Below, piece by piece: positions 1-32,833 of a DNA stretch of 32,833 bases (the stretch's first letter is position 1; every line of letters starts with the position of its first letter). The position numbers and the translations under genes were made by a program. The notes under the pieces are model-generated. The model made no database searches. It was not told the DNA's origin and was given only the letters and a program-made list of their open reading frames with translations. The stretch is from a virus: positions 1-32,833 of the IMG/VR virus record IMGVR_UViG_3300047661_000105. One strand, written 5' to 3'.

Positions 1-114
1 TCAACCCGTCCTGGTGAAACCGTTCACCACGACAACACAAAGTGCACTGAAGGAAACAACATCGAAAGCTACTATCGCCAGCCTGGAACGGGTGGACGCC
101 CGCTCTGCAATCAT
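1..114 (-). CDS. Possible small membrane peptide (37 aa)
   Basis: An ATG at 114 follows an AAGGCGAG ribosome-site-like stretch and opens a 37-residue frame that ends at the window edge with TGA at 1-3. About 20 residues in the second half are hydrophobic (RLAIVAFDVV, SALCVVVV), which would suit one membrane span. It starts 36 bases after the end of the next gene on the same strand and could share its transcript. I do not recognise it. It may be chance. Confidence 0.25.
   Translation of the reverse strand: MIAERASTRSRLAIVAFDVVSFSALCVVVVNGFTRTG
12..29. repeat. Short perfect inverted repeat
   Basis: TGGTGAA (12-18) and TTCACCA (23-29) are perfect inverted copies around a 4-base centre. The repeat lies within the end of the possible small peptide frame. 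It could be an operator, a weak hairpin or chance; no T-run follows on either strand. Confidence 0.3.
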
Positions 115-149
115 TGTGCTCGCCTTGATAACGAAGGCAAATAACTCTC

Positions 150-470
150 TCAGGGCTGTGCTGAGACGAAAGTTAGTTCCCAGCATGGCCCTGTGGGCTC
201 TCCGTCCTGAATCGACCATACTCGCCGCAATTCTGAAACCTTGAATCCCATCTGAAGCGCGATTCCCAAAGCTCTAAAGCCTTCGCCGCGATGACCATGA
301 AAGCGAATCGTTGGTTCGAAAAACGCATGCCCATCTCCCCCCTGACATGATTCGAATGTTTCGACACCGGCCGCGGCCAACGCCTGAACATAATCGGCGA
401 TGCCTTCATCCAGTGGATAGGCCGGGTTAACAATGCGCGGGTTTTTCTTAGCGTTTTTCACTCGATTCAT
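150..470 (-). CDS. Conserved phage protein of unknown function (106 aa)
   Basis: A 106-residue soluble protein with no membrane segment or signal peptide. The run ETFESCQGGDGH, the RFHGHRGEGF segment and the IQDGEPTGPCWE segment look like a small protein family I remember from other phages and prophages; its function is not known to me. It begins 45 bases after the end of the large fibre-like gene on the same strand and probably shares its transcript. The ribosome site before ATG 470 is weak (GTGG). Confidence 0.65.
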   Translation of the reverse strand: MNRVKNAKKNPRIVNPAYPLDEGIADYVQALAAAGVETFESCQGGDGHAFFEPTIRFHGHRGEGFRALGIALQMGFKVSELRRVWSIQDGEPTGPCWELTFVSAQP

Positions 471-514
471 CCACTACCGCAGTGCCAGCAACACCAATAT
501 TTGGCAAGTTAGAG

Positions 515-3500
515 CTAGTTATGAAAGAAGGCCGCAACCGGAGGATCAGTGGTATCCGATGTTACAGACCCTATCGTTGCTGGGCATACGCCGCCAACAG
601 CAGCATTAGACCCATAGCCGATGTTCCCAGATTGGTTGACCAAACCGGTAATTCCCTGTTGCTGAGTGAGCAGCTTGAGAGTGTCGACATTGGTTGTTTG
701 CCCGAACAAATACCATCCAGGCGACAGAGACTTTGATCCCCCGCTGATCGATACCTGCTGATAACCAGTGGAGGTTGAGGCAAAACCTCCAGTGCTGGCC
801 AACAGCGCGCCCGCCCAACTGTAGATGCATACGTCCGATGTTGATGACGATCCTGCCGTCTGAACGCTGATGTTGACCTTATTAAACGTGAAAGCAGTAG
901 GGACATACCACGGATACACCATCAGACGGTTATTTGCGTCGGTGATGAGGCCGGAGGCGTAGGGGACTGAGATGCTGTTTGTCATCGACATAAGTCCAGC
1001 CCCAGTCGGCGTCACCACCGCGCTTCCGCCTAGACTTGCGGCGGGAACCCCCGAATCAACAGAATTACCATGTGAGTCGGCTACCAATAGATTGTTGGCG
1101 GTGTAGCTCCCCGATCCGGTCATTGCGACAGTGCCGTCCCCTGTTGCTCCAAGAGAGGATGCCGCGCCGAAGGCCGGAAACGTGACAGCAGACGTGACTC
1201 CAAAAAACACATCGTCCACCCACATAGAACCAGCTACCCCGTATGCTCCCGCATTCGAGTACGTGCCCAGCATTAGATGCACGCCCGAACCGCTGAACAA
1301 GGCGGTGCAGTGGTAGATGTACTGCGTCCATGTTGTGTTGAGTCCGTACACTTGAACTGGGCAATAGTTGATTTCCCCGGTTGTGTCCTCCATAGACAGG
1401 GTTAGCTGGTTTGCGCTTCCGTCGCCTCGCGCCCAGAACGAAAGGGTGTAGACCGTTCCCGCCACCAGGGTAAGCGGCGCAAACTCTACATCTCCGTAGC
1501 CGGAATTTCCAATGGCGATCTCTTGCGAGTAAGAGCCAGAGTGCGGGGTTGTGGTTGATCGAGTGAATGTGCAGGTTGCACCCGCTTTGCAAAATTGAAT
1601 CCATCCGGCCCCCAGCGTATCCGTGCCTGTCTCGAAACCTGGATTAGCGACACCATTTGTGGAGAACACCGATGGCGCATTTGCCACCAAGGCCGTGGCC
1701 GCGTTGCCGCCAACGGAGAACGTATCTGAATCAACTTGAACTCCCCGTCTATACTCCGTGGGCTGTGGGCAGTTGTTAACTTGATTGGCTCCAAAATAAT
1801 AACTGTGCACCGCACCATTGCTCGTGTCGACTATTACGTCACCGGTTTGGTCAGCGGTATTGTGCACAAACGTTGCGAGGCCGCCATCCGGGGTTGCGAG
1901 GCGAGCATCGGAAATGCGGATCGAGCTTAGCTGGCAAGGATTGCTCTCAGAGATGCTGACGGGGATATATCCCGTCGCACCAAATTCGAAATCCGGGCTT
2001 ATTACGTTGACCTGGCCTGTGTCGGTGAGCTTGATCGCTGTCACGTTTGCGCTTCCCCCGGAGTTTTCGAAGGAAGGATTGATCATCGTGATGCCAGTCG
2101 CTTCGGCGTATTTCTGATTCCCGGCGGTGTTGCCATTTACCTGAAAAGACACTCCGTTGGGCGCAGGACCTGTCATCAGCGGGGAAACGAATGTCAATGT
2201 CCGAAGGCTATCATCAAAGTCGCCGTTTACGTATCGATTGTCCAATAGAATCGCCGTGCAACCCGAAAGGCTATGGCATCCGACATTGATATGGTTGAAC
2301 GTCACGTCGTTGGCACTCACGATTTTTATCATGGGAACACCAGCGAGCCCGTAACCCTGTATGTTGTCGATGTTGGTCTGAGAATAGATGCCTTTGAGAA
2401 GTACTAGCGCCCCGTTGACAGTACCAAGATGGTCGTACAGATCCAGCTTGACGCCTTTGATGACGGGGTTCCCCTCGTCTTCGGTGGCAATCAGGTTACT
2501 TACATTTGTCGTGGATGCTGTCCACAGGCGATATCCAGTGGCTGCGTCGGAGATGATACCTCCGCCTTGGTGGCCGTGCACAATGATGGCCGGTATGCCT
2601 GTGGGGGCTGTCGGCGGGGCCTCATAACCAACCAGCAAAGGCGCGCTGAAAACGCTCGTCGTGCCTATCATGTAATTCGCTTGCCACGTTTCCGCGCCAC
2701 TGGCAGTCGATATAAACACGTCGTAGGTATATGAGTACGCTGTTGAGGGCGGAGACGCCACAGAGATACTTCCCGCCGCCGACAACACCACGGAAGTCTC
2801 CGCGGATGCAGCGCTTTTGCCATCTCCACTGGCGTAGGCAATCTGCACATAGTAGGTCGCAGCAGGTAGAGTGCCACCACCAACTGTGGCAACGGGGGTG
2901 ATCGCCGCTGGCGTGGGAAGATTGTTTCCGCTCTGCGTGATTTTAATCTTATCGTGAATATCATTTGTCACATCTGGCAGCCTCCAAAGAACAGGGGTCG
3001 TCGGTGTCCCCAACTCAATAGGCAAGCTGCCGGTGGTCTGCAATCCAGTCCCTTGGATGCACCGCGAATCGCACGTACCACCCCCCGCCGCTACCGCATC
3101 CGCGTTGCAAGCGCGTAATTTATCGCCATGAGTCGGATAGAGGGTATCAGAGTACGAACACACATTTCGTTCCCAGTTATTGGTGATAGCCAAAGACGTG
3201 TTTCCGTTCACATTGCCGCCGGTGAGAGGTAGGTAGCTGCCAGATGATGTAGCGCAGCCTATGTTTGTGAGATGAGTATCTGTACCTATGCAGATTGGAT
3301 TTGTCGAAGGAGCCATGGCGGTCATAGAAATTCCTCCAGACATTACAACGGATCCGGTAAATCTCACATCACCGGAAGCAGTCAAAGAGGTAGCTGCCAA
3401 CGCACCTTCAACCCTATTGGCTACTACAGCGTCTGCGGTTAACGTCTTTTTGACGGTCACATTCCCGGTTCCATCACCTGTTAGGCCAGCGAGACCAGCA

Positions 3501-3997
3501 CCAGCCGGTCCCGCTGGTCCTGCTGGCCCCGTCTGCACGATCACACCAGGCGTAGATGTCGGCTGGTAGTTATCGAAGTTGCACGTCGTCACGCCATTCG
3601 AAACGCTGCACCAGCTGGCGTTGTAGGCCGGTTGTACGCACGGGTCTGGGCTCCAGGTATCACCACTGAGATTGTCGTGGATTCTATCCGCATAGCAGAT
3701 GTTTACTGGATTCGTTTGCGTCACATCAACCAACTGCGCCGTTCCATAGCTCGGCGTGATGACGCCGTTGACGACCTTGAAGACTACGGGCCTCGGGACC
3801 ACGCGGCCCCCGGTGGTCGCGTGCGGCGCGATGGGCGTGCCCGCATTATTTACCGGCGTGAACGTGATCGATCCACTGACAAGTTTGTTGCCGGCGGCGT
3901 CGGTGATATTCGTCGCCGTGATCTGGGCATACTGCGATTGTGCATAGAGGAGAGAAGATGCGAGAAGCGGAAGCAGGGCTAGAATACGCGTGCGCAT
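515..3997 (-). CDS. Exported collagen-like / fibre-like surface protein (1160 aa)
   Basis: The protein starts with a typical Sec signal peptide (MRTRILALLPLLASSLLYAQ), followed by a beta-rich domain to about residue 150, a short collagen-like GPAGPAGPAG stretch near residues 155-168, and a long low-complexity Thr/Ser/Gly/Asn-rich body typical of phage fibres. From about residue 780 to 930 there is a carbohydrate-binding-module-like unit (NPGFETG, FARSTT-type region, LSFWARGDG, WVDDVFFG). The last 200 residues are another beta-rich domain. This order suggests sugar recognition at a surface. A signal peptide is not expected on a virion fibre, so it may be a lysogen surface protein or a cargo gene and not a tail part. 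No good Shine-Dalgarno precedes ATG 3997. It lies 74 bases beyond the last early gene on the same strand. Confidence 0.65.
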   Translation of the reverse strand: MRTRILALLPLLASSLLYAQSQYAQITATNITDAAGNKLVSGSITFTPVNNAGTPIAPHATTGGRVVPRPVVFKVVNGVITPSYGTAQLVDVTQTNPVNICYADRIHDNLSGDTWSPDPCVQPAYNASWCSVSNGVTTCNFDNYQPTSTPGVIVQTGPAGPAGPAGAGLAGLTGDGTGNVTVKKTLTADAVVANRVEGALAATSLTASGDVRFTGSVVMSGGISMTAMAPSTNPICIGTDTHLTNIGCATSSGSYLPLTGGNVNGNTSLAITNNWERNVCSYSDTLYPTHGDKLRACNADAVAAGGGTCDSRCIQGTGLQTTGSLPIELGTPTTPVLWRLPDVTNDIHDKIKITQSGNNLPTPAAITPVATVGGGTLPAATYYVQIAYASGDGKSAASAETSVVLSAAGSISVASPPSTAYSYTYDVFISTASGAETWQANYMIGTTSVFSAPLLVGYEAPPTAPTGIPAIIVHGHQGGGIISDAATGYRLWTASTTNVSNLIATEDEGNPVIKGVKLDLYDHLGTVNGALVLLKGIYSQTNIDNIQGYGLAGVPMIKIVSANDVTFNHINVGCHSLSGCTAILLDNRYVNGDFDDSLRTLTFVSPLMTGPAPNGVSFQVNGNTAGNQKYAEATGITMINPSFENSGGSANVTAIKLTDTGQVNVISPDFEFGATGYIPVSISESNPCQLSSIRISDARLATPDGGLATFVHNTADQTGDVIVDTSNGAVHSYYFGANQVNNCPQPTEYRRGVQVDSDTFSVGGNAATALVANAPSVFSTNGVANPGFETGTDTLGAGWIQFCKAGATCTFTRSTTTPHSGSYSQEIAIGNSGYGDVEFAPLTLVAGTVYTLSFWARGDGSANQLTLSMEDTTGEINYCPVQVYGLNTTWTQYIYHCTALFSGSGVHLMLGTYSNAGAYGVAGSMWVDDVFFGVTSAVTFPAFGAASSLGATGDGTVAMTGSGSYTANNLLVADSHGNSVDSGVPAASLGGSAVVTPTGAGLMSMTNSISVPYASGLITDANNRLMVYPWYVPTAFTFNKVNISVQTAGSSSTSDVCIYSWAGALLASTGGFASTSTGYQQVSISGGSKSLSPGWYLFGQTTNVDTLKLLTQQQGITGLVNQSGNIGYGSNAAVGGVCPATIGSVTSDTTDPPVAAFFHN

Positions 3998-4071
3998 GAT
4001 AAGAGGCTAGAGGGCGTGATATCGATAGAGAAGAAATGATGCGTTAGACAAAATATCTGCCTTACTTTATT

Positions 4072-4497
4072 TCAGAGTTGCTCATGGGCCGATCCGGCCA
4101 TCGTACTGAGCCGCTGGAGATGTTGTCTCACGCTCGCATAGTTCACTCTCCAGGGGGATGGTCCACTGCGATATTTGTGCCCCGTCAGTTCGCCATTTTT
4201 AAGCATTTCGCAGAGCGTATAAAGCGAGATGTCGAGGATCTCCGCGGCCTGCTCTGATGAGATGGATTCTATCGATTGTTTCAGGTGCTTCTCGACAGAC
4301 TCCAGATTGACGCGCCAAGGACTATTTATCTTGTCAGGGCAACACTTCTCGGCATCGAGAGCCCCATCGGCGATCATGCGACAAACGGTCTTGACGGAGA
4401 CCTTCAACAGGGATGCGGCGCTCTTTGTGGAGACCGTGTAGCGCGGACTCCATGGAAAAAGGAGCTGGCGGAAATCCATATTGTCATCGCGTTTCAT
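4072..4497 (-). CDS. Two-unit helix-turn-helix DNA-binding protein (141 aa)
   Basis: The protein is an internal duplication of an excisionase/MerR-type helix-turn-helix. Unit 1 covers about residues 19-73 (VSTKSAASLLKVSVKTVCRM, SPWRVNLESVEKHL) and unit 2 about residues 77-131 (ISSEQAAEILDISLYTLCEM, SPWRVNYASVRQHL). Both units end in the same SPWRVN.-SV wing. The N-terminal LLFPWSPR resembles LLPWPPR in the preceding gene, so the two are paralogues. Its ATG overlaps the upstream stop as ATGA (4494-4497). It is the last gene of the early operon, where Mu carries Mor and C, so a role as a middle or late activator is possible but unproven. Confidence 0.75.
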   Translation of the reverse strand: MKRDDNMDFRQLLFPWSPRYTVSTKSAASLLKVSVKTVCRMIADGALDAEKCCPDKINSPWRVNLESVEKHLKQSIESISSEQAAEILDISLYTLCEMLKNGELTGHKYRSGPSPWRVNYASVRQHLQRLSTMAGSAHEQL

Positions 4498-4751
4498 TTT
4501 CCGGTCATTTCGTCGTCGAGCAAGTTCTTCTTGCGAATTTCCTTGATATAAGCGACAACCGAACCGTACTGAATGCGGTAGCGGCTCGCGGGCCTGTCCG
4601 GACGAATCTTATATGCCCGGATCGCGCCCTCTTCAATGAGGTTCCGCACCGTCTTGCCAGAACAGCCCAATATCTTCGCTGCGCGTGGCACAGAGATCGA
4701 CTCCCGTGGAGGCCACGGCAAAAGCTGGTCGTCTGGCACGCGAAAGTTCAT
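4494..4751 (-). CDS. Single-unit helix-turn-helix DNA-binding protein (85 aa)
   Basis: An excisionase/MerR-like helix-turn-helix fills the protein: SVPRAAKILGCSGKTVRNL is the recognition unit, followed by a wing (RYRIQYGSVVAYIKEI). It is clearly related to both units of the next gene, from LLPWPPR through to the SV..-helix. Start and stop both sit in 4-base ATGA overlaps with neighbours, so translation is probably coupled. Likely a DNA-binding regulator acting in the cytoplasm; target unknown. Confidence 0.75.
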   Translation of the reverse strand: MNFRVPDDQLLPWPPRESISVPRAAKILGCSGKTVRNLIEEGAIRAYKIRPDRPASRYRIQYGSVVAYIKEIRKKNLLDDEMTGK

Positions 4752-5035
4752 GGGCGCTCCCGATGTCTGGATTTCAGGAATCTAAAGGGGCCTGATTTTG
4801 GTTTTAAATCAGGCGCGATATGCATGCTCGCGAGAAAGGCTGCATCGGATTGCGCCGGGACCGAATCATCTTCAAGCGTTACGACGGACAAGTCGATATT
4901 TGCTTCGGTGAGGCGCAGACCAACGGATTGCAACTCCGCAATATATTCCGTGAATCCTGGCGTGGCGCTCAGAGACTGCACCAATGCGTGATAAAGATTT
5001 CCGATTGCTTGCTCCTGCTCTGGATTGAAGTTCAT
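4748..5035 (-). CDS. Small early protein of unknown function (95 aa)
   Basis: I chose ATG 5035 because it overlaps the GemA-like stop as ATGA; a GTG at 5050 would add five residues. The protein is acidic and probably helical (FNPEQEQAIGNLYHALVQSL), with a basic end (FRFLKSRHRERP). No membrane segment, cysteine pair or known motif is visible. The position next to the GemA-like gene suggests an early or middle function only by association. Confidence 0.6.
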   Translation of the reverse strand: MNFNPEQEQAIGNLYHALVQSLSATPGFTEYIAELQSVGLRLTEANIDLSVVTLEDDSVPAQSDAAFLASMHIAPDLKPKSGPFRFLKSRHRERP

Positions 5036-5556
5036 GCCGTGCGCCCCCACTTGCCCTGTGCTGTCGCCATGCCCTTGAGCGCCCAGTACACGCGGTTGGC
5101 GTCGCCCAGCGTGCGTATCGATGGCGTTGCTTTATGGCTCAGTGGCGAACGAGGCGAATGCAGCCAGGAATCGAGTTGCGTTTGTGTCCACCCGATTAGA
5201 TCGAGGACATAACGGATTCGCGCGAACTCGGACGGCCCTGCCAAGGTGGTTTCGTTGCTCACCTGGCCACGACGGCCTTCGGTGCCAGCCTTTTTGGCAG
5301 CCTGTCGATCGAGCCGGCGGCGTGGCCGCGCTGGAGTTTTGATGCCGAGCTGGCCTTGTATCGTGTCGATCAGATGGCGCGCATCGGCAAGAGTAAGATC
5401 TTTGAAACTGACGATCGGCCGGCGCACTAGTTGCGATGCCCAGGCCAGCCGCGACGCGCGATCCACGCCTTCCTGCGTATGGCGAGCAAGCTGGCCGTAG
5501 AGCACCTGCAGGCGCTTCATCTGGGCTGGGGTAATCAACTGTGTTTTCTGATCCAT
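5032..5556 (-). CDS. gemA: GemA-like protein (Mu gp16 family)
   Basis: Residues 8-75 match the GemA/DUF1018 pattern as I know it: an opening ITPAQMKRLQVLYGQL helix, a region around ASQLVRRPIVSFKDLT, and the LTLADARHLIDTIQ helix. A second half of similar size (SEFARIRYVLDLIGWTQTQ, then LGDANRVYWALKGMA) carries another helical pair, also seen in longer members. In Mu, gp16/GemA is an early protein reported to modulate host gene expression. A strong ribosome site (AGGAGAAAG) precedes ATG 5556, nine bases after the upstream stop. Length (174 aa) fits the family. Confidence 0.7.
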   Translation of the reverse strand: MDQKTQLITPAQMKRLQVLYGQLARHTQEGVDRASRLAWASQLVRRPIVSFKDLTLADARHLIDTIQGQLGIKTPARPRRRLDRQAAKKAGTEGRRGQVSNETTLAGPSEFARIRYVLDLIGWTQTQLDSWLHSPRSPLSHKATPSIRTLGDANRVYWALKGMATAQGKWGRTA

Positions 5557-5565
5557 CGCTTTCTC

Positions 5566-5787
5566 CTATGCCTTCTTCTTGCGTGGCCGTCCTGGTTTCT
5601 TGGTCAGGTCGTATCCACACTTTGGGCAGCAAGTGCAAGTGGCGGCACTATTCCGCGCGTGGTGCGCTTTCCAGTCGGCCGTCCTGCACTTCCCGCTGCA
5701 AAACCGTGCGCGGCCGCTGACGGGGTTGTGGCACCCCGGAAACTGGCATTGTCTGTGATAGTTTGGATCCACTAAATTTGCTTTCAA
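5566..5787 (-). CDS. Small zinc-binding protein with TTG start (73 aa)
   Basis: Two cysteine groups suggest two zinc sites: CQFPGC with CSGKC at about residues 14-33, and CTCCPKCG at about residues 51-58; a basic tail (PGRPRKKKA) could touch nucleic acid. The start is TTG 5787, preceded by GGGGG and overlapping the TGA of an upstream frame as TTGA, which supports coupled translation. Function unknown; it may be a DNA- or RNA-binding early regulator. Confidence 0.7.
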   Translation of the reverse strand: MKANLVDPNYHRQCQFPGCHNPVSGRARFCSGKCRTADWKAHHARNSAATCTCCPKCGYDLTKKPGRPRKKKA

Positions 5788-5884
5788 CGTTCTGGCCCCC
5801 TGCGCTGTGCTTCGATTGCGGCGTTCTGCGTTCCATCACCAAGCGATGCAGCGATGGTGGCAAGCGTGTCTCCTTCGCTTTCAT
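5784..5884 (-). CDS. Small early gene with a frame conflict (about 33 aa)
   Basis: AGGAGG lies 7 bases before ATG 5884, which overlaps the upstream stop as ATGA, so a gene surely starts here. The frame of that ATG gives poor-looking protein, while the neighbouring frame reads GDTLATIAASLGDG then TQNAAIEAQRRGPER and stops exactly at the TTGA overlap (5784-5787) with the next gene. Codons in this second frame are strongly purine-first, as in real genes. It has no usable start of its own. A one-base deletion near 5870-5877, a sequence error or a -1 frameshift would reconcile the two. The GDTLATIAASLG run recalls a LysM start but is too short to call. Confidence 0.4.
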
Positions 5885-6096
5885 GCGATCCTCCTGCTTT
5901 CGGTGAGGTGCTGAATCAGCGCAGGTAACTCGGTTTTGATGGTTTCGCCAGCATCCTTCGGCGCAACTCCTGGATCCACGGAATAGGCAACATCGTCAAC
6001 GCGGATTACGACGACGATCAATGCGCCAGAATTTACGCGCAAACGCGTGGCCTGGCGCATCAGAGCGGCGGTATCGGGCAGCTTCGTGCTAGCCAT
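5881..6096 (-). CDS. Small early protein of unknown function (71 aa)
   Basis: GGAGG lies seven bases before ATG 6096, and the start overlaps the upstream stop by 8 bases. The protein has a hydrophobic middle (SGALIVVVIRVDDVAYSVDP) that looks like beta strands and not a membrane span, and a helical C-terminus (IKTELPALIQHL). No known motif seen. It belongs to the chain of overlapping early genes. Confidence 0.6.
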   Translation of the reverse strand: MASTKLPDTAALMRQATRLRVNSGALIVVVIRVDDVAYSVDPGVAPKDAGETIKTELPALIQHLTESRRIA

Positions 6097-6562
6097 GGAT
6101 AGCCTCCGAAGTTGTCAACTCCATCTGCAACTGGCCAAGCACTTCCAGTGCGCCAGAGTGGCCGTCTGCGGCGCGGAGCACTTCCACTTCGGCGCGGATC
6201 TGGTCGGTCACGTCTCCGCGCCACACAGCGCGATCCGCGTCGCTCACCATCAGGAAGTAGCCGCCCTTGGTGCTGTGCTTCGAGCTGCCGATCGGCAGGT
6301 GAAAGCTCATCCGCAACGTGCGCACGGCCTCTTTGATGGAGCGTGGATCCAGATGCGTGATCTTTTGGACCTCGGAGATGCTGATCGCGTTATCGCGTCC
6401 GCGCATATAGCGGATGGCGCGCAAGACAGCCTTCTCGTGGTCCTGCAGCGTCAGGCCCAACGGACCGCCAGAATAGCCCAGTACCAAATCTTGAATGATG
6501 GAATCGAGGCGCGCGATTGCCTCCTCACGCGATTCCGGAAATAGCGACGGTTGTGTACTCAA
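6089..6562 (-). CDS. Winged-helix early protein with TTG start (157 aa)
   Basis: The start is TTG 6562 (then STQPSLFPESREEAIARL): AGGGGAG lies about 9 bases upstream, and TTG overlaps the preceding TGA as TTGA. Longer frames to an ATG at 6640 would run far into the upstream gene. Residues 45-110 form a helix-turn-helix/winged-helix unit (HEKAVLRAIRYMRG, ISISEVQKITHLDPRSIKEA, GGYFLMVSDADRA), followed by an acidic helical tail. Likely a DNA-binding protein of phage replication or regulation; the exact role is unknown. Confidence 0.65.
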   Translation of the reverse strand: MSTQPSLFPESREEAIARLDSIIQDLVLGYSGGPLGLTLQDHEKAVLRAIRYMRGRDNAISISEVQKITHLDPRSIKEAVRTLRMSFHLPIGSSKHSTKGGYFLMVSDADRAVWRGDVTDQIRAEVEVLRAADGHSGALEVLGQLQMELTTSEAIHG

Positions 6563-6807
6563 TGGATCAGCTCCCCTCCCTGCTGGATGGCGATGCCTTG
6601 CTGCGCCAGCAGAATGCGGTGTGCTTCGGTCATGGCGCAACCGGCGATGGTCAGGTTATCCGCAGCGACCGTGGCCATCTTCCAATACCCCAACGCGTCT
6701 TGCTGTTGATGCAGCACGCGCATCGTGTTGACTTGCGCGGCCGCATTCAATAGCCGACTGCATGTGGTTGCCAGCAACGCGTCCACGCTCTTGTCTGCAT
6801 CCTTCAT
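6559..6807 (-). CDS. Small helical early protein (82 aa)
   Basis: ATG 6807 overlaps the upstream stop as ATGA, and the TGA at 6559-6561 overlaps the next TTG start. The protein is mostly helical and alanine-rich (SVDALLATTCSRLLNAAAQV, MTEAHRILLAQQG), with no membrane segment or metal-binding motif. I do not recognise a family. Confidence 0.55.
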   Translation of the reverse strand: MKDADKSVDALLATTCSRLLNAAAQVNTMRVLHQQQDALGYWKMATVAADNLTIAGCAMTEAHRILLAQQGIAIQQGGELIH

Positions 6808-7070
6808 TGGTTGCCTTTCACTACAAACAGTGAACCTTGTGTTGCGGGCGGCTTCAGATGCTTATGGACTGGGCAGTAATCCACTTCATGGGCGATGTGG
6901 GTTGCGCACTTGGTGCACATGCCTGCATCACATGTTTTGCCGTTGCCGACGGGAAAGTCACAGAGTTTCGTGACGTAGCCGTCGTGGCAGAACTTGCAGC
7001 GCTCCCGACGCGTGCGAGAACAGAAAATGATGGTCTGGTCGTCGATACCATGAATGACTTCACATGCCAT
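6804..7070 (-). CDS. Cysteine-rich zinc-binding early protein (88 aa)
   Basis: Cysteines and histidines are spaced for at least two zinc sites: CKFCHDG, then LCDFPVGNGKTCDAGMCTKC, then THIAHEV and YCPVH. ATG 7070 overlaps the upstream stop as TGATG and the stop overlaps the next start as ATGA. This Cys pattern occurs in small uncharacterised phage proteins. It may bind nucleic acid or a host protein; I cannot say which. Confidence 0.65.
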   Translation of the reverse strand: MACEVIHGIDDQTIIFCSRTRRERCKFCHDGYVTKLCDFPVGNGKTCDAGMCTKCATHIAHEVDYCPVHKHLKPPATQGSLFVVKGNQ

Positions 7071-7612
7071 CAGCGCACCGCCTTCCGTTTCTGCTCACGG
7101 ACAAGCAGCGCGAACTGCTCTTGGAAGCGGGAGACGTTGCGCTTGATTTCATGAACCATTGCCGGAGGAAGCGTTATCAACTCGTCGGCGGAAATAATCG
7201 TTGCGATCTGTTGTATGGTGACGCAAAGGTTTTCGAGCGCGTGGCGCGAGTTCTGCCAGCACTTCCAGGAGTCCGGGAGATTCGAGCGGATTCTCGCCTT
7301 CTGCGACCGTGGGTAGATGGGCTCGTTGAGAATGGCGTTGGTTTCTGTGGCGATCAGCCGTGCAAGCCCGTGGGACGTCAGAGCATACCGAGGCACGCTG
7401 CTGTCAGCGCCGTCGATCCGCTCAACGCACTTTTCATCCATGAGGGATAAAAGGCTTGCACATAGTGTCTCGAAGGCCATGACGCATGTCTTACGCAACT
7501 CCTCGGCCAATGCCGTGATCTCAATTGGCGCTGCACAGTGGGAGAGCGCATCCAGCACGAACCGCTCTCTATAGGCGAGTTGTCTTGCGTTCACGACGGT
7601 AATAGCCATCAC
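7070..7612 (-). CDS. Early protein with N-terminal winged-helix-like region (180 aa)
   Basis: Residues 14-90 look like a winged helix: RERFVLDALSHC, then the ITALAEELRK helix, SLLSLMDEKCVERID and SVPRYALTSHG as the wing. The second half is helical (SRHALENLCVTIQQIATII) and ends in a basic stretch (REQKRKAVR). The start lies in an ATGATG overlapping the Gam-position stop; ATG 7612 gives the 4-base overlap, ATG 7609 would be one codon shorter. A DNA-binding function is plausible, the target unknown. Confidence 0.6.
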   Translation of the reverse strand: MMAITVVNARQLAYRERFVLDALSHCAAPIEITALAEELRKTCVMAFETLCASLLSLMDEKCVERIDGADSSVPRYALTSHGLARLIATETNAILNEPIYPRSQKARIRSNLPDSWKCWQNSRHALENLCVTIQQIATIISADELITLPPAMVHEIKRNVSRFQEQFALLVREQKRKAVR

Positions 7613-8175
7613 TTGCCGCCCTTCTTCGCGGCCTTGGCTGCTTCACGGGCGGCCTTCTTGGCAGCCTTCTCCTCTGCCGCAGCTTCCTTCTCGCGCAGCG
7701 CTGTGGCCAGTTCAACGCTGAGCGCCGGGGCCTTTGACTCGGCGCTGAAGCAGGTTGCAAAGAGTACGAGCAGCCGCTTTTGCGTATCCATGTCGAAGCC
7801 GCCGATCGCCAGCTTCAACGTGCTCGCGGCGTCCTTCTTCAAAGAGTGCTTCACCTTGCGTTCGAATAGCTCTTTGAAAACCTTGGGCTTCTTGAGCCTG
7901 GAAAGTTCGCTTTGCAGTTGGGCTACCGGAGCCTCGTTGATGGCAACGGTTGTCGCTACGGTGGCGTCGGCGATGTAGATCACGCCTTCAAGCCTGGTCG
8001 TCTTCTCCGCGTGGGTAGGCGTGTAGCCGTAATCCTGCACGGCGGCGAGCAGCTTGCCCTTGGCCTCTGAGAGGTCCTGCTGGTCATGTTCGACAATGCC
8101 TCTCGCGGTATCGAATGCCAAGCAAAGATCATCGATCTCATCGGGCTTCGGAGCGGGTTTCTTTTCGATCGTCAT
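7609..8175 (-). CDS. Possible Gam-like DNA-end-binding protein (188 aa)
   Basis: Length, position after transposase and ATPase, and general build resemble Mu Gam, which binds double-strand DNA ends and shields them from host exonucleases. The protein has an N-terminal helical hairpin (IVEHDQQDLSEAKGKLLAAV), a beta region (KTTRLEGVIYIADATVATTV), then charged helices (KPKVFKELFERKVKHSLKKD). The last 30 residues are almost only Lys, Ala and Glu (EKAAKKAAREAAKAAKKGGK) and should be a disordered basic tail. The Gam match is structural impression, not a clear motif; it may be an unrelated early protein. Confidence 0.5.
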   Translation of the reverse strand: MTIEKKPAPKPDEIDDLCLAFDTARGIVEHDQQDLSEAKGKLLAAVQDYGYTPTHAEKTTRLEGVIYIADATVATTVAINEAPVAQLQSELSRLKKPKVFKELFERKVKHSLKKDAASTLKLAIGGFDMDTQKRLLVLFATCFSAESKAPALSVELATALREKEAAAEEKAAKKAAREAAKAAKKGGK

Positions 8176-8447
8176 GCTGTTACCTCTCTCGCCAAGTCAG
8201 AACCCTGCTCCGTAAGTTCGACAAAAAGTCCGAGCGGATCGCCTTGGTCCCAGCTATGGACGAAGCCTTCGAACTCCATTCCGATTACGAGAAACATAAA
8301 AGCGTCTTCACTCAACCTCGAAGCTACCTGCTGATGCAGATCATCTCCGAGTGGATAGACCTGCCTGGGTTGAGTGTTGAGAAAGGAAAGAAGTCGCTGT
8401 CCTGGCGTCGAGAGGCGTTTCGGAACATGTACAAGTGTGGTAGTCAT
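8172..8447 (-). CDS. Small early protein, possible winged helix (91 aa)
   Basis: I start it at ATG 8447 (MTTTLVHVPKRL), which overlaps the upstream stop as ATGA; a longer frame to 8525 would lie inside that upstream gene. Residues 16-85 read like a winged helix (TPGQRLLSFLNTQPRQVYPL, LHQQVASRLSED, FVELTEQGSDLAREV). Its stop overlaps the next start. No family recognised. Confidence 0.6.
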   Translation of the reverse strand: MTTTLVHVPKRLSTPGQRLLSFLNTQPRQVYPLGDDLHQQVASRLSEDAFMFLVIGMEFEGFVHSWDQGDPLGLFVELTEQGSDLAREVTA

Positions 8448-8716
8448 ATTTGCTCGCTTTCTTCGGGGTTGGGGGAGGGATGATTGAGGGACGCGATCCA
8501 GCGTGAGAGCCGCTTGTGTGCGCAAGCGTCACCGCAGATGTCCTCGATGACCAAGCCTTCAGGGTCTGAAATAGAGGCAGTTGACGGCCCAAACGCGATA
8601 CCGATATTGGCTGGATTCGATGTGTCCAGGGCCGAAATGGCCTTGAACCAGTGATTGGTATCGCCCTTCGGCCGGCCGCAAACGTCGCAGGTAATGTGGG
8701 TGGAGGAGATTGCCAT
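8444..8716 (-). CDS. Small zinc-binding early protein (90 aa)
   Basis: CDVCGRPKGDTNHW near the N-terminus and DICGDACAHKRLSRWI near residues 61-76 supply four cysteines for one zinc site of treble-clef type, with a variable loop between. It overlaps its upstream neighbour as TGATG and its downstream neighbour as ATGA. It is one of three Cys-rich small proteins in this operon. Function not known to me. Confidence 0.65.
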   Translation of the reverse strand: MAISSTHITCDVCGRPKGDTNHWFKAISALDTSNPANIGIAFGPSTASISDPEGLVIEDICGDACAHKRLSRWIASLNHPSPNPEESEQI

Positions 8717-9060
8717 CAGCGCAAACCTCCAAGTACGCGGCTGACTGCGCCGCCTGGTAGAAAAGCCACGCCGACTTCGGCGGCGATGTAAAAGACGGCT
8801 GCGATCACGGCTCCCTTGAGAGCCACGTCAGCGCCAACAAAGACCCACGCATGCCAATTAATTGCATAACGAATAAATTTGCCGTCCGAATCGAAGATGA
8901 CCAGGGGATGCGTGATATGCCTGTAGACTGCTCTTTTCCAGTGACTGCGCGGGCGCGCGGTCACGATGGTTGACGACGGATAATCGACCTGGAGTAGCTC
9001 GATATCATCCGACGCCTGAACAATCACAGGCTTCGTGTTGCCGAGGAATAGCGGTTTCAC
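8716..9060 (-). CDS. Small putative membrane protein (114 aa)
   Basis: The first 70 residues are soluble and beta-rich (PVIVQASDDIELLQV, STIVTARPRSHWKRAVYRHI); residues 73-105 are hydrophobic (WVFVGADVALKGAVIAAVFY, VGVAFLPGG) and could form one or two spans. ATG 9060 overlaps the ATPase stop as ATGA. It sits directly after the transposition genes; no function can be assigned. Confidence 0.6.
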   Translation of the reverse strand: MKPLFLGNTKPVIVQASDDIELLQVDYPSSTIVTARPRSHWKRAVYRHITHPLVIFDSDGKFIRYAINWHAWVFVGADVALKGAVIAAVFYIAAEVGVAFLPGGAVSRVLGGLR

Positions 9061-10013
9061 GCGGTCGCCTCACTTTCCGGCGCAGTGTCGTCGGCCTTTG
9101 CAAGCGCCTCTTGCAGCTCGCGGATGCTGGCCATGATGCGTCCGATGGAGAGATAGCGCTGGATCTTCTTGTTTGCGCGCACGTCAACGGTGGAGCGTTC
9201 GATGAGAGAGCGGATCTGCGCAGCGCCAAGGGTGGGAATCTCCGAGCGGATGATGCCGGAGGCTTCCTCCGCCGTCACGGCAGGCAGCGAGACTTTGTCT
9301 GTAATGCGCCGTTCGAGCTGTTCGAGGTTTCCGGCCCACTTCAGAAAGACGCGATCCAATTCATGCGAACCCGCGAAACAGATGCTCCAATGTAGTTCGT
9401 CGTAGAGTTCGCGCACCGTCTCAAAGCAATCGACGGACAAGTGCTGCGCCTCATCGAGGTACAGCACCACATGCTTGCCCTCGAAGTCGTAACGGAGATT
9501 GTTGATGGTGCGGTCGATGCTGGTGTCGCCCATCGAGCCGCAAGCTACCGCGATGCGGCGCATCAGATCGCGCCTGGTGATGCTGGCTCGGCAGTAGACG
9601 CGAAAGATGCAGACTTTGTCAGTGGCCGTCGTGTACTCATGAATCAGCGAGCGAGCTACATCGGTCTTGCCAGAGCCTGGCGGCGCGTAGGCCATCAGGA
9701 TGCAGGCGCGCTCCGCAAGATGCTTGAATACCTCGCGCATCGTGCGGACATTGCCGATCTCGTAGAGTTTCCCGACAAACTCGTCGGCCGTGGGCGTGGC
9801 GTTGTCGTCGAGATACCGCAGGATGGCTTCGGAAATTGTCGCTTCACCGGAGTTCGACATCTTGCGATATTTCCCGGTCAAGAAAAAGTTCATCGTCGAA
9901 TAGCCATAGCCGATGCGGCGTGCGAAGTCGGCTGGAGCCATTCCGGTGCGCCGCAGGTAATCCAGGGCGAGCTGGCGAACCTGTTCGGCGTTGGTGGCGA
10001 GTGGTGCTGTCAT
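9057..10013 (-). CDS. MuB-like AAA+ transposition ATPase (318 aa)
   Basis: MuB-type proteins bind DNA as ATP filaments, choose the target site and deliver it to the transposase. Here an N-terminal helix-turn-helix (about residues 10-50, ADFARRIGYGYSTMNFFLTG) precedes an AAA+ core: Walker A APPGSGKT at 110-117, Walker B VVLYLDEAQHL at 182-192, a sensor-1-like CFAGSHELD near 212-220 and LERRI at 233-237 as possible arginine finger. The gene follows the transposase with a 4-base ATGA overlap (10010-10013), as A and B are coupled in Mu-like phages. The core also resembles the ExeA/TniB ATPases, but the context favours MuB. Confidence 0.88.
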   Translation of the reverse strand: MTAPLATNAEQVRQLALDYLRRTGMAPADFARRIGYGYSTMNFFLTGKYRKMSNSGEATISEAILRYLDDNATPTADEFVGKLYEIGNVRTMREVFKHLAERACILMAYAPPGSGKTDVARSLIHEYTTATDKVCIFRVYCRASITRRDLMRRIAVACGSMGDTSIDRTINNLRYDFEGKHVVLYLDEAQHLSVDCFETVRELYDELHWSICFAGSHELDRVFLKWAGNLEQLERRITDKVSLPAVTAEEASGIIRSEIPTLGAAQIRSLIERSTVDVRANKKIQRYLSIGRIMASIRELQEALAKADDTAPESEATA

Positions 10014-12037
10014 TTTCCCTCCAAAATCATGCGTGCAACTTGCGCCGGCGTCATGGGAGCGGCCGGTGTGTCGTCTTGTGGCGCTGGTGGTTGAGGGCGA
10101 TGCACAACGACATCGTCGATGGTGATGGGGAGTTGCCCGATCTGAAGCATCTGATCGTTGCGGGGCACGTAGCCTGCCGCCTTTACCCGGCGCGCAAGCT
10201 CATTGAGTTGCTCACGCGTGCGTTTGTAGTGGCGTCCGCGCTCCTGCATACTGGCGGCTATTGCATCGCGTGTTTCGGCGTCGTCGGCTTGCCGCAATAA
10301 GGTCTCCGGCTCAAGCTGGGCAAAGACGTAGCCGTCTTCGTCCATGGCCGCAATGTGGTCCATGGCCAGCCGATCGTAGGCCACCAGCACCGTCTGTCCA
10401 GTGCGGTCGTGGAGCTGGATGCCGCTGGCCGGATCGACGGCAACATATCGTCTGCCGGCAAGCTCGATAGCGCATTCGTGTATTTTGCGCGTGGTGCGAT
10501 CGGCCAAAAGCGGGACCAGGGCGGCAGGCTCCGGCGCGGCGGTCTGCTCGGTCCAGCGGTACTTATCCCAGGACTCAAGAGGGCTGAGCCCCTCCATGCC
10601 CTTCACGTCTTTGGTCTTTTGGTGGTAATCGGTTTCGAGCCAAACGATGCACGCCTTGATAAACTCACTGGCCAGCGGCAATTCGGACTCGTCGGCGCGC
10701 CCCTCAGCAAGCAGCTTTTTGTGCCGAATGACAGCGGCATCGCAGCGATCCGGGCGGTGCATCGGGTCAGGGCCGCAATAGCTGACGAAGCTGCGGTCGA
10801 AGCGCTGGTGGATAGTATTGTTGGCGCGCTCGATCAGCTTGCTTTGCGGGTGGAACGGGATGCAGTACTTCACCTCTGCCCCGATTCGTGCCAGGACGCC
10901 GATTGCTTCTGCGGGAATGTCGTCGATACTCCAGGGCGAACCGATTGCACCCTTTCCCACTTTTTGATAATCGACCCCGTTGTCGCAATAAAATACACGA
11001 GGCACGCCGAACAGAATGCAGTGGTGGTAGAGCACCGTCGTGATGGAGCGCGAAGATCCCTCTTCGCACCAGGCGTAGGCCGTAAACCGGCGCGAGCGCA
11101 TGTCGAGCAAGCCGGTGAAGCGAAGCCGGATAGGCTGGCGATCTTTTTTGTAAAGGTTGTCCTGAACAAACACATCATGGATGGCGTGATCGCTTACTAA
11201 AATCTCGCCCGCGGCCATGTCGGTGTAGCCACGCTCGATGTAGGGAGCGAAGATCTCGTCGTAGCTGCGCCGCCCCTGTTTCGACAGCGTGACGGCGGCC
11301 GGGTTCAGCCGCGCAATGATGCGGCGGACAGTCTGATAGCTAGGAACCGGAAGCTCGAACATCTGGGCGCGTCGCTCGATGATCTCCCAGGCCATCTGGA
11401 TGGAGAGATCCTCGTTGACGCAAGCAAAAGCGGCGATGTTGGCCAGTTCCCTGGTGCCTTCGTTTTGCAAAGCCCAGCGCGATTGGCCTTTGTCGGCCCG
11501 CGGTTTATCGGCCAGGGCGGCAAAGCCGCCTTCGCGATAGCGCTTGATCCATGACTTGATGGTGCGGTCCGTTGTGCCGCAGGTTTCCCCCACAAAGAGG
11601 ATGAGGCGCGTCTTCGATGTGATCGGCAGGCCATCTTTCAGGCGCAGATGCCGGAAGCGCTCCGGATCGCGGGCGTATTCCAGAATAGGCAAAATGGCGT
11701 CGTACCGCATCTGGGCAACCGTCTGATCCTCAGGATCGGGCAATGTGACTCGCGGAGCTTCCACGTCGCGCACTTTCTCAAACAGCGGTCCAAGGGAGCC
11801 GTGTGGCGGCACAATCGCCAGTTGCGTTGGCGCTGACGCTTGGGGCAAAGATCCATCGAAATACTCATGGATACACCGGCCATTTACATCGACTTGGTCG
11901 GTTGCGCGCGCAAGCAATTCGCGGCGCTTCCTGAAGAAGGTCGCACGCGACCATCCGGTCCGGCATATCACTTCTTCGGAGGTGAGCCAGTGGCTCGTCA
12001 CCACGAGTTGGGAAGCTACAGTTGCGGCAGCGCTCAT
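10010..12037 (-). CDS. MuA-like DDE transposase (675 aa)
   Basis: This enzyme should cut the phage ends and join them to target DNA for integration and replicative transposition. An N-terminal DNA-binding region (TSEEVICRTGWSRATFFRKR, about 19-38) and a second HTH region (about 150-175, TDRTIKSWIKRYREGG) precede an RNase-H-fold core with the DDE triad D283 (LVSDHAIHDVF), D352 (YCDNGVDY) and E403 (HPQSKLIERANNTIHQRF). A beta-barrel-like domain (about 505-560) and a C-terminal helical, basic tail follow, where MuA contacts MuB. Length is close to MuA (663 aa). ATG 12037 overlaps the upstream stop as ATGA. Confidence 0.93.
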   Translation of the reverse strand: MSAAATVASQLVVTSHWLTSEEVICRTGWSRATFFRKRRELLARATDQVDVNGRCIHEYFDGSLPQASAPTQLAIVPPHGSLGPLFEKVRDVEAPRVTLPDPEDQTVAQMRYDAILPILEYARDPERFRHLRLKDGLPITSKTRLILFVGETCGTTDRTIKSWIKRYREGGFAALADKPRADKGQSRWALQNEGTRELANIAAFACVNEDLSIQMAWEIIERRAQMFELPVPSYQTVRRIIARLNPAAVTLSKQGRRSYDEIFAPYIERGYTDMAAGEILVSDHAIHDVFVQDNLYKKDRQPIRLRFTGLLDMRSRRFTAYAWCEEGSSRSITTVLYHHCILFGVPRVFYCDNGVDYQKVGKGAIGSPWSIDDIPAEAIGVLARIGAEVKYCIPFHPQSKLIERANNTIHQRFDRSFVSYCGPDPMHRPDRCDAAVIRHKKLLAEGRADESELPLASEFIKACIVWLETDYHQKTKDVKGMEGLSPLESWDKYRWTEQTAAPEPAALVPLLADRTTRKIHECAIELAGRRYVAVDPASGIQLHDRTGQTVLVAYDRLAMDHIAAMDEDGYVFAQLEPETLLRQADDAETRDAIAASMQERGRHYKRTREQLNELARRVKAAGYVPRNDQMLQIGQLPITIDDVVVHRPQPPAPQDDTPAAPMTPAQVARMILEGK

Positions 12038-12423
12038 GAGCGCACCTGCGCAGCCTTGGTGTCGAGGATAGCCTGGGCCTTTTCGCGCGCTATAAATGCG
12101 CGGCCAATGCGCAACAGCTCTTCTTCGTTGGGGCCGATCATGCGGAAGCCCGCGCGCTTTACCCGCTCGGCCAAAAGCTTGTAGCTACCAACCGCTTCGC
12201 AGAATGCGATGTCGAAAGACCCTGGCCAGCGATGGAGTTCTTTGGATTCCGCCGTAAAGCTACCAATCATGCGGGCAGTCACCGGAATAGCTAAAAGCCC
12301 TTGCATTTCTTCGGCAATCTGTTCACGGCTCTTGCTTGATCTTGCGATTTCGCAGGTAACTAACTTACGGACAGCATCAGCGTCGTATTGGCGTTCGTAG
12401 GCGTTTTGCTGATGGCTTTTCAT
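12034..12423 (-). CDS. Early regulator-like protein, paralogue 2 (129 aa)
   Basis: The segment KSREQIAEEM, then VTARMIGSFTAESKE, AFCEAVGSYKLL and AGFRMIG match, residue by residue at many sites, the protein encoded just upstream, so this is the second member of a tandem duplication. The pattern resembles an XRE-like helix-turn-helix (SREQ.A..M, VT...I..FTAES). It ends with a charged helix. Four-base overlaps link it to both its paralogue and the transposase. Probably a DNA-binding regulator or transposition accessory protein; this is inference. Confidence 0.65.
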   Translation of the reverse strand: MKSHQQNAYERQYDADAVRKLVTCEIARSSKSREQIAEEMQGLLAIPVTARMIGSFTAESKELHRWPGSFDIAFCEAVGSYKLLAERVKRAGFRMIGPNEEELLRIGRAFIAREKAQAILDTKAAQVRS

Positions 12424-12920
12424 AGTTCCACCCCCGCCAAGCTCCGCTCGATCATCTCGACGTTCTCGTTTGCCCGCTTCTGCTTGAGATATTCGCGGCC
12501 GAGTTTGAGAAGCGAGTAATCCGTTTCGTTGATGAGGTGAAAACCAGCTAGTTCAGCCTGACGTTGAAGGAGGGAAAAGTCGCCAGTGGCAATGCAGAAG
12601 GCGCGGGCTAGTTCTGAAGGAAACCGATAGTCTTCGCGGGATTCCGCGGTAAAAGCGTTGATGCGTCTTACTGTTACTTCTGTACCCGTGAGGGTAGACA
12701 TTTGATCAGCAAGCTGTTCGCGAGACTTACCGCAGTTGCGGATAGCTTCAACAAGGGCCGCGCGAATGATTGATGCATCGTTGAGCGAGCCAGGAACGAT
12801 GCTTTCGCAGTTGTCGAAGAGGGATGGTTGGCGATTCGCGGAATTTTTTGGTCCAAAACTTACAGTGGACCTGAAATTCGAATGCGCGCGAGACTGGGAG
12901 CGTGATGAATTCATGCTCAT
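12420..12920 (-). CDS. Early regulator-like protein, paralogue 1 (166 aa)
   Basis: I start it at ATG 12920 (MSMNSSRSQ), which overlaps the upstream stop as ATGA; ATG 12914 is an alternative. About 45 N-terminal residues are Ser/Arg/Asn-rich and look disordered. Residues 60-150 carry the shared domain (KSREQLADQM, VTVRRINAFTAES, AFCIATGDFSLL, AGFHLIN) also present in the next gene. The domain looks like an XRE-type helix-turn-helix. Only this copy has the long N-terminal extension. Confidence 0.65.
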   Translation of the reverse strand: MSMNSSRSQSRAHSNFRSTVSFGPKNSANRQPSLFDNCESIVPGSLNDASIIRAALVEAIRNCGKSREQLADQMSTLTGTEVTVRRINAFTAESREDYRFPSELARAFCIATGDFSLLQRQAELAGFHLINETDYSLLKLGREYLKQKRANENVEMIERSLAGVEL

Positions 12921-13180
12921 GCCGCACGCTCGCATTGTTCTTGGCGCTTACGCGCAAAAACGCTGACCTTGGCTTCAATCCGGTCAAGCTCGCGCTGCAG
13001 AGCACGCTCGACGCGGGGAGATTTGCGCTCTCCGCGTGCGACTCGACTTACATGCGAGCGACCATTCTGTTTGAGGTGGAGAGAGCGGGCCACGCGGGAA
13101 TAAATGCCCCGAAGGAGGTGTTCGCGGTATAGTTCTGGACTGATCGTGTATTCTGTGGCGGCAACGATGGTGCGCTTCAT
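12917..13180 (-). CDS. Ner/Cro-like early regulator (87 aa)
   Basis: First gene of the leftward early operon, divergent from the repressor, where Mu has ner. Residues 24-60 form a helix-turn-helix (IYSRVARSLHLKQNG, SHVSRVARGERKSPRV), followed by a basic helical end (LDRIEAKVSVFARKRQEQ). By analogy with Ner it may turn down early and repressor transcription. No Shine-Dalgarno precedes ATG 13180; the predicted promoter places the RNA start at or next to the ATG, so translation may be leaderless. Confidence 0.75.
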   Translation of the reverse strand: MKRTIVAATEYTISPELYREHLLRGIYSRVARSLHLKQNGRSHVSRVARGERKSPRVERALQRELDRIEAKVSVFARKRQEQCERAA

Positions 13181-13181
13181 G

Positions 13182-13197
13182 GGAATAAGAATATTCC
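13182..13197. promoter_or_regulatory. Operator-like palindrome between early operon and repressor
   Basis: GGAATA (13182-13187) and TATTCC (13192-13197) are perfect inverted arms around AGAA; an inner GAATATTC (13189-13196) is itself palindromic. The site covers the -10 element of the leftward early promoter, so a dimeric repressor or the Ner-like protein bound here would block it. Confidence 0.65.
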
Positions 13198-13215
13198 TAA
13201 TCCCATTATTGTCAA
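13188..13215 (-). promoter_or_regulatory. Leftward early promoter
   Basis: Reading the minus strand, a perfect TTGACA -35 box (13215-13210) is followed after 16 bases by TATTCT (13193-13188) as -10 box. The expected RNA start is 13180-13182, at or within two bases of the ATG of the Ner-like gene. The -10 lies inside the operator-like palindrome. I found no equally good rightward promoter for the repressor in the 44-base gap; it may start within the Ner-like gene. Confidence 0.7.
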
Positions 13216-13224
13216 GGGAAGATT

Positions 13225-13956
13225 GTGCCTAAAATTGAAAAAAAACACGAGTTGCCGGACTGGGCGGTCAAAACCAGGCTAGCGCGCAAGAAACTTGCCT
13301 TGAGTCAGGTGGCCTTCGCTGAAAGACTGCACACGACGCAGTCAAATGTCTCGAAATGGGAAAAAGGCGATTATCGGCCGTCTCCAGGGCATTTTGTTCA
13401 GATTGCTCGGCTACTGGGCGGAGGCGTCGAATCGCTATATTTCTACTCGGAGGCTGGCGTCCCGGAATCCTTCTTTGAGAAGGAAAACTCGCCGATTCCA
13501 TCCGTTTTGACCGATACGGGAGAAACAGAACAGGCGAAGATGAAGAGCGTCCCTCTCTATCATGATGCTGTAGCTGCCGGACAGGCGCGCGTAGTCGATC
13601 CAAAGGACATTGAGGCTCAGGTTCCTTTCCTTTGGCGATGGCTGCCGCGCGGCGGCGATCTGCGCGCCTTTCGGGTTCAAGGTGAATCGATGTCGCCCAT
13701 CCTCGAAACCGGCTATGTCGTGATTGTGGATATATCCCAGCGTTCGGCGGAACATCTAGTGGGCCATATGGTTGCGGCTCGGGAGGGCGATGGCATTACG
13801 ATCAAATGGCTGAGACGGGATGGAAAGACGTTTCTTCTTGTCCCGCAGCACACTTCTCCTGCTTATCAGGTTAAGGTCATGCGACAGGATGGAGATTTTT
13901 CAATTGTGGGCGAGGTCGTAAAGTGGATCGGATATCCTCCGCCGATCAGAAAGTGA
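13225..13956 (+). CDS. LexA/CI-type phage repressor (243 aa)
   Basis: An XRE helix-turn-helix at about residues 15-65 (LALSQVAFAERLHTTQSNVS) is joined by a linker to an S24 peptidase domain. The signature parts are visible: an Ala118-Gly119 cleavage site (DAVAAGQAR), nucleophile Ser155 in RVQGESMSP, and Lys194 in ITIKWLRRDG. Such repressors self-cleave when RecA filaments form, so the prophage should be SOS-inducible. GTG 13225 follows AAGGGAAG closely. It faces away from the early operon and should bind the palindrome at 13182-13197. Mu's own repressor has no S24 domain. Confidence 0.93.
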   Translation: MPKIEKKHELPDWAVKTRLARKKLALSQVAFAERLHTTQSNVSKWEKGDYRPSPGHFVQIARLLGGGVESLYFYSEAGVPESFFEKENSPIPSVLTDTGETEQAKMKSVPLYHDAVAAGQARVVDPKDIEAQVPFLWRWLPRGGDLRAFRVQGESMSPILETGYVVIVDISQRSAEHLVGHMVAAREGDGITIKWLRRDGKTFLLVPQHTSPAYQVKVMRQDGDFSIVGEVVKWIGYPPPIRK

Positions 13957-13962
13957 GATGCC

Positions 13963-14568
13963 ATGAAGGCTGTCTATGTTTTTATCTGTTTGCTTACAGT
14001 TGTGTCGGCGCAATGCCAGTCACCTGATCCGCATTCATGGTCGCAAGAGCCGAATTCGTTTCTTGGTATCACTTTAGGAATGCCTCTTCGCACATCTGTG
14101 GTTGAATGTCCGAGAGTCACTGCATATGGATCTACTCGCTATGAATGGGTTGGTTTCGGACGTCCATGTTTTGAACCGATGCGGAACTTCTACGAAATAT
14201 ACAATATCTCCCCATTTTTCGACATCATCGCCACTGAGATCAAAGGCAACGTGGAACATGTCGGCGCGAAGTTCAATAACGGTAACGCCGCTAGTCTGGC
14301 ATCGATTGATGCTAGCGGCATTGCTGCTGCTCTGGCCGACAAATTCGGGGCGGCTCATTACCACCGGACCGAGGTCGTGCACAGCAAAGCCGGAGCGGCC
14401 TACGAGAATAACCTTCTGTTTTGGAAAGGGAAAAATATTGAAATAGATTTTGAGTCAGTTGCCGGCGAGTACAATCACGGATATGTCTGTGCCTATACCG
14501 TGGCCTATGTTGCAGACTCTTCCAGGCGGCAGGGCCAAAGCCGCGATGCCGTCAAAGGTGTGCTTTAG
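13963..14568 (+). CDS. Exported protein of unknown function in the lysogeny operon (201 aa)
   Basis: The first 20 residues (MKAVYVFICLLTVVSAQCQS) are a Sec signal peptide; the -1 residue before the Cys is Gln, so it is not a standard lipobox. The mature part is mixed alpha/beta (NSFLGITLGMPLRTSVVE, GNVEHVGAKFNNGNAASLAS, IAAALADKFG, WKGKNIEIDFESV), rather like host periplasmic proteins. It starts 6 bases after the repressor stop and should be made in lysogens. The region looks more AT-rich than the flanking head and early genes, as expected for a cargo gene (lysogenic conversion). Function unknown. Confidence 0.7.
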   Translation: MKAVYVFICLLTVVSAQCQSPDPHSWSQEPNSFLGITLGMPLRTSVVECPRVTAYGSTRYEWVGFGRPCFEPMRNFYEIYNISPFFDIIATEIKGNVEHVGAKFNNGNAASLASIDASGIAAALADKFGAAHYHRTEVVHSKAGAAYENNLLFWKGKNIEIDFESVAGEYNHGYVCAYTVAYVADSSRRQGQSRDAVKGVL

Positions 14569-14624
14569 CGGAAGCGGGTTTCTGAATTCTCAACAGCATT
14601 TGGCTGATCTTTGGTAAAAAAACG

Positions 14625-15200
14625 ATGTCGGGATTTTCCTTCAATCTAAGGACTGAATATGCTCTCGCTCCTCTCTCACTGGCAATGATCGAGAGAGTCC
14701 TTGGCTGGAACGAGATCGATCCAGCAGATGTAGGACCAGTGATTGCCGATAGAATCTTACAGTTTGTCCGCGATGGATCAATCGATCGCGATTTCATCAA
14801 GTGGCTTCGATCCCCTGATGCCCCGAATAGCGTAACCAACCTAGATAAGAAATGGGCTGCTCTCCTTTTCGGGAGCATTTCTTTGGTGACCTACTCACAT
14901 CACAACTATCAGCAGTCCCTCGCAGTTTCTGAGGGGTTACCCTATTGGCAATTGGATTGCATGACCGTTTTCTGCGCTTCACATTCCGTGCTCGATGGGC
15001 TTGTCGCGCGGTTTGATGATCCGATTTGGAAATCGATTTATCCTCCCAATGGGTGGTTGTGCGGGTGTGGGGTTTCCCCGATGGTCGAAGAAGAAGCTCT
15101 GGAGGAAAAGGGGATAAACATGAAAGTATCTCCTGAAATTCTCGCAACTTGCCGAAATTGGCTCGATGTGAGGCCAGATTGCCAATACGATCTCTTGTGA
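14625..15200 (+). CDS. Stand-alone protein with Mu F-like minor head C-terminal domain (191 aa)
   Basis: Residues 104-160 resemble the C-terminal domain of this phage's own F-like head protein: LPYWQL, ASHSVLDGLVARFD, IWKSIYPPNGW, CGCGV and EEEA align with LPFWQY, AHAALDQFCARAID, VWRKIYPPWDF, CRCSV and EEA there. The key H120, C146 and C148 are kept. The first 100 residues are unrelated and helical. The gene shares strand and region with the repressor and is closed by the terminator at 15232, so it is probably expressed in the lysogen and not with the virion genes. It might interfere with head assembly of incoming phages, or be a remnant. The ribosome site is weak. Confidence 0.65.
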   Translation: MSGFSFNLRTEYALAPLSLAMIERVLGWNEIDPADVGPVIADRILQFVRDGSIDRDFIKWLRSPDAPNSVTNLDKKWAALLFGSISLVTYSHHNYQQSLAVSEGLPYWQLDCMTVFCASHSVLDGLVARFDDPIWKSIYPPNGWLCGCGVSPMVEEEALEEKGINMKVSPEILATCRNWLDVRPDCQYDLL

Positions 15201-15231
15201 TATTTTAATTAACCATGTTTTGCATCTCCCG

Positions 15232-15261
15232 CCGCCGATCAATTCGAGATCGGCGGTTTTT
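15232..15261 (+). terminator. Rho-independent terminator closing the lysogeny operon
   Basis: CCGCCGATC (15232-15240) pairs perfectly with GATCGGCGG (15248-15256) around a 7-base loop and is followed at once by TTTTTC. It lies 31 bases after the stop of the F-domain gene and separates the repressor operon from the lysis genes. Confidence 0.88.
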
Positions 15262-15549
15262 CTTTGGGCTTCACTCACTCGATCTTTGGCCACTCCTTAC
15301 GCTGGTATCTATCAACGGAAGGGGCGGCGAGTGGGTTTATGGCATCTATTTTGTTCTTTTCCATTGCTCCACAGCGCGGCTTCGCCGCGTCCTATTCTGA
15401 CCACATCTTCGGAGAATGGCACCGCGAAATCAGAGAAAGGATTCGCGGAGAGCCAGAGCAGCGAGTGTCCGTGGGGTGGGTTGTGCGGGTCTTGTAAGCC
15501 AGCCTTCCCGCCCCCGGCCTCTCTATGAACAGAAAGGGATGGGGACGGT
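15262..15549 (+). other. Intergenic stretch before the lysis genes
   Basis: No confident gene. ATG 15339 opens a 52-residue frame with a hydrophobic start (MASILFFSIAPQRGFAAS) ending at 15497, but another frame through 15400-15528 looks equally coding, so I leave it undecided. A hairpin (GCGCGGC-TTC-GCCGCGT, about 15372-15388) is present. TGGTATCTA at 15303-15311 could be an extended -10 box of a late promoter, but no good -35 goes with it. A late promoter is expected somewhere in this stretch. Confidence 0.4.
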
Positions 15550-15846
15550 ATGGCTCAGAGCGCTAAACAGTGGATATTTCGTAACCGGAAGGCCATTCGA
15601 GCAGCAATGGGTTGTCCTACTCCGGTTTGCCTACCGGCACAAGTGCATGTCGTAGTTTATGGTGCGGAACAAACAGCCGTTCAATTCCTTCATAAGAATC
15701 GAGCTACGATTCGCAAGCTGGTGAATGAGTGCTATCGGGAATCAGCTTTGGATCCACAACCGCTAGCAGATGCTCATAAGGAAAAAAGTTTGCTGGGATT
15801 TTTCCGGAAGTTCTTTCGCTGGAGCACGACAGGGGATGTGCGATGA
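15550..15846 (+). CDS. Small protein of unknown function before lysozyme (98 aa)
   Basis: GGGGACGGT lies directly before ATG 15550, and the stop overlaps the lysozyme start as ATGA, so the two are translated together. The protein is basic and soluble (IFRNRKAIRAAM, NRATIRKLVNECYRES, FFRKFFRWS). No motif recognised. Position suggests a lysis-cassette or late-leader gene. Confidence 0.6.
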   Translation: MAQSAKQWIFRNRKAIRAAMGCPTPVCLPAQVHVVVYGAEQTAVQFLHKNRATIRKLVNECYRESALDPQPLADAHKEKSLLGFFRKFFRWSTTGDVR

Positions 15847-16283
15847 AACTGAGCGCGGCGGGGCTGGAGCTATTAAAGAAGTCGGAGGGTTTCCGGGACC
15901 ATATCTATCAAGATGTGGCGGCCCTCCCGACGATCGGCTACGGCCACAGGTGCAAAACCTCGCAGAGCTTCCCCAACGGAATTGACAGAGAAATGGGCGA
16001 GCATATTCTCGCCTGCGACGTCGATGACGCGGAAGACGCGGTGCACCGCCTGGTCAAGGTTGTGCTTACCCAAGGCCAGTTCGATGCGCTCGTAGACTTT
16101 GTTTTCAATCTCGGCCAAGGAAAACTGGCCACCTCGACGCTTTTGAAGGATTTGAATGCCGGTCATTACGATGCGGCAGCCGAGCAACTGCTGTGCTGGG
16201 ACCATGGGGGCAGTAAGGAATGCTCCGCCCTGAAGGCACGGCGTGAAGCCGAATTCAAGCTTTGGCATAAGGAGGTTGTATGA
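15843..16283 (+). CDS. Phage lysozyme, GH24 endolysin (146 aa)
   Basis: It should hydrolyse the peptidoglycan glycan strand at the end of infection. The T4-type catalytic set is present: Glu15 in KKSEGFRDHIYQD, Asp24 and Thr30 before IGYGH. Downstream FDALVDFVFNLGQG and LKARREAE follow the family pattern, and length is normal for the compact group. No signal peptide or anchor is seen, so it would need the nearby holin to reach the wall. It overlaps the spanin-like gene by four bases. Confidence 0.92.
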   Translation: MKLSAAGLELLKKSEGFRDHIYQDVAALPTIGYGHRCKTSQSFPNGIDREMGEHILACDVDDAEDAVHRLVKVVLTQGQFDALVDFVFNLGQGKLATSTLLKDLNAGHYDAAAEQLLCWDHGGSKECSALKARREAEFKLWHKEVV

Positions 16284-16933
16284 CGACCAAGCTAAAGTGG
16301 ACGATTGGGATTGCGGCGGCCGTGGTGTTGCTGGCGCTGTTGGCCCTTGGCGGCTACGAGTGGCTCCAGGAGCACGATGCCAAGCTGAAGGCCGATACCG
16401 TAACGACCGCCCAGCAGCAGACCATTGCCCAGGCGCAAAAATCCATTGACGCCGCGAAGCTCGACCAGGCCGAGGTTGCGACCAATCTGAATGTGCGAAT
16501 CGCGGCACTGGAAGCGCAAAAGCAGCAGACGGTGAGCCCGGCCAAGTTTGTCGTGGATATGAGCAAGCTACTCCCCAACTTGCCCCAGCCGGTCACAGTG
16601 GCGCAGACTGCGCCGACACAGAAGACCGTCGCGGGGAAGGAGGTTCCCAGCGCGTCGGTTGTTCAGATCCCGGAAGCGGATCTGCAAACGCTCCAGACCT
16701 ACAAGCTGAATTGCGATGAGAACGAGGCGCGGCTGGGCGCGTGCCAGAAGACCAGCACGGACCTCACGACGCAGCTCACGGGTACGCATGGCCAACTGAA
16801 CGCCATGACCGTCGAGCGCGATACCTGGGAGAAGGCCGCCAAGGGTGGCACCTGGTGGCATCGGACCTTGACCGCCGGTAAGTGGATCGTGATCGGTGGT
16901 GCCGTGGGCTACACGGCAGGGAGGACATGGTGA
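16280..16933 (+). CDS. Spanin-like membrane and coiled-coil protein (217 aa)
   Basis: An N-terminal membrane anchor (KWTIGIAAAVVLLALLALGG, about 6-25) is followed by Gln/Ala-rich coiled coil, a Pro-rich middle (LLPNLPQPVTVAQTAP), a second coiled-coil stretch (about 140-195) and a hydrophobic end (WIVIGGAVGYTAG). This build and the place after lysozyme suggest an inner-membrane spanin (Rz-like), which helps disrupt the outer membrane. I found no lipobox-bearing Rz1 partner inside it or just after it, so the spanin call is tentative. Confidence 0.55.
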   Translation: MTTKLKWTIGIAAAVVLLALLALGGYEWLQEHDAKLKADTVTTAQQQTIAQAQKSIDAAKLDQAEVATNLNVRIAALEAQKQQTVSPAKFVVDMSKLLPNLPQPVTVAQTAPTQKTVAGKEVPSASVVQIPEADLQTLQTYKLNCDENEARLGACQKTSTDLTTQLTGTHGQLNAMTVERDTWEKAAKGGTWWHRTLTAGKWIVIGGAVGYTAGRTW

Positions 16934-17223
16934 TAGCACCCGTCGATAACTGGTCGCGCTGGTGGCTGCGCTCGATGCTGAGCGAGAGCGATGGCAGCGG
17001 GTCGTCGACCCGGTTCTGCATCGTGTGCGTGATTGTGTTCACGCTGGGCTTTGTATCGGCGCTCCTTTGGAAGCTCCACGGGCCGATCACGGTGGCCGAG
17101 TTTTGCCAGGCGCTCAGTTCGCTGACGCTTTTTGCAACCGGGATCTGCTCGGCTCTGTATGGAATCAACCGAGTCGCGGATGCCTTCAATAACCGGGCGA
17201 AATCGCCCGAACAACCGCAGTAG
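16927..17223 (+). CDS. Holin-like two-span membrane protein (98 aa)
   Basis: ATG 16927 follows GGGAGG and overlaps the spanin-like stop by 7 bases. Two membrane segments are clear (STRFCIVCVIVFTLGFVSAL, then LSSLTLFATGICSALYGI), with a charged C-terminal tail (FNNRAKSPEQPQ). Size, topology and location next to lysozyme fit a class II holin that would let the lysozyme cross the inner membrane. Confidence 0.6.
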   Translation: MVIAPVDNWSRWWLRSMLSESDGSGSSTRFCIVCVIVFTLGFVSALLWKLHGPITVAEFCQALSSLTLFATGICSALYGINRVADAFNNRAKSPEQPQ

Positions 17224-17232
17224 GAGGTACCA

Positions 17233-17388
17233 ATGAACGTTTTTGTCGGAATCGTGGGCGGCTTGGCCGCTGGTTTTGTGGCCGGAGTGGTCTTTTCCGG
17301 CCGGGTGCAGACAGCCATCAAGAGCCTGGAGCAGACCATCGAAGGCAAGCTGACCGCCATCGAGGCTGCAATCAAGGCAAAGATCTAA
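17233..17388 (+). CDS. Small single-span membrane protein (51 aa)
   Basis: AGGAGG lies just upstream of ATG 17233, ten bases past the holin-like stop. The 51 residues hold a glycine-rich membrane segment (VFVGIVGGLAAGFVAGVVF) and an amphipathic helix (AIKSLEQTIEGKLTAIEAAI). Possibly an antiholin, a second holin or a lysis-timing protein; there is no direct evidence for which. Confidence 0.7.
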   Translation: MNVFVGIVGGLAAGFVAGVVFSGRVQTAIKSLEQTIEGKLTAIEAAIKAKI

Positions 17389-17562
17389 CGGAATAACCAC
17401 AACGAGAGAAAGACCCGAGATTGCTGCCAGCGGCTTTGTTGCTAGCGCTGGTTACCCTGATAGGCGGAGACGTCCGCAGCGCGTACCTCGGGAACATCAA
17501 CCAACCTGACGGCATCTGGGCTTCGCGGTCCGGATGCCGTCAGCCAAAAGCGGAGACAACCG
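17389..17562 (+). other. Leader with a long hairpin, no confident gene
   Basis: CTGACGGCATC (17506-17516) pairs perfectly with GATGCCGTCAG (17533-17543), and TGGG/TCCG can extend the stem to about 15 pairs with wobble. No T-run follows. A TTG at 17421 begins a frame with a signal-peptide-like start (MLPAALLLALVTLIGG), but it runs out of frame through the next gene and has no lipobox, so I do not call it. Confidence 0.6.
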
Positions 17563-17832
17563 ATGGGCGAGCGCAGACCGGTGATGGTCCAGTTCAAAAA
17601 CATCGAGCGGATTCGCTACCGCGCTTTCCGCGCCCGAATTCGCGTGCAGGCCGACGAGACGCATATTACGGGCGATGGGGGATCGGCGACTGGCGTTGGA
17701 CTCGTGATGGATTGGATCTACAACGAGCCGGAACAGACGTTGAGCGTTACATGCACGAAGCCATGGTGGATTTCGGAGGATGTGCTGGCCGGCAAGATTC
17801 GGGACTTTGTCAAAGTGATCTGGGACGTTTAG
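17563..17832 (+). CDS. Small late protein of unknown function (89 aa)
   Basis: GGAGAC precedes ATG 17563 with good spacing. The protein is beta-rich and compact (IRYRAFRARIRVQADETHI, GLVMDWIYNEPEQTLSVTCT, WWISEDVLAGKIRDFV), soluble, without a signal. No family recognised. It lies between the lysis cassette and the packaging genes. Confidence 0.7.
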   Translation: MGERRPVMVQFKNIERIRYRAFRARIRVQADETHITGDGGSATGVGLVMDWIYNEPEQTLSVTCTKPWWISEDVLAGKIRDFVKVIWDV

Positions 17833-17918
17833 GCGAAGAAATAACGAAAACGCGCTGGGAGGCGTTCTGACGCGTCCGGACCCGCGAAGTGCGGGGGTTG
17901 CTCCTGAAAATTACCGGT

Positions 17919-18062
17919 ATGCTGTACTACCCATATTTCCGTTCGACTGGCGAAGGGTTGGGGCGGCTGGGAAATGTGGCGGAAGCAATTCAGAGACTCG
18001 GAAAGGAAAAATCGGCCGATGACGGCATTAGGGATTGGGTTGACGAAGACGCCGGAGGGTGA
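17919..18062 (+). CDS. Small late protein (47 aa)
   Basis: ATG 17919 opens a 47-residue frame with a natural-looking protein (MLYYPYFRSTGEGLGRL, VAEAIQRLGKEKSADDGIRD, WVDEDAGG). A TTG at 17898 would add seven residues (LLKITG-like). It ends two bases before the GTG of the next gene, whose ribosome site (GGAGGG) is inside its last codons. Acidic C-terminus; function unknown. A short hairpin (CCCGC/GCGGG, 17881-17895) precedes it. Confidence 0.45.
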   Translation: MLYYPYFRSTGEGLGRLGNVAEAIQRLGKEKSADDGIRDWVDEDAGG

Positions 18063-18063
18063 G

Positions 18064-18528
18064 GTGGCAGCCAGTTTTCGAGGAGGCTGGCTAAGGCATT
18101 TCCGGATAGCTCTCAGCTCGGCCGGTGGAGCGGCAATCGTGCTGGCAATTTTTGAGCTGTTGCAGCGTCAGCCAATCGAGGGATTTCGCCTGTTGGGTAA
18201 CTGGGGGCCGTGGCCGATTGTGGCGCTGGTTGCGCTGGCGTTTGCCGGGCGCTTCATGTCGCGATTGAGCGATTCTCTCCAGACCACGTTTTCCGCGCTG
18301 GTGCAGAGCACCCAGCAGCAGGCGTCGGCGAGCGATCGGCAGGCGAATGCGCTGACGAAGCTTGCGGAGCAGGGCGGCTACCAGGCGCAAGAGGTGCGAC
18401 GGCTGGCGATCTACGCGGCGCAAGAATTTCCTTCTATCTACGAGCGCTTTGACCGGCAGGATACGGTGCTTGCGGATTTGGCTAAGGCGGTAAATCAAAT
18501 CGTTGTGCGAGGGCAAGATGGGCACTGA
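18064..18528 (+). CDS. Two-span membrane protein with helical tail (154 aa)
   Basis: I prefer GTG 18064, two bases after the small upstream gene and five bases after GGAGGG; ATG 18019 would overlap that gene and has a poorly spaced ribosome site. Two membrane segments (FRIALSSAGGAAIVLAIFEL and WPIVALVALAFAGRFM) are followed by a long helical Gln/Ala-rich tail (STQQQASASDRQANALTKLA) that may form a coiled coil. Role unknown; perhaps a membrane partner of lysis or a late exclusion protein. Confidence 0.6.
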   Translation: MAASFRGGWLRHFRIALSSAGGAAIVLAIFELLQRQPIEGFRLLGNWGPWPIVALVALAFAGRFMSRLSDSLQTTFSALVQSTQQQASASDRQANALTKLAEQGGYQAQEVRRLAIYAAQEFPSIYERFDRQDTVLADLAKAVNQIVVRGQDGH

Positions 18529-18838
18529 ACAGGAACTGAGGCAATGCCAGCGGCGGCGCGGGAACATGATGAAGCTGATTCGGGAAGGCCATGAGGACCA
18601 ACTCGATCGGATGAACGACTCAGTCATGCAAGGCATGATGCAGGACCTCGGCTCCAATATGAGCCAGCGCCAGGTTATGACCATGCTGCAAGATTTGCAG
18701 GAACTGGGATACATCAAGTTCGATCAACGATTCGACGAGGATAAACAGCGCTTTGTGGCCGAGCGGATCATGCTGACGTCGCTGGGAACGGCCCTTGCCA
18801 TTCGCCGCAGAGATAACGAAGACGTGCTGTTCAGCTAG
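18518..18838 (+). CDS. Winged-helix phage protein, VpaChn25_0724-like (106 aa)
   Basis: ATG 18518 follows GAGGGCAAG and overlaps the upstream gene by 11 bases. A helix rich in Met and Asp (MNDSVMQGMMQDLG) leads to a winged-helix unit (SQRQVMTMLQDLQELGYIKF, RIMLTSLGTALAIRRR). Size, build and position just before the small terminase gene fit a family of Mu-like phage proteins I remember under that name; the match is from memory. Confidence 0.55.
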   Translation: MGTEQELRQCQRRRGNMMKLIREGHEDQLDRMNDSVMQGMMQDLGSNMSQRQVMTMLQDLQELGYIKFDQRFDEDKQRFVAERIMLTSLGTALAIRRRDNEDVLFS

Positions 18839-18840
18839 CT

Positions 18841-19548
18841 ATGACAAAAGCCAGACCAAAAACCGGAGAGAAGCGCGAGGTGAACCGGCCGCTCAATATC
18901 GATCGCTTGCCGGTCGAAGTGCGCGACGCGATCTTGCAACTGCGCGACGCCGGGAAGACTTGGCCGGAGATCGAGGAGCTTTCGTCGCTGCCCTATAACC
19001 CGAACTGGGCAACAAAGGGCGGCGGCTTTGTGAATTGGGAAGAGCAGCCGACTCCGGTGCTGGAGCTTTTTCCTGATCTGCGGATTCCGCATTCGAACCT
19101 GCACCGCTGGTACGATCTGCGCATTCGCCAGGTGATGGCCGAGACGATGGCCCGCTCGGCCCAGGCGCGCGAGATCGCGGCGGCTTTCGCCAAGTCGGTG
19201 GTCAAAGGCGAAGACGAAGCGGTGCTGAATGCCGCTCGCGATCAGATCATGTCGGTGCTGGCCGAGGATGGTACGCCGAAGGGCCGCATGAAGGCGGCCG
19301 CGGCGCTGATCGCCCTGGCCGAGATGATGCAAGAGCGCCGGTCAAACGACATCAAAGAGCGCAAGGTGGCTGTCGATGCTCGCCGGATGAAGCTGCTTGA
19401 AGATCGGGAGAAACGGGCGTGTGAGCGTGTAGACCAAGCCACGCAACAGGCGGCGAAGAAGGGCACAGGGCAGTTCTCGATTAACGATATCAATCTACTG
19501 CGTGAGCGCACCTTTGGCCTGCCGCCTTTGGTGATTACCCATGATTGA
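18841..19548 (+). CDS. Small terminase subunit, DUF3486 / Mu gp27-like (235 aa)
   Basis: It should recognise phage DNA and hand it to the large subunit for headful packaging. The N-terminal NIDRLPVEVRDAILQLRDAG followed by TWPEIEEL and the IPHSNLHRWYDLR helix is the DUF3486 DNA-binding pattern; the rest is long helices (RSAQAREIAAAFAKSVV, MKAAAALIALAEMM). It carries an extra loop of about 20 residues (NPNWATKGGGFVNWEEQPTP) between the two helices. Its stop overlaps the large-subunit start by 8 bases. Confidence 0.8.
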   Translation: MTKARPKTGEKREVNRPLNIDRLPVEVRDAILQLRDAGKTWPEIEELSSLPYNPNWATKGGGFVNWEEQPTPVLELFPDLRIPHSNLHRWYDLRIRQVMAETMARSAQAREIAAAFAKSVVKGEDEAVLNAARDQIMSVLAEDGTPKGRMKAAAALIALAEMMQERRSNDIKERKVAVDARRMKLLEDREKRACERVDQATQQAAKKGTGQFSINDINLLRERTFGLPPLVITHD

Positions 19549-20968
19549 GGTCCTCGACCACGAAATCAAGATGCCGGCCGTGTTGCAGATGCGGCCCTAC
19601 CAGCAGCGTTGGATCGACGACAACACGCGCTTCAAATGCGCCGTGAAGTCTGCCCGCATCGGATACTCATTCGCAACGGCCTACCGCCGGGATGAAATCT
19701 CAATGCGCATTCCCGGTCGGACAACGACCGTGCTCAGCGCTTCGAAGGCTCAGTCCGTTGAGTTTGTCGAGACTGCGGCGAAGTTGTGCGAACTCATGGG
19801 CGGGACGGCACAGCATGTAGCGAGCGAGGATTTTGTCGATTCGATTGGCCGCATCGAAGCGATTCAGAGCAGGATCACTTTTCCAAACGGAAGCCGCATC
19901 ATCGCTCTGCCGGCCAATCCTCGCACCGCCCGTGGTTACCCCGGCGACGCCGTTCTGGACGAATTCGCACACCACGAAGATAGCTATGCCATCTTCGCGG
20001 CCGTCTTTCGCCAGGTGGCGCTCGGCAATTCGCTTGAAGTGCTGTCGACCCCAAACGGCGAGCAGGGGAAGTTTTACGATATAGCCCGCGATCTGGGCCT
20101 TGATATGGGGGTTGCTCCTGCCGAGCTGCCTGTGAAGGTAAATGGCTGGTCTGGGCACTGGGTGGATGTCTACCGGGCGGTGGCCGAGGGTTGCCCTATT
20201 GACATCGAGGGGATGCGGAAGGGACTCAACGACGACGATACCTGGAATCAGGAGTTCTGCTGCGTCTTCCTCAAGAGCACCGGGGCATGGCTTACCTTGG
20301 ATTTGATTGCCGCCTGTGAGGATACCGACGCCACCATCGATCTGCCTCCGGATTTTCATCCGCGAGGCCCGCTCTATTCCGGCATCGACGTGGGCCGGGA
20401 TCATGACGCTACCGACCTATGGCTTGATGAAAAGATCGGCGATGTGGCCTGGACCCGCGCGATTATCACATTGCACTCCATGTCTTTTCCGGAACAGTGC
20501 AAAAGGCTCAACCCGATTGTGCGCATGACCACGCGTTCGGCGCTCGACAAAACCGGCATGGGCGTTGGGCTTTACGATCTTTTGAACCTTGAGAACGAGG
20601 GCCGCTTGATGGGCGTGAGCTTCGCCGGGTCGAACGATAACGGCGTCAAGATGAAAACCGACCTGGCCATCCGAATCAAAAAACGCATGGAGCAGCATCG
20701 GAGCCGCATTCCCTACGACCCGCAGATCCGCACCGAGCTGCAGGCGGTCAAGCGCCAGGCGACGTCCAGCGGCGTCACCTTCGATGCGCCGCGCATCGAG
20801 GTGGATACGGCTGTTGCTGGTGGCGTTAAGAAAAAACTGTTTTCTCACGCTGACAAGTTCTGGGCAAAAGCTTTGGCTGATCTGGCAGCCGATACGGGCG
20901 CTGTCTCGAACGAGATCACCGTACCGGGCGGCCGCTCTACCTACGCCCATTCAGGAGGAATTCTCTGA
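19541..20968 (+). CDS. Large terminase subunit, Mu gp28-like (475 aa)
   Basis: The packaging motor: an ATPase that pumps DNA into the head and a nuclease that cuts it. Walker A is unusual, VKSARIGYS (35-43), lacking GK[TS] and looking like the lambda gpA version; Walker B is DAVLDEFAHHED (136-147); a coupling motif LEVLSTPNG follows (165-173). The RNase-H-like nuclease shows D283 (SGIDVGRDHDATD), D336 (LDKTGMG) and D438 (HADKFWAKALADL). Length is normal. It sits between the small subunit and portal, and its stop overlaps the portal start (TGATG). Confidence 0.9.
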   Translation: MIEVLDHEIKMPAVLQMRPYQQRWIDDNTRFKCAVKSARIGYSFATAYRRDEISMRIPGRTTTVLSASKAQSVEFVETAAKLCELMGGTAQHVASEDFVDSIGRIEAIQSRITFPNGSRIIALPANPRTARGYPGDAVLDEFAHHEDSYAIFAAVFRQVALGNSLEVLSTPNGEQGKFYDIARDLGLDMGVAPAELPVKVNGWSGHWVDVYRAVAEGCPIDIEGMRKGLNDDDTWNQEFCCVFLKSTGAWLTLDLIAACEDTDATIDLPPDFHPRGPLYSGIDVGRDHDATDLWLDEKIGDVAWTRAIITLHSMSFPEQCKRLNPIVRMTTRSALDKTGMGVGLYDLLNLENEGRLMGVSFAGSNDNGVKMKTDLAIRIKKRMEQHRSRIPYDPQIRTELQAVKRQATSSGVTFDAPRIEVDTAVAGGVKKKLFSHADKFWAKALADLAADTGAVSNEITVPGGRSTYAHSGGIL

Positions 20969-22455
20969 TGGCCGACAATCAAGTTCCATCGCAAGCACCG
21001 CTAAAAGATGAGGTAGTTACTCAGAACGTCCTCTATCTGCACCAATACACCACTTGGCGTCTGGCCCAGGCATTTACCGGCATGAGCGATCCAACCGCCA
21101 TGTGGCAGCAGATGATCATGGATACGCCGTTTGCTGTGCAGTTCTACCGTGAGCTGGAAGAGAAAGATGAAGACGTGGGCGCTGCCATGGAGGAACTGAA
21201 GCTGGCGGTGCTCGATCGAAATTTCACCGTGCAGCCCGCGGATCAGAGCGGCCGGGCGGTCGATATTGCGCAGTTCGTCCAATCCCAGTTCGATGCGATG
21301 CCGGGCTTTGAATCAATGCTCGACAGTCTCATGGACGCCCCTTTTTACGGGTTCTCGCTTGTGGAGCTGATGTATGACGTGAGCGCCGGTCAGGTCTCCC
21401 TGACAGATGCCAAGGATTGCCCGCAGGAGCTTTTCACTTTTGCATTACCGTTCTATCCGCAAATGGGCCCCTTACGGCTACTCCAGACGCCTTACGATCT
21501 CAACGGTATCGAGGTTCCTGAACAGAAGTTCGCCATCTTCAGTTATCGACCACGCGCCCGCAACCGGCGCGGCCGACCGCTGCTGCGCAAAGTGTTTTGG
21601 CCGAGCTGGTTCAAGCGGCAGGCGATGCGCTTTTGGTTGCGGTTTGCGGAAAAGGGGCCTGGCACAGCAGTTGTGCAATATGAGCAAGGAGCGAGCGATG
21701 CCGAGAAGCAACAGGCGCTGGAGGCCGCGGAGGCCATCGTCGAACGCGTGGCCATCGCCGTGCCCAAGAACTTTGGATTGATGGAGGATCTGCTCAAGAT
21801 CGCACGCTCGCAGGATCCGGATGTATACGAGAAGCTCTGCATGCGCTGCGAGTTATCCATCTATCGCAACCTGGTGGGCGAGACTCTGACCAGCCATGGC
21901 GGCGAGGACGGCAAGGGCACACAGGCGCTCGGTACGGTTCACGAGGGCGTGAAGGAAAAGAAGGCCGCGCGCTTGGCCAAGTCGCTCGGGGATGTCCTGA
22001 ACGATCAGATAGTCCATAACCTGGTCATGTGGAACTACGGCCCAGATGCTCCGATGCCTAAGGCTGTATTGAGCAACGCGGACGAAACCGACCTGGGCGA
22101 TCGTTCGACTGTTGATTCCACGCTGCAAAAAATGGGCATGCCCATCACTCAGAGCTACGTGCAGGAGACTTATGGGTTGCCTGAGCCGAAGGAAGGCGAT
22201 GTGGTCTTGACGCCCGTCAGTGCGCCAGCACCAACAATTCCTGGCGAGAATCCTACTGACGATGGGGCTGGAGACGAGGGCGAAGGGGGCGGAGTTCCCT
22301 TTGCCGAATCCAAGGCTCCGCGGTCGGTCATTCACGAGCAGAAAGATTTCGACCGCCTCTTCGATCAGTTCCGCGGAGAATCGACAAAGATCTACCGCAA
22401 TCGCATTCAGGAACTTGCGGCTAGCATGATTGCCGCCAACGTGAGCGATAAGTGA
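20968..22455 (+). CDS. Portal protein, DUF935 / Mu gp29-like (495 aa)
   Basis: Forms the dodecameric ring through which DNA enters and leaves the head. The DUF935 pattern is clear: AMWQQMIMDTPFAVQFYREL with EKDEDVGAAMEELKLAVLDR, DAPFYGFSLVELMYD, RPRARNRRGRPLLRKVFWP, and SIYRNLVGETLTS. A strong AGGAGG precedes ATG 20968. The C-terminal 80 residues include an acidic Gly/Glu-rich linker and a helical end. Length matches the family. Confidence 0.92.
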   Translation: MADNQVPSQAPLKDEVVTQNVLYLHQYTTWRLAQAFTGMSDPTAMWQQMIMDTPFAVQFYRELEEKDEDVGAAMEELKLAVLDRNFTVQPADQSGRAVDIAQFVQSQFDAMPGFESMLDSLMDAPFYGFSLVELMYDVSAGQVSLTDAKDCPQELFTFALPFYPQMGPLRLLQTPYDLNGIEVPEQKFAIFSYRPRARNRRGRPLLRKVFWPSWFKRQAMRFWLRFAEKGPGTAVVQYEQGASDAEKQQALEAAEAIVERVAIAVPKNFGLMEDLLKIARSQDPDVYEKLCMRCELSIYRNLVGETLTSHGGEDGKGTQALGTVHEGVKEKKAARLAKSLGDVLNDQIVHNLVMWNYGPDAPMPKAVLSNADETDLGDRSTVDSTLQKMGMPITQSYVQETYGLPEPKEGDVVLTPVSAPAPTIPGENPTDDGAGDEGEGGGVPFAESKAPRSVIHEQKDFDRLFDQFRGESTKIYRNRIQELAASMIAANVSDK

Positions 22456-23255
22456 TCTCGTCTCAGGTCAAGATCGGCGACACGTTGGCGCGCTACATGG
22501 CGGCCTCGAATCTGCTTGGGCGTCTGCACATCGTGCGCACCGGACTAACGAAGACGCGTCGGCCGATACGCCTGGCCACTGGGTCGCATCTGATCCACAC
22601 CTTCGCGGAAAATCCGGAGAAAGCCAACTTCGATGTGGGCTTCTCTTTTGACGTGCCATCTACTGGCGCGATCGACTATCTGCGCAAGCTGACTCCGATC
22701 ACGAAAGAAGTCTTTGACGGGCTGACGCGGCAGTATCGCAGCGACGCCTTTACCGTGGCCGGTGTCAACGATCAGCGTGTGATCGCAAAGGTCCGCGATG
22801 CGCTTGCTGAAAACATGGCGCAAGGTGGAACACGCGATGATTTTGAAAAAGCAGCGCATAAAATATCCACGGAAGCCGGGGTTGCAGACCTCACGGGTTT
22901 TGAACTCGATACCGTCTTCAGCACGAACACGCTGAAAGCGTATGGCGCAGGCCGCCTCGAACAGATGCAAGAGCCGCACATGCTGGACGCCTTGCCTTTC
23001 TGGCAATACTGGACAGTGGGCGACATGCGGGTACGCCCGGCGCACGCGGCGCTTGATCAGTTCTGCGCTCGCGCCATCGATTCTGTCTGGCGGAAGATTT
23101 ATCCACCATGGGACTTCAATTGCCGTTGCAGCGTTGTGCCGATCCTGGCCGAGGAAGCGCCCAAGGGCAGTGAAGAAGGCGGCTTCGAAAGGTTACCGAT
23201 GCTGACGCGGATCGAGCTTGCGCAAACGAAATTCCATACGTCGATGGCCGCATAA
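22452..23255 (+). CDS. Minor head protein, Mu F / gp30-like (267 aa)
   Basis: GTG 22452 overlaps the portal stop as GTGA. The Phage_Mu_F domain covers about residues 150-232: FSTNTLKAYGAGRLEQM, WTVGDMRVRPAHAALD with H198, and FNCRCSVVP with C224 and C226. In Mu-like phages this protein binds the portal and helps head assembly. Compared with Mu gpF (about 430 aa) it is short and resembles the compact form. A related stand-alone copy of its C-terminal domain is at 14625-15200. Confidence 0.88.
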   Translation: MISSQVKIGDTLARYMAASNLLGRLHIVRTGLTKTRRPIRLATGSHLIHTFAENPEKANFDVGFSFDVPSTGAIDYLRKLTPITKEVFDGLTRQYRSDAFTVAGVNDQRVIAKVRDALAENMAQGGTRDDFEKAAHKISTEAGVADLTGFELDTVFSTNTLKAYGAGRLEQMQEPHMLDALPFWQYWTVGDMRVRPAHAALDQFCARAIDSVWRKIYPPWDFNCRCSVVPILAEEAPKGSEEGGFERLPMLTRIELAQTKFHTSMAA

Positions 23256-23374
23256 ACGCTGGCTATTTTCTGTGTCAATCACGAGTAAGTCCAGTAAGTA
23301 TGTCATTTTAATTTTCTCTCCCCGCCGAATCTATTGCGCCCCTGCGTGACTTGTGCTGCCTATAGATTTGGTTC

Positions 23375-24484
23375 GTGGCCAATATTCCCAATTCTATTGA
23401 TCCCCAGCACGGCGACAACGAAACGCCGTGGATGGAAATTTTCCGCGCCGGCGATTATGGAGAAAAAGGCAACTACTCTGAGGCCGACGTCCAGCAGATC
23501 GCAGACAGCTACGATCCGGTGAAACATGAAGCCCCGGTGGTTTTGGGCCATCCGAAGGTCGCGAGCGGCGCTCCCGCCTATGCGTGGGTGTCGAAGCTGA
23601 AGAACGTGGCTGGAACCCTGATGGCCAGGCTTCACCAGGTTGAACCCGCATTTCGTGAGAGCGTTCTTGCCGGACGTTATAAAAAGCGGTCTGTGGCGCT
23701 CTACGCGTCCGCCGATGGGAAATATGGCTTACGGCATCTGGGCTTTCTGGGCGCTGATGTTCCGGAAGTGAAGGGCTTGGCCGACGCTGCATTTAGCCAG
23801 GCGGAATTCCAATCAATCGATTTCGACGAGGAGAACAAAATGGCAGAAGATACCAAGTCCATCGCGGACAGGGTAAAAGAGGCGCTGCGGGAAATGTTCA
23901 GCGGCGCTCCGCAGCCCGCATTCAGCGAAGATCGCGTCAAAGACCTGATCCTCGCCGAGCAGAAGAAAACCGAGGCCAAGTTCGCCGAAGAGCTAAAGGC
24001 AGAGCGCGAAAAGCGCGAAGCAACCGAGACGCAATTCGCCGAATACAAAAAGTCACAGACGCTTGCTGGGCTTTCGCAGCGCGCCAAGGATGCAATTGCT
24101 TCGCTGAAGGCGAACAAGCGGTGGCTTCCAGCCTACGAGCCTATGGGCGTTCCCCAGCTCTTCCAGGCGCTGAGCACTGCCGATATCGTCGAGATCGAAT
24201 TCGGCGAGGGCGACAAGAAAAAGAAGAAGGACGCGTTGCAGCTCTTCGCCGATGTTCTGGACGGCATTGGAAAGATCGTGCCGGAGGGAAGCCTCAAAAT
24301 TCCAGGCGTTCCGAATGCTCCGGAATTCAAGGAAGGCGTCGATCCCGAGTCGATTCTCTTTGACGAAGCCGTGAAGCAGCGCGCCAAAGAAAAGAAGATC
24401 CCGTATACCGATGCCTACAAGGAGCTGAAGAGCGAAGGCTTCAAACCTGTGAACGCGGGAGCTAGCACGGCTGGCGCGGTTTAG
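23375..24484 (+). CDS. Head maturation protease with C-terminal scaffold, Mu gpI-like (369 aa)
   Basis: Residues 1-140 match the Mu-like protease family (APVVLGHPKVASGAPAYAWV, FRESVLAGRYKKRSVALYAS, LRHLGFLGADVPEVKGL). The rest is charged helical scaffold (EKREATETQFAEYKKSQ), then a C-terminal region ending NAGASTAGAV. The start is GTG 23375 without a good ribosome site, after a 119-base gap that may hold an RNA signal. It should cut the scaffold out of the prohead. An in-frame internal start gives the separate scaffold protein. Confidence 0.85.
   Translation: MANIPNSIDPQHGDNETPWMEIFRAGDYGEKGNYSEADVQQIADSYDPVKHEAPVVLGHPKVASGAPAYAWVSKLKNVAGTLMARLHQVEPAFRESVLAGRYKKRSVALYASADGKYGLRHLGFLGADVPEVKGLADAAFSQAEFQSIDFDEENKMAEDTKSIADRVKEALREMFSGAPQPAFSEDRVKDLILAEQKKTEAKFAEELKAEREKREATETQFAEYKKSQTLAGLSQRAKDAIASLKANKRWLPAYEPMGVPQLFQALSTADIVEIEFGEGDKKKKKDALQLFADVLDGIGKIVPEGSLKIPGVPNAPEFKEGVDPESILFDEAVKQRAKEKKIPYTDAYKELKSEGFKPVNAGASTAGAV
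23828..23842 (+). promoter_or_regulatory. Internal ribosome site and start of nested scaffold
   Basis: GAGGAG (23828-23833) lies six bases before ATG 23840, which is in frame with the protease gene (codon 156). This site is much stronger than the one at the protease start, so the scaffold should be made in larger amounts. Confidence 0.75.
23840..24484 (+). CDS. Nested capsid scaffold protein, Mu gpZ-like (214 aa)
   Basis: In-frame internal start (MAEDTKSIADRVKEALREM) of the protease gene, with its own strong Shine-Dalgarno. The product keeps the charged helical scaffold region and the C-terminal capsid-binding part but lacks the protease. This mirrors Mu I/Z and lambda C/Nu3. The scaffold would shape the prohead and then be degraded by the protease. 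Confidence 0.75.
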   Translation: MAEDTKSIADRVKEALREMFSGAPQPAFSEDRVKDLILAEQKKTEAKFAEELKAEREKREATETQFAEYKKSQTLAGLSQRAKDAIASLKANKRWLPAYEPMGVPQLFQALSTADIVEIEFGEGDKKKKKDALQLFADVLDGIGKIVPEGSLKIPGVPNAPEFKEGVDPESILFDEAVKQRAKEKKIPYTDAYKELKSEGFKPVNAGASTAGAV

Positions 24485-24489
24485 TGGAT

Positions 24490-24516
24490 TAGAAGCCCGA
24501 TCCTGGTGGGCTTCTA
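24490..24516 (+). other. Intergenic hairpin before the decoration-protein gene
   Basis: TAGAAGCCC (24490-24498) and GGGCTTCTA (24508-24516) form a perfect 9-base-pair stem; CCTCGGG (24536-24542) and CCCGAGG (24561-24567) form a second one. Neither has a T-run, so they look like RNA stability or processing elements and not terminators. Confidence 0.6.
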
Positions 24517-24596
24517 GTCCATGGGCGATGTAGGACCTCGGGAATAGCGCCAGGCGGAAGCCCGAGGACAACTTCAGAGAAACGAGGATTTGGATC

Positions 24597-25001
24597 ATGA
24601 CAATGCGAGTAATGGGCCCCGTTGGAATTCCCGCGATCCGCACCAGAGTAGCCGAGACAGCCGCCATTTTGCGCGGTTTGGCGGTCGCCCAGGGCGCGGC
24701 CGACAACGGAGGCAGGCTGGTTACCGTTCTCAATACCCGTGTGGTCGGCATCGCGGGCGATGTTCCCGTGGCCGGCACGAATGTGGGCGATGCTTTCCCT
24801 GTCGTCCAGGACGGCGAAACGGTGGCGATTGCCGGTGCGGTGATCGCCGCTGGCCAATACGTGAAGGCCGATGCGACATCGCGGTTTATTCCCGCTGTGG
24901 GCGCTTCTGGTACCGGTGAGGAGATTGCTGGCCGCGCGCAGTCGAGCGCCGCAGTCATCGGCGACGAGTTCATTATCGACGTCGCACCGTTCGTCAAGTA
25001 A
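24597..25001 (+). CDS. Capsid decoration / DUF2190-like protein (134 aa)
   Basis: The small beta-rich protein matches the DUF2190 pattern: AAILRGLAVAQGAAD, a run of short strands (VTVLNTRVVGIAGDVPVAG), AVIAAGQYVKADATSRFIPA, and GEEIAGRAQSSAAVIGDEF. Members stabilise the capsid shell of phages as cement proteins. Position between scaffold and major capsid genes fits. CGAGGA lies before ATG 24597; ATG 24603 is a possible alternative start. Confidence 0.75.
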   Translation: MTMRVMGPVGIPAIRTRVAETAAILRGLAVAQGAADNGGRLVTVLNTRVVGIAGDVPVAGTNVGDAFPVVQDGETVAIAGAVIAAGQYVKADATSRFIPAVGASGTGEEIAGRAQSSAAVIGDEFIIDVAPFVK

Positions 25002-25057
25002 TACAACTCCGTTGCGCCGATGCGCGCCGGATATTCTCGCTTTGAGGAGCTGAGGCA

Positions 25058-26038
25058 ATGGCAACTTCCGTGGTTCTGCCCTTAACCGGGCGGTTAGACA
25101 TGGCCCTTTCGAACTACGCGAAGGGCTATCGCAACAATCAGGACGTGACGGACCTTCTGTTCCCGCGTCTGCCAGTGCTGCGCCAGACCGATCGCTACTA
25201 CGTTTTCGGCCGTGAGGCGCAGCAGCTCACCAACAACACGTTGCGCGCGCCTGGATCTCCTTCCGAACGCGCGAGCTTCAGACTCTCGACCGATAACTAT
25301 TTCTGCCCCAGCCATGCGCTGAGTGCGGTGGTCGCTGATGAAGAGAAGAAGTCTTATACCATCGGCGATCTGGATCAGTCGACTGTCGAATTGCTCCAGA
25401 CGAAGTTGATGCTGGACCGCCAGGCCCGCGCCGCTACGCTGGCCACCACTCCGGCCAACTATGGCAACAACACGCTGACGCTGTCTGGCACTTCGCAGTG
25501 GTCGGACTATGTGAACTCTGATCCGATTTCGGCGGTTGAAACCGCGAAAGAGTCGATCATCACCACTGGTTCACCAGCCAACATGCTGATACTCGGCTAT
25601 GACGTGTACAAGAAGCTCCGCAATCACCCGTTGATCATTGAGCGCTTCAAGTACTCGCAGGTGGGCGTCATCGGGCCGCAGGAACTGGCGACAGTCTTCG
25701 GCGTAGACAAGGTGGTTCTGGCGGCCAGCGTCAAGGACAATGGCGACGGCACTCAAACCTTCATCTGGGGCAAGAACGCCATTCTCGCCTATGTCGCGCC
25801 CACGGTCATGAGTGCGGGTGTGATCGGTGCCGAAGGTCAGGTGGCACCGAAGGATGTCAGCTTCGGCAAGAGCTTCGTTTGGACCGATGCGCCGCTGACG
25901 ATTGACGGCTACGGCGTCATCATCGCGCGGCATCCTGATGCGACGGCGAAGGCTGACCTTCTGGGTGTGGATTGGTATTCGGACGAGAAGATCACCGCGC
26001 CCGAGGCCGGTTACCTCTTCGCCAACGCGGTCGCCTAA
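25058..26038 (+). CDS. Major capsid protein (326 aa)
   Basis: A GAGGAG-type ribosome site precedes ATG 25058. The order after scaffold and cement genes, the size and the sequence (N-terminal arm with AKGYRNNQDVTDLLFPRLPV, RQARAATLATTPANYG, YDVYKKLRNHPLIIERFKYS, ELATVFGVDKVVLAASVKDN, FIWGKNAILAYV) fit an HK97-fold shell protein of a type common in siphoviruses and Mu-like phages. It is likely a major product late in infection. Confidence 0.85.
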   Translation: MATSVVLPLTGRLDMALSNYAKGYRNNQDVTDLLFPRLPVLRQTDRYYVFGREAQQLTNNTLRAPGSPSERASFRLSTDNYFCPSHALSAVVADEEKKSYTIGDLDQSTVELLQTKLMLDRQARAATLATTPANYGNNTLTLSGTSQWSDYVNSDPISAVETAKESIITTGSPANMLILGYDVYKKLRNHPLIIERFKYSQVGVIGPQELATVFGVDKVVLAASVKDNGDGTQTFIWGKNAILAYVAPTVMSAGVIGAEGQVAPKDVSFGKSFVWTDAPLTIDGYGVIIARHPDATAKADLLGVDWYSDEKITAPEAGYLFANAVA

Positions 26039-26056
26039 GATCGCGCGTCACAAAGC

Positions 26057-26092
26057 GCGCCGGCCGGAACGCCAAGCGTAAACGGCCGGTGC
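26057..26092 (+). other. GC-rich hairpin after the capsid gene
   Basis: GCGCCGGCCG (26057-26066) pairs with CGGCCGGTGC (26083-26092), ten pairs with one G-U, around a 16-base loop. No T-run follows, so partial termination or protection of the capsid mRNA 3' end is more likely than full termination. Confidence 0.6.
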
Positions 26093-26125
26093 ACTTTCAC
26101 AATTCACGCATAGAGAGAAGGAATC

Positions 26126-26311
26126 ATGGCAGGCAAGAAGAAAGTCGATGAAGGCATGCCGGCGACCTACACCGTGCTGCATCCGATTCATCATGACAAT
26201 GAGCACTACAAGCGTAGCGAAAAGATCGATCTGACCGAGTCGCAGGCGAAGCCATTGCTGGCGCTGAAAGTGATTGCGCCCTACGTTGCGCCAGCTGAGG
26301 AAGCGAAGTAG
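26126..26311 (+). CDS. Small head protein, Mu gp35-position (61 aa)
   Basis: AGAAGGA precedes ATG 26126. A short basic and then acidic protein with a small beta fold (TYTVLHPIHHDNEHYKRSEK, LTESQAKPLLALKVIAPYV). Similar short proteins follow the capsid gene in many Mu-like phages. Exact function unknown. Confidence 0.7.
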   Translation: MAGKKKVDEGMPATYTVLHPIHHDNEHYKRSEKIDLTESQAKPLLALKVIAPYVAPAEEAK

Positions 26312-26314
26312 CCG

Positions 26315-26803
26315 ATGGCCTACGCGACCCAAGACGATCTCGTTCCTTTGCGGCTTACGCAGAAGGATCTCATCGAACTCACAGACGATGACGATACAGG
26401 TACGGTCAATACCGCAATCGTCACCGCTGATCTCGAAGAGGCCTCGGGTCGCGTGGAATCGTATTGCCGCCAGAGATACATCACTCCGCTACAGGCTTCG
26501 GACGATGTGAAAGCGTTGACGCTCGATATCACTGTCTATCTACTCTTCAGCCGTCGGCGCGATACGCACATCAGTGATACGGTGCAGCAGCGTTTTGACC
26601 AAGCTATTGCGTTTCTGAAAGATATTTCGGTAGGCAAGGCCTCTTTAGACCAGCCCGTCTCGGCGCAACAAGCTCAGTCGGGATCTGGCAATGCAGTGGT
26701 CACGCGGAAGCCGGAGCGCTTCAGCGACAGCAATCTGGATGGATACACGGGCAGCGACCGCAACTCGCGCGGCGGCTGTTTCCCGAATTGGTATGGGATG
26801 TAA
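26315..26803 (+). CDS. Head-tail connector, DUF1320 / Mu gp36-like (162 aa)
   Basis: The DUF1320 pattern is clear: MAYATQDDLV, LIELTDDDDTGTVNTAIV, LEEASGRVESYCRQRYITPL, LDITVYLLFSRR and a FDQAIAFLKDISVGKASLD helix. Members are thought to act as the connector between head and tail. The C-terminus is Ser/Gly/Asn-rich. Three bases separate it from the upstream stop. Confidence 0.9.
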   Translation: MAYATQDDLVPLRLTQKDLIELTDDDDTGTVNTAIVTADLEEASGRVESYCRQRYITPLQASDDVKALTLDITVYLLFSRRRDTHISDTVQQRFDQAIAFLKDISVGKASLDQPVSAQQAQSGSGNAVVTRKPERFSDSNLDGYTGSDRNSRGGCFPNWYGM

Positions 26804-26806
26804 GCG

Positions 26807-27547
26807 ATGGCGACCGAAGTAATCCAAGTCGATGACAGCTGGGCGGTAGTGGCTTTGGGCCGCTTCCGTCTTTCCTTGCAGCAGCATGACGAGCTGCTGC
26901 GGGAAATTGGCATGGCGCAACTGGTCTCGGTTCGCCGTACCTTTCGTGAGCAAGGCTCTCCGGCCAACTCATGGGTGCCGCTTTCGCCCAACACGATCAA
27001 GCGCGATCCGAAGCGCTACGGCGCAGGGCACAAGCTGCTGATCGGCAAGGGAACGCTGCTGAACTCGATCAACTATGCAGTGCAGGCCAATGGAGTGGTG
27101 ATCGGCACCAATTTGAAGTATGCGGCCGTGCATCAGTTCGGTTCACGCGACCGCAAGGCCGCCATCGGACCGCAGACCAAGGCTCAGTCAATGGCTACGG
27201 TCAAGGTGGGCGAGCACGGACGCCTTGAGTCTCAGTTCTCCGGCAGCCGCACGCGGCTCAAGGGACCGGGCTATACAACGGCTCGGCTGGAAGGCCCAGC
27301 ATTCGAAGGCAAACGGCGGCCCAGTCTCCGGACCAAGCTGACCGGACCTCGCAACCTGGTGACCGAAAAGATCAGGCGCATCGGGCCGCGCAATATGAGC
27401 AAAGTCAGCGCGCATGAGAGGCACCAGAACATCCCGCCTCGACCTTACTGCGGTTTCCGTCCCGAAGATCCGGCGCGCATTCGCGGCATCGTCCTCCGGT
27501 ATGTGAACAAGGCAAAGAAACAGGCCGGACTGGAAGGCGCGCAATGA
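26807..27547 (+). CDS. Virion morphogenesis protein, Mu gpG-like (246 aa)
   Basis: The family pattern appears in two parts: an N-terminal LREIGMAQLVSVRRTFREQG with SPANSWVPLSPNT and LLIGKGTLLNSINY, VIGTNLKYAAVHQFGS, and a C-terminal IPPRPYCGFRPEDPARI. Between them is a basic insertion of about 85 residues (about 125-205) rich in Arg, Lys and Gly. Family members work in head-tail joining or tail completion. It overlaps the next gene as ATGA. Confidence 0.82.
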   Translation: MATEVIQVDDSWAVVALGRFRLSLQQHDELLREIGMAQLVSVRRTFREQGSPANSWVPLSPNTIKRDPKRYGAGHKLLIGKGTLLNSINYAVQANGVVIGTNLKYAAVHQFGSRDRKAAIGPQTKAQSMATVKVGEHGRLESQFSGSRTRLKGPGYTTARLEGPAFEGKRRPSLRTKLTGPRNLVTEKIRRIGPRNMSKVSAHERHQNIPPRPYCGFRPEDPARIRGIVLRYVNKAKKQAGLEGAQ

Positions 27548-28038
27548 GTTCGGCTTTTCGTATCGACTATGTCGAAGCCGCGTTGCTGGCGCTTCTCAAT
27601 GCGAAGCTTGCCGGTGCCTACGGCTCGAAGGTGAATATCAATTCTTTGGGCGACGCCGATTTCAACGAAAACGGAGACCTCGTGCTGAAGCCGCCGTCGA
27701 TCCGTGTACGCTTCGCGGGCGGGGACTACGACCCTTTGCGCGATAACCAGCGCTTGACCTATGAAGCTGGGTTTCCATTCGAGGTGCTCTGCTTTGAGTC
27801 ATCGCTTCGCTCGAAGGCGGATGAGCGCAAACAGACGTTGGTGTTGGTGTCCGTCGTTCAGGATCAGCTTGCGGGCGCGCGCCTATTGTTGGCGGATGGG
27901 TCGAAGACCATGCCGATTGAAATGAAGTCGGTATCGCTCGTGGCCTCGGAAGAGGGGCCGGTCGATCAACTTTTTTCAGTCATCGTGCTCGTGAAGGGCA
28001 TTGCGCAGTTCAGCGGAGCAAACGCCCAACCAGCGTAA
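27544..28038 (+). CDS. Mu gp37-like tail completion protein, DUF1834 (164 aa)
   Basis: An N-terminal helix (YVEAALLALLNAKLAG), then beta strands (LKPPSIRVRFAGGDYDPL, YEAGFPFEVLCFESSLRSKA) and a helix (LVLVSVVQDQLAGARLLLAD) match the gp37/DUF1834 fold as I know it. These proteins sit between the connector and tail genes. Start coupled by ATGA to the gene before. No membrane segment. Confidence 0.75.
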   Translation: MSSAFRIDYVEAALLALLNAKLAGAYGSKVNINSLGDADFNENGDLVLKPPSIRVRFAGGDYDPLRDNQRLTYEAGFPFEVLCFESSLRSKADERKQTLVLVSVVQDQLAGARLLLADGSKTMPIEMKSVSLVASEEGPVDQLFSVIVLVKGIAQFSGANAQPA

Positions 28039-28051
28039 CGAGGGTTCAAGA

Positions 28052-28348
28052 ATGGACACAACAGCACAATCCGATTTCGTCGATATCCAGCTCAGCGCGG
28101 CTGGCATCGCCATGGTGGGCGCAAATGGCGCTCTCCAAATTACGAACGCGCATTTGTCCTACAAGTTCACTCCTGGAGTTTCGACCCGCGTTCTTACTAG
28201 CGAATGGAGCAAGATGCTGCGCTGGGAATCGTGTCAGGGTAAATCGATCTTCGAGCTTGCACCGGTGGTCTCTGCTGCCTCCAAAACCACAACGACGATC
28301 GATGACGCCTCACAAGCCACAACCGTCGCCACGAAAGGAAAGAAATAG
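28052..28348 (+). CDS. Small tail-region protein of unknown function (98 aa)
   Basis: GAGGG precedes ATG 28052. The N-terminal 70 residues look beta-rich (FVDIQLSAAGIAMVG, NAHLSYKFTPGVSTRVLTSE), the last 30 are Thr/Ser/Ala-rich (ASKTTTTIDDASQATTVAT) and end in lysines. It sits where Mu has gp38, before tail tube in this phage, but I see no clear relation. Two bases separate it from the tube gene. Confidence 0.65.
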   Translation: MDTTAQSDFVDIQLSAAGIAMVGANGALQITNAHLSYKFTPGVSTRVLTSEWSKMLRWESCQGKSIFELAPVVSAASKTTTTIDDASQATTVATKGKK

Positions 28349-28350
28349 CC

Positions 28351-29367
28351 ATGGCCGGACCTTACAATTTTGAATCGCAACCGAAGTCTCTTCGGAATCT
28401 GGTGCTGAGCGCCAACCGCCAGCTTGCCTGGAACACTGCGCTGGCCGATGCCGCGCTCACCCAACGGCAGCGCTTCGATGGCGGCGCTGTGCTGGAGTTG
28501 ACGCCCACGCGCCGCTCGGACCTTGACTACGCCGGAAAAGGCACGGCCTTCGCGACCAATGGCCAGGTGACCAGCTTCGATACCAAGCTCACCGGATTCA
28601 AGGCCGAGGGTTCGCCGTGGCTTCTCGCCTGGCTATGCGCCTTCCTGATGGGTAAAGACACCGTAACGGGCGCGGCCGCTCCCTACACGCACGCCATGAC
28701 TTTCGACGAAACGACCCGCACCGCAGTGCCCACCACGGTTTACATGGAAGACACCGAGGACATCAAGTACAAGTGCCCGGACATGTGCGTCAACGATGTG
28801 ACCATCACCATCAACGACGTCGGCGCAATCAGCGTGGAAGGCTCGCTGATCGGCACCGGCCGCCAGATCATGGGCGCAATGGTTGCCGTGCCCTCCCTGG
28901 CCGACGAATCGTATGTCTTGGGATCGGACGCGGTTGTGAGTCTTGGCCCAGTGGCCGCGTCCGTCTCGATGGTCGGCCGCCACATGAGCACGACACTCAA
29001 GCTCGACAACCAGCTCACGGTTCATAAAGCTCCGGGTGGTGGCCAGTACGGCATCTTTGTGCGCAAAGGCAATCCCAAGTTCTCGCTCACCTCTACGATT
29101 GCCGCCAAAGACGTGGACGACGTCTACACTCTGCTCAAAAACGATACAGCCACGGCCTATTCGCTGACCGCGAATTCCGGCGCATCCGCGCAGTTGGGAA
29201 TCTCAATTCCGCAGGTGCATCTCAAATCGACCAAACTCGGCTTCGATGGAGACATGGAAGTCTGGCAGCTCGAAGCCGATGAAACCACCTGCTACCAAGT
29301 CGCTGGCGTACCGCCGATCTCATTGCAGGTGACCAATGCCGTTGCCGCCTACCTCGTAGGCGCTTAA
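28351..29367 (+). CDS. Tail tube protein, long-tail type (338 aa)
   Basis: AAGGAA precedes ATG 28351. The protein is beta-rich with a duplicated-looking layout (GGAVLELTPTRRSDLDYAGK, TYAHAMTFDE-type strands, CVNDVTITINDVGAISVEGS, VSMVGRHMSTTLKLDN, LQVTNAVAAYLVGA). Siphovirus tube proteins of this size have this composition and place. No sheath gene (Mu gpL) lies before it, which argues for a non-contractile tail. Abundant structural protein; a terminator follows it. Confidence 0.7.
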   Translation: MAGPYNFESQPKSLRNLVLSANRQLAWNTALADAALTQRQRFDGGAVLELTPTRRSDLDYAGKGTAFATNGQVTSFDTKLTGFKAEGSPWLLAWLCAFLMGKDTVTGAAAPYTHAMTFDETTRTAVPTTVYMEDTEDIKYKCPDMCVNDVTITINDVGAISVEGSLIGTGRQIMGAMVAVPSLADESYVLGSDAVVSLGPVAASVSMVGRHMSTTLKLDNQLTVHKAPGGGQYGIFVRKGNPKFSLTSTIAAKDVDDVYTLLKNDTATAYSLTANSGASAQLGISIPQVHLKSTKLGFDGDMEVWQLEADETTCYQVAGVPPISLQVTNAVAAYLVGA

Positions 29368-29379
29368 CTTTTCCTCCGT

Positions 29380-29415
29380 GGGGCGTAATCGCGAGTTACG
29401 CCCCGCATCTTTTTT
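29380..29415 (+). terminator. Rho-independent terminator after the tail tube gene
   Basis: GGGGCGTAA (29380-29388) pairs perfectly with TTACGCCCC (29396-29404), loop of 7, followed by GCATC and six T. It probably ends part of the transcripts and keeps tube protein in excess over the downstream tail genes. Confidence 0.85.
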
Positions 29416-29435
29416 CAAGGTCTGGCACCCCTCCA

Positions 29436-29474
29436 CCCCAGCGACTCAAGACCTATCGCTGGGGACCCCGGGAA
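29436..29474 (+). repeat. Tail-operon hairpin repeat, copy A
   Basis: CCCCAGCGA (29436-29444) pairs with TCGCTGGGG (29456-29464); the loop contains AAGACCTA and the stem is followed by ACCCCGGG. Copy B at 30755-30787 is nearly the same and copy C at 30335-30355 shares the AAGACC and GGGGACCCCG core. From 29416 to 29584 there is no gene. Confidence 0.65.
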
Positions 29475-29584
29475 TCTACGCCGGACCGAGGCGTCGCCCC
29501 ACTCCGCGAGCCTCAAGCAATGCAGGGTCCTTCACCCTGATGTGCGGTACAAAAAATCCAACTCAAACGAAAGAAGGACTCTCT

Positions 29585-30322
29585 ATGTCAGCTATTGAAC
29601 TTGCAACGCCGCGCGTCATCGTGATCGAAGAACGCGGAAAACAGTATCGGCTCACCCTTGCGCGCATCGCCAAAAAACAGTGGATGCACTATTTCGACGG
29701 CATCGTCTCCACCTCGGAAAATCAGGCAGGCAAGCGCATCGATAGTTTCGATTCCAGTTCGGCGCGCTTGGAACTGATCGAAAAGAGCCTGGTCAATGCC
29801 GAAGGCTACGCCACGGTGGATGGTTCGCCGGTCGCTTCCACTGCTGGCTGGCAATCGCTGCTGCCTTTATCGCATCGCCTTGCCGCGGGCAACACGATTG
29901 TGAGCGTGGAGCGCGCCGAATCTTCCGACGACGAACCTATCGTGCTGGGCGCGGAATCCGTATATCTCAACGCGATCTGGAGCGCGGACGACAAGGGCGT
30001 CATGCAGAAATACCACGGCCTTTGCCACCGGTTCAAGACGCCCAACGCGGAGCAGCAGCATCGCTTCTCGCGTGACTCCAGCCGTTCGCGCGTCGTCGGC
30101 GGATCGCGCAAGGGCAAGACACTCTGGCTCGGACCGCAGGCGACGTTGGTGGAACTCTATGACGAGTTGATCGTCAGCGTGGACGGCTACCAGGTCAATG
30201 GTGCGGACCTGGGCGCGGATCGCGACGCCATCGTGGCGGAAATGGACACTTACCACAAGGTGGCTGCTGCCGACATCCTCTTCTCTCCGGCCGCCGCGAA
30301 TCTCAGTGAGGATAACGAATAA
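29585..30322 (+). CDS. Probable tail assembly chaperone, first gene (245 aa)
   Basis: I start at ATG 29585, after GAAGGA; a longer frame upstream would run through the terminator and repeat. The protein is mixed alpha/beta (VIVIEERGKQYRLTLARIAK, ARLELIEKSLVNAEGYATVD, LWLGPQATLVELYDELIVSV). Position between tube and tape measure is that of lambda G or Mu gp41-type chaperones. No chaperone motif is certain. It ends in TAA 30320-30322, and the same frame then stays open into the next gene. Confidence 0.5.
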   Translation: MSAIELATPRVIVIEERGKQYRLTLARIAKKQWMHYFDGIVSTSENQAGKRIDSFDSSSARLELIEKSLVNAEGYATVDGSPVASTAGWQSLLPLSHRLAAGNTIVSVERAESSDDEPIVLGAESVYLNAIWSADDKGVMQKYHGLCHRFKTPNAEQQHRFSRDSSRSRVVGGSRKGKTLWLGPQATLVELYDELIVSVDGYQVNGADLGADRDAIVAEMDTYHKVAAADILFSPAAANLSEDNE

Positions 30323-30334
30323 TACACGGAACAA

Positions 30335-30355
30335 AGACCATGCGGGGACCCCGAG
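30335..30355 (+). repeat. Tail-operon repeat, copy C (partial)
   Basis: AAGACC (30335-30339 region) followed by GGGGACCCC (30344-30352) and GAGG matches the core of copies A and B but lacks the long stem. Its GGGGA may serve as the ribosome site for GTG 30356. Confidence 0.5.
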
Positions 30356-30754
30356 GTGATTGATGTTGTCCAGGATGCGGAAGGCGTGCGAATGGCTCTC
30401 GAAGAGATCTTCGAGGAGGATTTCGTGCGCTCCCGCATCGACCGCGAGTCGGCCGGAGCAGACAAGCAGACGCGCGAGCGGATGGCCTGCCAGATTCCGC
30501 CGCGCACGCTTTCCCCGGGCTACTACTGCTTCGCTCAGCACCTGCTCCATCTTGAGGGTGAGCAAAAAGCGGGCGTTGCTTTTACGGCTGGAGATCTGGC
30601 CGCGTTTGAGGTTTTTGGCTTGTTGGCGCTCGGCAGCGCACGCACCGCTTTTGAAAGCCGTCATCCGGCCTGTTCGGCATGCGGCGCTCGGCAGCAGAAC
30701 CGCTTTGGGGTCCAGTGCTCCAACTGCGGCATCAAGTTTCGCAAGAGGAAGTAG
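30356..30754 (+). CDS. Possible second tail chaperone with zinc ribbon (132 aa)
   Basis: GTG 30356 follows GGGGA seven bases upstream. The helical N-terminal half (MALEEIFEEDFVRSRIDRES, LSPGYYCFAQHLLHLEGEQK) resembles tail chaperone partners in place and size. The end is a four-cysteine zinc ribbon (CSACGARQQN and CSNCGIKFRKRK). The same frame is open back to the TAA of the preceding gene, so a readthrough fusion is formally possible. Role inferred from position. Confidence 0.5.
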   Translation: MIDVVQDAEGVRMALEEIFEEDFVRSRIDRESAGADKQTRERMACQIPPRTLSPGYYCFAQHLLHLEGEQKAGVAFTAGDLAAFEVFGLLALGSARTAFESRHPACSACGARQQNRFGVQCSNCGIKFRKRK

Positions 30755-30787
30755 CCCAGCGACGAAGACCTGTCGCCGGGAACCCCG
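30755..30787 (+). repeat. Tail-operon hairpin repeat, copy B
   Basis: CCCAGCGAC (30755-30763) pairs with GTCGCCGGG (30772-30780) with one A-C mismatch; loop GAAGACCT; then AACCCCGGAGG, whose GGAGG is the ribosome site of the tape measure gene. Confidence 0.65.
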
Positions 30788-30796
30788 GAGGAACGC

Positions 30797-32833
30797 ATGG
30801 CTGTAGACACCTCGGCAGTCCAAATCACGATCAACGTCGTTGACGGAAACTCCGGCGAAGTCGTCTCCAAGGTCACGCAAAGCCTCGAACAGCTTGGGGC
30901 GGCCGGGGCGACCAATGGTCAGCGCGTCAAGCAGGGCATGGATACCGCCGGAGCGGGCGCGCTTTCGAGCACGGAGAAGACGCGGCTCCTCACGGAAGAA
31001 TTCGGCGTCAGATTGCCGCGCGCGATGATGAAAATGATCGCGCAAAGCAAGATCGCACAGGCGGCATTGAATGCAATCGGCACCGGCCTGATCGCTCTCG
31101 GCGCTATCCAGATCGGCGTCATGGTCTTCACCCAGATTTACGAAGGCGTGAAGAAAATCTATGAGAAGTGGTTCGATGTCGATGGAGCGATTAAAAAATA
31201 CAACTCCTTGGCCGCCGAGGCTGCCTCAAAGAATTTTTATGAGAATGCTGGAATCGATGAGTTGAACGCTGACTTAAGGGAAGCAAATGCTCAGCTAAAC
31301 GAACTCAATCAGAAAAAGGAACTTGCGACGAACAAAAATGCAAGTTGGTCGCAAACCTATGCCATGTTCAATTCGAGCATGAACTCAATAGCCACATTAG
31401 GGATGATTCCCTACAAATATCACTTTAGTGTCGCTGATGCTGGCCATCTCAATGAGTCGCAAGGTCAGAGTGACAGTGACCGCGAAAAACTTCTTGAAAA
31501 GAATCACAAAGAGGCCGTTCAGAAAATCCAGGATGCTTCTCTCGTCGCGCAAGCGAGAGTTCAGGGAATTGCAAAAGAGAAACTGGCACGAAAGGAAGCG
31601 GACGATATAGCTGGGGCTGATCGCAAACATCAGATCGAGCAGCAGAATCTTTTGCATGAGATCACTTCGCGCCCCCAGACAGCAAAGCCTGGAGAAAAGG
31701 GCTACGTAAAGCCTGTAGAGGCTGCTGGTGCGAATGCCTACAAAGCGGAAGAAGATCTCGCAAGGGAGCACGCTCAGGCTGAATTCGAGGCTAAACAAAG
31801 TGAAACCCAACGCGAACACACGCTTGAACTGCGCCATCTTCACGAAGAGGCGCTTGAGAGCGGCCTCCGAGGCAGCCGACTTTATGCGGCGCAGGAAGCA
31901 GCTGCGATCGAAAGCCTGAAAGAAAAGCAAATCTATTCGTCTCAATCGGTAAATGACGTCCGTCGGAAGTTTCACAACGAGGAGGTGAAACGGCTGGAGG
32001 ATATACAGCTGGAGACGGCGAAGATCGAGCGAGAAGCCGAGGCGGCTGGCATGACCGGGATCGCAAAGATCCAGGCCGAGGGTGCAGGCCGCGTGCAGAA
32101 TTTGAACGACGATAAGCGATTCAACGACTATCCGGCGGAGCGCGCCAAACAGATCGCTGCCGCGAACAAGGAAACGAATGCCTCCATCGAGGAAGATTTG
32201 AAGAGCTTTTCCGAGGAGACCGACCGGATCGTCGAAGAGTCGCAAGCGCGGCAATTGAGCGGATTCGCGCGCATACACGCCGAAGCCGATAAGGCAAGAG
32301 CCGATCGGCTGAAGAGTTTCGACACGCTGACGAATGGAATGGATTTAAACAAGCCAGATGCGCAAGCGCAGTTGGATAAGGCCACTAACCAATACGGACA
32401 TAGCTTAGATGCAATCGATCAGAGCGCCAATCAGCAGTCAGATAATCTCTCGCGCCGCAATGCAGGGGAGACGGCTCAGATTGAGTCGGAGGCACGGGCA
32501 AAGTCTATGAGTGCCGAGAAGAACCTAACGGCGCGTATTGAAGCCGAATACGAAGAGCGCATCCGTAAATTTGAAGAGTGGAAACGGCAAGAATTGGCCA
32601 GCGATAAGCTCACGATTGACGAACGCGAATCGATCAACGAAAACGCTGCTCGCCGCGAGGCTGCGGCAATGCAAGAACGTAATGCCGAAATGGTGGAAGC
32701 TGCAAAGGCCGCTCGCGAGAAGATGGCCGGTGAGTTCTCGCGCTTCTTCCGTGATCCGTCGGGCAGTTTGAAAGAACTTGGCGACAAAGCCGCCGGCGAA
32801 GCTGCCGCCGCCATGGTGCAGCGCGTGCAAAAC
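30797..32833 (+). CDS. Tape measure protein, N-terminal part (at least 679 aa)
   Basis: ATG 30797 follows GGAGG; the frame stays open to the window end, 679 codons. An N-terminal region (VDTSAVQITINVVDGNSGEV) leads to a hydrophobic stretch (LNAIGTGLIALGAIQIGVMV, about residues 92-111), then hundreds of residues of Glu/Lys/Ala/Gln-rich coiled coil (EKEAVQKIQ-type heptads). Tape measure proteins set tail length and are ejected with DNA. Gene position after chaperones and the composition support the call. The C-terminal part, including any further membrane or lytic domain, lies outside. Confidence 0.85.
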   Translation, partial: MAVDTSAVQITINVVDGNSGEVVSKVTQSLEQLGAAGATNGQRVKQGMDTAGAGALSSTEKTRLLTEEFGVRLPRAMMKMIAQSKIAQAALNAIGTGLIALGAIQIGVMVFTQIYEGVKKIYEKWFDVDGAIKKYNSLAAEAASKNFYENAGIDELNADLREANAQLNELNQKKELATNKNASWSQTYAMFNSSMNSIATLGMIPYKYHFSVADAGHLNESQGQSDSDREKLLEKNHKEAVQKIQDASLVAQARVQGIAKEKLARKEADDIAGADRKHQIEQQNLLHEITSRPQTAKPGEKGYVKPVEAAGANAYKAEEDLAREHAQAEFEAKQSETQREHTLELRHLHEEALESGLRGSRLYAAQEAAAIESLKEKQIYSSQSVNDVRRKFHNEEVKRLEDIQLETAKIEREAEAAGMTGIAKIQAEGAGRVQNLNDDKRFNDYPAERAKQIAAANKETNASIEEDLKSFSEETDRIVEESQARQLSGFARIHAEADKARADRLKSFDTLTNGMDLNKPDAQAQLDKATNQYGHSLDAIDQSANQQSDNLSRRNAGETAQIESEARAKSMSAEKNLTARIEAEYEERIRKFEEWKRQELASDKLTIDERESINENAARREAAAMQERNAEMVEAAKAAREKMAGEFSRFFRDPSGSLKELGDKAAGEAAAAMVQRVQN

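Follow-up and report, generated by a model that had tools for sequence, protein, structure and literature searches.

Some Mu-like soil phages hold a second, shortened and rewired MuF protein beside their dormancy gene. In the window, by which we mean the whole 32.8-kb record of a Mu-like phage from IMG/VR analyzed here, this protein is the product of an intact ORF, and homology identifies it as a Mu F (PF04233) paralogue of the minor head protein that the same phage encodes (Table 1). We name it mini-MuF and describe it as an accessory ("moron") gene, one of several that occupy a variable slot in the presumed lysogeny operon, whose divergence follows that of the head genes and which may act on phage heads of the same type.

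Results

A MuF paralogue with its own sequence signature

The initial annotation had proposed that the protein repeats the Mu F domain of the phage's own head protein, and this relationship is borne out by several comparisons. Window mini-MuF matches PF04233 across residues 41–150 (E 3e-6) with a score of 28.4 bits, 1.2 bits below the cut-off of 29.6, and PF04233 matches are found for 8/8 members of the mini-MuF family (best E 2e-10). The window protein further matches PHROG 220, "minor head protein and DNA pilot" (E 4e-17), and aligns with the canonical MuF protein of its own phage in BLASTP (E 7e-14, 28% identity) and in a profile–profile alignment covering residues 38–160 (E 1e-28, 99.8%). 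Because the profile alignment begins at residue 38 and the PF04233 match at residue 41, the N-terminal half is related to canonical MuF from about residue 38; the earlier description of this half as unrelated is wrong for residues 38–100. Residues 1–94 taken alone bear a weak likeness to canonical MuF, which carries an extra N-terminal stretch of ~75–110 residues relative to mini-MuF, the exact length depending on whether the boundary is taken from BLASTP or from the profile alignment. Residues 1–37 and 161–191 are particular to the mini-MuF family. An AlphaFold model of mini-MuF is good (pLDDT 85.6), and most of the BFVD structural neighbours that carry a name are head-morphogenesis or minor capsid proteins, extending the Mu F match to the level of the fold; the predicted model of canonical MuF is poor (pLDDT 62.5). 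Foldseek comparison of mini-MuF with the PDB returned nothing meaningful, and the sole PDB sequence match, entry C3HR3_9r_shift4, was disregarded as an apparently designed protein. No domain other than PF04233, whose match stops at residue 150 of 191, was found in mini-MuF, and PADLOC-DB 2023 defence-family HMMs gave no match at E ≤ 1.

Mini-MuF is carried by 12 IMG/VR records including the window, representing about seven lineages. Full-length relatives 37–76% identical to the window protein occur on contigs L001–L007, L029, L036, L037 and L038, and L039 holds a fragment. A rescan of IMG/VR with a wider mini-MuF profile yielded no new members, and the family is rare. Phylogenetic analysis places the mini-MuF proteins in one clade (100/99 support) separate from the canonical MuF proteins of the same phages. 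The His and Cys-x-Cys residues reported as retained correspond to H120, C146 and C148 and are invariant in both groups, whereas residue 117 is Cys in 8/8 mini-MuF proteins and Arg in 38/38 canonical MuF proteins of these phages, residue 147 is Gly rather than Arg, and residue 144 is Trp rather than Phe. These differences make up a fixed signature, CxxH...CGC in 8/8 mini-MuF proteins and RxxH...CRC in 38/38 canonical proteins, and residues C117, H120, C146 and C148 of mini-MuF could form a zinc site. We rejected CGC as a mark of mini-MuF on its own, as the motif PPNGWxCGC is common to at least 105 MuF-type ORFs and CxxH alone separates the mini-MuF proteins: among the matches listed for this motif, CxxH occurs within the preceding 40 residues in 4 ORFs, all mini-MuF, RxxH precedes it in 99 of 105 MuF-type ORFs, and no added family members appear. 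Apart from that search, a scan of genome contigs with mini-MuF returned only a distant canonical-type MuF protein of Serratia, and the best 40 matches of a phage search (85–93% query coverage, 25–28% identity) resemble ordinary head proteins. With dN/dS values of ~0.11 for the window and L001 and ~0.25 for L002 and L006, mini-MuF is, as judged from codon substitutions, under purifying selection; the L006/L007 pair gives 0.78, but from changes too few for judgement.

Table 1. Coordinates of features in the window and of the conserved non-coding element in related contigs
Feature	Coordinates	Strand	Evidence
MuB-like ATPase	9057–10013	-	
MuA-like transposase	10010–12037	-	
S24/HTH repressor, divergent, start of presumed lysogeny operon	13225–13956	+	PF00717 E 1e-15, HTH_3 E 4e-11, phrog_4 E 5e-31
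201-aa protein, signal-peptide-like start, between repressor and mini-MuF	13963–14568	+	phrog_16676 E 3e-10
Mini-MuF, intact 191-aa ORF, Mu F-domain paralogue in presumed lysogeny operon	14625–15200	+	
Mini-MuF part homologous to canonical MuF, residues ~38–160	14736–15104	+	hhalign columns 38–160
Mini-MuF diagnostic motif C117-x-x-H120 ... W144-x-C146-G147-C148	14973–15068	+	
Intrinsic terminator closing presumed lysogeny operon	15231–15257	+	10-bp stem, then TTTTCTTT
Conserved non-coding element, window	15371–15530		
Lysozyme, first recognised late/lysis gene past lysogeny operon	15843–16283	+	PF00959 E 5e-37
Portal protein, in head block	20968–22455	+	phrog_113 E 4e-81
Canonical MuF minor head protein, paralogue of mini-MuF	22452–23255	+	PF04233 E 2e-17, phrog_220 E 6e-43
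Conserved non-coding element, L001	6930–7078		
Conserved non-coding element, L002	8686–8850		
Conserved non-coding element, L006	8690–8830		
Conserved non-coding element, L111	2045–2205		
Conserved non-coding element, L146	2185–2305		

Mini-MuF occupies a variable slot after the repressor

We judged the place of mini-MuF in the seven lineages with readable upstream sequence, and in each it lies on the repressor's strand ahead of the lysis genes (window, L001, L002, L006/L007, L029, L037 and L038). Homologues are found beside repressors in other phages, and with this and the Mu F match at sequence and fold level, two of the three grounds on which the initial annotation would have been refuted did not apply. 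In L002 and L029 mini-MuF and the repressor gene overlap directly; mini-MuF starts some tens of bases past the repressor gene in L038, and lies up to ~0.9 kb past it in the remaining lineages, with small genes in between. For the window, the initial annotation correctly placed the gene after the repressor and before a terminator with a 10-bp stem, but the repressor is not its direct neighbour, as the 201-aa gene intervenes. No convincing terminator was found between repressor and mini-MuF, the two candidates being weak 6-bp stems in L006 and L007, and strong terminators lie 3′ of mini-MuF in the window, L001 and L038. Rightward of the lysozyme gene, the window encodes terminase, portal, MuF, protease, major capsid and neck/tail genes. 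Mini-MuF is encoded between repressor and lysozyme, not between portal and the protease and capsid genes, and across the seven lineages it is never in the head operon, where a separate canonical MuF gene fills that place in every carrier whose record extends there. Operon layout and terminators, read from sequence alone, agree with expression from the prophage, and we infer that lysogens produce mini-MuF along with the repressor.

In eleven related Mu-like contigs, which encode MuA and an HTH repressor, canonical MuF is the only MuF protein. In several of these, the slot after the repressor is occupied by other small proteins that begin with a signal- or membrane-type segment, and mini-MuF is therefore one of several accessory genes found there. 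The nearest relative without mini-MuF (G009) has a MuF protein 77% identical and a MuA protein 81% identical, indicating that a head type of this kind does without it. Among the other slot genes, small proteins of 125–129 aa that share a membrane-type N-terminus and look alike by eye are encoded in L006 (7616–7993), L007 (566–943), L161 (1606–1995) and L170 (2023–2406) and are candidate lysogeny-expressed exclusion genes. A protein similar by eye to the phrog_16676-type 201-aa protein of the window directly follows the repressor in L166 (671–1276), a contig without mini-MuF.

Three further observations concern these contigs. A conserved non-coding element with the core GAGTGTCCGTGG-hairpin-CCCGGCCTC lies past the lysogeny operon and ahead of the lysis genes and is present also in L111 and L146, where no mini-MuF was found; compared with shuffles its fold is stabler in L001 (z -4.1) and L002 (z -3.6) and weakly so in the window and L111, and Rfam gave no match to it. 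Two MuA-like transposase genes, at G024:C1:13728-15632 and G035:C1:25304-27310, contain one and two in-frame TGA codons, respectively, which reflect decay, sequencing errors or recoding. The canonical MuF match in L155 (7954–8725) spans 772 bases, no multiple of three, with an open frame of just 180 aa, and this gene is probably frameshifted.

Mini-MuF is exchanged apart from its neighbours and follows the head module

Between the repressor and the lysis genes, the sole DNA match of the window to L001 is 14621–15207, the mini-MuF gene itself, and L002 matches both L006 and L007 in a 0.68-kb island of 87% DNA identity around mini-MuF. The L006/L007 pair has a dS of 0.02 for mini-MuF versus 1.11 for canonical MuF, with repressors 42% identical, and the near-identical mini-MuF proteins of L002, L006 and L007 are paired with repressors just 32–42% alike. 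On these alignments, mini-MuF has been exchanged apart from neighbouring genes.

We compared pairwise divergence among eight carriers in about five clusters, using the Mantel test. Mini-MuF divergence follows that of the distant head, neck and tail genes, with r 0.89 for canonical MuF (Mantel p<0.001), 0.83 for the neck/tail block and 0.73–0.78 for portal, protease and capsid (portal Mantel r 0.78). It correlates also with genes 17974 and 18841, which lie in the small-terminase region to the left of the large terminase (r 0.57 and 0.55). Correlations with the repressor (r 0.28, p 0.12) and MuA (r 0.49) are non-significant, and mini-MuF divergence does not follow that of lysozyme (r 0.09), MuB (-0.02), the large terminase (-0.03) or the ner-like gene (-0.24). 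Comparison of mini-MuF with MuF on the same phage subsets gives r 0.83–0.91, and when each cluster is represented by a single phage r is 0.84 (p 2/120). Gene conversion with the phage's own MuF was rejected as the cause, because each mini-MuF protein is about as similar to the canonical MuF of its own phage as to those of other phages (~30–33% identical in both cases). The pattern is suggestive, in a small sample, of mini-MuF matching the head type of its phage, and a divergence shared with the head module rather than with neighbouring genes gives indirect support to a head-directed role, although it is equally compatible with a virion part and with an inhibitor.

Discussion

A candidate inhibitor matched to head type

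Our preferred reading, advanced tentatively, is that mini-MuF is an accessory gene expressed in lysogeny whose product acts on heads of the same type, most likely by impeding heteroimmune relatives at assembly or ejection. A more specific version, possible though more doubtful, is that a dominant-negative MuF paralogue, made with the repressor and matched to the head type, sterilises heteroimmune phages with the same head, so that one operon would combine repressor immunity with head-type exclusion. The protein would consist of a MuF core that has lost the N-terminal ~75–110 residues, altered its Cys/His site and gained a new C-terminal tail, and it might replace MuF at the portal or in the procapsid, or bind the MuF or portal of an incoming phage, leaving heteroimmune relatives of the same head type with non-infectious heads. 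The heads of the phage itself would be spared if, as we assume, the repressor operon is shut off upon induction; no self-protection factor for mini-MuF was found. The observations fit, without proving, a decoy that spoils competitors' heads. The MuF-type protein gp7 of phage SPP1 binds to the portal and is taken into the procapsid in a few copies; it is dispensable for assembly and supports the start of infection (PMC6316719), and because gp7 is dispensable for assembly the effect of displacing MuF might be mild. If the reading is correct, mini-MuF would close a gap in repressor immunity, namely phages that share the head and have another repressor.

The main rival, which we consider somewhat unlikely, makes mini-MuF a further virion or assembly protein, an accessory MuF-like factor that in some lineages is built into the head of its own phage and works in the lytic cycle despite its location in the repressor operon. 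Retention of the MuF core and the match to the phage's own head type would be expected of such a protein, and genes in the repressor operon could also be transcribed during infection, yet in all seven lineages the gene accompanies the repressor and never the head operon, terminators part it from the late genes in the window, L001 and L038, and the G009 head type does without it. Exclusion could instead take place at another step, with mini-MuF acting on incoming particles at ejection by binding the MuF "DNA pilot" or the entering DNA; the PHROG 220 description and the support that SPP1 gp7 lends to initiation of infection (PMC6316719) speak for this possibility, but entry of MuF into the cell is hypothetical in these phages, and we regard action at ejection as unlikely.

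A host-directed lysogenic conversion function unrelated to heads would suit a slot that in relatives holds other exported or membrane-type proteins, but leaves the correlation with head and neck genes unexplained and is in our judgement quite unlikely. The overlap with the repressor gene seen in L002 and in L029 raises the idea of a repressor partner or sensor that regulates lysogeny or detects the head proteins of an invader; because near-identical mini-MuF proteins go with repressors that differ widely in L002, L006 and L007, this is very unlikely, and it is further opposed by the weak correlation with repressor divergence and by the use of the S24 repressor type in the window and L038. The plain alternative raised in the initial annotation, a decayed duplicate of the head gene, could account for the truncation and for the sub-threshold Pfam score of the window protein. 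We rejected it as barely credible because the gene is conserved, being intact in about seven lineages, has a low dN/dS (0.11–0.25 in informative close pairs) and bears its own fixed signature.

Comparison with known systems

Both the MuF domain and prophage defence at the assembly stage, exemplified by Tab, are already known; in the literature searched we found no lysogeny-expressed MuF protein and no structural-protein paralogue in a repressor operon with its own signature. Endogenous retroviral Gag is an example of a dominant-negative structural protein in virus restriction, and shares with our proposal the idea that an altered copy of a virus's own structural protein blocks relatives, although it belongs to a different virus world and serves as a comparison only. 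Mini-MuF has the same domain core as Mu gpF and SPP1 gp7, including the His and CxC residues, but is encoded with the repressor instead of the portal, lacks the N-terminal ~75–110 residues, has its own C-terminal tail, reads CxxH...CGC rather than RxxH...CRC, and is additional to a normal MuF protein. Two muf genes in one phage are rare, since the survey of Jamet et al. 2017 counted 614 muf genes in 611 phages (PMC5576092). MuF polymorphic toxins likewise combine a MuF domain with a temperate lifestyle and carry a toxin domain of at least 100 aa after MuF (PMC5576092), whereas the tail of mini-MuF past the domain is ~31 aa, with no toxin extension of that size.

Prophage defences at virion assembly are little known. 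One example is Tab of JBD26, a Mu-like P. aeruginosa phage, an 83-aa protein with no similarity to known proteins that is made by the prophage and blocks virion assembly of relatives by targeting the tail tape measure protein; its gene lies between the terminase genes and an anti-Tab partner is present (PMC10884400). The action proposed for mini-MuF is of a like kind, a Mu-like prophage gene stopping the assembly of relatives, but mini-MuF differs from Tab in being a head-protein paralogue in the repressor operon for which no partner was found. If the proposal holds, it would reveal a simple evolutionary path to assembly defence, in which a head gene is duplicated, trimmed and placed with the repressor.
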